Positions 1-51,154 of a DNA stretch of 51,154 nucleotides are shown in pieces; within the stretch, counting starts at the first letter, position 1; each line of letters opens with the position of its first letter. A program made the translations under genes and the position numbers. The stretch is from a virus, in IMG/VR virus record IMGVR_UViG_3300010401_000012, positions 1-51,154 of that record, one strand, 5' to 3'. The notes beneath the pieces are model-generated. The model had not been told where the DNA came from. It saw nothing but the letters and a program-made list of their open reading frames with translations, and did no database searches.

Positions 1-123
1 CTGGTGAGTTTAAATGACTCGGGTGGGTACATACAGCGGGGAAGACCTAAAACGCACCAGTGAGCTTCTAATGGCCTTACAGAGGCTATTGCCTTTTTAT
101 GAAGAAAACCGACCTAATTATGA
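1..123. repeat. left copy of 123-bp terminal direct repeat
   Basis: The first 123 bases are identical to 51032-51154. The repeat lies inside coding sequence: it holds the end of the portal-like small gene and the start of the next gene, which overlap by ATGA. Continuous coding across the join favours a circular map (assembly overlap, circular permutation) over a fixed physical end, although a short true terminal repeat cannot be excluded. Confidence 0.95.
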
Positions 124-193
124 AATTAAGAAGGTTAAACTGGAAATCAAGAAACATCAGGAATTCTTAGATGGTTCTAGAAATTTCTGGTGA
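14..193 (+). CDS. small hypothetical protein (59 aa)
   Basis: This short lysine/glutamate-rich protein begins MTRVGTYSGEDLKRTSELL and is probably mostly helical. No family is recognised. Its ATG overlaps the TGA of the portal-like gene as ATGA (seen at the right end of the window, 51045-51048), so it is the last member of the small-gene cluster that runs across the join. A truncated second copy of its 5' part lies at 51045-51154 only because of the terminal repeat. Downstream lies the non-coding control region. Confidence 0.6.
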   Translation: MTRVGTYSGEDLKRTSELLMALQRLLPFYEENRPNYEIKKVKLEIKKHQEFLDGSRNFW

Positions 194-381
194 GATATTT
201 TGTAGGTGTAAATTCTGTCGAGATATTTTCGAGATGTAGTTCATTGGCGCGTTTGGACCCCCCGACCCCCCTTGATCGATCGTGGGCAATCGAATTGTGC
301 GAGATGCAACCCAAGGTAGTAGCGGCGCACGTGGCGCGGAGGCTGAGTAAATCATCTTACATACTTAACAGATCAATGTAG
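190..381 (+). CDS. doubtful small ORF (63 aa)
   Basis: A GTG start overlaps the previous stop as GTGA, which fits the coupling style of this phage, but the product is compositionally ordinary and matches nothing recognised. The 5' part contains a direct repeat of GAGATATTTT (192-201 and again about 30 bases later). The ORF may just be part of the non-coding control region. Confidence 0.25.
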   Translation: MRYFVGVNSVEIFSRCSSLARLDPPTPLDRSWAIELCEMQPKVVAAHVARRLSKSSYILNRSM

Positions 382-746
382 TGAACCTTATTACCTAAGC
401 ATTATACATGTCACCTTAAGGTATACCTTACGGTTCCGAAGGGAACTAAGGGAACCCGACGAACTATAATGCACCAAGATATATTGTCATGTTATAGTTC
501 ATCTTCGGATATCCCGAATGCACTATAGTTCCTCCTTAATCACGAACCTGTGACTTAAGGGCTGTTGACTTAGGCTCTAGCCGGGATTACTGTATACCCA
601 AGCTGGAAACAGCGAGTTGGCCCACGGCGAGGCTGAGCAGGTTGGCGGTAGAACCCGTTAGAGCCTGTCCGCGCACGGGACACCCAACACCGGACCATTG
701 CTCGCATAGTGCGAAGCATTGGTTAAACCCAACAGAGGACAATACA
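382..746 (+). promoter_or_regulatory. non-coding control region upstream of the first early gene
   Basis: No convincing gene is present. It contains a perfect 14-bp palindrome TAAGGTATACCTTA (417-430), an inverted GTTCC/GGAAC pair (about 434-455), and three copies of a TATAGTTC-type element. Two of these are in inverted orientation (461-469 and 492-500) and one is in direct orientation (523-531). A TTGACT hexamer at 565-570 could be part of a promoter. The last ~150 bases are a GC-rich leader able to fold into hairpins before the ACAGAGGA ribosome-binding site at 732-739. Operator clusters and/or an origin are plausible, but this is inference. Confidence 0.55.
565..593 (+). promoter_or_regulatory. 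possible sigma70-like promoter
   Basis: TTGACT at 565-570 is followed after 17 bases by TACTGT (588-593), with TATACC just after. The -10 match is weak. The -35 box and the following TTA resemble those of the better promoter at 2599. It would drive the first early gene. Confidence 0.35.
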
Positions 747-1820
747 ATGAACGCATTAGTAAATCCGGCTGCTGTTGCTGGCCACAATCAGCCGCAGCTT
801 CCCAAGCTCACGGACAGTCAGATGAAGGCCATTGCGCAAACGATGGACAAGCTGGCTGATACCATGGTCGCGCTGGTGGACGACACCGCCGAGGTCATGG
901 TGACGACCATCATTCAGGCCAAGAAGGACTGGCAAGGTGGCCCGTTTAGGCTGCTTGGATACGCCAAGGAACACTACACCGAGGCGCAACTCGCGGCCTT
1001 CCCGACCGTCGGCAGCGAGGTCGGCGAGTGTCCCGACAAATACAAGATCCCGTACTATCGGGACGGCAAGTTGAAGTTCAAGGCGACTTCGTTCTACGCC
1101 GAGTTCTTCAAGCGCACCAAGACCGGCAAGGCTATCGAGGTGGCGCTCGCATTCGTGGCGCTCGCCAAGGACGAAAAGGCCAACCATACCACGGTTCCGG
1201 CCGATATCCTCAACATGAACCCGGTTGATCTGGACCGCTACAAGACCACGTTGGAGCAGGAGCGCACTGTCGCGATTGCGGCATGGCGCAACGCCTTTGC
1301 TCTGGACCAGCAGTTCCGGGCAGTCAACCGCCTCGACAAGGTGGAAGCTGCACCGCTCTGCGACCGCGACGGCAACGTCATCCAAGCTGCGAAGCCCATC
1401 AAGGTGTGGAACATCGATCAGCCGGAAAAGGAATGGAACCTCTATTCCGTCGGCGCCTTCCTGATGTTCGACGCTGCGCGGGCCAGCGAATTGGGCGGCA
1501 CGTTCGAAGCCCTGAAACTCACCGTCAAGCGTGAGCAAGGCGAAGACGGCCCGGCCGGAACCGAGGTGGCACCGCATATTGCCACAAACAAGACGCTCGC
1601 CGCGTTCCTGCTCACGACGCACGAGTTCATCGCGAACAAGCATCTCGCCGACAAGAAGCGGGAACTCTACGGCCTGTTCCTCAAAGACCAGATCAACGGC
1701 GCTGGCTCGGACCAACTCGTTCAGGCCATTCGCGATCTGGAATTGTGGGCAAAGACCATCCTCGATATCCCCTCCGTTCAGGCACGACTGGAGAATATCG
1801 ACGCCAAGGCTGCGGCCTAG
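747..1820 (+). CDS. hypothetical early protein (357 aa)
   Basis: The function is not recognised. The N-terminus is helical (an 'LTDSQMKAIAQTMDKLADTM' stretch) and the protein ends in AKAAA. No transmembrane segment or clear catalytic motif is visible. The ATG at 747 has a strong ribosome-binding site (ACAGAGGA, 732-739). An in-frame upstream start at 642 would ignore this site and lie in the leader. The gene is GC-rich with strongly biased codons, unlike the AT-richer replication genes, which suggests high early expression. A long reverse-strand reading frame across it looks like a by-product of that bias. A stable hairpin (1841-1866) separates it from the next gene. Confidence 0.8.
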   Translation: MNALVNPAAVAGHNQPQLPKLTDSQMKAIAQTMDKLADTMVALVDDTAEVMVTTIIQAKKDWQGGPFRLLGYAKEHYTEAQLAAFPTVGSEVGECPDKYKIPYYRDGKLKFKATSFYAEFFKRTKTGKAIEVALAFVALAKDEKANHTTVPADILNMNPVDLDRYKTTLEQERTVAIAAWRNAFALDQQFRAVNRLDKVEAAPLCDRDGNVIQAAKPIKVWNIDQPEKEWNLYSVGAFLMFDAARASELGGTFEALKLTVKREQGEDGPAGTEVAPHIATNKTLAAFLLTTHEFIANKHLADKKRELYGLFLKDQINGAGSDQLVQAIRDLELWAKTILDIPSVQARLENIDAKAAA

Positions 1821-1840
1821 TCCCCATCGGATTGCAAGTC

Positions 1841-1866
1841 GTTGCCTCGCTTACGAGCGGGGCAAC
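1841..1866 (+). terminator. intergenic hairpin (attenuator or processing site)
   Basis: GTTGCC-T-CGCT, loop TACG, AGCG-G-GGCAAC. This is a strong stem without a following T-run, so it is more likely a transcript-processing or stability element than an intrinsic terminator. Confidence 0.6.
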
Positions 1867-1898
1867 AGCGTGCAATACCGCACGTAAGGGGAACTACA

Positions 1899-2258
1899 AT
1901 GCAATACGTTGTTCAATGCTACACGAAACGCATCGATCGCTCAGTATCACATGATGACCGCAACCGCGAGACCATCACGGCTCATACCATGATGACGTGC
2001 GTCAACCGCGATGACGCCGAAAGCATGGTTCGGTTGCTGGAACACGGGGACAGCGGCACGCTGGAAGATGGCCCGTTCCAGATCGAACGCGCCTACGAGG
2101 TGGCTGCCGTGTTCTACCTCTCCAAGCGCACCGGCCACACCAAGGTCACCCTCTCAACGGGCGATCTGGAAATGATCGCCAGCGAATACACCGCACCGCG
2201 TGACACCCTTCACAATCGCATGCGCAACACGTTCGAAGCCGCACGCGCGGCGGAATAA
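1899..2258 (+). CDS. hypothetical early protein (119 aa)
   Basis: No family is recognised. It is rich in charged residues and begins MQYVVQCYTKRIDRS. The ATG at 1899 is preceded by AAGGGGAA at a suitable distance; the upstream in-frame start at 1842 lies inside the intergenic hairpin and is unlikely. It shares the high-GC, biased codon use of the gene before it and is followed directly by a terminator, so the two probably form one early transcript. Confidence 0.75.
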   Translation: MQYVVQCYTKRIDRSVSHDDRNRETITAHTMMTCVNRDDAESMVRLLEHGDSGTLEDGPFQIERAYEVAAVFYLSKRTGHTKVTLSTGDLEMIASEYTAPRDTLHNRMRNTFEAARAAE

Positions 2259-2278
2259 CTACCGCACTGCAACATCAG

Positions 2279-2309
2279 CCCCGGCACCGCAAGGTGACCG
2301 GGGTTTTTT
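2279..2309 (+). terminator. intrinsic terminator
   Basis: CCCCGG-CACC stem, GCAA tetraloop, GGTG-A-CCGGGG, then a run of six T. This is a textbook rho-independent terminator closing the first early transcript. Confidence 0.9.
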
Positions 2310-2598
2310 ATTGCGCTGCAACATAAGAACATAACGGCAACGCACAATACCATTGCTGCACTGCACCATATCGTTTTTATGATAGGTCATTAATAGTGCA
2401 TGTGTGTGTAATACAATACCTTATACGCATGTACCCGTGTGTGCAGTGCACACTAACGGGGCGTTGATGATAGGTTTTGGCTGTGTATGTGTGTATGGTC
2501 GTAAGCGCTTATCTGTACGGGGTTAGTGTGAACAAACGACTACGAACGGTAGTGTCTTATAACTTATTGATATCATTAGTCTTTTAACTTACCCTCAG
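2310..2598. other. AT-rich, gene-free spacer with alternating TG/TA tracts
   Basis: No gene is seen. The segment has alternating purine-pyrimidine tracts (TGTGTGTGTA near 2401, TGTGTATGTGTGTATG near 2481), a GTGTGC-AGT-GCACAC inverted repeat (2439-2453) and a short direct repeat CTGCAACAT (about 2268 and 2317). It lies between a terminator and a promoter. An origin or protein-binding region is possible, but no known box is identified. Confidence 0.5.
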
Positions 2599-2627
2599 TT
2601 GACTTAAGCCCAAGGGCGGGTTATACT
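2599..2627 (+). promoter_or_regulatory. sigma70-like early promoter
   Basis: TTGACT (2599-2604), 17-base spacer, TATACT (2622-2627). The block CGGGTTATACT followed five bases later by TACAATCG is shared exactly with the promoter at 6286-6314. The expected transcription start is near 2634, which rules out the upstream in-frame start at 2629 for the next gene. Confidence 0.85.
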
Positions 2628-2673
2628 AATGGTACAATCGAGAGACCAAAACACTCGGTTGGGGGAGACACCA

Positions 2674-2865
2674 ATGGCACGTATGTATGCCGGGTATATC
2701 GTCGTCGCTGTGTGGGACGACCAACACAAGAGTTACCACGGTCCTTTCTTTACCGAAGACCGTGCAAAGCGATACGCTGAGAGCAGCGATACGATTGTAG
2801 ATTACTCAATCGAGCCTCTCGTCATTCCGCACCATCTGGTGCTAGAGGCAACTGAAAGGGGATAA
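2674..2865 (+). CDS. small hypothetical protein (63 aa)
   Basis: It begins MARMYAGYIVVAVWDDQHKS and is probably a compact alpha/beta protein of unknown role. The ATG at 2674 follows GGGGGAGA. An earlier in-frame start lies before or at the predicted transcription start of the 2599 promoter, so it is not used. It is the first gene of a run of small early genes extending to the terminator at 4772. Confidence 0.7.
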   Translation: MARMYAGYIVVAVWDDQHKSYHGPFFTEDRAKRYAESSDTIVDYSIEPLVIPHHLVLEATERG

Positions 2866-2869
2866 TACT

Positions 2870-3076
2870 ATGAGACTTCACATACAATACGTAGATCGCC
2901 AAGGCGCGATCTTGGTCAGGGAAGAAGTCAACTACATGCAGGGACATGCTTCCGAGCAACAACTGCAGGACGTTGCTAAGCTTCATCTCGAAACCCTCAA
3001 CCTGTCGCAGCGCTGCGTAGCAGCAATCGTTGCGGCTAATATCTACACGCTGGTAACGACGGCGGTGTGGTCATGA
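2870..3076 (+). CDS. small hypothetical protein (68 aa)
   Basis: No recognised domain is present. The ATG follows AAAGGGGATAATACT, and the last codons overlap the next gene's start as ATGA. It is part of the tightly packed early operon from the 2599 promoter. Confidence 0.65.
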   Translation: MRLHIQYVDRQGAILVREEVNYMQGHASEQQLQDVAKLHLETLNLSQRCVAAIVAANIYTLVTTAVWS

Positions 3077-3240
3077 AGATCGAAATGGAACTCAGGGACA
3101 ACCCGAAGGGCCGGCCTACCATCAAGGCCGTTGTTGATCAGAAGGTACATCGTAACGTCTGCATTACTGATCTCGTGCGGTATGCCAAGACCGCTCATCC
3201 GTGGGTCAAGATCATAGACCTGCGTATCGATCTGCGTTAG
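3073..3240 (+). CDS. small hypothetical protein (55 aa)
   Basis: It starts MKIEMELRDNPKGRP and ends IIDLRIDLR. The start overlaps the previous stop (ATGA), indicating translational coupling. No known family is recognised. The regular pattern of hydrophobic and charged residues is that of a genuine small protein. Confidence 0.6.
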   Translation: MKIEMELRDNPKGRPTIKAVVDQKVHRNVCITDLVRYAKTAHPWVKIIDLRIDLR

Positions 3241-3334
3241 GTGCATCATGCCCTGTTTTTGTGGCAGTAAGGACATGGGCTTTCACGCCCATGACATCGC
3301 CGACGATGGTTTAATCATACCAAAGGGGAATACT

Positions 3335-3589
3335 ATGACTAGGCCAAGGCCTACAGGTCGCGGACCCGGTGGTTGGGGTCCTGATTACTTAAGTGTTGCG
3401 AAGTTAATCGAGCTTATACCCAACGATGGGTGTCTGCTCGTGTTCAACGCCGACCACGCTAACTGGCGTGTGAAGGTCCACGAGACTGGCGTACTGCGCT
3501 GTCATGTAGCCCAAAATGGTCATGGGTTGGACAAGACCGACATCGGCAAGCGTCGCCGTGACCTGTACATCACATGGAGGGACGGATGA
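3335..3589 (+). CDS. small hypothetical protein, first of a tandem paralogous pair (84 aa)
   Basis: It is paralogous to the next gene. Both share L-S-V-x3-L-I-x2-I-P-x-D-G-C-x-L-V-F-N, then T-G-V-L-R-C, and a W-R-D ending. The function is unknown. The ATG at 3335 has AAAGGGGAA upstream and matches the paralog's length. An in-frame ATG at 3248 would add 29 residues beginning MPCFCGSKDMGF, a possible metal-binding extension with weaker start support. Confidence 0.7.
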   Translation: MTRPRPTGRGPGGWGPDYLSVAKLIELIPNDGCLLVFNADHANWRVKVHETGVLRCHVAQNGHGLDKTDIGKRRRDLYITWRDG

Positions 3590-3798
3590 CCGCCAGTAAG
3601 GGTGTAAGAGGTCCTCTCAGTGTTCGGGAATTAATCGGACACATACCCAAGGATGGCTGCATTCTTGTTTTCAATGGCAGCAACGCTCATTGGGCACAAC
3701 ATGCCAACACAACAGGTGTTCTGAGATGTAGGGTTCTCGATACGTCTCAGAAGTATCAAGCCAAGCGTGATCTACGCATCTCGTGGAGGGACGAATGA
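3586..3798 (+). CDS. small hypothetical protein, second of a tandem paralogous pair (70 aa)
   Basis: A diverged duplicate of the preceding gene, sharing the DGC-LVFN core and the TGVLRC motif. The ATGA overlap with the preceding stop and a GGAGGGA ribosome-binding site (3576-3582) define the start. Role unknown. The pair probably arose by tandem duplication followed by divergence. Confidence 0.7.
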   Translation: MTASKGVRGPLSVRELIGHIPKDGCILVFNGSNAHWAQHANTTGVLRCRVLDTSQKYQAKRDLRISWRDE

Positions 3799-4022
3799 TT
3801 ATCATAGATAATCCCGGCTACGTACCCGTGGAAGAAATGTCGTTGGTTGTTGGTCCGTTGCCCAAGAGCCACCCTCGCTACGGCGAACTCGCGGCTGTTA
3901 TCGTCAGTAGGTACGAGGACAGCCAGATCATACTTGATTTTGAAATAGTAGCAGACAGAGAGGCAGCCCACGCGTGGTTCGCTGAAGCTTCTGTGCTGCA
4001 GAACTGGATCGAACGGTCATGA
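3795..4022 (+). CDS. small hypothetical protein (75 aa)
   Basis: It begins MIIIDNPGYVPVEEMS, with ATGA overlaps at both ends and GGAGGGA upstream. No family is recognised. It may be a compact acidic alpha/beta protein. It belongs to the same early operon. Confidence 0.65.
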   Translation: MIIIDNPGYVPVEEMSLVVGPLPKSHPRYGELAAVIVSRYEDSQIILDFEIVADREAAHAWFAEASVLQNWIERS

Positions 4023-4237
4023 CTGAGCTGTATCACTTCAAGAATAAGTGGGGTAGGCATATGGTCGGGGTCTTCCTCGAAGTCAAGCCACGTACCCCAG
4101 CAGAACACGAACATGAACAGCGGTACGCCGCTGGTCTGGAACCACCACACTACACTCCTCTGCCTGTCCAGTACAGGTTCTGCGGGTGCTGCAAGGACGG
4201 ACACCCTACGTGTCTGACTGAATTACTTAGGAGATAA
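4019..4237 (+). CDS. small cysteine-containing hypothetical protein (72 aa)
   Basis: Near the C-terminus it has FCGCCKDGHPTC, a C-x-C-C-x5-C arrangement that could bind a metal. The start overlaps the previous stop (ATGA). Otherwise unrecognised. Confidence 0.65.
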   Translation: MTELYHFKNKWGRHMVGVFLEVKPRTPAEHEHEQRYAAGLEPPHYTPLPVQYRFCGCCKDGHPTCLTELLRR

Positions 4238-4238
4238 C

Positions 4239-4541
4239 ATGTCTATCCTCAACAGCACGGTGCCGTGCAAGGTCATACCTATGCCTAACGGCCTGTACCG
4301 TAAGAGTAGGCGTGGTGTGCCTGAGTGCAAGGCAGGCGTAACCCTTTACTATTTGTGGCACGAGCCTACTGGCTTGTACTTCAAGGAATGCTACACCGAT
4401 CGAGTGTATGCAGTAAGGAAGGCTACACGGACTACTGGCCCGCGTAGTATGTCAGACGTTGCGGAGGCTTGGGTTACCGATACCAAACTCTGTGAACATT
4501 CATATCGGACACAAGATGAGGACGACAATGACCATAGCTGA
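4239..4541 (+). CDS. hypothetical protein (100 aa)
   Basis: It starts MSILNSTVPCKVIPMPNG after TAGGAGATAAC, a good ribosome-binding site. The C-terminus is acidic. No domain is recognised. Its 3' end overlaps the start of the next gene in another frame by 14 bases. Confidence 0.65.
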   Translation: MSILNSTVPCKVIPMPNGLYRKSRRGVPECKAGVTLYYLWHEPTGLYFKECYTDRVYAVRKATRTTGPRSMSDVAEAWVTDTKLCEHSYRTQDEDDNDHS

Positions 4542-4734
4542 GCTACTTAAGGAATTGAACGACAACCTCACCGAGGAGCAGAAGACCATGCCTGCTCGGT
4601 TCGCCGATACTGATGGGAACTACTACCCCATCGATGCGATGTTCGTCATAACGAAGTCGGCGCTCAGCAGTCTGCCCGAAGGTCAGGTGGTCTTCGCCTG
4701 CTTCGGCGAGGACTCGGCGGACGACAAGGAATAA
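4528..4734 (+). CDS. small acidic hypothetical protein (68 aa)
   Basis: It begins MTIAELLKELNDNLTEEQK and is acidic with a helical N-terminus. The ATG at 4528 is well spaced from GAGGA (4517-4521). In-frame ATGs at 4516 and 4459 lie on or before that site. It is the last gene before a terminator. Confidence 0.65.
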   Translation: MTIAELLKELNDNLTEEQKTMPARFADTDGNYYPIDAMFVITKSALSSLPEGQVVFACFGEDSADDKE

Positions 4735-4771
4735 CTCTTCGCCACGGGTTAAACTCCCAACGGCGTTGATC

Positions 4772-4813
4772 GGACGGAGGTACGGGTGCCGCTACCTGTG
4801 CTTCCGTCCTTTT
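4772..4813 (+). terminator. intrinsic terminator
   Basis: GGACGGA pairs with TCCGTCC (4803-4809), with further inner pairing between GGTA and TACC, followed by TTTT. It closes the first block of small early genes. Confidence 0.8.
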
Positions 4814-4835
4814 CATTCATACTGTGGAGGACGAA

Positions 4836-4976
4836 ATGAATAATCCAAAGGTACTAGGTGTGTTGGTTGGCGTGCTGAGCTTTATTATTGTTTGGCGCTC
4901 ACTAGACATGAGAGTATTCACGCAGTGTTCTGAATACTACTGCATGGTCGGTGTGACTTTCTTCAAACTCTTCTGA
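4836..4976 (+). CDS. small membrane protein (46 aa)
   Basis: It starts MNNPKVLGVLVGVLSFIIVW, a clear N-terminal hydrophobic helix, followed by a short cysteine-containing tail (CSEYYC). The ribosome-binding site is GTGGAGGACGAA. It is probably a single-pass inner-membrane peptide of unknown function, and could be a host-modifying early protein. Confidence 0.65.
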   Translation: MNNPKVLGVLVGVLSFIIVWRSLDMRVFTQCSEYYCMVGVTFFKLF

Positions 4977-4988
4977 TCGGAGAATACA

Positions 4989-5528
4989 ATGTGGAGTTCT
5001 AAGCAAGCACCTGAAGTCACTGCGCTATTGATCGACGGTGCCAACGCATACCATAGTAGTCAGAAGGTCGGGTATATGCTCGACTACAAGCGCATTCGGG
5101 CTTACTTCAGGCCACAGCAGGCGTTGTACTTCACTGCTCTGCCTGATCGTGCCGCCGGTGAGAACAACATCCACAAGATGATCGATCTCATCAACTACAA
5201 CGGCTACGTCGTCATCCAGAAGCCGATGCAGACGTACGACAACGGCTCTGAGGGCGTAAAGACCAAGGGCAACATGGATGTCGAGCTGGCTGTTCACATC
5301 ATGAAGTGTGCCCGATGGGCCAACCACATCGTTCTCTTCAGTGGGGATGGTGACTTCCGGTTGGCTGTCGAGGACGCACAGCAGCAGGGCGTGCGTGTCA
5401 CTGTGGTATCAGCCTTGAAGGTCTCGGGTTCCCCGATGATCTCGGATGTACTGCGACGGCAGGCCAATGACTTCCTTGACCTTGCTGACCCGAGGATCAA
5501 GGCAGACTTCGAGATGACCAGACTATAG
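4989..5528 (+). CDS. NYN/PIN-like domain protein (LabA/DUF88 type), putative RNase
   Basis: The motifs of the NYN family are present in order: ALLIDGANAY with D16 and N19, KGNMDVELAV with D97, and FSGDGDF with D120 and D122. These acidic residues form the metal site of PIN-like endoribonucleases. The family is known to cut RNA in several systems; here degradation or processing of host or phage RNA is inferred, not shown. At 179 residues it is a complete single-domain protein. The ATG at 4989 follows CGGAGAATACA. It sits in the early region next to small unknown genes, which fits a host-takeover or counter-defence role. Confidence 0.85.
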   Translation: MWSSKQAPEVTALLIDGANAYHSSQKVGYMLDYKRIRAYFRPQQALYFTALPDRAAGENNIHKMIDLINYNGYVVIQKPMQTYDNGSEGVKTKGNMDVELAVHIMKCARWANHIVLFSGDGDFRLAVEDAQQQGVRVTVVSALKVSGSPMISDVLRRQANDFLDLADPRIKADFEMTRL

Positions 5529-5597
5529 ATCACTATAGGTAAGAACAATAGGTATAGTATCCTTGCCGGACCGGCGCAGTATACACGGAGAAATACC

Positions 5598-5747
5598 ATG
5601 TGTCAACAGAAAAAACGTATATTAGTTCGTCTCGGCAATACTAGTATCCCCAAAGTCTTTGACGACTGGTCCGATCTGCTTGACTACATCAAACAAGAGA
5701 ACCTCGCGGGCAGGGTGGTAGCAATACGATGGTGGGAGTATGTGTGA
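5598..5747 (+). CDS. small hypothetical protein (49 aa)
   Basis: It starts MCQQKKRILVRLGNTSIPK, preceded by ACGGAGAAATACC, and ends ...RWWEYV. Its TGA overlaps the next ATG (TGATG). No family is recognised. Confidence 0.6.
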   Translation: MCQQKKRILVRLGNTSIPKVFDDWSDLLDYIKQENLAGRVVAIRWWEYV

Positions 5748-5938
5748 TGGAATATCTCATCGTTCATCGTGGAGATGAAATCCACAGGCTTGTCTTCAAG
5801 TTGGAGGCAGACGGACTACTCTATCTCGAAACCAACGGACCGGTGTTCAACACCGTGTACGGGTGGGAATCAGAGCGTGTATTGAGTTGGCTGGAAGAGC
5901 GGGACTTTGAACATTACTGGGAGAGCGACCATGACTAA
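5747..5938 (+). CDS. small acidic hypothetical protein (63 aa)
   Basis: It begins MEYLIVHRGDEIHRL and has an acidic C-terminus ending in WESDHD. The start codon overlaps the previous stop by one base (TGATG). An upstream in-frame start at 5729 lies within the previous gene and is less likely. Function unknown. Confidence 0.65.
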   Translation: MEYLIVHRGDEIHRLVFKLEADGLLYLETNGPVFNTVYGWESERVLSWLEERDFEHYWESDHD

Positions 5939-6278
5939 GAGCTTATTATTCGCATTGTTCCTATCACAAGCGCCTATTCAGGACGTGCCGGTCTTCCGCG
6001 ACCAGCCCACATTGGTGGAGTACCTCAATGCAGACCTTCGCCTACCTGCTCGACGGGTTCATACTATTCATGTTCGTATGTCTGGCGACGGCGGCGTGGG
6101 TACCGAAGAGACGTTCACCAAGACGTACCCGCCGATCCCATACATCGACTTCTGGCGATGTCCGCTAGGCCAGACGGCGGTGCAGTGCATCGCCATAGAA
6201 AGCGTCATCCAGCAGGAATTACCCGGCAAAAGCATGCTAGAGCTTAAGCCGTTCTTCCCGGACCCTCTCGGGAAGTAA
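5931..6278 (+). CDS. putative secreted or periplasmic small protein (115 aa)
   Basis: It starts MTKSLLFALFLSQAPIQD, a short positively charged and hydrophobic leader resembling a signal peptide. The rest is a soluble domain with two cysteines. GGGAGAGCGACC precedes the ATG at 5931. An in-frame TTG at 5907 is not needed. A periplasmic role such as modification of the infected cell envelope is a guess. Confidence 0.6.
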   Translation: MTKSLLFALFLSQAPIQDVPVFRDQPTLVEYLNADLRLPARRVHTIHVRMSGDGGVGTEETFTKTYPPIPYIDFWRCPLGQTAVQCIAIESVIQQELPGKSMLELKPFFPDPLGK

Positions 6279-6285
6279 GCTTCGT

Positions 6286-6314
6286 TTGACATAACCACTA
6301 AGACGGGTTATACT
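6286..6314 (+). promoter_or_regulatory. strong sigma70-like promoter
   Basis: TTGACA (6286-6291), 17-base spacer, TATACT (6309-6314), close to consensus. It shares CGGGTTATACT and a TACAATCG box at identical spacing with the promoter at 2599. It should drive the gene at 6342. Confidence 0.9.
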
Positions 6315-6341
6315 GGTTCTACAATCGGAGAGGGCAAACCG

Positions 6342-6839
6342 ATGGCAAAACGATGGCTTCAGCAGAAGCGCCTGAAGATGAAAGTCTACCGCGCTAAGGC
6401 TAGGGGAGTGATGAAACAATACTCCTCTGAGGTCATAAGTGTCGGCCGGTCAGTCAACAAAGAAGGCATGGCCGCGCTGTATCCCAACAAAGGTCTGAAT
6501 GTGACCTTCAAAGAATTAGATCGATACAATCGGCAGACAGAGCCTATTAGTGAGCCTCGCCAAGCAGCCCGTGAGCTGCGGGAGAAAGTCCGTAATGGTA
6601 CTGAACCTCTGCGGTACTTCAGACTTCTCGACGACGCATTTGCGCGGGCGAGGCTTTACTATTCCAGCAATCCTGAATACTGTTACATCATTGAGTTGGA
6701 CCGGCGGTGTTCCCTCCATCGTCGGTCCATTAAGTACCTTTCCAGAGACATAGCCTACGCACGATACTGCGACGGTTCCATCGATTGGTCTCCTGAGTTC
6801 TACCATCCCTTGATACCCGAGACACACCCCTCGGCGTGA
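6342..6839 (+). CDS. basic hypothetical protein (165 aa)
   Basis: It is strongly basic at the N-terminus (MAKRWLQQKRLKMKVYRAK) and otherwise rich in Arg and Tyr, suggesting nucleic-acid binding. No known fold is recognised. It is the first gene after the 6286 promoter, with GGAGAGGGCAAACCG upstream, and is followed by a strong terminator after about 80 bases, so it may be expressed as a single-gene unit. Confidence 0.7.
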   Translation: MAKRWLQQKRLKMKVYRAKARGVMKQYSSEVISVGRSVNKEGMAALYPNKGLNVTFKELDRYNRQTEPISEPRQAARELREKVRNGTEPLRYFRLLDDAFARARLYYSSNPEYCYIIELDRRCSLHRRSIKYLSRDIAYARYCDGSIDWSPEFYHPLIPETHPSA

Positions 6840-6922
6840 CGACGCCGCCCTACTGATGCCTCTGGCAGATGCCCATGTAAGGTAGGGACTGAACCCAGCC
6901 TGACCCGCCCAGTCAGGTTGCA

Positions 6923-6966
6923 AGCCCCCGTTGACCGGCTTCCCCTCCGGTTAGCGGGGGCTTTTC
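6923..6966 (+). terminator. intrinsic terminator
   Basis: AGCCCCCG ... CGGGGGCT with additional inner pairing GACCGG/CCGGTT, then TTTT. It ends the unit from the 6286 promoter. Confidence 0.88.
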
Positions 6967-6989
6967 TGTTGCTTACAGAGGAGAGCCAG

Positions 6990-7196
6990 ATGTCAGCAAC
7001 TAAGCCTCGTGCAGGATACTGCACTGGATGCGGCGTTACCTTCCCGAAGATGCACTTACTACGAAACCACCGGAATACGTTTCGTTGCGGTGGTCGCTTC
7101 CTCCCCAAAGACGAACGCCGTGTACTCGAAGTGCTCCGCTTGGAGCGCGAAGAACAATTTCGTCTGGCGCGGGAGAAAGCCAAAGACTCTACTTAG
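6990..7196 (+). CDS. small zinc-finger protein (68 aa)
   Basis: It has a Cys2-His/Cys-type finger: YCTGCGVTFPKMHLLRNH, then R-x-F-R-C. Short phage proteins of this type are common, but their targets are mostly unknown. The C-terminal half is a charged helix. The ATG at 6990 has ACAGAGGA at 6975-6982, the same octamer as four other genes of this phage. Translation continuing from 6918 would run through the terminator and is rejected. Confidence 0.72.
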   Translation: MSATKPRAGYCTGCGVTFPKMHLLRNHRNTFRCGGRFLPKDERRVLEVLRLEREEQFRLAREKAKDST

Positions 7197-7224
7197 CCAA
7201 TAATGGCAAGAAGGAGAAACAGAA

Positions 7225-7782
7225 GTGTGGAAAACTACTCTGATGGAGTGGGTTCTCGACAACGCCGCCACTGTCACACTGAGTACGTTACTGGTGCTCT
7301 GTGTACTGACGGTCATCGGCGCTGCTGCCTACGATCGACGGGCATCGATCAAGGCGTATTGGGAACACCGACGATCTATCCGTATCCAAAGGGGACTCGT
7401 CATGGGCCGCAAGAAGCAGGTTGAACGACGAGCCTACATCAAACAGATGCTGGGCGACATCATCACCCACGGCTTCGAAGAAGCTTGGTTTGCCGGCAAG
7501 GTAACACGTGAAGAAGCCAACGCTGTGTATCGGGCGATCGGCAAGACCCACGGCATTCCTGACCTGCTGCCACATCTGACGCCGGAACAACTCAAGTCGG
7601 CGATCAAGGGACGTAAGGCACGTGGTGGTGGTGTCACCGCTGGCCCAGTCCAAGAGCATCCCTCGTGGGGTGAAACACCGAAGCCACCGGCGACTGCCCC
7701 GGTTACCACCGAAGGCAATGTCGTCAACGCCGCCAAGAGGTTCGGAGCCAAGGCTCTGGCCCGTCTGTCAAAGACCGCGTAG
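7225..7782 (+). CDS. membrane-anchored hypothetical protein (185 aa)
   Basis: The GTG start at 7225 is preceded by AAGGAGAAACAGAA; an alternative ATG lies at 7243. Residues about 15-36 form a transmembrane helix (TLSTLLVLCVLTVIGAAA), followed by a basic Arg-rich stretch, then a helical region with TREEANAVYRAIGK and LTPEQLKSAIKGRK. The C-terminus is rich in Pro and Ala and probably disordered. Function unknown. The cytoplasmic domain could act on DNA or host protein at the membrane. Confidence 0.7.
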   Translation: MWKTTLMEWVLDNAATVTLSTLLVLCVLTVIGAAAYDRRASIKAYWEHRRSIRIQRGLVMGRKKQVERRAYIKQMLGDIITHGFEEAWFAGKVTREEANAVYRAIGKTHGIPDLLPHLTPEQLKSAIKGRKARGGGVTAGPVQEHPSWGETPKPPATAPVTTEGNVVNAAKRFGAKALARLSKTA

Positions 7783-7830
7783 TCCATCCGGATAGCGGAA
7801 CGGTTAGTCTCACAGAGGAAGACGTAGACC

Positions 7831-9303
7831 ATGACGAAATCGACTAATAAGACCATTATCTTCGTTCGCGAACCGGGCGTCGACGTGCCCGAAGCCTACC
7901 TCCGTAAGGTCCTGGCGGCCTGCCCCAGCGGCGGCGGCTACAGTATCCAGTCCAAGGACAAGGACGGCAACCCCGAACTCATCACCGACAACATGGACGT
8001 CGCCGTCCAGCTCAGTGATGTCCAGGATCTCTTGAAGTCGGCGGTCAGCCATCGGGTTCTCTTCGCCTTCAACAAGCTGGAGAAGGTCGACGAGAAGTTC
8101 CTCCAGCCGTACCACGTCGCACTCGACGGCGACGACGTCTTGCTTTCCTTCGCGATCGACGGGCACTTCCCGACGATGGTCGAGGCCGGCAGCACGGAGG
8201 AGTCGCTGCTCGCCCAGCGGGTGATGTTTCCGAATATCCAGAAAATCATCAAGTACTCCGCCGGCGATCTCGACAAGTTCCTCGCCGAGCTTCGCGATCC
8301 CACCTTCGTCGACATGGTCATGTCCCGTATTGGTGACCGTGGTGCATTCTGCTTCCTGCCGCCCGTCGGCGACGCCATCTGGCTCGGCAAGAACACGCTG
8401 GGCTCGACGTTTCCGTGGGGTCAAACCTCTGATACTCTCGGCTATACCGAAACGGCCGCGATGGCTGCGCCGGCCAAGGCGGACGTGAACGACAAGAAGA
8501 AGGGGTGGTGGGGCAAGAGCAAGGGACCAGAAGTCCCCGTGGCTCAGGAGACGGCTCCGGTTGTCCCCGCAGCGCCGGCCGCCCCACCGCCCAACCCCGT
8601 TCCGCTGAATATCCCGGCTACCCAGCCGGATACCAAGGTCACTCCGCCCGAGGTCACCCCGGTCGAGATCGATCCGAACGCACCGCCACCGGCGGGAAGC
8701 TGGAAGGTCGTTCCGAAGGGGATGTCGAAGGACCAGCGGAAGAAGTTCATTCGGCGGGTTACCAACTGCGGCGCCCAACTGCCGATCGGCTGGAACGTCG
8801 ACCCGTTCCGGTATTGGGAAGTCGAATACCCGAAGGACGAACGGCTGACGGCCTTGGTCGAGCAGAAGCGGCTCGAACCGAAGGACATGCGGGCACCGGC
8901 TCCCAAGCCTGTCGCCCCGAAGTCCGGCAGCGAGGTCGACGTCCTCATGATGTCCAAGGAAGAGCGCGACGGCATCGAGACCCACATCCTCAATGTCCTC
9001 GGCTACAACGCCAAGCATCGGACGGAACCCTTGGAAATCCAGAAGCAGGAGAGCGTGTACCCGCCGTTCAGCCAGGAATTCGGCGTCAAGTTCGAGGTCT
9101 TCAACGGCTGGACCCCGAAGCAACTCCGTCTACTCGGATCGAAGGGGCTCATCCACTACGCCCTCGAAGCCCGACGTCGTTTGATCAATACCGCCGCCGG
9201 CTCCCCGCCGGTGGAAGTCGGCGACACCGCACCTGCGGTCGCCGAGAATTCGGCAACCCCGGCCCCGAAGAAGGGTTACTGGGGCAAGTCGAAGGCTGCC
9301 TAG
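7831..9303 (+). CDS. 490-aa protein with class II amidotransferase-like N-terminus
   Basis: The N-terminal ~220 residues (start ...KTIIFVREPGVDVPEAYL, then SGGGYSIQSKDKDGN, HRVLFAFNKLE, GDRGAFCFL) follow the strand pattern of class II glutamine-amidotransferase/Ntn-hydrolase domains. The N-terminal nucleophilic Cys is absent, so any catalysis is doubtful. A Pro/Ala-rich linker follows, and then a second domain. The motif KKGWWGKSK (about residues 223-231) recurs as KKGYWGKSK at the extreme C-terminus. The gene is GC-rich and codon-biased, with ACAGAGGA at 7812-7819, and is followed by a terminator. It is probably highly expressed early. The fold assignment is inference. Confidence 0.6.
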   Translation: MTKSTNKTIIFVREPGVDVPEAYLRKVLAACPSGGGYSIQSKDKDGNPELITDNMDVAVQLSDVQDLLKSAVSHRVLFAFNKLEKVDEKFLQPYHVALDGDDVLLSFAIDGHFPTMVEAGSTEESLLAQRVMFPNIQKIIKYSAGDLDKFLAELRDPTFVDMVMSRIGDRGAFCFLPPVGDAIWLGKNTLGSTFPWGQTSDTLGYTETAAMAAPAKADVNDKKKGWWGKSKGPEVPVAQETAPVVPAAPAAPPPNPVPLNIPATQPDTKVTPPEVTPVEIDPNAPPPAGSWKVVPKGMSKDQRKKFIRRVTNCGAQLPIGWNVDPFRYWEVEYPKDERLTALVEQKRLEPKDMRAPAPKPVAPKSGSEVDVLMMSKEERDGIETHILNVLGYNAKHRTEPLEIQKQESVYPPFSQEFGVKFEVFNGWTPKQLRLLGSKGLIHYALEARRRLINTAAGSPPVEVGDTAPAVAENSATPAPKKGYWGKSKAA

Positions 9304-9315
9304 TCAAGGGCAGTC

Positions 9316-9350
9316 GACCCAGCGGGAGTTCCCTCCGGCCCCGCTGGGTC
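9316..9350 (+). terminator. intrinsic terminator
   Basis: GACCCAGCGG pairs with CCGCTGGGTC over ten bases around a 15-base loop, followed by ACCTTTATCC. It isolates the early region from the replication genes. Confidence 0.82.
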
Positions 9351-9360
9351 ACCTTTATCC

Positions 9361-9402
9361 TTGACAATTCCCCTTAGATTGCTGTATCATGCGAAAGCAT
9401 GA
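9361..9402 (+). promoter_or_regulatory. promoter overlapping a start-codon hairpin before primase-helicase
   Basis: TTGACA (9361-9366), 18-base spacer, TG-TATCAT (9385-9390). The predicted transcription start (~9397) is two bases before the ATG. TCATGC-GAAA-GCATGA (9387-9402) forms a perfect six-pair GNRA hairpin that contains the ATG. Transcripts starting here would be nearly leaderless, while read-through transcripts would have the start codon paired. Confidence 0.65.
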
Positions 9403-10985
9403 AGAAACCCTCCGATACTATTATCGAACAACACGTCCCTTGTGATGACTGTGGCTCCTCAGACGCTCGGTGTGTATACGCCGACGGTCACAGTCATTGC
9501 TTCTCCTGCAATACCCATATCCCCGCTAAGAGGGCGGAGAAAGAATACTTGGAAGAAACATTTACTTATGAATACTTAGACTATCGTGGTATATCTAAAG
9601 AAACATTCCGCTTCTACGAAGCGAAGACTAAGATTGATAAGGAAGGTAAACCTATAGCCATAGGTTTTTCTTGGCCTAATCAATCTATGAAGGTTAGGAC
9701 ATTACCGAAAGGCTTCCATACCATAGGCGATATCGCCAAAGGCGGATGCTTTGGTCGTAACTTTTTCATGGCCGGTAGCAATCGATCCGTCGTTATTACT
9801 GAGGGAGAACTCGATGCGCTATCCGTATATCAAGTCTGCCGTGTGCCTGCTGTTTCTGTTCGAAGCAGCAATACTGGGAAGCTGGACGCTGCAATCGATC
9901 GACAGTGGCTTAACTCATTTGAACGCATTTACCTGTGCCTTGATGGAGATGGGCCGGGGCGAGATGCGGCTCGTGAGATCGCTGGGCTCTTCGATTTCAA
10001 CAAGGTTTACCAGATCAAGTTCCCCGGCGGAAGCCGAAAGGACGCCAACGACTACGTTCGAAATGGAGAGTCCGAAGAACTAGCCAAACTCTTCCTTTCT
10101 GCCAAGAGGTACTTGCCAGAACAGGTTGTGTCCTCTTGGCAGGAGTTTGACAAGATACTTTCTGAAGTTCCAAAGAGTGGTGTTTCATACCCATGGCCTA
10201 CTCTTAACTATATGACTTATGGAATACGCACTGGTGAGTCGGTTCTTATTACCGCACAGAAAGGTGTCGGTAAGACAGAAGTGATGCACTCAATTCTTTA
10301 CCATCTGTTGAGGGAGACTAAAGATGCGATCGGTACTATATTTCTGGAAGAGCCAAAGAAACGGCTGTTACAGGCTGTGGCGGGCATACATCTCCGAAGA
10401 CCAGTCCATCTACCAGACTGTGGTGTTGCCGACACTCAGGTATCTGCTGCTGTCCACGAAGCTGTACAGGAGGATGACCGTCTTCACCTGTATTCTCATT
10501 TCGGCTCTGATGACCCAGAAACTATTCTGGATACTATTCGGTTTCTCGTTAGCGCGCGTGGCTGTCGTTACATTCTCCTTGACCACATTACTATGGTTGT
10601 ATCTGGTTTGGGGGGAGATAATGAACGACGGGCTCTGGACTACCTGTCGACGCGTCTGGAAATGATGGTCAAGGAATTGGACTTCGCGTTGATCTTTGTC
10701 AGTCACGTCAATGACGATGGATTGACGCGAGGTTCGCGTAATATCTTTAATATAGCGGATATGAGAATAGACCTTAGTCGTGATGTTAAGAGCCCAGACC
10801 CTATCATAAGACGCACGACGCACCTTATGGTGTCAGCTAACCGCTTCTGCGGGAGGACTGGTCCGGCTGGCGACTTACTTTTTGACCCTGTGACGTATAC
10901 TCTGACCGAGGACTTCGGCTTCAAGGCTGAGGAGAAACGTCAGGCTGCTAATGATAATACTCTAGAAAGAATAGCTGCGGCATGA
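9399..10985 (+). CDS. T7 gp4-like DNA primase-helicase
   Basis: It combines primase and replicative helicase, unwinding the fork and making primers. An N-terminal zinc ribbon (C15, C18, C34, C37; CDDCG and CFSC) is followed by a TOPRIM domain with ITEGELDAL (about 132-142) and LCLDGDGPGRDAA. The RecA-like helicase domain has Walker A QKGVGKTE (about 286-294), Walker B YILLDHIT and the downstream HVNDDGLTRGS region. At 528 residues it is a full-length two-enzyme protein. There is no ordinary ribosome-binding site because the ATG sits in a hairpin directly after a promoter. The last codon region overlaps the uracil-DNA glycosylase start (ATGA), coupling the two. Confidence 0.95.
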   Translation: MKKPSDTIIEQHVPCDDCGSSDARCVYADGHSHCFSCNTHIPAKRAEKEYLEETFTYEYLDYRGISKETFRFYEAKTKIDKEGKPIAIGFSWPNQSMKVRTLPKGFHTIGDIAKGGCFGRNFFMAGSNRSVVITEGELDALSVYQVCRVPAVSVRSSNTGKLDAAIDRQWLNSFERIYLCLDGDGPGRDAAREIAGLFDFNKVYQIKFPGGSRKDANDYVRNGESEELAKLFLSAKRYLPEQVVSSWQEFDKILSEVPKSGVSYPWPTLNYMTYGIRTGESVLITAQKGVGKTEVMHSILYHLLRETKDAIGTIFLEEPKKRLLQAVAGIHLRRPVHLPDCGVADTQVSAAVHEAVQEDDRLHLYSHFGSDDPETILDTIRFLVSARGCRYILLDHITMVVSGLGGDNERRALDYLSTRLEMMVKELDFALIFVSHVNDDGLTRGSRNIFNIADMRIDLSRDVKSPDPIIRRTTHLMVSANRFCGRTGPAGDLLFDPVTYTLTEDFGFKAEEKRQAANDNTLERIAAA

Positions 10986-11671
10986 GATACCCTTGGAACT
11001 TAAAGTATTGGAAGACGGGCGAGTGGCAGGTCGTTAACGAACGCCTCCACGACATGGAGAAACGCCATGAAACGTACAACCCTCCGCGTGGGAGCCTTTT
11101 TCGAGCGTTGGCACTTGTTCAACCTGAAAAGGTTAAGGCGGTTATTCTCGGACAAGACCCCTATCCAGACGCGCGATATTCTACAGGCGTCGCCTTCTCA
11201 ATCCCAGAAGGAATTGAAGCTAAGGATTTCCCACCGACTCTTAAAACATTACTCCAAGAGTACTCCATTGACACTGGTTACCCTTTACCATCTAACGGCA
11301 ACCTCGAACGATGGTCAGAAGAAGGAGTACTGCTGTGGAACGTTATCCCTAGCTGTACAAATGGTCGAAGCTTATCTCATGACTGGGATGAGTACAGTTA
11401 CCTTACAAGAGAAATACTCACCCGTCTTTCCTCACAGGGAGGGATCGTTTTTGCTTTTCTCGGAGCGGTGGCCCGACGCTACGTCGAGGAGGTCGACCTC
11501 ACTAAGAACTCAGTCGTCGTCACATCCCACCCCTCGCCAAGAGGATCTTTATCAAGTCGGAGCCCTTTCATCGGGTCGCGTATATTCACGGTCATCAATG
11601 ACCACTTAGTCAATATGGGACAGACCCCGATAGATTGGGAGCTGAAGGATGATTGTGGAAATCCTAGTTAA
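10982..11671 (+). CDS. ung: uracil-DNA glycosylase, family 1 (Ung-like)
   Basis: It removes uracil from DNA to start base-excision repair. The water-activating loop appears as GQDPYPDARYSTGVAFS (about residues 56-72; the usual GQDPYH has Pro in place of His) and the minor-groove motif as HPSPRGSL (H183). At 229 residues it has the usual family length. The start overlaps the primase-helicase stop (ATGA). Placement between helicase and polymerase suggests it protects newly made phage DNA from uracil or acts in host DNA turnover. The H-to-P change next to the catalytic Asp is worth noting, but the overall match is clear. Confidence 0.93.
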   Translation: MRYPWNLKYWKTGEWQVVNERLHDMEKRHETYNPPRGSLFRALALVQPEKVKAVILGQDPYPDARYSTGVAFSIPEGIEAKDFPPTLKTLLQEYSIDTGYPLPSNGNLERWSEEGVLLWNVIPSCTNGRSLSHDWDEYSYLTREILTRLSSQGGIVFAFLGAVARRYVEEVDLTKNSVVVTSHPSPRGSLSSRSPFIGSRIFTVINDHLVNMGQTPIDWELKDDCGNPS

Positions 11672-11712
11672 CGGAAAGATCGAACTCGTGGACAGCAAGT
11701 GGGAGCCACGTC

Positions 11713-11943
11713 ATGCACAAGCTGTACAGACCACATCGAAAGAAGCGTCAGCCTCCGGTGAAGATTTCGGACGCAAAGGCCCAGATAATAGCGAAGGCTA
11801 TCGTCAGGAACGACCGGACGCTCAAGCAAGTAGCCGCTGACTTTGGGATTTCCTACCAGTGGGCCTACAGAATACTCCAAACTAGGGTAAATGTTAGTAA
11901 AGTACTATCTCTCCGGTACCCTGACACCCCTGAAGAGAAATAA
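11713..11943 (+). CDS. small helix-turn-helix protein (76 aa)
   Basis: A basic N-terminus (MHKLYRPHRKKRQPPVK) precedes a homeodomain-like HTH: IVRNDRTLKQVAADFGISYQ, then WAYRILQ. This is the arrangement of DNA-binding HTH_23/resolvase-type modules. It probably regulates middle or late transcription or binds an origin, by inference. The start at 11713 follows the glycosylase gene by about 40 bases; the ribosome-binding site is weak (GGGAGCC). A short ORF in another frame from 11649 overlaps it and is not called. Confidence 0.7.
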   Translation: MHKLYRPHRKKRQPPVKISDAKAQIIAKAIVRNDRTLKQVAADFGISYQWAYRILQTRVNVSKVLSLRYPDTPEEK

Positions 11944-11997
11944 CGCACCACGGAGCTTCCTAGGGCATCCTAGGGCCTATCTAGAAGGAGTGGACCA

Positions 11998-12195
11998 ATG
12001 AAAAATAGACCTTCCAAGTTGGTCCAAAAGAAAATCGACTACACTGAAGCCCGGATAAACCATATCAAAGGCGTAAAGTGTTCCTCAGATATGTGGGATT
12101 ACTATTCTGGACTAGAGTTAGATTTCCTTGATAATTACAGAAATGCATTGTACGCGGAGCTTCAGCGCTCCCAGATGCGGGAGTGGAACATATGA
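11998..12195 (+). CDS. small hypothetical protein (65 aa)
   Basis: A basic, helical protein beginning MKNRPSKLVQKKIDYTEAR and ending QRSQMREWNI. A good ribosome-binding site, AGAAGGAGTGGACCA, precedes the ATG. Its stop overlaps the next start (ATGA). No recognised family. Confidence 0.65.
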   Translation: MKNRPSKLVQKKIDYTEARINHIKGVKCSSDMWDYYSGLELDFLDNYRNALYAELQRSQMREWNI

Positions 12196-12917
12196 GATAC
12201 TATGCAATCGGGGACCTGCACGGGCGGCTTGATCTCTTAGAAAAATCTGTCCGAAAAATTTCCGATCACGCAGAGCAAAGTGATTTTCAAATCATAACTC
12301 TCGGCGATTACATCGACAGGGGCAAAAATTCTAGGGGAGTAATCGAATTTCTGATGGCTCACCCCGAGATCATTGCTCTTCAAGGCAACCATGAAGTCAT
12401 GGCTGTCCAATCTATCTCTTGCCAACTCAATCCTAGTTGGTGGATGGGCAACGGTGGTGACAAGACTATGATCTCCTACGGACAGCGGTTTATGGGTGGT
12501 ATGTATTACCACGGAGCTGATGTTTACTACTCACTCGTCCCTGACGAACATGTCAAGTGGATGCATAGCCTTCCCCTATACTATGAAACTGAGAAACAGG
12601 TCTTCGTCCATGCCGGTATCCCCAACGACGCCCCACTCGCTGAGCAGCAGTTCGATACAAGAGCTGACGGAGCTACTAAGTTCCAGTGGATGCTCTACGG
12701 TCCGGACGACCACGGCGGATGGCGTGGAAAGCACGTCGTCCATGGTCACCATCAATTTAAAGACGGGCCTCACGTATGGCACCCCGGAAGCAAGGGGGGA
12801 GGACGAACTGATCTTGATACATATGCGTGGAAAACCGGACGCATCGTCATAGGTGTCTTCGACGACACCCAAGGACCAACAATAGATTTCATTGAGGTGA
12901 CCGATGCAGAAGAGTGA
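12192..12917 (+). CDS. calcineurin-like metallophosphatase (PP2A-type, NinI-like)
   Basis: A dimetal phosphoesterase with all signature motifs in order: GDLHGR (about residues 6-11), GDYIDRG, GNHE, HAGI and the C-terminal GHH. These are the ligands of the PPP/bacteriophage serine/threonine phosphatase family (lambda NinI-like). Substrates could be phosphoproteins or other phosphoesters. The ATG at 12192 forms ATGA with the previous stop and lies eight bases after GGGAG; the GTG three codons earlier is less likely. It sits in the replication operon. Confidence 0.9.
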   Translation: MRYYAIGDLHGRLDLLEKSVRKISDHAEQSDFQIITLGDYIDRGKNSRGVIEFLMAHPEIIALQGNHEVMAVQSISCQLNPSWWMGNGGDKTMISYGQRFMGGMYYHGADVYYSLVPDEHVKWMHSLPLYYETEKQVFVHAGIPNDAPLAEQQFDTRADGATKFQWMLYGPDDHGGWRGKHVVHGHHQFKDGPHVWHPGSKGGGRTDLDTYAWKTGRIVIGVFDDTQGPTIDFIEVTDAEE

Positions 12918-13233
12918 AGCTATAGAAGCCGAGGTCATCGACTTCCAAGAAGCTGTTCAAGCCAAGGTCTCCGGCAGTGGTGGGGGCTTTGATCACTTCC
13001 CAGGTATGACCGTAGGAAGTAAGTTCCTTTCCATACCTAATGGTAGCTCAGATAGTTTGTGTACTGAGTATCATCTCACTGGTAAGTACGGCGTGTCTGT
13101 GCTATTATGGAACGTCGGTGAAGAGAACTACGAACGACACATCAGCCAGAAGTTCTGGAAGCTAAATACTCTAGTGCAAATACTGCACGATCCCGAGAAG
13201 GATAAAAACAATGGGAACCGTGTACCAGATTGA
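12904..13233 (+). CDS. hypothetical protein (109 aa)
   Basis: It begins MQKSEAIEAEVIDFQEAVQ, then a Gly-rich segment (SGSGGGFDHFPGM). No family is recognised. It overlaps the phosphatase end by 14 bases and the next gene start by 23 bases, so it is embedded in the operon and presumably coupled. Confidence 0.6.
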   Translation: MQKSEAIEAEVIDFQEAVQAKVSGSGGGFDHFPGMTVGSKFLSIPNGSSDSLCTEYHLTGKYGVSVLLWNVGEENYERHISQKFWKLNTLVQILHDPEKDKNNGNRVPD

Positions 13234-13384
13234 CCAAGCCACATGGTCTACCATGCGGATGGTTCAAGACGCTCGGAAGTGGTGTGAAGAACGCAACGGC
13301 GACGGAAGTCGTCAGGGTGCGATCAAGACCCACAAGACCGTGCTGAAGACCTTCATCGAAGGCATTCGTGGTGAGGCTGCGTAA
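13211..13384 (+). CDS. small hypothetical protein (57 aa)
   Basis: It starts MGTVYQIDQATWSTMRMVQD and is helical and basic, with a GC-rich, codon-biased 3' part. AGAAGGATAAAAACA provides the ribosome-binding site. The function is unknown. It could bind nucleic acid (KWCEERNGDGSRQG, IKTHKT). Confidence 0.6.
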   Translation: MGTVYQIDQATWSTMRMVQDARKWCEERNGDGSRQGAIKTHKTVLKTFIEGIRGEAA

Positions 13385-13437
13385 GCAGCCCTCACTATTA
13401 CTTAGCTCATACCGAGCGGACTAACAGAGGAACTCAA

Positions 13438-13581
13438 ATGGATAAGGCTACGCACGTCATCCTCGTTGTTGCCCTGACTGTGGGTATCATCGTAGGCTTC
13501 GTCTACATCAGTCGCACCGTGTCCGTGGACTGCTGGAACTTCTTCGGTCTCCGAGGTTGTGCCGCTTCCACGGTCAAGTAA
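13438..13581 (+). CDS. small membrane protein (47 aa)
   Basis: It starts MDKATHVILVVALTVGIIVG, with one transmembrane helix followed by a short tail containing two cysteines (DCWNFFGLRGC). The ribosome-binding site is ACAGAGGA (13424-13431), the octamer shared by several strongly expressed genes. It is followed by three successive perfect hairpins. Function unknown. Confidence 0.68.
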   Translation: MDKATHVILVVALTVGIIVGFVYISRTVSVDCWNFFGLRGCAASTVK

Positions 13582-13586
13582 CGGAC

Positions 13587-13662
13587 GGTGCCCGTAGGTC
13601 CAACGACCGCAGCGGGCACCTCCTACTTAGGAGCATAGCTCCGTAACGGCAGCGAAGCTGCC
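13587..13662 (+). terminator. three consecutive perfect hairpins
   Basis: GGTGCCCG ... CGGGCACC (13587-13620, with inner GGTC-CAAC-GACC) is followed by two triloop hairpins, GGAGC-ATA-GCTCC (13630-13642) and GGCAGC-GAA-GCTGCC (13648-13662). No T-run follows. They may terminate weakly or mark transcript processing before the polymerase genes. Confidence 0.65.
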
Positions 13663-13673
13663 TAGGATATACT

Positions 13674-13844
13674 ATGAAACCAAAAGATTACCCATTGCCC
13701 TGGTGCGATAAACTTGATATGCCTTACTACGCTGTAAACATGTACCTGATAAATACAGTGGAAGGGTGGAGTAAGAAACAAGCTTACAAACCAATGTCTG
13801 AAATCATTCCTTGGATTGATGAAATACTTGAGAATAGCGTTTAA
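13674..13844 (+). CDS. small hypothetical protein overlapping the polymerase start (56 aa)
   Basis: It starts MKPKDYPLPWCDKLDMPYYA and has aromatic-rich, acidic features. TAGGATATACT precedes the ATG. It overlaps the polymerase gene by 26 bases in another frame. The overlap suggests translational coupling into the polymerase. No family is recognised. Confidence 0.6.
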   Translation: MKPKDYPLPWCDKLDMPYYAVNMYLINTVEGWSKKQAYKPMSEIIPWIDEILENSV

Positions 13845-15783
13845 TATAGAAGCTAATGGCCTGAAGCCTGATCACATCTGGTGCGTAGTCTGTAAGGACA
13901 TAGACACCGGAGAGATACGTCGTTTCAATAATTTAACAACAGACGATAAGGAACGAGATGGATTTCTTAGCTATTTCAATGACGCTGAATATATTATTGG
14001 TCATAACATCCTTGGCTATGACCTTCCTGTGTTACATCAACTTATCGGAATACAATTTTCAGCTAGCGCAGAACATTGCTGCGATACGCTCGTCATTAGT
14101 AAGCTTGCAGACTACCCTCGAAAAGGGCACTCAGTTGAACATTATGCCGTTGAGTTCGGAGGAGTTAAACAATCTCAGGTATCTTATTCCCATCACTCCC
14201 CAGAACTCCTCGAATACTGTGAGCGTAAGGCTGAACTAGCCCATAAGATATACCAGAAGTATGAGAAATATATCCACAATGAGAAATACCAACGAGCTAT
14301 TGATCTCGAACAACGGTTTCAATTAGTATGTAATAATCTTCATGACAACGGGTTCTCCTTTAATGTAAAGAAGGCGGAAGCCTTACTCGATCGAGTTGAA
14401 GGAGAACTCGCTGTCCTCGACAAGGATATCCTTGAAGCTTTCCCACCTAGACTTAAGCTCATAAGAGAGATCAACCCGAAGGAGACGAAGCATGGCACTA
14501 TTAGTCTTACTTCCATTCCTAAGGAAATGCGTCAAGACATTCCTGATCTTAACGTTGATGCTCCTTTCTGTTATTGTAGTTGGGTTAGTTTTAACCCAAG
14601 CAGTCATAAGCAAATTGTTAATGTACTTAACGAAGCTGGCTGGCGACCTGTAGAGAAAACACAGACCCACATAGACGTAGAGCGTGAACTCCAGAAATTA
14701 AAACATACTAAGCGGGATGCCACGCTTGACATAACGCTTCAAGAGTTATATACTAAACTTAATAATCTCAAGGTGTCTGGCTGGAAAGTAAACGAAGCCA
14801 ACCTTGATACCCTTCCTATGTCCGCGCCTAAAGCAGCGCGGGTGCTAGCACGTAGGATACTCCTTGAGTCCCGGCGCAGAACCCTCACCGAGTGGTTGGC
14901 GTTAGCAACCGAAGACAGCCGTATACACGGAAAGTTTTACGGCATCGGCGCCTGGACCCATAGGATGGCGCACCAAAATCCCAATACTGCTAACATACCA
15001 AATGCTGTTAAAGTCTCGGACGGGAGTAAAACTCTCTACGGGAAAGAACTTCGTGCATTATGGCAGGCTCCAAAGAACCGCCTTCTCGTAGGCGTGGATG
15101 CCGAAGCTATTCAGTTACGAGTATTCGCACACCTTATCAACGATCCAAATCTCACAAACGCTATCGTAAATGGTAAGAAGAGCGAAGGAACTGATCCGCA
15201 TTCTCTCAACAAGAAATACTTCGGCAGCTTCTGTAAGACTAGAAATGCTGCAAAGCATAGCCTATACGCCATGTTCTTTGGTGGTGGTCCCGGCAAGATA
15301 GCCGAGATCATGGGTTGTACAAAGGAAGAAGCCGAAGAAGCCATAGCTTCACTGATCGAGAAGTACCCCGGGTTGCATGACCTTCAAACAAAGGTCTTCC
15401 CCACTGATGCAAAACGTGGGTACTTCGTCGGTCTCGATGGCAGAGCTGTACGAATACCCGGTGATACTGTAGGTAATAGAAAACATCTATGTATGTCAGG
15501 CTACCTCCAATGCGGAGAAGCCGTCATAATGAAAGCAGCTACACTTAAATGGATAAACAAATTGAAGGAGTACGATGCGAAGCTAGTGAATTTCGTACAC
15601 GACGAGTGGCAGATCGAATGCCCGAACAACATGGCGACGGCGGTTTCGATTGCAGATTTGGTGACCAAGTCTTTAGAAGAAGTGGGTCGAGACCTATGTC
15701 TCAACTGTCCTATGGCGGGCAGTTACTATAACGACGACGACAAAGACTATACTATCGCGACCAATTGGTCCAAAACACATTAG
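13819..15783 (+). CDS. T7-like family A DNA polymerase with degraded 3'-5' exonuclease motifs
   Basis: This is the replicative polymerase. All polymerase motifs are intact: motif A VGVDAEAIQLR (D427), motif B R475-x3-K479-x3-Y483 then F in place of the second Tyr, and motif C VHDEW (H594, D595, E596). The exonuclease domain is present, with GHNILGYD (II, D68), but motif I reads FNIEAN instead of DxE (N9, E11). The usual YxxxD of motif III reads YCERK (133-137). Loss of two metal-binding Asp predicts little or no proofreading. The ATG at 13819 directly follows an in-frame TTG and is preferred. The 654 residues are close to T7 gp5 length. Confidence 0.93.
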   Translation: MKYLRIAFNIEANGLKPDHIWCVVCKDIDTGEIRRFNNLTTDDKERDGFLSYFNDAEYIIGHNILGYDLPVLHQLIGIQFSASAEHCCDTLVISKLADYPRKGHSVEHYAVEFGGVKQSQVSYSHHSPELLEYCERKAELAHKIYQKYEKYIHNEKYQRAIDLEQRFQLVCNNLHDNGFSFNVKKAEALLDRVEGELAVLDKDILEAFPPRLKLIREINPKETKHGTISLTSIPKEMRQDIPDLNVDAPFCYCSWVSFNPSSHKQIVNVLNEAGWRPVEKTQTHIDVERELQKLKHTKRDATLDITLQELYTKLNNLKVSGWKVNEANLDTLPMSAPKAARVLARRILLESRRRTLTEWLALATEDSRIHGKFYGIGAWTHRMAHQNPNTANIPNAVKVSDGSKTLYGKELRALWQAPKNRLLVGVDAEAIQLRVFAHLINDPNLTNAIVNGKKSEGTDPHSLNKKYFGSFCKTRNAAKHSLYAMFFGGGPGKIAEIMGCTKEEAEEAIASLIEKYPGLHDLQTKVFPTDAKRGYFVGLDGRAVRIPGDTVGNRKHLCMSGYLQCGEAVIMKAATLKWINKLKEYDAKLVNFVHDEWQIECPNNMATAVSIADLVTKSLEEVGRDLCLNCPMAGSYYNDDDKDYTIATNWSKTH

Positions 15784-15791
15784 GAGTTACT

Positions 15792-15959
15792 ATGACTAAT
15801 TACGTTACTCAATACGACTACAGCATCCGCACTGGTGGAACGATGACGTTCGATGCGGATAGCAAAGACGAAGCCGAAGAGATGGCGAAGGAATACATCG
15901 CTGAGACTTACCCCGAAGCTTTTGATATCGAGGTTGTAGAAGTGGATGCTGTCCTCTGA
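15792..15959 (+). CDS. small acidic hypothetical protein (55 aa)
   Basis: It starts MTNYVTQYDYSIRTGGTMTF, then an acidic helix (DSKDEAEEMAKEYIAE). AGGAG at 15782-15786 supports the ATG at 15792 over an upstream in-frame TTG inside the polymerase gene. The stop overlaps the next start (TGATG). Possibly an accessory factor for its polymerase/SSB neighbours, but unproven. Confidence 0.65.
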   Translation: MTNYVTQYDYSIRTGGTMTFDADSKDEAEEMAKEYIAETYPEAFDIEVVEVDAVL

Positions 15960-16471
15960 TGGCACAGTTCTCAAAGACAACCCACGAGAGTGTCAAAGGT
16001 AAGTGTAAGTGGGCACACGTCACACGGCTTAATCGATACGACGCATGGAGTATTGAACTTTGGCCTATACCCGAAGACCTTGAACGTATCCGTGAATGGC
16101 AAGCCAAAGGCTTGAAGAACACGATGCGCAAGGACGAGGAAGGCTATAATATTCGGTTCAAACGTGAGCCGACGAAGAAAATTACTCTACGTACAGGTGA
16201 GATTAAACACCTGACGTTCGCACCTCCCTCTGTCGCCATGGCCGATGGGTCACCCCTCCCTCAAGGTGTATCCATCGGCAATGGTAGTGACGTCACAGTC
16301 CTACTGGAAGTCTATACTCACGGTACACCTGGTGGTGGACAAGCAGTAGCGTGTCGTCTCGAAGGAGTGCGGGTAGATAACCTCGTACCGTTTGATCCTT
16401 CTCGTGATTACACTCCTGAAGAAAAAGAAAAGGTAGACGCACTGACGTCTCAACCGGAGCATATATTCTAA
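15959..16471 (+). CDS. probable phage single-stranded DNA-binding protein
   Basis: The protein has the layout of phage OB-fold SSBs: an aromatic N-terminal part (RLNRYDAWSIELWP), a central core IGNGSDVTVLLEVYTHG (about 111-127), then ACRLEGVRVDNLVPFDP and an acidic, Pro/Glu-rich C-terminus. The IGNGS and G-V-x-V-x-x-L-V-x-F signature is typical of phage ssDNA-binding proteins of the gp2.5/Enc34 kind. It directly follows the polymerase module. Binding of ssDNA at the fork is inferred. At 170 residues it has a reasonable family length. Confidence 0.7.
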   Translation: MAQFSKTTHESVKGKCKWAHVTRLNRYDAWSIELWPIPEDLERIREWQAKGLKNTMRKDEEGYNIRFKREPTKKITLRTGEIKHLTFAPPSVAMADGSPLPQGVSIGNGSDVTVLLEVYTHGTPGGGQAVACRLEGVRVDNLVPFDPSRDYTPEEKEKVDALTSQPEHIF

Positions 16472-16683
16472 TGGCTATGGATAATCTTAACATCTCTAAT
16501 GAAGATGTATGGAAGCGTGTCGATAACATCGGCAGTACTCGTTTCATAAATATGGTTGACGGAACTACACGGGATGTCCCGTGGGGTACCCTCGACTACT
16601 GGAATATCTTCGTTGGTAATATCCTTACCTTTGCAATCCTCGGTGGGTTTGCTTGGATTGGTATTCACTACTTGACTAAATAA
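16471..16683 (+). CDS. small tail-anchored membrane protein (70 aa)
   Basis: The soluble N-terminal half (MAMDNLNISNEDVWKRVDNI) is followed by a C-terminal transmembrane helix (NILTFAILGGFAWIGIHYL). The ATG overlaps the last base of the SSB stop. It is the last gene before the 2.3 kb non-coding locus. Function unknown. Confidence 0.65.
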   Translation: MAMDNLNISNEDVWKRVDNIGSTRFINMVDGTTRDVPWGTLDYWNIFVGNILTFAILGGFAWIGIHYLTK

Positions 16684-17027
16684 GCGGCTGTTGCGCCCGC
16701 ACCTTGGCAGTAGGGTAGGTTAAACTGCCATTATTCAATCTAGCCAACTCCGATGCATATGCCGGAGCACTGGACAAGAGGGTGAGAGGCCCTCCCAATA
16801 CAGTAGTGCTTTGAGGCGGTGACAAGCCATAACCTCATCGATCTCCACAGGGAGCCGTGCCAGTCGGCTGCTTATCCGTAAGTGAGAGCCACTACGAAAT
16901 TCTTGAACGTAGCTCAACAGCAAGAGCCCCGACTTGTATAGTCTTGTGGACCCGATTAAAGACGGTCGTAATTCAAGGTGGGAAACCTCGGGAGATCAGG
17001 GTTAAAGTCCCTGCGTTCAGCCTTAGT

Positions 17028-17085
17028 TGATACTGAAGAGCAAATCGTCTGAGCATGGCTCTATGGGTTGACGCCCCCAGTATCA
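17028..17085 (+). other. closed multi-stem RNA domain inside the ncRNA locus
   Basis: TGATACTG (17028-17035) pairs with CAGTATCA (17078-17085) over eight bases and encloses AGAGC/GCTCT and GGG/CCC stems. A closing helix around smaller helices is a feature of folded RNA rather than chance repeats. Confidence 0.6.
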
Positions 17086-18425
17086 TGCCTCCTGCCTTCC
17101 AACGCAGTAGAGGTGAAGAAACCGTACAGGTAAAACTGGCGGGAAGAGACCGCAGCCGGGTTTGGAGTAAGGTCCACGTCTGAGGTGAATTCCTGATCGG
17201 GAACCGTGATCCGTAGGTGGAAGCGTACAACCGCATGCCGTCTAGGCTGCTCTGTGATCAGGCGTGGAGTAATCGCACGAGGAACATGCCACGTTAATCC
17301 GTCCTCCGCTACGTACTTACGAAAGCATCTGAAGGCTGTCGTAGCCTCGGTGGCCCGCGTAAGCCGTCACCAAAACAACGTAGATGTCGGTAGGGACACT
17401 CCGCAAGGAGGCACGTATAATCCGTGCGTTTAAACAGGCGACCTCTCAAAGTAAGATGCGAGACAGGACATTGAGGGACTGTCGTTGTAAGCACACCGCT
17501 CTCATAAGGCGGTATATAAAATGCATGGCTCGCAGATCGGCCAAGCGGTGTCGTAGTGCAGCGGGTGGTTGTGGACCATCGCAGCATAGGGGTTGTCTGG
17601 AATGGCAGCTCTCGAAGAGCACTGACCTACATGGTAGGTACACACCAAGGATGCTAAGCAAGACTTCTAACGCGGACCCATTCTTGAGTGGCAATCCGTA
17701 GTACACCGTGACGCCACGGGGTTACAAGGTAGCATAGATACCGACGATCTTTCTGACCGAAATGAGGGAGCGTGACCCTCGCCCGTGGGACGGGTTTCAT
17801 GAAGATAGTAGGTTGGACGGCAAGAAGCCCGGTTCGATGCCGGGGTAACAGGTGAAACTTCTTGACGACGTATGGATCGCTGAAGGTCGGGGTGGGATGC
17901 AATCGGGGTGCAACCCGATTTAGGAAGCGTCGAGCACTTCCCTTGTATGAGTCGCCTACAGCCCGGGCATGAAGTCGCTATAAAGCCGATGCATCAAAAA
18001 CCAGGGTATGCTCAGCCGTATCTGAGCTACAGCTTGATCGTCCACTGACGCTGGTTGGTAGGATGTAACCGTAGGGCCTGAGGTCACCGGACCGTTTAGG
18101 AACTCTGGAGCTGGAAGTCCATTTACCAAGACATGCTTCTGCAGCATTGAGGACTGTTCGCTAGGTTCTGTAGTGCTCAATCGTAGACGTAGCTTGGTCT
18201 AGGTTTAGGGTTCCCTATAGCCCAAACCGTAGGACGTAGAGCAGTGTATTGATTGTCGACACTTGCTTAGTAGGAAGAATGGTTTGGATGGTTACGACCG
18301 TACCCGCTGTGCCTGACTGTAAATCAGGTCCCTATTGGGGGGCGTGTTAGCCGTAGTGTACGACGCTGTAGTGGCCCGTATAATAGGCTTTCCTTAGCAG
18401 CACATTAAAGTAGGTCAAGAGAACA

Positions 18426-18467
18426 CCCGACAGTCCATCGGGAGGTTCTAATCCTCCGACTCGGAGG
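18426..18467 (+). other. mutually exclusive hairpins in the ncRNA locus
   Basis: CCCGA-CAGTCCA-TCGGG (18426-18442) overlaps GGAGG-TTCTAAT-CCTCC (18441-18457, loop resembling a tRNA T-loop), which in turn competes with CCTCCG-ACT-CGGAGG (18453-18467). The shared CCTCC can pair either way, so two alternative folds are possible. Confidence 0.55.
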
Positions 18468-18635
18468 GGTACCGCGGTAAGAACAACTGTGGCGAAGCAC
18501 CGCCGGTCTAGGTAGGCAGCGTATAGCAATGCCGTAGCCGAGAGAGACTGACAAGGATTGACCCAGTGAGACAGCGTTCACAACGGTACCAAACAGACAA
18601 CAGGGTTAACGACCCATTGTTTGCAACAGACTTGA

Positions 18636-18666
18636 GCCAGCGTAGCTGGCAGGCAACTTCGTTGCC
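18636..18666 (+). repeat. two adjacent perfect six-pair triloop hairpins
   Basis: GCCAGC-GTA-GCTGGC is followed after one base by GGCAAC-TTC-GTTGCC. Similar triloop hairpins occur at 17608, 17625, 13630 and 13648, suggesting a recurrent structural element. Confidence 0.7.
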
Positions 18667-18963
18667 GAACTAACATAAGCCAGAGGTCGTAGAGGTACGC
18701 CCTGAGCCGAATGAAGTCGTGGAACTCCGCATGGGGTGCAACTCCCTGGGATAAGAGCCGAGCATGTGGCTAGAGGGCCTTTACATGACCCTGACCGGAG
18801 CTGTAACGTAAACCTTCTTGTTAGCAAGTCCATGAGAATTCACCTAAAGCAGCGCCAGATTAGCGTTGAGCTATAAGAAGGGGATGTACCTTCTTAGATC
18901 AGAGAGAGGCCCGCAGGCAACACATCTCACCACAGAATGCACTCTGACAGAGGAGAGCACACA

Positions 18964-19029
18964 ATGTGTGTCATGATCACGATGCTCAAGATGTTGAAAT
19001 ACCTCCAGCGTTGCCGGGAACCACCTTAA
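18964..19029 (+). CDS. 21-residue peptide gene
   Basis: The peptide begins MCVMITMLKMLKYLQRCREPP and is hydrophobic and basic, possibly amphipathic. The ATG is preceded at ideal spacing by ACAGAGGA (18947-18954), the octamer found before four confident genes of this phage, so real translation is likely. It lies at the 3' edge of the ncRNA locus and just before a strong hairpin. It could be a leader peptide or a small membrane-active peptide. Confidence 0.55.
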   Translation: MCVMITMLKMLKYLQRCREPP

Positions 19030-19048
19030 GAATTTCCCGGGGTGGGAC
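19012..19048 (+). terminator. hairpin with alternative pairing after the 21-aa peptide
   Basis: CCGGGAA pairs with TTCCCGG, while CCACC within its loop can pair instead with GGTGG just downstream. The competing stems overlap the peptide's stop codon, as in attenuators. No T-run follows. Further small stems (GTCAG/CTGAC near 19069-19085, CCCGG/CCGGG near 19135-19156) fill the rest of the gap up to 19205. Confidence 0.5.
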
Positions 19049-19205
19049 GTAGGAACACCAAAGCAGTAGAGTCAGTTCTGCTGACGGCTAGTTAAATAGC
19101 TTGAAAGCTTACGAGTGTTCTAGTCCCACAATACCCGGATCGAATGGGAACCGGGGTGGCCCCTACTGGATGAGCGCCCCGTAATCCCCCATAAAGGAGA
19201 CGACC

Positions 19206-19490
19206 ATGAGTAAACTCGACAAGATTTTGGTCGAGGCCCTGCTCTTCAAGGATAAGCCTCCGACCGAAAAGAAATCCAAGAAAGCCATCACGATGAAGGA
19301 GTACATCAAGTTCAAGAAAGAATTTGATGAATTCCAGAAGTTGCTGAAGGAAGAAGCCGACAAGAACAAGCCGAAGGACGACAAGAAGAAAGACGAGCTG
19401 ACATTCTGGCAGAAGACTGCGCTCCTCCACATCGGTGCGCTCGGTTACTTCGCCACGTTGGCCTTGTTGTTCAGGCTGACATTCCACTAA
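19206..19490 (+). CDS. lysine-rich protein with C-terminal membrane helix (94 aa)
   Basis: The N-terminal two thirds is a highly charged helix (MSKLDKILVEALLFKDKPPT, then KK/EE-rich), probably coiled coil. The end is hydrophobic (ALLHIGALGYFATLALLFRL), giving a tail anchor. AAAGGAGACGACC precedes the ATG. Codon use is GC-rich and biased as in other putative high-expression genes. Function unknown. Confidence 0.7.
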   Translation: MSKLDKILVEALLFKDKPPTEKKSKKAITMKEYIKFKKEFDEFQKLLKEEADKNKPKDDKKKDELTFWQKTALLHIGALGYFATLALLFRLTFH

Positions 19491-19560
19491 CATTAGGACG
19501 GCCCCTCTGCGACGTCAGACTTAATATTGTACAGGCAAGGGTCGTCCTTTAGGACATACA

Positions 19561-19920
19561 ATGACTGATAAATACTATAATAAGAACGGTGATGTAGCCG
19601 TCTTGATCTCCAAAGATTATGGTGGGGGTTGGAGTACGTGGAATTCTGATTACGCAGAAGAGATGGTCTTCGATAAGGATATCGTTAAGATCATACTTGA
19701 CAATCCTATTAGACCTGAAACAATTCTTCGTTTGAGGCCTGAAGACTACGATAAGGTTAAAGAGATTTGTAAGACTAAGTACCCTAAGGCATACGTAGAC
19801 GGTATGGATGACTGCTTAACTGTCGAATGGTTGAAACCCGGTACTGAATTTATGATCCATGAGTATGACGGATCAGAAAGTATTTGGACCGCAGAAGATA
19901 TAAAGAAATACATTGCCTAA
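19561..19920 (+). CDS. hypothetical protein (119 aa)
   Basis: An acidic alpha/beta protein beginning MTDKYYNKNGDVAVLISKDY with the pattern GGGWSTWNSDYAEEMVFD, where the last ~80 residues follow. Short proteins opening with a 'VAVLISK.YGGGWSTW' type segment occur in various phages without known function. AGGACATACA precedes the ATG. Its 3' end overlaps the exonuclease start. Confidence 0.65.
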   Translation: MTDKYYNKNGDVAVLISKDYGGGWSTWNSDYAEEMVFDKDIVKIILDNPIRPETILRLRPEDYDKVKEICKTKYPKAYVDGMDDCLTVEWLKPGTEFMIHEYDGSESIWTAEDIKKYIA

Positions 19921-20788
19921 TATTTCTACATTAATACAGGACATACATGAATTCCTCCATGGAAACAGAGCCGACGGAACAGGTTGGTTCAACGAAGAAG
20001 TGGCAAAGGCGTACTCCGAGGAGGTCACCGGACGACTTAGACAAAGCTTTGGCCCTAGAGAAACTAAAGCTACTCTACGTCTCAGCCAGATGGGTCCAAA
20101 GTGCCCGCGACAGTTGTGGTACAGTATACACCGGCCCGAGCTTGCCGAACCTCTCCCCCCTTCCGCCGTGGTCAAGTTCACTTATGGACACCTACTCGAA
20201 GCCCTCGTAATCTCGTGGGCTAAAGCTGCTGGACACGAAGTCACAGGAGAGCAAGATGAACTGGTTGTTGACGGGGTCAAAGGTCACCGAGATTGCGTTA
20301 TCGATGGGTGTCTTGTTGATGTTAAGTCCTGTAGCAGTATTGCATTTCGAAAAATCAAAGATGGACTTCTGGCCCAGAGTGATGATTTTGGGTATCTCGA
20401 TCAACTTGATGGCTATCTTGTGGGCTCACGTAATGATACTCTTGTACGGGTTAAGGATCGAGGATATATTCTAGCCGTCGATAAACAACTAGGACACTTA
20501 GCACTCTATGAACACATTGGACGACCAGCTCAAATACACAATAGGATTAGCGAATATAAATCAATTGTGGATAGACTTGAGCCACCCCCTTGCGGATGCC
20601 ATACGGTCCCCGACGGTGCAAGTGGAAACATTAAACTTGATGTACGAGCGAGCTACAGCCCTTACAAATGGTGTTGCTTCCCTCATCTCAGATGTTTCGT
20701 CTACGCCAAAGGACCAGTCTACTTAACCAAAGTAGTTAGGAAACCAGATGTCATTGAAATTAATCAACAAGGTCAAGTCGTATATTGA
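19913..20788 (+). CDS. Cas4/RecB-like PD-(D/E)XK exonuclease
   Basis: Motifs of a RecB-type nuclease are visible: E96 in GHLLEALV, D127 in GHRDC, then D136-V-K138 in GCLVDVKSC. A cysteine at C64 (KCPRQLWY) plus C-terminal cysteines (CGC, CC-x4-C) match the Fe-S layout of Cas4/AddB-type nucleases. In T7-like replication modules an exonuclease degrades host DNA and removes primers, which is the inferred role. The TTG start at 19913 overlaps the previous stop and has a weak ribosome-binding site; a GTG near 20000 would lose the N-terminal helix. Confidence 0.8.
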   Translation: MPNISTLIQDIHEFLHGNRADGTGWFNEEVAKAYSEEVTGRLRQSFGPRETKATLRLSQMGPKCPRQLWYSIHRPELAEPLPPSAVVKFTYGHLLEALVISWAKAAGHEVTGEQDELVVDGVKGHRDCVIDGCLVDVKSCSSIAFRKIKDGLLAQSDDFGYLDQLDGYLVGSRNDTLVRVKDRGYILAVDKQLGHLALYEHIGRPAQIHNRISEYKSIVDRLEPPPCGCHTVPDGASGNIKLDVRASYSPYKWCCFPHLRCFVYAKGPVYLTKVVRKPDVIEINQQGQVVY

Positions 20789-20999
20789 GCGGCTAAGGCT
20801 CTTCAAAGAAGTCGAACGCGAAGGAACTGCAGACGATTGGGCTACTGGTTTCAATATAAGATTTCGTGATGAATTTGGTACACTATGGCATATGGGTGCG
20901 TACAAGGACCCAGAACATTGGCATGAACAAAAGGTCAATCGTTCTCAGATTGTACACACACGTAACCAAATTATCAAAAGACTGAAGCGTATACTGTAG
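20748..20999 (+). CDS. small basic hypothetical protein (83 aa)
   Basis: It begins MSLKLINKVKSYIERLRLFK, basic and helical with an aromatic middle (WHMGAYKDPEHWHE). It overlaps the exonuclease end by 41 bases in another frame, with AGGAAACC upstream of the ATG. It is followed by a promoter. Function unknown. Confidence 0.55.
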   Translation: MSLKLINKVKSYIERLRLFKEVEREGTADDWATGFNIRFRDEFGTLWHMGAYKDPEHWHEQKVNRSQIVHTRNQIIKRLKRIL

Positions 21000-21025
21000 A
21001 CAAGCACAGTAAAATCTGTTATACT
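20997..21025 (+). promoter_or_regulatory. sigma70-like promoter
   Basis: TAGACA (20997-21002), 17-base spacer, TATACT (21020-21025). It would drive the GC-rich gene at 21084 and the small-gene block after it. Confidence 0.75.
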
Positions 21026-21083
21026 TAAAGACAGTTAGTCTATTACTGCGAAATAGATAATCCCAAGAAAAGAAAGAAAAACA

Positions 21084-21275
21084 ATGAACGCAGAATATCA
21101 GATCAAGACGGCCGACAATGGTTATCTCGTCCAGCGCGTCATCGAAGTCGAAGTCGAGAACACTCCGGATGCTCCTTTCAAGGACCCTTATGAGCGCTCG
21201 ATCTTCGTGTTCGCCGATTGGGCGGGCGTGATCGCATGGCTGAATGGTAATGAGCCTGCCAAGAAGGCTGCCTAA
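21084..21275 (+). CDS. small acidic hypothetical protein (63 aa)
   Basis: It starts MNAEYQIKTADNGYLVQRVI and has the sequence FVFADWAGVIAWLNG, a pattern seen in short phage proteins with strand-strand-helix folds. AGAAAGAAAAACA precedes the ATG. It is strongly codon-biased. First gene after the 20997 promoter. Confidence 0.7.
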   Translation: MNAEYQIKTADNGYLVQRVIEVEVENTPDAPFKDPYERSIFVFADWAGVIAWLNGNEPAKKAA

Positions 21276-21669
21276 ATCCTCTGTTGCCCCCTCGGGATTA
21301 ACCCCCCGAGGCCGGCATCTTCTTAAGAAATATGGGATAACAGAAGAACAATATGCTCTACTATATACTCAACAGAACGGAAGTTGCTACGTCTGTGGAA
21401 GACATTCTGATGAATTCAAATCCAGACTTGCAATCGATCACGATCACGAGACTGGGGAAATCAGAGGACTTCTGTGTTTCTTTTGTAATAGATACGTTAT
21501 CGGACGCTACCGTAGACGAAGTATCGAAACGCTTAGACGCGCTGTTGATTACCTCGACAGAGAATACACAGGCTGGGTAGTACCACCGAAGGTAAAGAAG
21601 AGGAAGAAACATGGACGAAAGCAATCCTCTACAAGTAAAGTTGTTAGACGGATACGGCGATCCCCATGA
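21244..21669 (+). CDS. recombination endonuclease VII-like (His-Me finger)
   Basis: The T4 gp49-type zinc and catalytic core is present: C48-x2-C51, then AIDHDHETGEIRGLLC with D65-H66-D67-H68, and C78-x2-C81-N82. Such enzymes resolve branched and Holliday-junction DNA before packaging. A basic tail follows. At 141 residues it is a typical small phage form. The ATG at 21244 overlaps the previous gene by 32 bases; a second ATG lies two codons later. With the Cas4-like exonuclease it forms a DNA-processing cluster. Confidence 0.9.
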   Translation: MVMSLPRRLPKSSVAPSGLTPRGRHLLKKYGITEEQYALLYTQQNGSCYVCGRHSDEFKSRLAIDHDHETGEIRGLLCFFCNRYVIGRYRRRSIETLRRAVDYLDREYTGWVVPPKVKKRKKHGRKQSSTSKVVRRIRRSP

Positions 21670-21976
21670 CACGGTGACTCATGATGGAGTACCGTATGAC
21701 CTCAATGTAATTCGTAAAGGTGTTCGCTACCTTCCTCGCCAACTATTTGCTGTAGCTGATATGGCATGGTTACTGGCTGAGTGCCCGTGGACCGAAGAAG
21801 ACGAACAACGCATACCAATAATTAATATGCGCCGTCCTGTTTTCGTAGTATGGTGGCAGGGTAAACTCTGTAACATCGATGGTTACCACCGATTAAAGAA
21901 TGCAGAACGTCTAGGGATGAAGTACCTTCCTGGAATTATGGTACCTGATGAAGTCATGAATGAGGCTAGAAAATAA
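21611..21976 (+). CDS. ParB/sulfiredoxin-fold domain protein (121 aa)
   Basis: The central motif LCNIDGYHRLKNAERLGM (about residues 86-103), preceded by RRPVFVVWWQGK, matches the ParB N-terminal (ParB/Srx) nucleotide-binding signature, in which the I-D-G-x-H-R helix begins the active loop. No C-terminal HTH is present, so a partition role is unlikely. Phage proteins of this type can be nucleases or NTP-binding modifiers. It overlaps the endonuclease VII gene by 59 bases and the next gene by one (TAATG). Confidence 0.72.
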   Translation: MDESNPLQVKLLDGYGDPHDTVTHDGVPYDLNVIRKGVRYLPRQLFAVADMAWLLAECPWTEEDEQRIPIINMRRPVFVVWWQGKLCNIDGYHRLKNAERLGMKYLPGIMVPDEVMNEARK

Positions 21977-22083
21977 TGCGCGACGCAAAAGGATTTGATT
22001 ACCTCTGGTGGGTAGTTCCACTAACAGAAGTTGTTATACTTCTCGGTATAATGCTTTACTACATGAGGCTGGTTGGTACTTGA
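21976..22083 (+). CDS. small membrane protein (35 aa)
   Basis: MRDAKGFDYLWWVVPLTEVV is followed by ILLGIMLYYMRLVGT, forming one transmembrane helix. The start overlaps the previous stop (TAATG). Function unknown. Confidence 0.55.
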   Translation: MRDAKGFDYLWWVVPLTEVVILLGIMLYYMRLVGT

Positions 22084-22223
22084 GCTACGCCGCCGTTCTA
22101 GAAGTCTATGACCTAGAGCAAATACTAGAATTAAACGACAAGACTACAGAAGAATGTCTAGAGTTTTTAGTGGAAGAAGGCTACATTGACCTCCCTCGTA
22201 TTAAGCCCTTGGATTTCGAATAA
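22080..22223 (+). CDS. small acidic hypothetical protein (47 aa)
   Basis: From the TTG at 22080 the product is MSYAAVLEVYDLEQILELND plus 27 residues. It is acidic and helical, resembling a degenerate HTH (DKTTEECLEFLVEEGYIDLP). It overlaps the preceding stop. A longer in-frame reading from 22008 has no better start signal. Start uncertain. Confidence 0.5.
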   Translation: MSYAAVLEVYDLEQILELNDKTTEECLEFLVEEGYIDLPRIKPLDFE

Positions 22224-22239
22224 CATATTCTTTGCTGGC

Positions 22240-22371
22240 TTGCCTGATGAAGACTTCAGAGGCTGGAAGTACGAAGAAGATTGTACGTGTGACCGCTGTG
22301 AACAATTCTACAAGGCTGCATACTACATGGTACAATGCTACGAAAATGGTCCACCCCAAGAACAGAGCTGA
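22240..22371 (+). CDS. small cysteine-containing hypothetical protein (43 aa)
   Basis: From the TTG at 22240 the product contains CTCDRCEQF, a C-x-C-x2-C pattern, followed by an aromatic helix. The start is uncertain: an in-frame TTG at 22186 would add 18 residues. It sits between overlapping small genes. Confidence 0.4.
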   Translation: MPDEDFRGWKYEEDCTCDRCEQFYKAAYYMVQCYENGPPQEQS

Positions 22372-22501
22372 GCGTTTAGCTCTCACAAAGAAGAAACATG
22401 GTAAGAAAAGTCCCTACCCTCGGAGACCAACTGAAGAGGAAGACGAAGATGCCATTCGGGAAGAAGTTCGCAGAGAAGTTTGGGACCGACAAGACGGTTA
22501 A
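22346..22501 (+). CDS. small highly charged protein (51 aa)
   Basis: It begins MVHPKNRAERLALTKKKHGK, with a basic N-terminal half and an acidic C-terminal half (EEEDEDAIREEVRREVW). The ATG at 22346 is chosen as the first Met in a compact product. It overlaps both neighbours. No family is recognised. Confidence 0.5.
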   Translation: MVHPKNRAERLALTKKKHGKKSPYPRRPTEEEDEDAIREEVRREVWDRQDG

Positions 22502-22688
22502 GGTCTCCGTTGCAAACATCGAAGCTGCTGTTACCAGCGCTCTGTACGCAATGAGACTCATCCCAGAAAACACCGATATCCTCCAGATCAACTGGAGTGA
22601 CCTCGTCAACAAAAAACCCACCGATATTATAACAGTGGGAATTAAGATACCAAAGGAGACTATTAACACACGTGGTACGGGCAAATAG
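22398..22688 (+). CDS. hypothetical protein (96 aa)
   Basis: It begins MVRKVPTLGDQLKRKTKMPF and then has a regular alpha/beta pattern (KVSVANIEAAVTSALYAM, DIITVGIKIPK). AAGAAGAAACATG gives a modest ribosome-binding site. It overlaps the previous gene by more than 100 bases in another frame, so one of the two may be wrong; this one has the better secondary-structure pattern. Confidence 0.6.
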   Translation: MVRKVPTLGDQLKRKTKMPFGKKFAEKFGTDKTVKVSVANIEAAVTSALYAMRLIPENTDILQINWSDLVNKKPTDIITVGIKIPKETINTRGTGK

Positions 22689-22923
22689 AAACTACGCCAA
22701 GGAGACAGCCTATGAAAATCGGCCGGAACAGGTTAAGCGTAGGGAAGCAAGAAACAAAGCAAGACGAAAAGCCATGCGGGCCGGAAAGGTCCACAAAGGG
22801 GATGGTAAAGAACTTGACCATGTTGGATATCATCGGACTGGGTCTCTTGACCACGTTCCAGTCAGGGTTGTTTCACAACATGCTAATAGAATTAGACAAC
22901 CGAAACGAAAAGGACGACGGTAG
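22672..22923 (+). CDS. small HNH-like protein (83 aa)
   Basis: A basic helical N-terminus with a conserved-looking YAKE-x-Y-E-N-R-P-E-Q-x-K-R-R-x-A-R-N pattern is followed by GDGKELDHVGYHRTGSLDHV and V-S-x2-A-N-R. This layout is typical of small HNH proteins widespread in podoviruses (D-H ... N). Nicking activity is possible but unproven. The GTG start overlaps the preceding gene by 17 bases. Confidence 0.7.
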   Translation: MVRANRNYAKETAYENRPEQVKRREARNKARRKAMRAGKVHKGDGKELDHVGYHRTGSLDHVPVRVVSQHANRIRQPKRKGRR

Positions 22924-23210
22924 TGCCTAACTACGTACTTAGTAGGACTAGTCCTCCTGCACACATATACGAACGTAAAGTTAACCTAGGTTATGGAGTG
23001 AAGGTCGATACAAGCGACGCACCCGGCCCAAAAGAAAGAAAAGAAGATGTTAAAGAAGTTCTGGACGTGGTTGACAAGCCCGTTCGACCCGCTGCCTTCG
23101 CAGACGGTACTGTATTCGAAAGTGGTGGAAGAAACATCACCGACGCTTCCTATGAGGCCCAAGAGGCGGAGGAAGTCGAAGACAGTAGTCACGGAGGAAG
23201 CCACCCGTAG
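22923..23210 (+). CDS. acidic hypothetical protein (95 aa)
   Basis: The GTG start overlaps the HNH gene's last base. The product is MPNYVLSRTSPPAHIYERKV plus an acidic, likely disordered rest ending HGGSHP. The second half is overlapped by an ORF in another frame (23047-23241); which of the two is expressed is unclear. Confidence 0.5.
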   Translation: MPNYVLSRTSPPAHIYERKVNLGYGVKVDTSDAPGPKERKEDVKEVLDVVDKPVRPAAFADGTVFESGGRNITDASYEAQEAEEVEDSSHGGSHP

Positions 23211-23241
23211 TATGCGGGAACGTCTAAATCTGCCGATGTGA
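23047..23241 (+). CDS. small basic hypothetical protein in an overlapping frame (64 aa)
   Basis: It begins MLKKFWTWLTSPFDPLPSQT and ends in a basic region (RPKRRRKSKTVV). The ATG has AAAAGAAGA upstream. The aromatic, basic N-terminus resembles a membrane-surface amphipathic helix. It is nested in the reading frame of the preceding gene over 164 bases. Confidence 0.5.
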   Translation: MLKKFWTWLTSPFDPLPSQTVLYSKVVEETSPTLPMRPKRRRKSKTVVTEEATRSMRERLNLPM

Positions 23242-23280
23242 TCAGCCTTTACGGAACTTGACCAGCTAGATCATCGACAC

Positions 23281-23330
23281 GGGGAGCAAAACGCGCTACT
23301 AACACTAGTGTAAGTTGGCTCCCCACTTTT
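23281..23330 (+). terminator. probable terminator
   Basis: GGGGAGC pairs with GCTCCCC (23318-23324), with the palindrome ACACTAGTGT inside, followed by ACTTTT. Confidence 0.65.
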
Positions 23331-23930
23331 ATGGATACTACAATGTTAGTCTACGGAATTACTGTAGCGGATACTCCGCCTCCCCCAACTCCGATAAAGA
23401 AAGGAAGTTGGTGGACAGAACAAATCAACAAAAAAGAAGTGGATCAAACCATGTTCGACGAATGCGTCTCTGCACCCTGCCTTCCCCGCGTGAAGGCCAA
23501 GGTTCTCGCTCCGATGGCTAACGCCCAGGTGATCGGGGCTACCCCCATCGAGGCTACCCAGCGGGACTACGTTGTCCAGAGGATCAGCCAGATCAAGGAC
23601 AAGCACAACTCTGCCCTCCGTGTCCAGTTCAATATGGACCCGAAGAACCCCAGCACCTTCTTGGAGCTGGAGAAGGCGATCAAGGACGGTGATTACACCG
23701 TCGATCTGGAGAAGGCCAAGTCTGGCGATGCCCGTTGGAACGGCATCTACTACGGTGTCACCTTCGGCAAGCCCACGGACGAGGAAGGCTACAACGCTGC
23801 CCGTCAGGTCCTGAAGATTGCGACCCAGAAGGCTCTGGACAAGGCAGCTCTGCGGTCCCCTGACCAGCTCGAAGCTCTCATCGAAGAGTTCGAGGGCTGG
23901 ACCCTCCCTACGTCGACTACGGCCGCCTGA
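23331..23930 (+). CDS. hypothetical protein (199 aa or shorter)
   Basis: An alpha/beta protein with no recognised family. Residues from about 40 on are GC-rich and strongly codon-biased, while the first 40 are not. The ATG at 23331 lies immediately after the T-run of a terminator and has no ribosome-binding site. An internal ATG at 23451 follows AAAAAAGAAG and exactly matches the change in base composition, so translation may begin there (159 residues). Strong bias suggests high expression. It is the last + strand gene before the convergent terminator. Confidence 0.65.
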   Translation: MDTTMLVYGITVADTPPPPTPIKKGSWWTEQINKKEVDQTMFDECVSAPCLPRVKAKVLAPMANAQVIGATPIEATQRDYVVQRISQIKDKHNSALRVQFNMDPKNPSTFLELEKAIKDGDYTVDLEKAKSGDARWNGIYYGVTFGKPTDEEGYNAARQVLKIATQKALDKAALRSPDQLEALIEEFEGWTLPTSTTAA

Positions 23931-23980
23931 GTGATCTCATCAACTCTATCCGCCGTAGCCACGGTATGCCTGAGTTAGAT

Positions 23981-23996
23981 GGTGGTAAGTACCACC
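23981..23996 (+). terminator. intergenic hairpin
   Basis: GGTGGT-AAGT-ACCACC, a perfect six-pair stem after the last + strand gene. Confidence 0.5.
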
Positions 23997-24054
23997 GAGG
24001 CGTACTGCCCTACCGTTGAGTTGGTGGTTCCGTAGCTTTAAACCACAAAGAGAA

Positions 24055-24088
24055 ACCCCGATGTCCTTACGGATGTCGGGGTTTTTTT
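24055..24088 (+). terminator. intrinsic terminator at the convergence point
   Basis: CCCCGATGTCC, loop TTAC, GGATGTCGGGG (all 11 pairs formed with two G-T), then seven T. On the other strand the stem is preceded by an A-run and followed by TTTCTCTTT, so it may also stop leftward late transcription. Confidence 0.92.
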
Positions 24089-24126
24089 ATGCTTATTTGG
24101 CTTGTTAAGCGCCTATGATAGGTTCT

Positions 24127-26220
24127 TTATTTTAAGCTGTTAAAAGGGATGTCTTCCCAAGTCTGTCCGTGTTTCTTAGCCATCTCTCTGCCCATCTTAT
24201 TGTACTTATGGATGTCTGTTTCTGACTTAAGATTCATCTTTTGTCCGAATTCATGCAAGGCATCCCAGTCCTTTAGGAAGGCTTCTGATTCATTAAGAGG
24301 GCGTACGTTGTCGTTGTTAGGCCAGCGTCTGCTAAATGCAGGAGGAGATTTACCTATATCGGGAACTCTTATATCAGCCATATTTTTGTTTATTAAAGTT
24401 GGTATACCTGTAGCATAAGGATCGTGTTGTAGTTCTCTAGCCATAATAGTACTTTCAGTACTTTGTGGAGAATTAAGGAACCTTTCAGTAGCAGTCATAC
24501 CTATGCGAGCTTGGACATTACGGGCTTCTACTTCACCCATAGTACTCAAGTACTTCTTTTTAGCTTCTTCCTTGGCTTCCCTTAAAAGCTTTTCACTCTT
24601 AGCTATATTACTTAATCGTTCGTAGATTTCAGGATGCTTTTCTTTAAGGAAAGATAACCTTTTATAGGCTATTGTACCCGGCTTAGCGTTACCTTCTAGT
24701 TCAATATTTACAGCACGTTGCATTTCCCCAACACGGGTAGCATTACCGAGCTCCCTCTCAGTATTAGCTAAAGCTTCATCGCGTATCTTAATGAAGTTTT
24801 CTTCTGCAGCGTGAAGTTCCTTAGGGATAAACATATTAGCATTACTGCCTTGTGCAAAACCTTCGTGTGTTTGAATTAGATGTTGGACTTCATGCATCAA
24901 CGTACTGTGAAAGGTTTCGGGGCTAAGCTCAGCCATATGTATTTCATTACCACCCTTGGCCATACCGTAATAAGGACTATCCTTAGCTAGTGGGTATACC
25001 TTTATATTCTGTAGCCAGGGATAAGCGTTATACAATGTAGGATGATATAAAATATGTCCGAGTACTTTTTGGTCCCTAGGTTGAGACAAAGATTTAAGTA
25101 AGTCTTCTAGAGTATTAGCATTTTGGATACCCTCATATGGGCCAGGAATACTAACAGTCTTTGTAACTTCTCCATGGTTCTTAGGACTGGTCCAACCAGT
25201 AGGATTATCAGTTACAGTTTCTGTAACGTTAAGGTGTTCTTCTTTTAGGTTACTATGTTTGTCATTAATCTCTTGTCGCCATCTACCATCAGCTCCACGG
25301 AATGTACCCGTATCTTGCCAGATATCATCTGGATGCATACTATTCATTTCCATCTCTTGAGCTTTGGATAGCTTTGTCCTATCGAAAGTCCTAGACTTAA
25401 CTCCCATAAAAGAACCTAACGTACCATCAGCCATCTTAGCAGCTACAGGAGCAGGTCCGAAGACCATCAGACTAGCCAGATCGAAAGACTTTTCGATACC
25501 TTGGTCAGACATAGGATCAATCTTACCACCGTAGACATCTCCTGGTAAACCAAAGGCACCTTTAACAGTGTCGTAGAACCCAGTAAGGATCTTCTTATCT
25601 TCTTCAAGATTAGGACCCTTTAACATACCTTTGACAGCATTTATAATGCTAGGTCTATTAATGATGGAAGGTTCTTGGGAACGTTCTGGGGGGTTTACGT
25701 AAGAAGTACCAGGAGGCAGAAGAACTGCATTAGGTTCTACTCTTTTGAAGTAGTCTTGTAGTTCTTCCATTGAATAGTTCTTTAGATTGGTGGACCCTGG
25801 GGTAAAGGTATCTCTACCTTGCTCATCAGTTCCCCAGTGTCCTCCTTTGTCTTCTCCCTTATGATACATACTCTCATCAGAGAAAGTGATGTGATTGGGT
25901 AGTTTATACGTGTCTGGGTAATGTTGTCCTGGAGCCATTTCAACCCCTGGATTAGCCTTCTGCCAAGATTCGTAATCGTAGTCAGGTTTAGTCTCAGGAG
26001 GTTTCTCCGGTGTCTGACTAAGGGCACTATGTTTTAACGCACCAGCGAGCTCCCTAAGGCTTCCTGGAGGCACTGTAACATCGAACCTAGACCTGAAATC
26101 ACCACTTGTAGTGTTAGAATCAATCTCAGCTTGGTCCGACTTCTGCTTAGGAGTCAGAGTATCTAAGACGTAGCTCATCTCGTCTTCGTGTGATGTACCT
26201 AGGCTAGTACCAAAACCCAT
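24127..26220 (-). CDS. internal virion protein with HExxH metalloprotease-like motif (697 aa)
   Basis: Last gene of the late operon. H443-E-V-Q-H447 in FHSTLMHEVQHLIQTHEGFA matches the zinc-peptidase signature, with a downstream Glu-rich helix and MGEVEARNVQARI, a segment common in phage polyvalent/internal virion proteins. N- and C-terminal parts are hydrophilic and low in motifs. It is probably ejected with the DNA and acts on the host envelope or a host protein, by inference from its position after two other internal virion genes. Its ATG overlaps the stop of the upstream gene. Confidence 0.75.
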   Translation of the reverse strand: MGFGTSLGTSHEDEMSYVLDTLTPKQKSDQAEIDSNTTSGDFRSRFDVTVPPGSLRELAGALKHSALSQTPEKPPETKPDYDYESWQKANPGVEMAPGQHYPDTYKLPNHITFSDESMYHKGEDKGGHWGTDEQGRDTFTPGSTNLKNYSMEELQDYFKRVEPNAVLLPPGTSYVNPPERSQEPSIINRPSIINAVKGMLKGPNLEEDKKILTGFYDTVKGAFGLPGDVYGGKIDPMSDQGIEKSFDLASLMVFGPAPVAAKMADGTLGSFMGVKSRTFDRTKLSKAQEMEMNSMHPDDIWQDTGTFRGADGRWRQEINDKHSNLKEEHLNVTETVTDNPTGWTSPKNHGEVTKTVSIPGPYEGIQNANTLEDLLKSLSQPRDQKVLGHILYHPTLYNAYPWLQNIKVYPLAKDSPYYGMAKGGNEIHMAELSPETFHSTLMHEVQHLIQTHEGFAQGSNANMFIPKELHAAEENFIKIRDEALANTERELGNATRVGEMQRAVNIELEGNAKPGTIAYKRLSFLKEKHPEIYERLSNIAKSEKLLREAKEEAKKKYLSTMGEVEARNVQARIGMTATERFLNSPQSTESTIMARELQHDPYATGIPTLINKNMADIRVPDIGKSPPAFSRRWPNNDNVRPLNESEAFLKDWDALHEFGQKMNLKSETDIHKYNKMGREMAKKHGQTWEDIPFNSLK

Positions 26221-28490
26221 TATTCTTTAGCTCCTGGACGGAAGGTGTCTTCCATCTTCTGAAGCTTAGTCTTATTAGCTTGAATGACTGCTTCCATTAC
26301 TCTAGCAGGAAGACCGGTAGTCTTATCGTTAGGTGTCCATGTCCGTAGCATATCCTGAAGGATAGGCATGTTGGTGTCTTCGTTGTCTTTACGATAGAAC
26401 TGATGTAGGTTGTACATCGCAGAGTTCACACGGACGATTGTCTGCTCGACATTCCTTGCGGCAGCACCGAGGCTTCCCGGAGCATTGCGACTATCGAACA
26501 CAGCACCCTTGTCGTCTAGAAGGGCCATACGGGGAGGTTGCCCATTCTCACCTGTACTCCAGCCGATGTGAAGCTTACTGGTTTCTTTAAGAGGATCGTA
26601 GTTACCACTAACAGCGGCGTAAGGATTAACTATGTTAGTCGTATTTAAAGACGCTAGGTCTTTATTCATGAGCTTTGAAAACTCAGTACGTGTCCAGTTC
26701 TTAGCGTTGTCCCAAATCTGTGGACCATCGGGTACAGACTTACGAACCTTATCGAGGTTGTCTACGATGTCTGGGGATGTCATACGCTGGAATGCAGAAT
26801 ACTGACCAGGGATTTGTCGTTTAGTATAAGGATCGTAGTAGTCTAGTTTGATACCTTGAAGGATACCGATGTTCTCAGGATCATAGGCATGCCTAGCTAT
26901 GTTGGCCTTAAGCTCCACAGGAGCATTAGGGTCAGCGATAGTCTTAGGTATATTGAATGCCTCAGTCTTAAGCTTAGCTATGTCTTGGGGAGAATACTTC
27001 TGAGTACCATCAGCATTCTGTATCTTAGCTACCTTGTTGTCGATTTCATCGAGGGTCTGTTTCATAGTATTTACTTTACCACTACTGAGGAAATCAGGTT
27101 GGGTAGCAGCATCGATACGCTTTTCATTCCAGTAAGTATTTAAATCTTCTGTAACATTACCAACTAGCCCAGCCTTGATAAAGACATCAGCGTAGTTAGG
27201 AGCTATCTTCTGTAGAGTAGCTACCTTACGCATAGGAGGACCTAACGTAGGATGTTCTAGAAGAGCTCGTTGGTCTTGGTCACCCTGAGCAGCCATACGA
27301 CGTTGAACGTAAGTACCGATACCCCACTGTTGATTGTTGACACTCTTGATGTATTGATCGAGACCGGCGAGGTTACCTTCGATTTCTCCCTTGACCTTAT
27401 CTACACCGCCCATACGGGTGATATAATTTTGGCCTGTCTTATCTCTTTCAGAAGCACGTGCAAGACCAGCTTGGTACAGTTCGTCTCGTTTGGCGTTCAA
27501 AGCTGTTACGATAGCTTGGACTTGTTTAGGGTCGGCTTGGTCAGGGTTTTGAGACATTTCTGTAAGCCAGTTGACTGCATCTCTAAGAGACTTAGTACCT
27601 GTTCCTACTTGGATAAGTCCCATATCTCTATTTACTTTTTCACTAAATTCTGCAGAGAAATCTCTAGTAGCCACAGCAGCAGTGTCGTCACGATCACCCT
27701 TACGGGCAGTACGCTGGGCCTCAGCGGCTGTTACAGCAGCCTTAGCAGCTCTGGCCTTATAGATTTCATGGATAGCTTCATCGTCAGACATAAAAGGTTG
27801 GCCAGTCTTAGGATTGATAGCCTTATGCATAGACCAGATTTTGTCTGCGTTGTCGACATCACCTGACTTGACAGCTTCAAGAATGATGTTGTCTACTTTG
27901 TTCTTATCCGCATTACCTTTAGCTGCAAGGGTGTTGATGTCTTGCATAAGGTTCTTGTAGTAAGCATTAGCTGGGTCCATACCAGAATACTTACTGAACT
28001 GTTCATCGATGTAGTCTTTATAACCACTCCACTTAGCACGAAGACCACTGGCTTCTGAAGCCAACCTAGCTGAGTACAGTGTGTCGTTTATTCTGTTACC
28101 GGTGTTGCCTCCTGCAGCAAGGCTCTTAGCTCTGTCTAAACCTGTTTGTAGTCCGTCAGGTATATCCATACTAGCATTGGCGTCCATTATGGACTCGCCA
28201 CCACCAGCACTGGGTATCTGATTAGTTTGCTGCATACCTTTGAGAGTTTCTAGGTAAGTAGTGTAGTTATCCCGTTCTTTCTCAACTGTGTTCCTAACTG
28301 TGTCTTTGAGGTAGTTCTTGACAGTCGTATCTGCTACGGTAGCACCTTCTTCAATGCCTCTGGCTATAGTCTTTAGGGCTATACCAGTACTTTCATCAGC
28401 CGCTGGGACACCAAAACTACCTGGAGTACCGTGGGAATCTCTAACGAAGTTAGGGTCTTGAGAAGGGACTTGTGGGTTAAAGATAGCCAT
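26220..28490 (-). CDS. internal virion protein, T7 gp15-like position (756 aa)
   Basis: A large hydrophilic helical protein beginning MAIFNPQVPSQDPNFVRDSH with long stretches of Ala, Asn and Lys. It lies between the 1817-residue protein and the metalloprotease-like protein, as the second of the ejection proteins. No enzymatic motif is seen. Its ATG overlaps the TAA of its upstream neighbour at 28490. Role as part of the ejectosome tube is inferred from order and size. Confidence 0.75.
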   Translation of the reverse strand: MAIFNPQVPSQDPNFVRDSHGTPGSFGVPAADESTGIALKTIARGIEEGATVADTTVKNYLKDTVRNTVEKERDNYTTYLETLKGMQQTNQIPSAGGGESIMDANASMDIPDGLQTGLDRAKSLAAGGNTGNRINDTLYSARLASEASGLRAKWSGYKDYIDEQFSKYSGMDPANAYYKNLMQDINTLAAKGNADKNKVDNIILEAVKSGDVDNADKIWSMHKAINPKTGQPFMSDDEAIHEIYKARAAKAAVTAAEAQRTARKGDRDDTAAVATRDFSAEFSEKVNRDMGLIQVGTGTKSLRDAVNWLTEMSQNPDQADPKQVQAIVTALNAKRDELYQAGLARASERDKTGQNYITRMGGVDKVKGEIEGNLAGLDQYIKSVNNQQWGIGTYVQRRMAAQGDQDQRALLEHPTLGPPMRKVATLQKIAPNYADVFIKAGLVGNVTEDLNTYWNEKRIDAATQPDFLSSGKVNTMKQTLDEIDNKVAKIQNADGTQKYSPQDIAKLKTEAFNIPKTIADPNAPVELKANIARHAYDPENIGILQGIKLDYYDPYTKRQIPGQYSAFQRMTSPDIVDNLDKVRKSVPDGPQIWDNAKNWTRTEFSKLMNKDLASLNTTNIVNPYAAVSGNYDPLKETSKLHIGWSTGENGQPPRMALLDDKGAVFDSRNAPGSLGAAARNVEQTIVRVNSAMYNLHQFYRKDNEDTNMPILQDMLRTWTPNDKTTGLPARVMEAVIQANKTKLQKMEDTFRPGAKE

Positions 28491-31400
28491 TATTGGTTAT
28501 TCCTGAGTTCTTTTCTGTATTGTTCAAGTCTGGTTTGCGGGACATCCGATTGGAACCACTTACGTGTCGGGACGTTATTGAGACCGAACGAGTAGTCACC
28601 ACGACCGATGATGTCTTCCATTGATTTATTCATTGCTGCCGTGGCTTCTGCCCGACGGGAAATTGGAAAGCCTCCTATTTCTAGGATTGCTTTCATTCTT
28701 GTGCCCATCTTTGTAGCTAGATCATAGTCTTTGTCTTTGACAGCCAAGGCCCATCGACGACCATCTTCAGCGTATACCTTCATTAGGTACTTCTGGTAGT
28801 TGTCTTCACCCTTACTTATCTGACCCTTCTGGAAGGCGTCGTCTTGCTTTTGGGGGGACAACCCAGTCATACCCATGAATATCGCTGATGGAGCTGAGAT
28901 GTCTTTAGTGACGGTGGCTTCTTGTTTGTTAAACCATATACCGTAGTTCAGAGCGGCGTAGACTTTCCAAGCTTGGTTGTAGGAAGATATCTCCTTGAAG
29001 AGATCAGAGAAGTCACTACCGGTTAGAGGGTAAATAGATTTATCATCTGAACGAATAATACCGAGGATATGTCTTAGGAAAGGATCACCACTTGCAACCG
29101 TGTTAGCAAAGATACCTAACGATGCACCACCAAGGATTGAAAGCATAGTGCTGTCTTGGCGGAAGATATCACGTACTTGAGTAAAGCCTGACGGTCCTAG
29201 TCGGTTACCGACGTTATACGTCTGACCGGTCGCCATGGTCATAATCCAAGATGGGATACCTTCCATAGCCATAGTTGTCAGGTAGTTGTCATTGATGACA
29301 TACCCACGATCGATAGCTTCTCGTCGTATAGCGTCTACCATCGGTATACCCGAAGCAGACAATCCCGGACCTGCACCGTAGAGTGCAGAGTACATACCGA
29401 GTATTCTAAGTCGTGCAGCAGTACGTTCGCCTATGGTCTCACCGAGGCGTTTACCCCAGAAGAGTTCTCCCATACGGAGTTGGTAACTAAGGAACTGACT
29501 GGTCATGCTAAAGACACCACCGTGTAATACGGAGGCTGAAGCACGAGACATGTTGTTATTAAGAAGGTCGGCGTAGTTAAGGATTTCTGCTTTATCTATA
29601 TCGTTAAGTATCTTGCCGGGGTTCTCATCCATGAACTTCCTGAATGATGTATAGTACGCAGTAGTACGGCTCGCTCGTTCACCTTCGTCGAAGAACACTC
29701 GGCCTGCTTTTAAGAAGCTACCAAATTCACCCTTGACGAATTCTGGTTTAGAGACGTCATCATAAGCATGTTCATGTCCGACTTTCTCGAAGCCAGACTC
29801 ATTGAAGTTCTTTCTAGCTTCTAGGAACTCACCGGGCTTCCACTTACTACCAAACATATTAAGCTTAGTGGCGTACTCGTCGAGATGCTTGAGTATCTCT
29901 GGGTTCTCAGTAAACCTAGCCCAAGTATGAAGGAGTGTAGCGTAAGTACCAACAGTACCGTGACGAGGTTCAATAGCCCAGATCAGTGCGTGGCTCTGTG
30001 CCTGTACAAGGAACTGGGGAATACTGAATAGCCCAAGTTTGAAGTTAAAGGCCATACTACGTAGATAGTCGACAGGGTCAGTGACCTTAGAAAGCATACG
30101 AAGAGGGATTATCTTGACGTTATCTACGACACTCCTAGAGCCTTCTGGACCGTACTTAGTGTAAGCCCGGTCAGATAACTCTTGAGTCAATCCATCGATC
30201 CAGGTATCAAACTTATCTGGGATGCCAATGAACTGTTTAACCTTCATTCGGTTGCTGCGAACAATCCATTGAGTGGCTTTGTCTACGCCGGGTTTGAAAT
30301 CAAACGGAGCATTCTCGAAGTGCCACATAGGAGAACTACGAAGATCACTCTCACTAGCTTTGAGGTGGGCTGCGTTCTCACGCATCCATGCTTCTACTGC
30401 GTGAAGTTTATAGTCGTCCATGAAGACTGAATTGATAGCCCTGTTAAGACTTCTATTGAGGGTAGGAATAGGATCAACGAAGTCAGCAGGCTGATAGTGG
30501 TAAAGGGCATTTCCCTTAGTACCTGTATCAGTTATATTCATCAACCGGCCACTGTCTCGTTCTTGGTTCCAACCAACTCTAAACTGAGCTGCGTCGCTAC
30601 CAGACTTGACAGCGTTATTCCATGTCCCTGGGTATTTATCTTCGAGTGTTTTATCTAGGTCAGCGATCAATCTATTCTTAGGAACTAGCCTAAATTCTTG
30701 ATCAGTATCCAACGCAGGAGGTATTATCTTACCCCCAGGGCCACGACTAGGCTTATACCATTTGCTGAATTCGTCCCACTCCATAGGAAGGGTACGTCTA
30801 GCCAATGCCTCAGCATCTACCCATTTATCGTCGTGGATTAGCTTACGGACAGCTTCCATCTTTTCAGTCATAGCTCTGCCCATGACTCTGTTCTGGACGC
30901 CCATTACTGTGACGTCTCCGACGTAGTCATGTTGGAAGGTACGACGTTTATCCGAACCCGCAGCACCGCCCTGCTGGGGTACGACTCTAGCTACCTTGAC
31001 GTAGTTATCGACGTCATGTTCAAAGTGACCACCACCTCTACGATTGACGTGATTGAATTCTAGTTCCTTCGTAGAAGCATCTTTAGTAAAGACATACCTA
31101 ATACGTTCATTACCGGCTACGTTACTGAACTCACTCAACGGATGGGCATCAGGATTATAAATCCGGATTACCTTACCACCACCATTCTGGGTAAGCTTCT
31201 TTAGATTATCTCTAGTAGGCTTGTCCATAGAGTTTAGGTTGTAGATTTTCTCATCACCTAGCCTGTCTCCCATGACAAGGATTTGATCCTTACCACCGGG
31301 AAAGGATTTCTCCTGCATACCATCGAACCACGTACTAGAGAGTTTTTCTCTACCGTTCATTACATTGATTTGATGTTGAGCTGCACCTAACCTAGCTCGA

Positions 31401-33943
31401 TTGCGGTACTCAGCCATCTCTGCAAAGATACGTTCAGCTTCGTAGGTCCGGACATACGCACGATAAGCTTCATGCTCAGCCATTGAAGCTGGACGATTGA
31501 AGAAACGAATGTACAGGTCGTTCAATGCGCCGGGGGTTTGTTCGAACCACCCGGGCTCACCTGTGATAGGGTCTTTTGCTTCCGTCTTGGCGTAGTTTAA
31601 GACTCTATTGAATTGCTCAGAGATTTCTTTATTGCTGATCTGGCCAAGCCAAGCCTTAGGTCTAGCCCAAGCGAGCTTAGCCCCAGTTACTGGATCATTA
31701 CGGATAATGCCTGTAGAGACTTGTTTGATATACTTACCTTGTTCGTCAGCCCATTCACGGAAACGATTGATACCGTAGGTAGCAGTCTTACGCTGCATCG
31801 TCTCATATTTGGCCAACGTATTATCAGCACCAGTGATCCACCCAATGGCCGCCTGTCTCCAAGCGGTTATGCCTTTAGCTGAACTAGTAGACAACGCATT
31901 GGGATCAGGACGATCTTTAGTACCAATGAGCATATCTCTGAAGAGGTCGCTAGTTTCATCGACATAGTGATTGATCACAAACTTATAACCAATACCATGT
32001 TGTTCGACAACAGGATCAATAGGAGTCAAACGACTAGTTATATCTTTTAGATCACCTTGATACTTCTTGATAGTAGCTTTGAAGAAATCCCTATCTGCCT
32101 TAAGAGAAGTTAACTTAGCTTTTCCATCTACGATCTCATCACTAGGAACATAGCTTTCTTTACCTTCGTACTTAACCTTTTGGTATTTACGACCATCAGG
32201 ACCAACTTGAGGTTCTTCTTTGACAATCTCTATAGGGAAGTCACCATCCTTGTTCCTCCATATAGTCTTAGCCCCCTTAGTCTCCTTAGAAGCAACCCTA
32301 ATCTTAGCTTCAGTATCTTTAAGAGCACGCTGTGCAGCAGGAATACTATCTTCTAGTTGTGCCTTACGGCGGAGGTCTGTCTTGTTACCCATCAACCGGG
32401 CAGGTTCTTTTTCTACAGAACCAATAGCTTCTTCAACGTGGACATTCTTGAAACCATTGAGTTCAGCGTTGTTCTTAGCTACATCTATTTCACTAAACAG
32501 ATTACCGTCGGCATTACCAAAGGAAACCCTATGACGGAATGCTAGACGTAATTCATCGTACTCAGGATTACTAATATCAAGTATTTGGTTATCTACACCG
32601 CGATATGTTTCTCTGGCTGCTTCATTAAGCTTAGCGACGTACTCAGGGTCTTGTAGAGGAGTTACAGCACGACGGACGCGGGCAGAGGTATCTAGAGTAT
32701 TCTCTAGTTTAACTCTAGCCGCTACGTCTTGATCATATAGACGGGTCGCTTGTTCTCTGGACAGACCTTCATAATTTTCGAAGATCTTTTCACTGTCCAT
32801 ACGGAGATTGGTAGTCAGTGTGTCCATTGGACTTACTGTCCTACCAGCGGTAGCTGTCTCTATGACTTTAGTTTCTGCAGCAGTCTTTAGGTCTCCGCCT
32901 ACTTCAGCAATCTTGCTGACTGTAGGAGTACCCATAGCTTCCGCACCCTTTACAGCTTCTTTGAATGCCTTGTTAGTTTGGTTGAATAAATTACCATAAC
33001 GGATGACGTTAAGACTACCTTTAGCCGCAGCAGCGATGTCAAAGGGAGCTAGGAGGGTAAAAGCGTTATCAAGAAGGCGATCATCATTAGCCTTGCCAAC
33101 TGCGTACTCAGCGTACTGCACAGCAAGACTAGGATTGTCTTTCTTTAGTTTATTGAAAGTAAGAAGAAACTCTTCCTTAGCTTGGGCCAAAGGTATTTCA
33201 TAAAGATGATCAGCTTGGGCTTGTAAGTTACTACCAAGTAGTAAACCATTACTGAAGAAGCCTTGTCCTGGACTAGGACGCATCTTAAGTTCAGGGTAGA
33301 TTTGGGTCATACCCTTAAGCAAGTCTACGCCCCAACTAAAGTAACCCTGCTGTTGGTAAGCCTCTTGGGCATTCTGTAATTGGGTTCTAAAGAACTCCAT
33401 ACGTGTAGTGATATCTTCAGCCTTAGCCTTAGCAGCTTCGACGTGTTCGGGTACATCAAGCATAGCTTGGTTATACCAACTCGAAGTAGCTATTGCTGCA
33501 GCATCTTGAAGGCTACCAACATATTTCTTGGCGTAACTACTTTCAATAACTAAATCAGGATCAGTTCTTTCGAATGGACGAGTGATGTAGTCGACTTCAG
33601 CCGTCGTTAGAGGACCTTGCTTTCTAGCAGCATACTTTATGAGTTCACCTTGTTTAATTGCGTTAGCTTGTTGATCGAGCTTGCCTGCAGCTTCCTGACG
33701 TACAGTGTCTTCATGTCCAGTAGCAATATCTTGATAGATTTGTTCTGCACTCCTCTTCATGACATTGTTAGCGCCATAGTTGACCTTAAAGGTACGCTCT
33801 TGCGCTAAGGCAGGAGACGGAGGTACATTCGCAGAAGGATCACCCTCAGGTACTAAACTTATCTGTTCAGGAACGGGCTGAGTATCAAGGGTTTGTTCGG
33901 AAGGATTTAGGGTAATTAGGGGTAGGTTTAGGGTCTCGTCCAT
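28490..33943 (-). CDS. giant internal virion / ejection protein (1817 aa)
   Basis: The largest gene of the phage. It is a mostly helical polypeptide with long charged segments, and a hydrophobic stretch about two thirds along (SMAFNFKLGLFSIPQFLVQA). In T7-like phages the equivalent (gp16) often carries a lytic transglycosylase at its N-terminus; I do not see such a motif here. It is probably packed in the capsid and ejected to form a trans-envelope channel. It begins MDETLNLPLITLNPSEQTL. Part of the late operon. Confidence 0.8.
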   Translation of the reverse strand: MDETLNLPLITLNPSEQTLDTQPVPEQISLVPEGDPSANVPPSPALAQERTFKVNYGANNVMKRSAEQIYQDIATGHEDTVRQEAAGKLDQQANAIKQGELIKYAARKQGPLTTAEVDYITRPFERTDPDLVIESSYAKKYVGSLQDAAAIATSSWYNQAMLDVPEHVEAAKAKAEDITTRMEFFRTQLQNAQEAYQQQGYFSWGVDLLKGMTQIYPELKMRPSPGQGFFSNGLLLGSNLQAQADHLYEIPLAQAKEEFLLTFNKLKKDNPSLAVQYAEYAVGKANDDRLLDNAFTLLAPFDIAAAAKGSLNVIRYGNLFNQTNKAFKEAVKGAEAMGTPTVSKIAEVGGDLKTAAETKVIETATAGRTVSPMDTLTTNLRMDSEKIFENYEGLSREQATRLYDQDVAARVKLENTLDTSARVRRAVTPLQDPEYVAKLNEAARETYRGVDNQILDISNPEYDELRLAFRHRVSFGNADGNLFSEIDVAKNNAELNGFKNVHVEEAIGSVEKEPARLMGNKTDLRRKAQLEDSIPAAQRALKDTEAKIRVASKETKGAKTIWRNKDGDFPIEIVKEEPQVGPDGRKYQKVKYEGKESYVPSDEIVDGKAKLTSLKADRDFFKATIKKYQGDLKDITSRLTPIDPVVEQHGIGYKFVINHYVDETSDLFRDMLIGTKDRPDPNALSTSSAKGITAWRQAAIGWITGADNTLAKYETMQRKTATYGINRFREWADEQGKYIKQVSTGIIRNDPVTGAKLAWARPKAWLGQISNKEISEQFNRVLNYAKTEAKDPITGEPGWFEQTPGALNDLYIRFFNRPASMAEHEAYRAYVRTYEAERIFAEMAEYRNRARLGAAQHQINVMNGREKLSSTWFDGMQEKSFPGGKDQILVMGDRLGDEKIYNLNSMDKPTRDNLKKLTQNGGGKVIRIYNPDAHPLSEFSNVAGNERIRYVFTKDASTKELEFNHVNRRGGGHFEHDVDNYVKVARVVPQQGGAAGSDKRRTFQHDYVGDVTVMGVQNRVMGRAMTEKMEAVRKLIHDDKWVDAEALARRTLPMEWDEFSKWYKPSRGPGGKIIPPALDTDQEFRLVPKNRLIADLDKTLEDKYPGTWNNAVKSGSDAAQFRVGWNQERDSGRLMNITDTGTKGNALYHYQPADFVDPIPTLNRSLNRAINSVFMDDYKLHAVEAWMRENAAHLKASESDLRSSPMWHFENAPFDFKPGVDKATQWIVRSNRMKVKQFIGIPDKFDTWIDGLTQELSDRAYTKYGPEGSRSVVDNVKIIPLRMLSKVTDPVDYLRSMAFNFKLGLFSIPQFLVQAQSHALIWAIEPRHGTVGTYATLLHTWARFTENPEILKHLDEYATKLNMFGSKWKPGEFLEARKNFNESGFEKVGHEHAYDDVSKPEFVKGEFGSFLKAGRVFFDEGERASRTTAYYTSFRKFMDENPGKILNDIDKAEILNYADLLNNNMSRASASVLHGGVFSMTSQFLSYQLRMGELFWGKRLGETIGERTAARLRILGMYSALYGAGPGLSASGIPMVDAIRREAIDRGYVINDNYLTTMAMEGIPSWIMTMATGQTYNVGNRLGPSGFTQVRDIFRQDSTMLSILGGASLGIFANTVASGDPFLRHILGIIRSDDKSIYPLTGSDFSDLFKEISSYNQAWKVYAALNYGIWFNKQEATVTKDISAPSAIFMGMTGLSPQKQDDAFQKGQISKGEDNYQKYLMKVYAEDGRRWALAVKDKDYDLATKMGTRMKAILEIGGFPISRRAEATAAMNKSMEDIIGRGDYSFGLNNVPTRKWFQSDVPQTRLEQYRKELRNNQ

Positions 33944-33973
33944 TAATAAAGAACACCTGTGTTTTTAATTTTA

Positions 33974-34588
33974 TTATGCATGTCCGATACCTCCCATACC
34001 AGCCGGGGTACCATAACTCCCAGAACTACCTATGTTATTAAAGAAAGAACCACCGATACTACCAATAGTAGGACCAGCTTTCATGAATGCTCCACCTAGA
34101 CTTGCAATTCCTTGGTCTGTCGCAGACTTTCCTTGCACTTGTGCTAGCTGTCCTTGGTATTGAGCGATCTGTTGCTTCTTGGCTGTAATATCTTTATTGA
34201 TGTCAAACATCGCTTCGCCTATCTGTAAATTCTGTTGAACACCAGCGAGATTAAACAGACCTTGACCTTCAATCTGAGATAGACCACCTTGAAGACCCGT
34301 ACCAAGGTTTGCTCCCTGGTTCGTAGCATTGTTTATAGCTGAAGACCTAGCACGTTGATTAGCTCGTAGTATTTCTACACTTTGACGATGGGCCTGTAGC
34401 TCCATCGCTTTACGACGTTGGTCTTCCAGTCTGCCCTCATCCCCCATAATAGCACTTTGAACTCCTGCTATTTGACTTTGTATTTGCGAAGCTTGTTTAG
34501 CATCATCAGCAGCAGAAGCTCCACCAAAGAGAGACATGCCTAAACCTACAACTTGAGAAGCCATAGTTAAGGCTGTAAACGGGTCCAT
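33974..34588 (-). CDS. internal virion protein, T7 gp14-like position (204 aa)
   Basis: The N-terminal hydrophobic helix (MDPFTALTMASQVVGLGMSL FGG, first 23 residues) is followed by a long Gln/Ala-rich coiled-coil region (AADDAKQASQIQ, DEGRLEDQRRKAMELQAH, KKQQIAQYQGQLAQ) and a Gly-rich tail. This is the typical make-up of the small ejection protein gp14 that forms an outer-membrane pore. It lies between the tail nozzle gene and the giant internal protein, as expected. Confidence 0.78.
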   Translation of the reverse strand: MDPFTALTMASQVVGLGMSLFGGASAADDAKQASQIQSQIAGVQSAIMGDEGRLEDQRRKAMELQAHRQSVEILRANQRARSSAINNATNQGANLGTGLQGGLSQIEGQGLFNLAGVQQNLQIGEAMFDINKDITAKKQQIAQYQGQLAQVQGKSATDQGIASLGGAFMKAGPTIGSIGGSFFNNIGSSGSYGTPAGMGGIGHA

Positions 34589-34589
34589 C

Positions 34590-36767
34590 TCATACTCCTT
34601 GGTTTATAGTTTCGAAGAGAGACCAACCGATAATATCAAAGGGTTGTCCTTCCACTGAAGTAACTTTAATTTGGAGAACCATTCCCCTTCCTCTAAGACG
34701 ATGACGTCTAATAATAACACTAAAATTTGGGTTGAAATTGTTTACTTGTTGTTGGGCACTCCACTTACCAGAATTACCAGTTGAAGCGTAATCCCACAAG
34801 CTTTGAAGATAGAAAGCAGTAGGTTCATCGTTCTTGGAGTATGTATAAAGATAAGGTATTTGTGTTTTCAATACACCTTTTCCATGGACCTTAAAGCCTG
34901 TAGTAAAGGTAGCTTCGTAGTCTGAACCTATCGAATCATAACTAAACCAGTCTACTGTTGGGTGATCTACGTCTAAATTATCTGCCATAGTTGAAGTCAA
35001 AGTACCGTTAACATTATTGTGTGAGCATAAATATTTGAAAGCATGATCTACTGGATTAGAAGCTTGATCAGTTTGCTTTGCTCTATCGATCACAACAATT
35101 CCGTGTAGTCCTATTTTAGTAATATCCACAGACCATGGGTAAAAGGCTTTGATAGCAACGTTATAATTTAGGATTCCATCAAAGGTATACTGTTCCATTG
35201 TAGTAGTAGGCGTCGTGGTTCTGAATAACCATTGAACATTGTACTCAGATGGATGATAATACCCACGTGCGTATTTTCTACTGTTAAGAGGAATTGTATC
35301 GTAATAACTCTGGATAGTTCCTACCGTCAGGGGTTCAAAGATGATGTTGTTGGTCTGGGGGTTTAGCTGTAGGGTATAAATACCCTCTTGAGCCCACCAA
35401 ATAGGAATACCAAGAACATCTACAAAGGAAGTTCCTGAAAGAGTTTCTATAGCACTTATCTTCTCGACTACGTAATCATTAGCTGCGAAACCACCTTGGG
35501 CTGACCCAGAGATAGACCACACACCATTACTTGCGAAGACTAAAAGTCTACCCTTCAAAGTAAAGAGTTTATATATTGTTCCACAATCAAGTATCTTTAC
35601 AATACCCCCGTCTGTAGGAAGTAGATCAAACAAGTCCTCTGCCGTAGGGTCATTCTTTTGATAACAATTACCAAACTGAACACTTGCGTTAGATATTGTT
35701 TCTAGTACCTGTGTAAAATACAAACTAGAATTAAAGCCAGCCGCAGATACGCCTGCGTACCAAACACGCCCTGCGTAGAAGGCAGTTGTACCAGGTCTAG
35801 CCTTACCAGAGGATAGATCTGGAAATGAAGGAGTTAACAGGTTTCCGTAATAAACTAAGTCTCTACTTCCATTGAAGGCGGGAAGTAGAAAGTGTCCTTT
35901 AGGAGCTGGGGTATTTACAGGCGGTGGAAATACAATGTCAGTTGCAGCAGTACCTGTTTGGGTTCCTAATATACCCGTATCTCGACCTGCAGCAGGTACA
36001 AAAGGTCTAAACGTTTCATTCGAACCTGTCGAAGTTGCTGAAGTAATATTACTACTCTTAAAGGTATACCAAACATCGGCATTACTCGGCATCAAAGTAG
36101 TAGCATTTTGAAAAATGTCGATAGTCGTGGAAGCTGTATAGTCCCCGTGAAGACTGTCTGTCCAACCTTGATTGAGAAGGTTATACTGGTGATACCCACC
36201 AGAACCTGAAGGAGGTCTAGCAGTTAAAGAAAGTCCGTCATCAAGTCCATCTAGATCCCTAACCTTGACATCTATTTGAGTAGCTGTAAAAGTAGCGGGC
36301 GCGGTGTACTTAATTGAGATTGGGTTCATATAAGGCTGAACTACAAAGAGGTAACCCATACCGGAAGAGAACTGACATTCAGTCAGGGGTCCTAAAGTAC
36401 CGTCTGTAAATTGACCTGTAAGAGCAACAGCGTTATGGAAGACATTAGTAGAAAGAGCGGAACCATCTGAATTAACTACATAGAAGTCTAAGGCTCCACC
36501 TACTTGGACAACCCAAAAGTTAAGATCACCATTACCATTAACACTGCGCCATAGGTAAGTAGAGATTGCTAGATCACTATTAATTCCTAGACTAACGTGG
36601 TTTTGTTCGAAGTTAAGACTATCTCTAGAGCGAACATTACCAAGAACAGAAAAGACACAATTATCCGTATCCGTACAAGCATTCTCCGGAAAGTTAAGTC
36701 CAGTAGATTCAGTTATTAAACCTCTAGTAAAGTTGTTCTCTACAGAGAAAGTTGTCTGTTGCGGCAT
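34590..36767 (-). CDS. tail nozzle / tail tubular protein B-like (725 aa)
   Basis: Predominantly beta protein of 725 residues, close to the size of T7 gp12 (~790). Its N-terminus (VENNFTRGLITESTGLNFPE, then ENACTDTDNCVF) follows the 'R-G-L-x-T-E-x-T-x-L-N-F-P' opening of podovirus nozzle proteins. It lies after the adaptor gene and before the internal virion genes. It forms the lower part of the tail tube and closes it before infection. Its ATG overlaps the upstream neighbour's stop. Confidence 0.78.
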   Translation of the reverse strand: MPQQTTFSVENNFTRGLITESTGLNFPENACTDTDNCVFSVLGNVRSRDSLNFEQNHVSLGINSDLAISTYLWRSVNGNGDLNFWVVQVGGALDFYVVNSDGSALSTNVFHNAVALTGQFTDGTLGPLTECQFSSGMGYLFVVQPYMNPISIKYTAPATFTATQIDVKVRDLDGLDDGLSLTARPPSGSGGYHQYNLLNQGWTDSLHGDYTASTTIDIFQNATTLMPSNADVWYTFKSSNITSATSTGSNETFRPFVPAAGRDTGILGTQTGTAATDIVFPPPVNTPAPKGHFLLPAFNGSRDLVYYGNLLTPSFPDLSSGKARPGTTAFYAGRVWYAGVSAAGFNSSLYFTQVLETISNASVQFGNCYQKNDPTAEDLFDLLPTDGGIVKILDCGTIYKLFTLKGRLLVFASNGVWSISGSAQGGFAANDYVVEKISAIETLSGTSFVDVLGIPIWWAQEGIYTLQLNPQTNNIIFEPLTVGTIQSYYDTIPLNSRKYARGYYHPSEYNVQWLFRTTTPTTTMEQYTFDGILNYNVAIKAFYPWSVDITKIGLHGIVVIDRAKQTDQASNPVDHAFKYLCSHNNVNGTLTSTMADNLDVDHPTVDWFSYDSIGSDYEATFTTGFKVHGKGVLKTQIPYLYTYSKNDEPTAFYLQSLWDYASTGNSGKWSAQQQVNNFNPNFSVIIRRHRLRGRGMVLQIKVTSVEGQPFDIIGWSLFETINQGV

Positions 36768-37078
36768 TAGTTAGTAGTTCTGCTCTGCACGATTTCAGTA
36801 ATCTTGATATTACGTTCTCTGAAGTAAGTCTCTAGGTCTTTGAAAAGTCTTGAGAAACTAGTCCAACGTTGCTCCTTAAGAGCACCAGGAACGGCTCCCT
36901 TTTCATAGTGAACGGTCCACATCATAGTCTGTGGATCAATGCGGGCATGTAGGTTGTTTTCACCAGTAAATAGATTAGTGTCTACCATACCAGTGCTAGT
37001 CTTAGGGAGTTTAGTATCTATAACTTCTAGTTTGATAACTCGGTCAGAGCTAGCAGTATTCATAGCGTTCATCGCCAT
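36767..37078 (-). CDS. small hypothetical tail protein (103 aa)
   Basis: It begins MAMNAMNTASSDRVIKLEVI and has a beta-rich middle (VDTNLFTGENNLHARIDPQT) and a helical, basic end. Between adaptor and nozzle genes, it may assist tail assembly. It overlaps the upstream gene by ten bases; a second ATG two codons later is possible. No recognised family. Confidence 0.6.
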   Translation of the reverse strand: MAMNAMNTASSDRVIKLEVIDTKLPKTSTGMVDTNLFTGENNLHARIDPQTMMWTVHYEKGAVPGALKEQRWTSFSRLFKDLETYFRERNIKITEIVQSRTTN

Positions 37079-37914
37079 CGTAGTTTACGCCTTCCAAAAT
37101 CAGGGAGTTGTTGAAAACTCGTCGGCGCATCAGCCAACGATTTAGTTCTTTGTATAGTCCCCCATTGTCGTTTTGCTTCTTGCTCAGCCTTAGGATGACT
37201 CATTTGTTTGAGTTCAAGGAAAGCTAAAGACTTGGCTTCATTGAGTAACAACGGAAATTGATTTTCGTCCAAGTTAGGTACGAAGTCATCTTCCATTTCC
37301 CACTCAACAGTACCTTGCCCAAAGCACTGTGTCTTACTAGACTGTAATGTACTATCTACGGTGTTGTCATAACTATCGAAGAGAATGTAATAGTTCTGAA
37401 GGATAGTACAGAAACGGGGATTTACATTAGTCTTATATCGTAGGTTAAATATACCACCTGTAGTTTCAAAGACGTATTCTTGTACAGTAGTATCATTTAG
37501 ATTATAGTTATTGATATAATCTAGGAACTGATCAATTGGTAGAATAGTTACATACTTCCAACTAGGTGCAACTGAAGAAGACCCACCTTGGCTGATAATG
37601 TCAACGTTCAAGTCATGTTGGAAGTCATCATTAGTATCAGCGGCAATATGGGTATCGTAGTACTTGATCCATTCGATTTTATTGATATGATCAGGCTTGT
37701 ACATTATTACAGGCTTGGTACTATCAAGACTGGGTTCAAGTTGGAACAACTGACTTTGTTCTAACACACCAGCTCGCGATGATATATTCATAAAGGCTTG
37801 CTTTATGATTTCAGCAACTTGCATGGACTCAGTAGTATCTGAAATACTATTGACTTCGTCAGAACTCAATGAACTCAAGATAGCTTGGTCCATTTCTAGG
37901 AGTGTCATTTTCAT
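37069..37914 (-). CDS. tail adaptor, T7 gp11-like (281 aa)
   Basis: The N-terminal helices MTLLEMDQAILSSLSSDEVN, then S-I-S-D-T-T-E-S-x-Q-V-A, form the typical opening of podovirus head-tail adaptor (tail tubular protein A-like) proteins. The rest is beta-rich with acidic loops. It connects portal and nozzle. The ATG at 37914 forms ATGA with the stop of the upstream holin-like gene; an in-frame start at 37926 (12 bases upstream) is less likely. Confidence 0.75.
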   Translation of the reverse strand: MKMTLLEMDQAILSSLSSDEVNSISDTTESMQVAEIIKQAFMNISSRAGVLEQSQLFQLEPSLDSTKPVIMYKPDHINKIEWIKYYDTHIAADTNDDFQHDLNVDIISQGGSSSVAPSWKYVTILPIDQFLDYINNYNLNDTTVQEYVFETTGGIFNLRYKTNVNPRFCTILQNYYILFDSYDNTVDSTLQSSKTQCFGQGTVEWEMEDDFVPNLDENQFPLLLNEAKSLAFLELKQMSHPKAEQEAKRQWGTIQRTKSLADAPTSFQQLPDFGRRKLRWR

Positions 37915-38285
37915 TTGCGGTTCCACATATTGATACCAATATTCCCTAGTAAGAAAGCGACTACTGCGTAAGGAAGGTAGGGTGCAGAAGTCTTATCGAA
38001 GCCTGCTGTATGCCACATATAGTCATGGAAGTAACTCTCAGCTAGGATAGTATCCCAGCTTACAAGAGCAACCCAAATAACAATTGGGAAGACCATAAGA
38101 TCTCGCATAAAGCGAAGGCCGATGTCATCCTGAGTAGTCTGGATTATCTGGGCAGCGACTTGAGCTTCCTGAACATCAGATGCCCTGTTAGTCTTTAGGA
38201 CTTCAACCTTAGTATCCTCTACCTTAGTAAAGATAGATACGATACCTTGGATGATCGGTCCGATGATTGGAAGGAAGGCTAACAT
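37911..38285 (-). CDS. holin-like protein, 3-TM gene-transfer-agent type (124 aa)
   Basis: An N-terminal amphipathic helix (MLAFLPIIGPIIQGIVSIFT) is followed by a charged segment and two strong transmembrane segments (LMVFPIVIWVALVSWDTI and LPYAVVAFLLGNIGINM). This arrangement matches the GTA_holin_3TM family. It is placed in the lysis cluster with the endolysin. It would control timing of host inner-membrane permeabilisation. Confidence 0.75.
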   Translation of the reverse strand: MLAFLPIIGPIIQGIVSIFTKVEDTKVEVLKTNRASDVQEAQVAAQIIQTTQDDIGLRFMRDLMVFPIVIWVALVSWDTILAESYFHDYMWHTAGFDKTSAPYLPYAVVAFLLGNIGINMWNRK

Positions 38286-38608
38286 TAACCTTTGGTTTCC
38301 CTCATGTTACGTCTACGCGCCAACTCAGTGAAAATACCCTTGACGAAGGAAATACCACCGAGGTAAAGAACTTGGTTCTTATCGAAGTTGGTTACACCGA
38401 GTAAGGGAGACCAGTCCATAGCTCCGCAGGCCATGACAACCATACCGACTAGAGCCTCGGTACGGGCAATGACTACAGTTTCGGAATAGATAAAGAACGC
38501 CTTAATGGCGTCCCATTTACTTACTGGGGGTAACTGTAATCGCTCCGGAATTGGGAGCTTTACTACCTCTGAAGGGGGTAGTGACTTTAACTGTTTTAGG
38601 TTAGGCAT
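38285..38608 (-). CDS. small membrane protein in the lysis cassette (107 aa)
   Basis: A proline-rich N-terminal region (LPPSEVVKLPIPERLQLPP) precedes a hydrophobic segment (TEALVGMVVMACGAM) and another (VLYLGGISFVKGIF), ending in ARRRNMRETKG. Two membrane helices and position between endolysin and holin suggest a lysis accessory (second holin or antiholin); unproven. Its ATG and the endolysin stop overlap as TAATG. Confidence 0.65.
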   Translation of the reverse strand: MPNLKQLKSLPPSEVVKLPIPERLQLPPVSKWDAIKAFFIYSETVVIARTEALVGMVVMACGAMDWSPLLGVTNFDKNQVLYLGGISFVKGIFTELARRRNMRETKG

Positions 38609-39237
38609 TAGTTTACTTTCTTATATTGATAGTATTCAACAACTAGGAAACCAACGAGGGCAGCGACAATAGTGCCGACTACGATCCAAGGCCAGTAGTG
38701 ATGAGGTGTGGAAGCCAACGCAGCTCCGCCTGCAACTACAGCACCAGCCGCAGCTCCACCGGAAGCCATACTAGAAGGCTTATCTAGTTCAAGACTGTGA
38801 GCGCGAACTCTGGCAACCCTAGCTGTCCAACCTTTTCCAAAAGTAGGAAAGGTCTTCAAAGACCTTAGGAAGTCCATACGTTCGTCATTGATAGCGTTGA
38901 TGAGGTCTACACCAGTCTTATCTTTAAACCGCTGTAGAGCCTTCCTAGGCCGCCCTAGACCCGAGTTAACACCGTAATCAAAACAAGTATAATCGACGCC
39001 AGAAGGGAGAGAATCACAGCCAAGAGCGTCCCAGTACTTTGATTTATAAATTTCTTTAGCATCTTCAACTTTCATTTGTCGAACAGAATCAGCAGTCCCT
39101 TCACTATCAATATACTTGCGATAATCAGTAAGGGTAATACCAAAATTAGTAGCCCCACCAGGATCTCTTGGGTCATTGGTAAAGCCTCCTTCGTCTTTAA
39201 GGAGTCTTGAAAGACAGTCTTTATAGTTTTGCTTCAT
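38608..39237 (-). CDS. endolysin, GH108-type muramidase with C-terminal membrane anchor (209 aa)
   Basis: The catalytic signature LLKDEGGFTNDPRDPGGATN (E16, E-G-G-x4-D, then GG-x-T-x2-GIT) is the ZliS/TtsA (GH108) motif that cuts peptidoglycan. After the ~160-residue enzyme domain comes a Gly/Ala linker and a transmembrane helix (WPWIVVGTIVAALVGFLVVE), unusual for a simple endolysin. The ATG at 39237 directly follows the tail-fibre stop; a longer in-frame reading would run into the fibre gene. Confidence 0.9.
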   Translation of the reverse strand: MKQNYKDCLSRLLKDEGGFTNDPRDPGGATNFGITLTDYRKYIDSEGTADSVRQMKVEDAKEIYKSKYWDALGCDSLPSGVDYTCFDYGVNSGLGRPRKALQRFKDKTGVDLINAINDERMDFLRSLKTFPTFGKGWTARVARVRAHSLELDKPSSMASGGAAAGAVVAGGAALASTPHHYWPWIVVGTIVAALVGFLVVEYYQYKKVN

Positions 39238-39238
39238 A

Positions 39239-40396
39239 TTAAGACACCGGTACGAATTGGAGGGTAACTGTAACTGTTGCTTGGTTAGCCGCAGCACCTT
39301 GTCCTGTTGTAACCCTGAAGAAAATAGGATTGGTTGTAAAGTAAGCTGTCGCACCTACTGCTTGAGTGAATTGTATAGTCGCTGCGTTTGTGGTAGCTGC
39401 GTTTGTGGTAACGGCAGCTAGTGAAGTACCACCGGTAACAATAGCTGTTCCTGTACCTCCTGCACCAGTGAAGACACCGATCTGTGCAGTAGTTAACGAA
39501 GCTGTGTTACTGGTATTAACGAGGACAATAGCTCCAAGACGATAACGTGTATGGCCATTTGGCAGCGTGAATGTAACCGTAGTATCCGCAACAGTATTTA
39601 GATCGACTTGGAAGGAATAATTAACAATAGGATTATTCAACATTGAAATAACCCTAGCTACTGTAAGATCAGTAGCGTTAGCTGTACCACCAGTGTCATT
39701 ACCCTTAATGGTCTTAGTAGCCATCTGAGCAGCCTTGGCGTTAGTTACCGCGTTATTGGCGATAGTAGCAGTCAGGTTACCGGCTGAAGTAGTAACGTCA
39801 CTTGTTAGGGCTGGGAAGTTCGCAGCAGCCAAAGTACCGGATACACCTGTTGCTAAAGGCAAACCTGTAGCATTTGTAAGGACAACTGCTGAAGGTGTTC
39901 CTAGATCAGGAGTTATCAAAGCAGGAGAAGTCTTGCGAACCATAGCTCCTGTACCAGTAGGAGTTACAGCCCAGGCACCCGTAAGAGTACCTGAAGAAGT
40001 CACAGGTGAGTTAGTAACCGTTAAGTCACTGGGTAGAGACAAACCAACCGAAGACAAAGGTGTATGCCAGTGAGTATCGTAATTGGTATTACTTGCCTTG
40101 CTTAGTACTTGCTCTGTAGTACCACCTATAGGAATATTTGTTACCGTACTACCACCTACAAAATCAGACAGGTCTTGCAAACGAAGGGGAGAGTTAGCTG
40201 TAGCTGGAGCTGGGAGATTTAAGACTTGGTGGGAGTTCATGTCTAGTTCAGAGGACATCGTATTAGGTGTCGTTCCGTCCCTAGACAAGGTTTTCTCCAC
40301 GGCAGTTTGAATTGCCGTGAAGTTACCATTTATTGTGTTGGCAGCAGTCGTTGTATCAATCAAACTGCCAACTGGATTTATTGTTACCTTAGACAT
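39239..40396 (-). CDS. tail fibre protein sharing an N-terminal module with the tail spike (385 aa)
   Basis: The N-terminal ~80 residues (AANTINGNFTAIQTAVEKTL, then SRDGTTPNTM and DMNSHQVLNLPAP) strongly resemble those of the next gene. The rest is Thr/Ala/Gly-rich, low-complexity beta structure with GTAIVTGGTSLAAVTTNAAT, typical of a trimeric fibre. The common N-terminus probably docks both proteins to the same tail site. It probably acts in host recognition. Confidence 0.8.
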   Translation of the reverse strand: MSKVTINPVGSLIDTTTAANTINGNFTAIQTAVEKTLSRDGTTPNTMSSELDMNSHQVLNLPAPATANSPLRLQDLSDFVGGSTVTNIPIGGTTEQVLSKASNTNYDTHWHTPLSSVGLSLPSDLTVTNSPVTSSGTLTGAWAVTPTGTGAMVRKTSPALITPDLGTPSAVVLTNATGLPLATGVSGTLAAANFPALTSDVTTSAGNLTATIANNAVTNAKAAQMATKTIKGNDTGGTANATDLTVARVISMLNNPIVNYSFQVDLNTVADTTVTFTLPNGHTRYRLGAIVLVNTSNTASLTTAQIGVFTGAGGTGTAIVTGGTSLAAVTTNAATTNAATIQFTQAVGATAYFTTNPIFFRVTTGQGAAANQATVTVTLQFVPVS

Positions 40397-42507
40397 TAGT
40401 TGTATTGTCCCCCTGTACCGACTAGGCCAACGAAGGTTAGGCTTGCGCCCGTTCCAGCAGCAATTGACTTACGGGTAAGGCGAAGATCACTATTAGTACC
40501 TAAACCATAGGCCCCCTTAACCATATCAACAAGCGTCATTTCAGAAGTGGCTGTTCCGAATGTAGGATCACTAGGGTCTCTAAATTGAGAAGCAACAACC
40601 AGATTACCAGCAAAGACTTCTGTACTTGAGTAAGGAGTATTATTATTACTACTAATTGTGATATCAGCAGTATCCGCAGCGAAGGTTGCTGTCTTGGTGA
40701 AGGAATCTCCGGGAAGATAAGTCGCTGGGTTATTGAGAGTAGCTAGAGTGTCTATCGAACCCAATGTCTTGGCTTCAAACTTAATACCTGTAGAAGTACC
40801 CGTGAAGGCGATAGACTGGAAGCTCGCTTGAGCACCTGAACCATTTGCCAGCAAGAAACCAACGAGGTAATGAGGATTACCTAAGAGAGTAATAGCGTTG
40901 TAACCTGGGGTACCATTTGTATTATGAATGATCTGACCACGAACACCAACGTCAGCGTGACATTGACGAGACATCGTAAGAGTGATTGGTTCAGCCACCT
41001 TAGAGGCAAACGAACCGGCTCCATTCAAGGTTAGGACATTACCTACTTTGCTGACTACGTAAGAGTTGGCGTAAAGACCTGTTCCCCTAATAACCATGCC
41101 GGGTTTAATGGCAGAGGCATCTGGGACGGTAACAGTACCTGCACCTGAGGTCCAAGTACCTGTGGTAGAGATTGCATCTCCTGTACTATCGATTGTATAC
41201 TTAACCCAGCTATCGATGAAGATACGTCCGTCGAAAGCGGCAGACATGTCGTTGAAACTAATACCCGCAGAAGTACCAAAGATAAGTACGTTTACAGGAG
41301 AACCTGGGTTAGGATTGACTATCCAGATTTCACCACCTTGACCTGTCGATATCATATCTTGAGTACCGTTGGTCATGTCACACTTGAAGCCAGCTATTGA
41401 ATACTTGGCATCGAAGGCAGCACCGAAACAGTAGTTAGTAGTCGGGGCTATGATGACATTCTGTGGACTGGTTACATTACCTTTAAATAACAATCCTGTA
41501 GGCGCAGTCTGACCTACAATAGGACCAATAGGAGACAGACCGTCATAAGTACCATCAGCTACGTTTACTGTAACCGACTGACCACTTAGATCGTACTTAC
41601 TCTGTAGTTCAGTATAGGCATGACCCATAGAGGCCCATGGAGCTGACAGAGATCCTGTACCCGTAGTATCACTTCCTGTAGTAGCTACATAGAAGTTAGT
41701 GGGAGCATTAAGCCTAAGTCTAGTCGGGAGTGTACTCGGGTTGCTTTGGGTTAAGAAAGCAGAGTACATCGGTATAGCATAGATAAAAATATCTGCTGTA
41801 GCTGCTGCACCTTGTGGGGTAGTCAGTGAAAAGTAAACGGTACTGAGATTTAATCTAGGAGAAGTAGCCCCTAAAGAAAGACAATCACCAGTTGTGTTTA
41901 AGGCATTGGTAGTCAGCGCTGAGTAGACTTGGGAGTTAGGAATTAACTGAACCCCGGTTTTACCTGCGCCTGTGTATATACCACCGACAGCAGTCGTCAA
42001 AGAAATACTAGGATTAGTGACCAATACTCTGAAGATGAGGTAGTGGTCAGGCATTGTAATCGTAATAGCCTGGTCTGCAGTACTATTCATATTAGCACCG
42101 AGTAGGACACCAGCTAGGATCAAGCCTTGATTAGTCATAGCTTGAATTTGATTGACGTGGACGTCTGTGACATCTGCTGTAGCAGAAGTGTTGTTGCCCT
42201 TCAGCGTAAAGGCAGGGGCCTGTGCTAGCTTGTCATTGCTGACGCTGTGTGCAGTCAGGATATTACCGATCGCAGTCGAAGTGTCCTGAAGGCGGACTAC
42301 ATCGTTAGGATAGATTGGCGCTGGAAGATTTAAGATACGATGCGAGTTCATATCAAAATCAGAATTCATTACATTCGGGGATGTTCCGTCCCGAGATACG
42401 GTATTGTCTAGTGCCAGTTCAATTATAGCACTGTTAGTATTCATAGCGTTAACAGCAGTCGTTTCGTTCTGCAGATTAACGATGTCAGTTAACGTTATTT
42501 TAGACAT
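40396..42507 (-). CDS. tail spike with beta-helix domain (703 aa)
   Basis: N-terminal module NLQNETTAVNAMNTNSAIIE, then SRDGTSPNVM and DMNSHRILNLPAP, shared with the fibre. The middle begins FYVATTGSDTTGTGSLSAPW, then SVTVNVADGTYDGL, the hallmark start of right-handed beta-helix (pectate-lyase-like) domains of phage spikes. These bind or cut surface polysaccharide. The C-terminal third continues as beta-strands. The start overlaps a stable UUCG hairpin in the gap upstream. Confidence 0.85.
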   Translation of the reverse strand: MSKITLTDIVNLQNETTAVNAMNTNSAIIELALDNTVSRDGTSPNVMNSDFDMNSHRILNLPAPIYPNDVVRLQDTSTAIGNILTAHSVSNDKLAQAPAFTLKGNNTSATADVTDVHVNQIQAMTNQGLILAGVLLGANMNSTADQAITITMPDHYLIFRVLVTNPSISLTTAVGGIYTGAGKTGVQLIPNSQVYSALTTNALNTTGDCLSLGATSPRLNLSTVYFSLTTPQGAAATADIFIYAIPMYSAFLTQSNPSTLPTRLRLNAPTNFYVATTGSDTTGTGSLSAPWASMGHAYTELQSKYDLSGQSVTVNVADGTYDGLSPIGPIVGQTAPTGLLFKGNVTSPQNVIIAPTTNYCFGAAFDAKYSIAGFKCDMTNGTQDMISTGQGGEIWIVNPNPGSPVNVLIFGTSAGISFNDMSAAFDGRIFIDSWVKYTIDSTGDAISTTGTWTSGAGTVTVPDASAIKPGMVIRGTGLYANSYVVSKVGNVLTLNGAGSFASKVAEPITLTMSRQCHADVGVRGQIIHNTNGTPGYNAITLLGNPHYLVGFLLANGSGAQASFQSIAFTGTSTGIKFEAKTLGSIDTLATLNNPATYLPGDSFTKTATFAADTADITISSNNNTPYSSTEVFAGNLVVASQFRDPSDPTFGTATSEMTLVDMVKGAYGLGTNSDLRLTRKSIAAGTGASLTFVGLVGTGGQYN

Positions 42508-42531
42508 GTGTTTCCTTTATAAATGGGGTGT

Positions 42532-42555
42532 CCCTAGGAGCCGAAGCCCCTAGGG
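42532..42555 (-). terminator. UUCG-capped hairpin between structural genes
   Basis: On the - strand CCCTAGGGGC-TTCG-GCTCCTAGGG forms a 10-pair stem (one G-T) with a UUCG tetraloop. No T-run follows; the next gene's ribosome-binding site AAAGGAAA is just downstream. It likely tunes the ratio of capsid-region to tail-spike messages. Confidence 0.75.
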
Positions 42556-42566
42556 TCCCATTACCA

Positions 42567-43091
42567 TTACTGAGTAATAGTAGAGTTAAGACGCCATTTA
42601 ATGCGCACTTTGATTTTACCTTGCGTGAAGTTAGCGGTGTTAGCCGTAACCCACAGGTAACCGTTGCTGGGGGTACCAGCAGCAGTGCCGATGTAACCAC
42701 CAGCGAAAGTAGAACCACCCGTCAAGATTTGCTTAGAACCCTGAGTAAGTGAAGCCACAGTCATAGCATTGACGAAACCAGTCGCCGACGCCACGGTAGT
42801 ACGATCGAAACCAACCAAACCGACGTTGAGGGTAGCCGTAGCACCCACACCGGCGAGTTCGCATTCGACTTCAACCTGCTCGATGAAAGCACCTGCAGGA
42901 ATGAAAGCGACGTCAGCACCAACGGGGATAGCCGCAGTGCCGAAGGCTGGCAGTGTAGTAAGGTCGATATAGAATTCTGCCGTACGGAATTCACCGTAAG
43001 TCAGATATTCACCTGCAGTAGCGGGCACGACTTTCGACACGCCGTACTTCAGGTAAAGACCATCATTGTTCATCCAAGAACCTTGTACCAT
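42567..43091 (-). CDS. putative head decoration or structural protein (174 aa)
   Basis: Beta-rich, Ala/Gly/Thr-rich protein beginning MVQGSWMNNDGLYLKYGVSK. It directly follows the capsid gene, the usual place of decoration or minor head proteins, and ends in RIKWRLNSTITQ. Strong ribosome-binding sequence (AAGGAGGATAATATG) implies abundant synthesis. Function inferred from position. Confidence 0.65.
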   Translation of the reverse strand: MVQGSWMNNDGLYLKYGVSKVVPATAGEYLTYGEFRTAEFYIDLTTLPAFGTAAIPVGADVAFIPAGAFIEQVEVECELAGVGATATLNVGLVGFDRTTVASATGFVNAMTVASLTQGSKQILTGGSTFAGGYIGTAAGTPSNGYLWVTANTANFTQGKIKVRIKWRLNSTITQ

Positions 43092-43101
43092 ATTATCCTC
43101 C

Positions 43102-44076
43102 TTATGCCGGAACTGCGGCGGTAGAAGTAAGCACGGTAACTAGGTTTTCAGGACGATACAGCTTGAAGCCGTATTCGCAGAACGTAGCATACTCAGTCTG
43201 CTGCAGGTCTTTATTAAAGTCCATGTAGACAGTAGGCTGCTGACGGAATGCGCCAATCCAAGGCAACGTATCGCCAGGGGTTGCGCTGAAGAAGTAGTTA
43301 CACACACCATTAGTCACCGATACAGAGTTAATGGTTTCGGAACCGTTACCTGTTGCTCCGCAAGAAGGCAGGTAGTTCGACACGTAGACATCGAAGCCGT
43401 AGATGTTGAACATGAAACGGAAGCCAGACATGAGACCATCGCTGACGATCGAATTCCACTTAGGAACCGGCGAGAGCAAAGATGTCACGTTTGTGAGTGT
43501 AGCGATCGTGTAAGCGACCGAGGGATCAACAACCGCACAGAGATTGTTCAGAGGAACGTTAGCACGTTGAAGTGCATAAAGAGCCTTTGCGAAATCTGCA
43601 AATGCGAGAGTAGGGGTGCCGCCACCGGCAACCCAACGATGCGACGCACCGTTGATAGTATTTAGAGAGCTAACAGTTTGACCTGCATTTGCCACCGCGA
43701 AGATACGAGCTTCGACGTCTTCCATAAGAGCCCGGTGCTGTTTAGGCACGAACGATGCAATTACTTCAGGCGACCAGAACGAGTCACGCTTGAACTTCTC
43801 GCTGATCGAGATAGCAGAATACTTATACTGGTCAAACGAGAAGGTAAAGTTACCTTGATCGAGAGAGTTATAAGTAATCGCCTGACCTTCATTGAAGTCA
43901 TGCGTTTCTGCTTCACCGAGAGACGGAATATTGAAAGTATAACCGTCGGGGAAGTCTGTGAGAATGCGGACAAATCTCATAGCAATCAGTTCATCAAGCA
44001 GGAGGCTCTTAAGCTGTTTGCTATAGAGGTTCTGCCTAATGAAATATTGATTGGTGGTATCCATAATACCGGCCAT
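43102..44076 (-). CDS. major capsid protein (HK97 fold)
   Basis: 324 residues. N-terminal arm MAGIMDTTNQYFIRQNLYSK, then the E-loop/P-domain pattern RFVRILTDFPDGYTFNIPSL, GEAETHDFNEGQAITYNSLD and a middle region LMEDVEARIFAVANAG. The order and size are those of podovirus HK97-fold capsid proteins. It follows the scaffold gene and uses AAAGGAGATATTTC as ribosome-binding site. Forms the icosahedral shell. Confidence 0.9.
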   Translation of the reverse strand: MAGIMDTTNQYFIRQNLYSKQLKSLLLDELIAMRFVRILTDFPDGYTFNIPSLGEAETHDFNEGQAITYNSLDQGNFTFSFDQYKYSAISISEKFKRDSFWSPEVIASFVPKQHRALMEDVEARIFAVANAGQTVSSLNTINGASHRWVAGGGTPTLAFADFAKALYALQRANVPLNNLCAVVDPSVAYTIATLTNVTSLLSPVPKWNSIVSDGLMSGFRFMFNIYGFDVYVSNYLPSCGATGNGSETINSVSVTNGVCNYFFSATPGDTLPWIGAFRQQPTVYMDFNKDLQQTEYATFCEYGFKLYRPENLVTVLTSTAAVPA

Positions 44077-44101
44077 GAAATATCTCCTTTAGAGAATTAA
44101 A

Positions 44102-44863
44102 TTAATCCACATCGAAGAAGGCTGCTCCCAAAGCTTGGGAATCCTTATCCATCTGGACTTGAATTTTAGGGTCCAGATACGCCTTAGGATTAGTCTCTCT
44201 CATTTTCTCGTAGTAAGACAAAGTCCTAGCACCGTCGTTCTGTTGAGCGAAGGTAGTAGGTCTTACAGTAGTACGCGGAGGAGCCTGAAACATAGTTTCC
44301 TGCTGTGCGGGTTGTTCAGTGATACCCATCAAGCTATAGAAAGCCTGTGGGGATCGCTTAGCAGTTCCGACCAAATAAGCGTCGTCAATCATAAGTGTAT
44401 CCATTTTTTCTTTAAGGACTTCATTGACGCGCGGGCCAAATTTCTCCTTAAGTGTTTTCTGAACCGAAGCATAGTTAGCAGCTTCACGCTTTTGGACTTC
44501 AGATTGCTGAAGTTCTGCAGCGATCATGCTACGCAGTTGCGTCGGATCAAAGGTCGGGGGTTTCTCTATATCCTCGATGGTGGTTGAGTTTTGAGATTGA
44601 CTGGTCTTACCCTTTTCAATTCGGTCAATAAGGTCTTCCAGTTTTGCCCTGCCGTCTACCTGCTCTTTAAGGCTCAAGTACATATTCCGGATTTCGTCCT
44701 TCTGTTGTTCTAGAGTCTTGACATAGCGGTCAGCTTCGGCTTTGCCTTTTGCGAGGTCCTCAGGGGATCGAAATTTCTTTCCTTCTCCTACGAGTTCCTC
44801 AAGCCAGTTTTTGTTGTCGTCAAAATCTGGTAGTGTGTTGTTATTGTCAAACAACGTGTCCAT
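44102..44863 (-). CDS. scaffolding protein (253 aa)
   Basis: Acidic, highly charged and helical: MDTLFDNNNTLPDFDDNKNW, then ...EDLAKGKAEADRYVKTLEQQ and a Lys/Glu-rich coiled coil, Gln-rich middle, no hydrophobic core. Located between the portal gene and the capsid gene, the normal place for an internal scaffold. Removed on maturation. Its start touches the upstream neighbour's stop. Confidence 0.85.
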   Translation of the reverse strand: MDTLFDNNNTLPDFDDNKNWLEELVGEGKKFRSPEDLAKGKAEADRYVKTLEQQKDEIRNMYLSLKEQVDGRAKLEDLIDRIEKGKTSQSQNSTTIEDIEKPPTFDPTQLRSMIAAELQQSEVQKREAANYASVQKTLKEKFGPRVNEVLKEKMDTLMIDDAYLVGTAKRSPQAFYSLMGITEQPAQQETMFQAPPRTTVRPTTFAQQNDGARTLSYYEKMRETNPKAYLDPKIQVQMDKDSQALGAAFFDVD

Positions 44864-45150
44864 TAAATAGTTCTTTCCATTGGTCTAGGTTGAAAATCCT
44901 CTTCATGTAAAGTGATGAGGTGTCTGATATGCTTGATAGCACGGCGATAGCCGTTGTTATCAGCTTGTCTGTAATCCCAATTAGGTTTATCGTAAACTGT
45001 GGGATTTAATTCTTGTCGGTTAACATCAGATTCCATCTCATTGAGGATTTCGTTCTGACGCTCTAGGACTGCTCCTGCACTAATTACAGTACGCTTGAAG
45101 TGGTCAACCTGCTCGGGGTCGTCGAGGTGTTTGTACCAAGCTGTGATCAT
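44863..45150 (-). CDS. hypothetical protein (95 aa)
   Basis: It begins MITAWYKHLDDPEQVDHFKR and is helical, with NEMESDVNRQELNPTVYDKP in its second third. It lies between portal and scaffold; comparable small proteins in other podoviruses have no known function. Start and stop overlap neighbouring genes by one base (TAATG). Confidence 0.65.
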   Translation of the reverse strand: MITAWYKHLDDPEQVDHFKRTVISAGAVLERQNEILNEMESDVNRQELNPTVYDKPNWDYRQADNNGYRRAIKHIRHLITLHEEDFQPRPMERTI

Positions 45151-45269
45151 TAGTCTTTGAAACCTTTCTTACGATCGATCTTCTTGTCCTTCTTAGAACC
45201 TTCTTTGATCTTACGTTTCTTATCTCTTGCTTTATCGGCTTTCATAGCCAATGCTTTGCCTGTGGCCAT
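45150..45269 (-). CDS. tiny highly basic protein (39 aa)
   Basis: MATGKALAMKADKARDKKRK followed by 19 more mostly Lys/Arg/Asp residues, about 16 Lys in all. It starts inside TAATG with the portal stop and ends in TAATG with the next gene, so it is coupled on both sides. Possibly a nucleic-acid-binding virion peptide that neutralises packaged DNA. Confidence 0.6.
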   Translation of the reverse strand: MATGKALAMKADKARDKKRKIKEGSKKDKKIDRKKGFKD

Positions 45270-47146
45270 TACATAGTTCCTAGTGTTCCTGTAGGTGTAG
45301 CATTCATGCGTGGATTATTTTGTAACCCAAAGCCTGGCTTAACCTGTGGTTGTGATTGATCCGGTTGAACCGGAGGTTGGTTCATGTCGTAATCTTGCCC
45401 CATACCAGAAGCAGTAGCTGTTTCCTGATGGAGTTGTTCTTCAAGCTTCTGTTGGATACGTTGAGCTTCAGCGGCTTCAGCCAGAGCGATAAACGGCGTA
45501 TTAATACCGTAGTCTTTCAGATCGAAGGCATCTATAATAAGCTCAGCCATTGGAACACTACCGATATGCATCTGAACCTTCTGCCACAGCCCACTACCAG
45601 CTAGAGCTGTGAGATTTTGGATCATCTCGGCTCTTTCAGCGAAGTGACGCGCAGCAATAGGCTTGATACGCCCAATACCAGTGATGTCTTCAACAGTTAG
45701 TGTAGAGAAGGTTGTAGCCTTAGTCTCATTATCGAAGACGCGGATACTCGTAGCACCAACGAGGTTACGCCTAGCCATTTCTAGCATAGCGTTGAGAACC
45801 ATCTCAAAGAACTCTTCAAAGGACGTAATACGGCTTTGGAATAGTCTTCCAGAGGCATTCTCTAGTCGTTGGACTTCGTATTTGGTTTTTTCACCAGGGG
45901 AACGAATACCCATAGCTTCCTTAGGTGCACCAGCCATTTCTTCCATCAGTGCTTGAAGCATTCCAGTTTCAGAATTGCTTTGCATGATTTGGACTTGTGG
46001 CTGTATGATATCGACATCTCCCTCTTCAGAGTAGAATATCTTCTCACCGGGACCCCAACGGAAGTCTTCGACGAATCCCTTGATCTTGATGACTGGGAAG
46101 GTCGTCAAATCCCAAATGTCCGCCTTCATGTTCTCAACATGGTCCATTCGATACTGCATACCGACGAGATTAGCGAGAGGACCCATACCCCAGAGGTTGT
46201 CTTGACGAGCACGCCAAACACCTTGGTAAATCGGTGGATAACCAAAGAAGGAAGGATTTTCTCTATTGGCAATCAGCTTATGGCGATCGACAACTGTAAT
46301 TACTTTGTTCTTTTCGAAGGTGTCCGTATAAGGATCATACCAGTCGCCATAGAAAGTAAGGACTTCACATGTCCCGCTCAGTAGATAGTCACGGAAAGAA
46401 GTAAATCCTTCCATAGCGTACATGTGATCACGCTCAGACCAATCACCTTGGAATGAACGGGCTTGGAAGCGAATGTCTTTGAGGTAGTGCCACAGAGCTT
46501 CGTTTGTTTCTCTAGAATCATCATTGGACATACGTTCGAGCATTTCTCGAAGTTCACCCATACTGACGATACTACGAACGATCTTCGGAGATGAAATAAA
46601 ATTCTCTGCCGTCGGGTTCATAACGATATCCATCGGATTGATCCGACGGACCGCAGGTCCTACATAACCTACTTGTGTACCGTCTTTACGAGCAACACGA
46701 CGATCTACCCATTCGACTGTGCCAAAGCAGTTGCCGAAGTCGATGTAGTCCATCACGAGCTTTTCCATCTCCTGCTTGAAGTTAGGTTGCTCTATAACCC
46801 AACTCATATAGCTTACGATGGCTTCACGCTTCTGACGAGAATTAGCGTCTTCTTCATCTGCTTCCCAAATTATGCTCTTACGCTTGGGGAACAGAACTTG
46901 CATGTAATTAGCAAGGAGATTGTCTCTGATCTGACACAACTTAGGAATAGTTGTAGTATTCTTCCACGGGTTGATACTATTAGTCGTACCCCGTGTATCC
47001 GTAGCATAGACGTAACGTCGGACTTCTTCTACGTCCTGTTTCCAGTTTTGGCGATAACCATCATTCCTTATCCAAGTCTCAGTAATACGAGTGGCAAGCA
47101 AGTCAGGGGTTATGACGTCAATAAGTTCTTGAACCTTACCGGTCAT
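45269..47146 (-). CDS. portal protein (625 aa)
   Basis: A portal of podovirus type: RNDGYRQNWKQDVEEVRRYV, KLCQIRDNLLANYMQVLFP, then IVSYMSWVIEQPNFKQEME near residues 110-128, and a C-terminal Gln-rich tail. It follows TerL and precedes scaffold and capsid. Forms the dodecameric DNA entry ring. A 36-residue part near residue 110 is copied, in diverged form, in a small gene at 50842. Its ATG overlaps the TerL stop. Confidence 0.9.
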   Translation of the reverse strand: MTGKVQELIDVITPDLLATRITETWIRNDGYRQNWKQDVEEVRRYVYATDTRGTTNSINPWKNTTTIPKLCQIRDNLLANYMQVLFPKRKSIIWEADEEDANSRQKREAIVSYMSWVIEQPNFKQEMEKLVMDYIDFGNCFGTVEWVDRRVARKDGTQVGYVGPAVRRINPMDIVMNPTAENFISSPKIVRSIVSMGELREMLERMSNDDSRETNEALWHYLKDIRFQARSFQGDWSERDHMYAMEGFTSFRDYLLSGTCEVLTFYGDWYDPYTDTFEKNKVITVVDRHKLIANRENPSFFGYPPIYQGVWRARQDNLWGMGPLANLVGMQYRMDHVENMKADIWDLTTFPVIKIKGFVEDFRWGPGEKIFYSEEGDVDIIQPQVQIMQSNSETGMLQALMEEMAGAPKEAMGIRSPGEKTKYEVQRLENASGRLFQSRITSFEEFFEMVLNAMLEMARRNLVGATSIRVFDNETKATTFSTLTVEDITGIGRIKPIAARHFAERAEMIQNLTALAGSGLWQKVQMHIGSVPMAELIIDAFDLKDYGINTPFIALAEAAEAQRIQQKLEEQLHQETATASGMGQDYDMNQPPVQPDQSQPQVKPGFGLQNNPRMNATPTGTLGTM

Positions 47147-48726
47147 AGCATGCCGCCGAATCGTGAATGGAAGTTCTGTTCATTGTTAGTTAGAGCTTTC
47201 TGAGTCCTGTAGGTATTTAATGGAGATTTGCCAGCAGAAAAATCAATGACACTGGCGAGAGCGTCTTTGATGTCATCATGGGCAGGATTAGTGTAAATCA
47301 ATTCTTCTTCGAGGGCTTGGGTGTACCCGCCCCGGTAATGCCATATCTGTCTGTTGGCGTACTTCGGTTCCAGTACAGCAGCGATACGTTCTTCTTTGGC
47401 ACCTTGCCAACGAGTAGGACGAAATTCATCGACTGTAAGGGACAGACCGAGTTTCTTGATGTAGTTATCTTTTAGGTCTTGAACGATAGCTGCCTGGGCT
47501 ACTGAGACTTCGCATCTGATCTTTCTGAAACCCCATTTCTCGTAGAGTTTGAGGATATGATCGAAGTATTCGGATATCTTCTTAGTTTTGAAACGATCTA
47601 TCTCACAGATGTAGTAGTTACCTTCACCGTCTACACCTATGACCACAATTGAGCTAAAGTCGGCGGCCTTTTCAGTAGAATAAGCGAAGTCCACGGCGGC
47701 AAAGACGTTAAGACGTTTGTCTCTGAAGAACCACTGGTAGTCTTGTCTGTGGAGGTACTTTTCGTCATAGTATTGGAATTGTTCTCTCTGAATAGCAGCG
47801 GAATCTACGTCGTGGGGGTCGTTGTAATATTGCGCCCGGAAATGTGTTTGATTGCTGTATTGGGCCTTCTTGGTACGGAGAATCTCGGCATCGAAACCAA
47901 ATTCCTTACCATCTGAACGTCTCTGCCTCGGCCAGAGGAACTGACCGGAGCCATCTCCTGCTGTTTCGACCTGACGTTCGAAACTCTCGAACAAGGGTTC
48001 ATGACTAAGCATGCCTGTTTGAGGATCATAGATTTCAATTTGCTTGCTGAGTATTTCTGCATATTGGTCTTCAGGGTGGTACCGAGTACCGGCTGCGAGT
48101 TCCTCAGCATTTGCACCTTCTACAGACGACAGATAACCGTATTGTTCAGAAACCTTGCTTCTACCTTCTTTGGTATAAGCGTTCTTAGCTACGACTATAT
48201 CATCCAGAATACATAAGTCACAATGGAGACCAATAATATTGGTAGTAAGACCAGCAGTGAAAATACTAGGTTCGCGGACGCTTTCAGCTTTTCGTCTAGG
48301 GTCATCTACGGATATTTCCCTTTCAGTCCATTTCTCACGCTTGGCTTCCTCTTTGTTAACCATATCCGGCCAATACAAGCGGTAGACATCGGAAGTCAGG
48401 ATGTCTTTCATGAACTTCAACTGCTTGATAGCAAGGTTGGCAGTACTTGAAATATAAAGGATTTTAATAGTTGGGTCTTTAGTTAACCGCCATACAGCAT
48501 AGTAAGCTGCAATAGCTGACTTCATATGGTCCCGAGGAAGTAATAGAAGCTTATGCTTCTTACCATTACTCGACGTAAGCCATGCGATTACTTCTCTGTG
48601 GATATTACCAAGTAACCTATGGGGATGAACCAGCTCAATGAAATCCGCTAAGGAATTCTCTGCTAGTTCTCTACGGTCATGACGGGCTTGTTCTACTACA
48701 GATTTGAGGGGTCGTCCTCGCTTCAT
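47143..48726 (-). CDS. terL: large terminase subunit (TerL)
   Basis: The packaging motor ATPase and nuclease. Walker A region LLLLPRDHMKS (60-70), Walker B CDLCILDDIV with D175-D176, then a RNase H-like nuclease domain with VFAAVDFAYS (about 340) and YICEIDRF. The Walker A loop differs from the classical GxxxxGK(S/T) as in many PRxHxKS terminases. 527 residues, full length. No separate small terminase gene was recognised; the gene at 48727 could be considered but lacks HTH features. Confidence 0.93.
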   Translation of the reverse strand: MKRGRPLKSVVEQARHDRRELAENSLADFIELVHPHRLLGNIHREVIAWLTSSNGKKHKLLLLPRDHMKSAIAAYYAVWRLTKDPTIKILYISSTANLAIKQLKFMKDILTSDVYRLYWPDMVNKEEAKREKWTEREISVDDPRRKAESVREPSIFTAGLTTNIIGLHCDLCILDDIVVAKNAYTKEGRSKVSEQYGYLSSVEGANAEELAAGTRYHPEDQYAEILSKQIEIYDPQTGMLSHEPLFESFERQVETAGDGSGQFLWPRQRRSDGKEFGFDAEILRTKKAQYSNQTHFRAQYYNDPHDVDSAAIQREQFQYYDEKYLHRQDYQWFFRDKRLNVFAAVDFAYSTEKAADFSSIVVIGVDGEGNYYICEIDRFKTKKISEYFDHILKLYEKWGFRKIRCEVSVAQAAIVQDLKDNYIKKLGLSLTVDEFRPTRWQGAKEERIAAVLEPKYANRQIWHYRGGYTQALEEELIYTNPAHDDIKDALASVIDFSAGKSPLNTYRTQKALTNNEQNFHSRFGGML

Positions 48727-49011
48727 TTAGGATATGTCTTCTAATTTCTTAATTCGTGCGTCTTTGGATACTAATCTGAGCTTTACTTCCCAGAGGTCTT
48801 TGATTATGTTCTCAAATCTAGAGTCGTCATGCTTTTCATGGTATTCTAGTTTATTAATAATTGTGTCTTCTACTCGGGACATCTGCTCAAATACAAATGA
48901 GCGAATTTCACTGAACTGTCCTGATAACCACCAAGCTAGACTCCAGATAATCCCACCGACGAACACACCTACAGATAAGCCCACCAGTATCACGTCGGGT
49001 ATCTTTTCCAT
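48727..49011 (-). CDS. membrane protein with cytoplasmic or periplasmic coiled coil (94 aa)
   Basis: One N-terminal transmembrane helix (IPDVILVGLSVGVFVGGIIW) and a charged coiled coil (EYHEKHDDSRFENIIKDLWE) resemble an inner-membrane spanin or signal-anchor protein. It lies immediately before terL in the late operon rather than near the endolysin. The ATG at 49011 overlaps the preceding TGA (TGATG). No overlapping lipoprotein partner was seen. Function uncertain. Confidence 0.65.
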   Translation of the reverse strand: MEKIPDVILVGLSVGVFVGGIIWSLAWWLSGQFSEIRSFVFEQMSRVEDTIINKLEYHEKHDDSRFENIIKDLWEVKLRLVSKDARIKKLEDIS

Positions 49012-49145
49012 CACTTTTTCTTCTCAAGTTCTTTATGTACTTGAAGAATATCCATAGCCCGCTTACCGAGCAAGGCCATCGCTAAAAGCAATGACCTTTG
49101 ATCGAGTTTGTCGATAGCGTCTTGGAAGTTGTCTTGGTATTCCAT
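49011..49145 (-). CDS. small hypothetical protein (44 aa)
   Basis: MEYQDNFQDAIDKLDQRSLL followed by helical residues and a KELEKKK end. It starts in TAATG with the upstream gene's stop and ends in TGATG with the next, so it is translationally coupled on both sides, which supports it despite its size. Confidence 0.6.
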   Translation of the reverse strand: MEYQDNFQDAIDKLDQRSLLLAMALLGKRAMDILQVHKELEKKK

Positions 49146-49603
49146 TAGACTTGGTAACCCCAAGCTGAAACTGCGGAGTTAGTATTACCTGCACCAAGGG
49201 AAGGCACAGAAACAACGATAGCAGTATTGGTAGTAGAAGCCGGAATAGCTGGAATGAAATCCAAATAAATAGGCTGATTACCAATAGTAACACCCGTAGC
49301 TACAGGAACTGTAAAGGTCATAGTACCGCCGAGTAACCCTGTAATAGTACCATTGACTACTGAACCTGCAGTAGCACCTGCACCCGTTACGACTGCACCA
49401 GTGATGTAAGTAGTCTTACCAACTGCAGCAGCTAGCGTAGCTGTGGCTACGGCAGCGGCTACGTTACCTGAAGAAGACTGTAGAGGAGTATTACCAATGG
49501 GAGTACCAGAAGTATTACTACCAGTGACGTTACCATTACCATCGGTAAGGGTTACGTACGTTGCTCCATCGGGAGCTTGAAAACCATTTGATTTAGCTGT
49601 CAT
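49145..49603 (-). CDS. putative virion structural protein (152 aa)
   Basis: Ala/Thr/Gly/Val-rich beta protein (MTAKSNGFQAPDGATYVTLT, then TITGLLGGTMTFTVP), similar in composition to the fibre and the putative decoration protein. Placed near the start of the late operon. No enzymatic motif. Probably a minor virion or fibre-associated protein. Confidence 0.6.
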   Translation of the reverse strand: MTAKSNGFQAPDGATYVTLTDGNGNVTGSNTSGTPIGNTPLQSSSGNVAAAVATATLAAAVGKTTYITGAVVTGAGATAGSVVNGTITGLLGGTMTFTVPVATGVTIGNQPIYLDFIPAIPASTTNTAIVVSVPSLGAGNTNSAVSAWGYQV

Positions 49604-49743
49604 TATTCAGGAATCTGCGTCCAGGCGATACCGCCTACGAAAAGGGGTAGGGCCATCTGAGGGGCGAGCCACATAGCGACTGTACCTGCGACAATGAATC
49701 CTACAGCGAAGATGATCTTAACGATATGAAGGGCTTGGGTCAT
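49603..49743 (-). CDS. small membrane protein (46 aa)
   Basis: MTQALHIVKIIFAVGFIVAG then TVAMWLAPQMALPLFVGGIA: two hydrophobic segments with almost no charge. Start and stop overlap neighbours (TAATG at both ends). Could be a small holin or a virion membrane-interacting peptide. Confidence 0.6.
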   Translation of the reverse strand: MTQALHIVKIIFAVGFIVAGTVAMWLAPQMALPLFVGGIAWTQIPE

Positions 49744-50069
49744 TACTTAGCCTTTGCTGGAACGATAGTAACTGGAGTAGGGTCGACGGCTTTCTTGGCT
49801 TCATCAGCCTGATGCTTCTCGATGACTTTGGTATCGCCGCTGTCGCGGAGCTTCTTGAGGTCTTCGTCCTTAATGACGTTGACTTGATCGAAACGTTCGG
49901 TGTGGTATTTCTTGAGTTCTTTCTTCTCAGCTTCTGTGAACTGAAGTTCAGAGACCTTAGGAGAGAAAGACTGACCTTGGTGGTCTGTCACCTGTACGGT
50001 GTCGTAGACGGTAAGGGCAGGATTGACGAGATTGGTGATCGTGACTTCACGACCTTTGTAAATTGCCAT
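49743..50069 (-). CDS. first late gene, hypothetical protein (108 aa)
   Basis: It begins MAIYKGREVTITNLVNPALT, a beta-rich N-terminal part (VTDHQGQSFSPKVSELQFTE) then a Lys-rich helix and a Pro/Ala tail. The ATG at 50069 follows AAAGGAATACAAATACA; a start 36 bases upstream is possible but lacks a ribosome-binding site. Probably head-completion or other virion role, by position only. Confidence 0.65.
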   Translation of the reverse strand: MAIYKGREVTITNLVNPALTVYDTVQVTDHQGQSFSPKVSELQFTEAEKKELKKYHTERFDQVNVIKDEDLKKLRDSGDTKVIEKHQADEAKKAVDPTPVTIVPAKAK

Positions 50070-50186
50070 TGTATTTGTATTCCTTTTGTGATATTGTAAT
50101 TCCACGGGGTGCCTAGGATGCCTTAGTGGTCTTATATACCCTTAGCAACATTATACCATTATAAGACATTGAAAGTAAAGATAAAT
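50070..50186. promoter_or_regulatory. divergent promoter region for the late operon and the right small-gene cluster
   Basis: Leftward, the - strand carries TATAATGGTATAATG (extended -10 type) with only a weak -35. Rightward there is TATACC/TATAAG. The gap is AT-rich and separates the late - strand operon from + strand genes. Late transcription of ~26 kb must start here or nearby, so activation by a phage factor is likely if no better promoter exists. Confidence 0.55.
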
Positions 50187-50384
50187 ATGAGCAACTTGAT
50201 AAACCACGCGAATGAACAACTAAGTAAAGCAGGATTATTTGATAGAGACTCAGACTACGACGGTGAATTAGGTCGAGGAGTCCTAGAGTTAATTACTGTG
50301 TTTGCTGGACAAGGACATTCAGGAATGAGCGCTGAGATGACTGTTCAGCTCTTTGAAAGACTTGCTAGGTTTAAGGAAATATGA
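50187..50384 (+). CDS. small acidic hypothetical protein (65 aa)
   Basis: MSNLINHANEQLSKAGLFDR then GELGRGVLELITVFAGQGHS. Short phage proteins with the pattern 'A-x3-G-x-S-x4-A-x2-x-L-F-x2-L' are common, function unknown. The ATG at 50187 has AAAG upstream; an in-frame TTG at 50169 is less likely. It ends in ATGA with the next gene. Confidence 0.65.
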   Translation: MSNLINHANEQLSKAGLFDRDSDYDGELGRGVLELITVFAGQGHSGMSAEMTVQLFERLARFKEI

Positions 50385-50632
50385 AGGTAGTACATTGTAG
50401 AAAGGAACCATATGACGTCTACATCGGAAGACCAAGCAAGTGGGGAAACCCGTATGAGATTGGAAAGGATGGATCTAGAAGCGAGGTCATTAGCAAGTAT
50501 GCATCCTACTTACAAAACTCTCCTGAACTATTACGAGACGTCAAAAGCCTTAAAGGATTACGTCTTGGGTGCTGGTGCAGTCCCAGTCCGTGTCATGGAG
50601 ATACCCTTGTCAGACTGGCCAATGAGCCTTGA
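50381..50632 (+). CDS. DUF4326 domain protein (83 aa)
   Basis: The DUF4326 signature is clear: VYIGRPSKWGNPYEIGKDGS (residues 13-32), then a helix with EVISKYASYL and a final LGCWCSPSPCHGDTLVRLAN with the C-W-C-x3-P-C-H-G-D core. Function of this family, common in phages, is not established; the Cys/His-Asp cluster suggests metal or nucleotide binding. Start overlaps the previous stop (ATGA). Confidence 0.85.
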   Translation: MKVVHCRKEPYDVYIGRPSKWGNPYEIGKDGSRSEVISKYASYLQNSPELLRDVKSLKGLRLGCWCSPSPCHGDTLVRLANEP

Positions 50633-50684
50633 AGAACTGGAGTTAGCTAACCAATGAGAGTACTCGTTAAGGAAAGGACGTTAG

Positions 50685-50852
50685 ATGATAAAGGAAACTG
50701 ACGAAGAATTGGTAGAAAGGGTACTACAAGGCTTCCTTCCACAGAAAGCCCAGACAGGAGAGTTTGACTTCCTGAGGGAACACGGATACGGTGTTGTTTA
50801 CGGTAAGGAAGCTGTACTGAAGAAGATAAAGGAAATAAGTAATGCTAATTGA
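50685..50852 (+). CDS. small hypothetical protein (55 aa)
   Basis: MIKETDEELVERVLQGFLPQ then FDFLREHGYGVVYGKEAV. GGAAAGGACGTTAG precedes the ATG. It overlaps the start of the portal-like gene by 11 bases. A 15-residue ORF at 50654-50701 lies just before it and is not called. Function unknown. Confidence 0.55.
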   Translation: MIKETDEELVERVLQGFLPQKAQTGEFDFLREHGYGVVYGKEAVLKKIKEISNAN

Positions 50853-51048
50853 AGGTAAGTATATAACGCTCGAAACAGAAGACTACGGTAAAGCCCAGAG
50901 TATAGTTAACTACATGGACTGGGTACTCGAACGACCGGAGTTTAAGGAAGAAATCAAGAGACAATACGATAATTTGATTCTGTATGGGACGACAGACATT
51001 AGATGGCCCCTAGAAAGCCCTAGGAAGCCCACTGGTGAGTTTAAATGA
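50842..51048 (+). CDS. portal-fragment-like small protein (68 aa)
   Basis: Residues 19-38 (QSIVNYMDWVLERPEFKEEI) align without gaps to portal residues AIVSYMSWVIEQPNFKQEM with about 11 of 19 identical, and the following helix ending in TDIRW resembles the portal's FGTVEW. It is far from the portal gene and on the opposite strand, so it is likely a diverged partial duplicate. It could act as a portal mimic. Ribosome-binding site GGAAATAAGTA. Overlaps the gene across the join (ATGA). Confidence 0.75.
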   Translation: MLIEGKYITLETEDYGKAQSIVNYMDWVLERPEFKEEIKRQYDNLILYGTTDIRWPLESPRKPTGEFK

Positions 51049-51154
51049 CTCGGGTGGGTACATACAGCGGGGAAGACCTAAAACGCACCAGTGAGCTTCT
51101 AATGGCCTTACAGAGGCTATTGCCTTTTTATGAAGAAAACCGACCTAATTATGA
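51032..51154. repeat. right copy of the 123-bp terminal direct repeat
   Basis: Identical to bases 1-123. See the left copy; the overlap joins 51048 to base 17 in frame. Confidence 0.95.
51045..51154 (+). CDS. partial second copy of the 59-aa gene, cut by the window end
   Basis: Encodes the first 36 residues of the protein given at 14-193 because of the terminal repeat. On the circular map this and 14-193 are the same gene. Confidence 0.8.
   Translation, partial: MTRVGTYSGEDLKRTSELLMALQRLLPFYEENRPNY

Follow-up and report, generated by a model that had tools for sequence, protein, structure and literature searches.

The window analyzed here, by which we mean the whole stretch of DNA at its full length, is a virus record of 51,154 bases carrying podovirus-type genes for a DNA polymerase, a primase-helicase, a head-tail adaptor, and a terminase. 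Among cultured phages, its polymerase is matched best by those of Roseobacter and Lentibacter phages (31-37% identity), the top match being CRP-5, which is classed in the Zobellviridae, Cobavirinae. A scan of IMG/VR with this polymerase gave 80 contigs: those of the near clade (L002-L057) are ~46-81% identical to the window in this protein and the others (L058-L081) stand apart at ~31%. Two further relatives (L083 and L084) were retrieved via a neighboring gene. The same polymerase found only 24-26% identical polymerases in a scan of bacterial genomes, and hence no host is assigned; judged from the kind of contigs, whose records give no habitat, the clade probably consists of soil phages. The phage also carries, at 4989-5528, a gene with an NYN (PIN-like RNase) domain (E=6.8e-27). 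A 141-aa ORF (p141, 21244-21669), HNH-endonuclease-like by eye, lies at varying places in the relatives and is likely a homing gene. In L053 (11188-11472) and L054 (from 11194), several hundred extra bases lengthen the polymerase match, and these regions contain similarity to p141, a pattern as expected of an intron or intein.

The locus of interest lies on the + strand between two genes that frame a syntenic block. Its left border is p170 (15959-16471), which keeps its place in nearly all relatives, matches phrog_112 (E=8e-5), and weakly resembles the Gp2.5 ssDNA-binding protein; its right border is a Cas4-domain exonuclease (19913-20788, + strand; phrog_1990, E=1.6e-28), placed by synteny as well. 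The interval between the SSB-like gene and the Cas4-type exonuclease is present in ~42 related contigs. The longest stretch without coding signal that it contains measures 0.6-2.9 kb, typically 1.4-2.2 kb, and in most of these contigs more than 1.2 kb at the same position is devoid of such signal. A DNA search of phage genomes gave no match, and scans of IMG/VR for two exact conserved strings returned only the close relatives already known.

An earlier note on this DNA, made from the letters of the window, had described 16690-18945 as gene-free, packed with hairpins, and probably one RNA of functional importance. The first of these claims holds. The upstream gene stops at 16683, there is no credible gene of normal size in 16684-18963, and the first real coding 3' of 16683 is a 21-codon micro-ORF (18964-19029), followed at 19206 by a 94-aa gene. 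That upstream gene, a 70-aa ORF (16471-16683) with a C-terminal hydrophobic stretch, directly adjoins the segment; it has no Pfam match and no similarity in any relative. The segment does contain ORFs of 60-105 aa on either strand, but a hexamer score trained on the genes of these phages flagged a single 42-aa frame. The equivalent region has no + strand ORF of at least 60 aa in L039 and one, of 65 aa, in L002, and the six-frame similarity of the segment to its relatives is spread across both strands and all frames. Since there is neither a kept frame of normal size nor a preferred frame of similarity, a protein-coding reading was rejected. The earlier note had held that conserved frames, or a lack of covariation, would speak against an RNA; no frame is kept and covariation is present, an outcome that favors RNA. 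Promoter and terminator scans gave nothing clearly above chance.

The extent of the conserved RNA follows from a four-sequence alignment and sliding-window z-scores, which place it on the + strand at 17023-19205 (~2.1 kb). DNA similarity to L002 begins at 17023 and runs at 67% over 2.1 kb, and L039 and L032 match in parts. At the 3' side, conserved structure reaches the ribosome-binding site of the next gene, and the end is not sharply defined. The coordinates first proposed were thus nearly right, except that the structure extends beyond 18945, as far as 19205, and that the lineage-specific stretch 16684-17022 stands apart. Within this stretch, 16684-16902 (+ strand) is structured and unmatched in the closest relatives.

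The alignment folded with RNAalifold comprised the window, L002, L039, and L084, which are 59-75% identical. Its consensus energy was -956 kcal/mol, compared with -624 to -679 (about -652) in five column-shuffled controls, and it contained 171 doubly compensated pairs against 77-95 in such controls. When 300-column windows were slid along it, z lay between -2.7 and -10 in 15 of 16, the one weak stretch being 17961-18222 (z -1.4). Folding of the single sequence gave z-scores of merely -2.7 and -2.6, so that the impression of a hairpin-packed segment has modest support from one sequence and very strong support from comparison. Two other lineage groups, aligned independently, showed the same excess of compensated pairs. 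The best-modeled domain (18415-18630, + strand; model R1) rests on covariation in 5 sequences: 27 of its 62 pairs are doubly compensated, a number reached by none of 500 shuffles, and sliding the partners by 1-3 columns left 0-6 such pairs. Model R1 also has matches at the corresponding position in L004 (E=1.5e-6) and in L003 (E=6e-5). A hairpin with the loop TTCTAAT that had been singled out earlier is not conserved; its stretch falls in a covarying helix (18420-18433/18436-18449). Reverse-complement folds score nearly as well as those of the + strand, as is expected of base-paired sequence, and the strand is therefore set by the T-arms and the micro-ORF described below. Compensatory changes throughout indicate that the structure is under selection, and these comparisons of sequence show that the segment functions as a folded RNA and not via a protein.

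The RNAs diverge so rapidly that those of distant lineages are not mutually alignable, and no single alignment can take in all lineages. Profiles and covariance models tie the window group to L003, L004, L027, and the L005-L010 group, and to no others. Beyond these, the unity of the class rests on position, on the T-arms, on the micro-ORF and its neighbor gene, and on a hairpin with the loop CAGATTA (18850-18868, + strand in the window) that is common to distant lineages and often lies shortly upstream of the micro-ORF.

Hairpins of the tRNA T-arm type recur in these regions. With five pairs and a TTCRANN loop, 60 were found on the + strand and 0 on the - strand over all relatives' regions, the expectation from shuffles being 0.1; a second T-loop type, TGNRANN, was counted 18 versus 0 times. 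In the window, the T-arm hairpin CCCGGTTCGATGCCGGG (17828-17844, + strand) sits within a covarying 8-bp helix (17818-17826/17859-17867), and doubly compensated pairs make up 4 of 5 in the hairpin and 7 of 8 in the helix. This is the TTCGATG hairpin of the earlier note, which is thereby supported; its TTAAAGT hairpin proved to be the T-arm of a more elaborate tRNA-like structure at 16903-17020 (+ strand), which only a pairing search detected. This structure has a 7-bp acceptor stem (TTGAACG/CGTTCAG) followed by TA and the D-arm GCTCAACAGCAAGAGC; at the anticodon position, a 5-bp stem (CCCGA/TCGGG) closes a large insert in place of an anticodon loop, and the T-arm CAGGGTTAAAGTCCCTG follows, with no CCA. 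The same layout recurs in L032 (13065-13159) and L029 (13969-14059). Among the three sequences the stems covary while the loops are almost identical, 11 of 17 pairs being doubly compensated and one pair being broken in one sequence. The structure ends at 17020, three bases 5' of the point where near-relative similarity begins, and from this placement it could be a processing signal.

ARAGORN detected no tRNA or tmRNA in the window, and neither did Rfam; ARAGORN's only call in the relatives' regions (L032, 13065-13160) was unassigned and had an odd anticodon loop. A cryptic tRNA array was considered and rejected, as the calls made under relaxed settings were inconsistent. Three loops that by eye resemble anticodon loops (at 17496, 17564, and 18312) are not conserved in that role. 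As a separate observation, L051 has at 2780-2880 an apparent circularly permuted tRNA, in which the 3' half of an anticodon stem, the T-arm GTAGGTTCGAGTCCTAC, and the acceptor strand CTCCCCC are followed by a loop, GGGGGAG, TA, the D-arm GCTCAGTGGTAGAGC, and CAAGC. Such a tRNA-shaped domain would be attached to the RNA via its anticodon stem. A second shared element of ~450 nt is placed 5' of the giant RNA after a ~175-aa gene lacking an assigned function (L017 13390-13830, L029 14620-15060, L049 13260-13700, L051 2610-3110, and L053 14170-14620). It consists of AGCGAAGTGAGAAAAC, a variable tRNA-like insert, and CTCAGG-TG-TGGCTGCTAT.

Two further members of the locus, which the earlier note missed, are the micro-ORF and the membrane-protein gene behind it. 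The micro-ORF (MCVMITMLKMLKYLQRCREPP-stop, 21 codons, 18964-19029, + strand) is preceded by the Shine-Dalgarno (SD) sequence GAGGAG (18950-18955, + strand) and ends in a Pro-Pro-stop that is kept in the relatives: all 42 contigs that reach this point, the window included, have it. Across these contigs, the micro-ORFs are SD-led, comprise 7-33 codons, and lie near the 3' end of the non-coding region. The peptide is hypervariable and, apart from Pro-Pro-stop, is conserved among near relatives alone. Pro-Pro ends 42 of the 354 SD-led short ORFs of these regions, the next commonest dipeptide ending 5. In the controls, the count was 1/235 on the other strand, 7/1872 in Markov sequences, 8/2338 elsewhere in the contigs, and 0/265 in long genes.

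The codons of this ending show where the constraint acts. The first Pro codon varies freely at its wobble position (A15 T15 C7 G6), which points to conservation of the amino acid itself. Of the second Pro codons, 35 of 43 are CCT (36% in genes), and 41 of 43 stops are TAA (42% in genes), a bias suggesting that part of the constraint acts on the RNA letters. Mimicry of 16S rRNA by CCTCCTTAA, acting as an anti-SD sequence, was considered and is weakened because the third base is free. A stem between the CCNCC letters and a downstream GGNGG was dismissed, an exact partner being present in just 5 of 42. In Escherichia coli, a C-terminal Pro-Pro disturbs termination and leads to ssrA tagging, with cleavage of the message either at the stop codon or 12 nt 3' of it (PMC3834316). 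Pro-Pro-stop is depleted in bacterial proteins (odds ratio 0.44), and one study ties its effect to clades without RF3 (PMC7246954). By analogy, ribosomes would stall at the Pro-Pro-stop of the micro-ORF in the unassigned host of these phages.

The gene that follows (19206-19490, + strand) encodes a 94-aa Lys-rich protein with a predicted C-terminal transmembrane helix, and a like gene stands after the micro-ORF in most relatives. For the protein of the window, Pfam gave nothing above cut-off and PHROG no match at all. In most contigs these proteins have 85-118 aa, with a variable and often Tyr/Pro-rich start, a Lys/Glu-rich middle, and a hydrophobic helix at the C-terminus; a simple hydropathy test found a membrane-helix-like C-terminal stretch in 36 of 39. 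Those picked in L026, L033, and L055 appear unrelated and were excluded. Neither the distant relatives (L058-L081) nor the marine cultured cobavirus CRP-5 have such a non-coding region or any T-arm, and their Pro-Pro-TAA strings are few and at chance level; the unit is thus most simply viewed as a gain of the near clade.

That a conserved giant RNA with a Pro-Pro-stop micro-ORF is really present in these phages we regard as nearly certain: it spans ~2.1 kb, has compensatory changes in four lineages, and occupies the same region in ~42 contigs, as was first supposed for one giant RNA of functional importance. The mechanism that we favor to account for it, plausible rather than probable when taken as a complete chain, is that of a giant RNA at whose 3' edge a Pro-Pro-stop parks a ribosome and behind which a membrane protein is made. 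The non-coding RNA would be made from the + strand as part of a transcription unit that includes the flanking genes, and would fold into many small domains with T-loop hairpins of the tRNA type. Near its 3' end, the strong SD site would load a ribosome, which would translate 7-33 codons that have nothing but Pro-Pro-stop generally in common; there, if the work in E. coli is a guide, termination would be very slow. Either the parked ribosome or the A-site mRNA cleavage that is on record for stalls of this kind may shield or define the 3' edge of the giant RNA. The stall or cleavage would separate this RNA from the downstream message, which would direct synthesis of the small Lys-rich, tail-anchored membrane protein, and this protein may bind the giant RNA at the membrane. 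A bolder version, in which a 2-kb RNA of tRNA-like modules captures a ribosome at the Pro-Pro-stop and is anchored to the host membrane by its own small protein, we hold to be doubtful; if true, a virus would here be seen for the first time to make a giant RNA particle that docks a ribosome and is bound to a membrane.

Conserved structure in the window persists 3' of the micro-ORF as far as the next gene, which is no less compatible with a leader of that gene than with the end of an RNA. The 3' region of the RNA, or the RNA as a whole, might then be a giant 5' leader of the membrane-protein gene, in which a stall at Pro-Pro-stop alters the local fold and frees the gene's ribosome-binding site, as in known arrest-peptide leaders; we consider this rather unlikely, though a serious contender. 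In the folded contigs, the micro-ORF precedes the gene by 32-227 nt. CCTCCTTAA and AAGGAG are complementary, and in the predicted folds of L006, L010, L048, and L049 the gene's SD sequence pairs with the Pro-Pro-stop letters and is freed by a ribosome placed there. Over the 38 contigs folded, a ribosome at the stop raised SD accessibility from 0.37 to 0.48; however, a control block 30 nt upstream gave 0.43, which is not significantly less (p=0.08), pairing of the SD with the stop region exceeds 0.3 in just 7 of 38, and the accessibility in the window is unchanged (0.62 vs 0.61). By this folding test, an SD-release switch at the downstream gene is not general, and a 2-kb fold far exceeds what such a switch needs. 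Because the gain is small, the control nearly equal, and the window unaffected, we treat the leader as a rival and not as the favorite.

The sequences of the RNA and of the micro-ORF evolve separately, as they would if two neighbors merely shared a transcript: an RNA in the manner of GOLLD and ROOL, possibly an RNA-only assembly, and an unrelated operon of leader peptide and membrane protein. GOLLD and ROOL are indeed phage RNAs that form homo-oligomeric cages (PMC12286853). Such a coincidence appears unlikely, given that RNA and micro-ORF are adjacent in 42 of 42 complete contigs while the surrounding genes come and go. It is also conceivable, but improbable, that an abundant RNA with strong start sites and Pro-Pro-stop endings, held at the membrane via the downstream protein, traps ribosomes or release factors of the host and thereby shifts its translation. 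Nothing of the peptide is conserved except its start signal and its stalling end, and ribosomes have been reported bound to GOLLD in pull-downs (PMC12286853); against this, one trap per 2-kb RNA would be inefficient and phage translation would be taxed too. Finally, the tRNA-type T-arms and the anticodon-like loops might recall the decayed remains of a tRNA array, or DNA that is otherwise degenerate and without function, an idea refuted by covariation throughout and left with practically no standing by a window that lacks any ARAGORN tRNA and by loops not kept in their role.

The favored reading, that of a giant RNA bounded by a parked ribosome, can be set beside known systems, of which GOLLD, ROOL, and OLE come nearest in manner by their size, phage origin, setting near tRNAs, or membrane-protein partner (PMC12286853). 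The window RNA alone would be a new class of a known kind, that of the large ornate phage RNAs, and a new class was among the options raised at the outset. Kinship with GOLLD or ROOL, another of these, finds no backing: at gathering cut-offs, Rfam covariance models, those of GOLLD and ROOL included, matched neither the window nor 15 relatives, and at E<=10 the window had two chance matches (MEG3_2 and serC), neither of them to GOLLD or ROOL. The OLE and group I and group II intron models were likewise unmatched in the window. The further suggestion of additional RNAs was partly right, because 16684-17022, with its lineage-specific part and tRNA-like structure, is separate. A search of open-licence papers brought up no description of such a unit of RNA and micro-ORF, and we know of no precedent for the invariable link to a Pro-Pro-stop micro-ORF with a tail-anchored membrane protein behind it. 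Termination stalling is usually an accident or a switch; this arrangement suggests a use of it in which it may serve to handle a non-coding RNA. By pointing to the ribosome and a membrane protein as two candidate partners, the arrangement makes the role of giant phage RNAs directly testable.

Like tmRNA, the unit has a tRNA-like domain together with a short reading frame within a single region of RNA; unlike in tmRNA, the frame has its own SD and start codon, no tmRNA is called, and the tRNA-like part lacks CCA in the window and is found in few lineages. The arrest-peptide leaders of the SecM, TnaC, and ErmCL type share with it a short peptide with stalling C-terminal residues near a regulated gene, and a short SD-led ORF with conserved stalling residues does stand 5' of a gene in all 42 complete contigs. 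Here, however, the peptide is otherwise hypervariable in sequence and length and is tied to a 2-kb folded RNA, and a switch is not generally predicted. Engineered YbeL-PP of E. coli is alike in that Pro-Pro-stop stalls termination. OLE with OapA is similarly a large RNA paired with a membrane protein. OLE is a bacterial RNA of about a third of the size of the window RNA; the candidate partner encoded beside the latter is a small Lys-rich protein with a predicted C-terminal transmembrane helix, a parallel that implies neither kinship with OapA nor RNA binding. ROOL is a large phage RNA of complex fold near tRNA islands, but has ~660 nt and no described micro-ORF, and its model finds no match here. 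GOLLD is likewise giant, ornate, and phage-borne, with no assigned function, a variable 5' part, and a frequent location near tRNAs. With its >800 nt (PMC12286853), GOLLD compares with ~2.1 kb for the window RNA, which is thus more than twice as large and which, unlike GOLLD, always has a Pro-Pro-stop micro-ORF at its 3' side and in most cases a membrane-protein gene as well.
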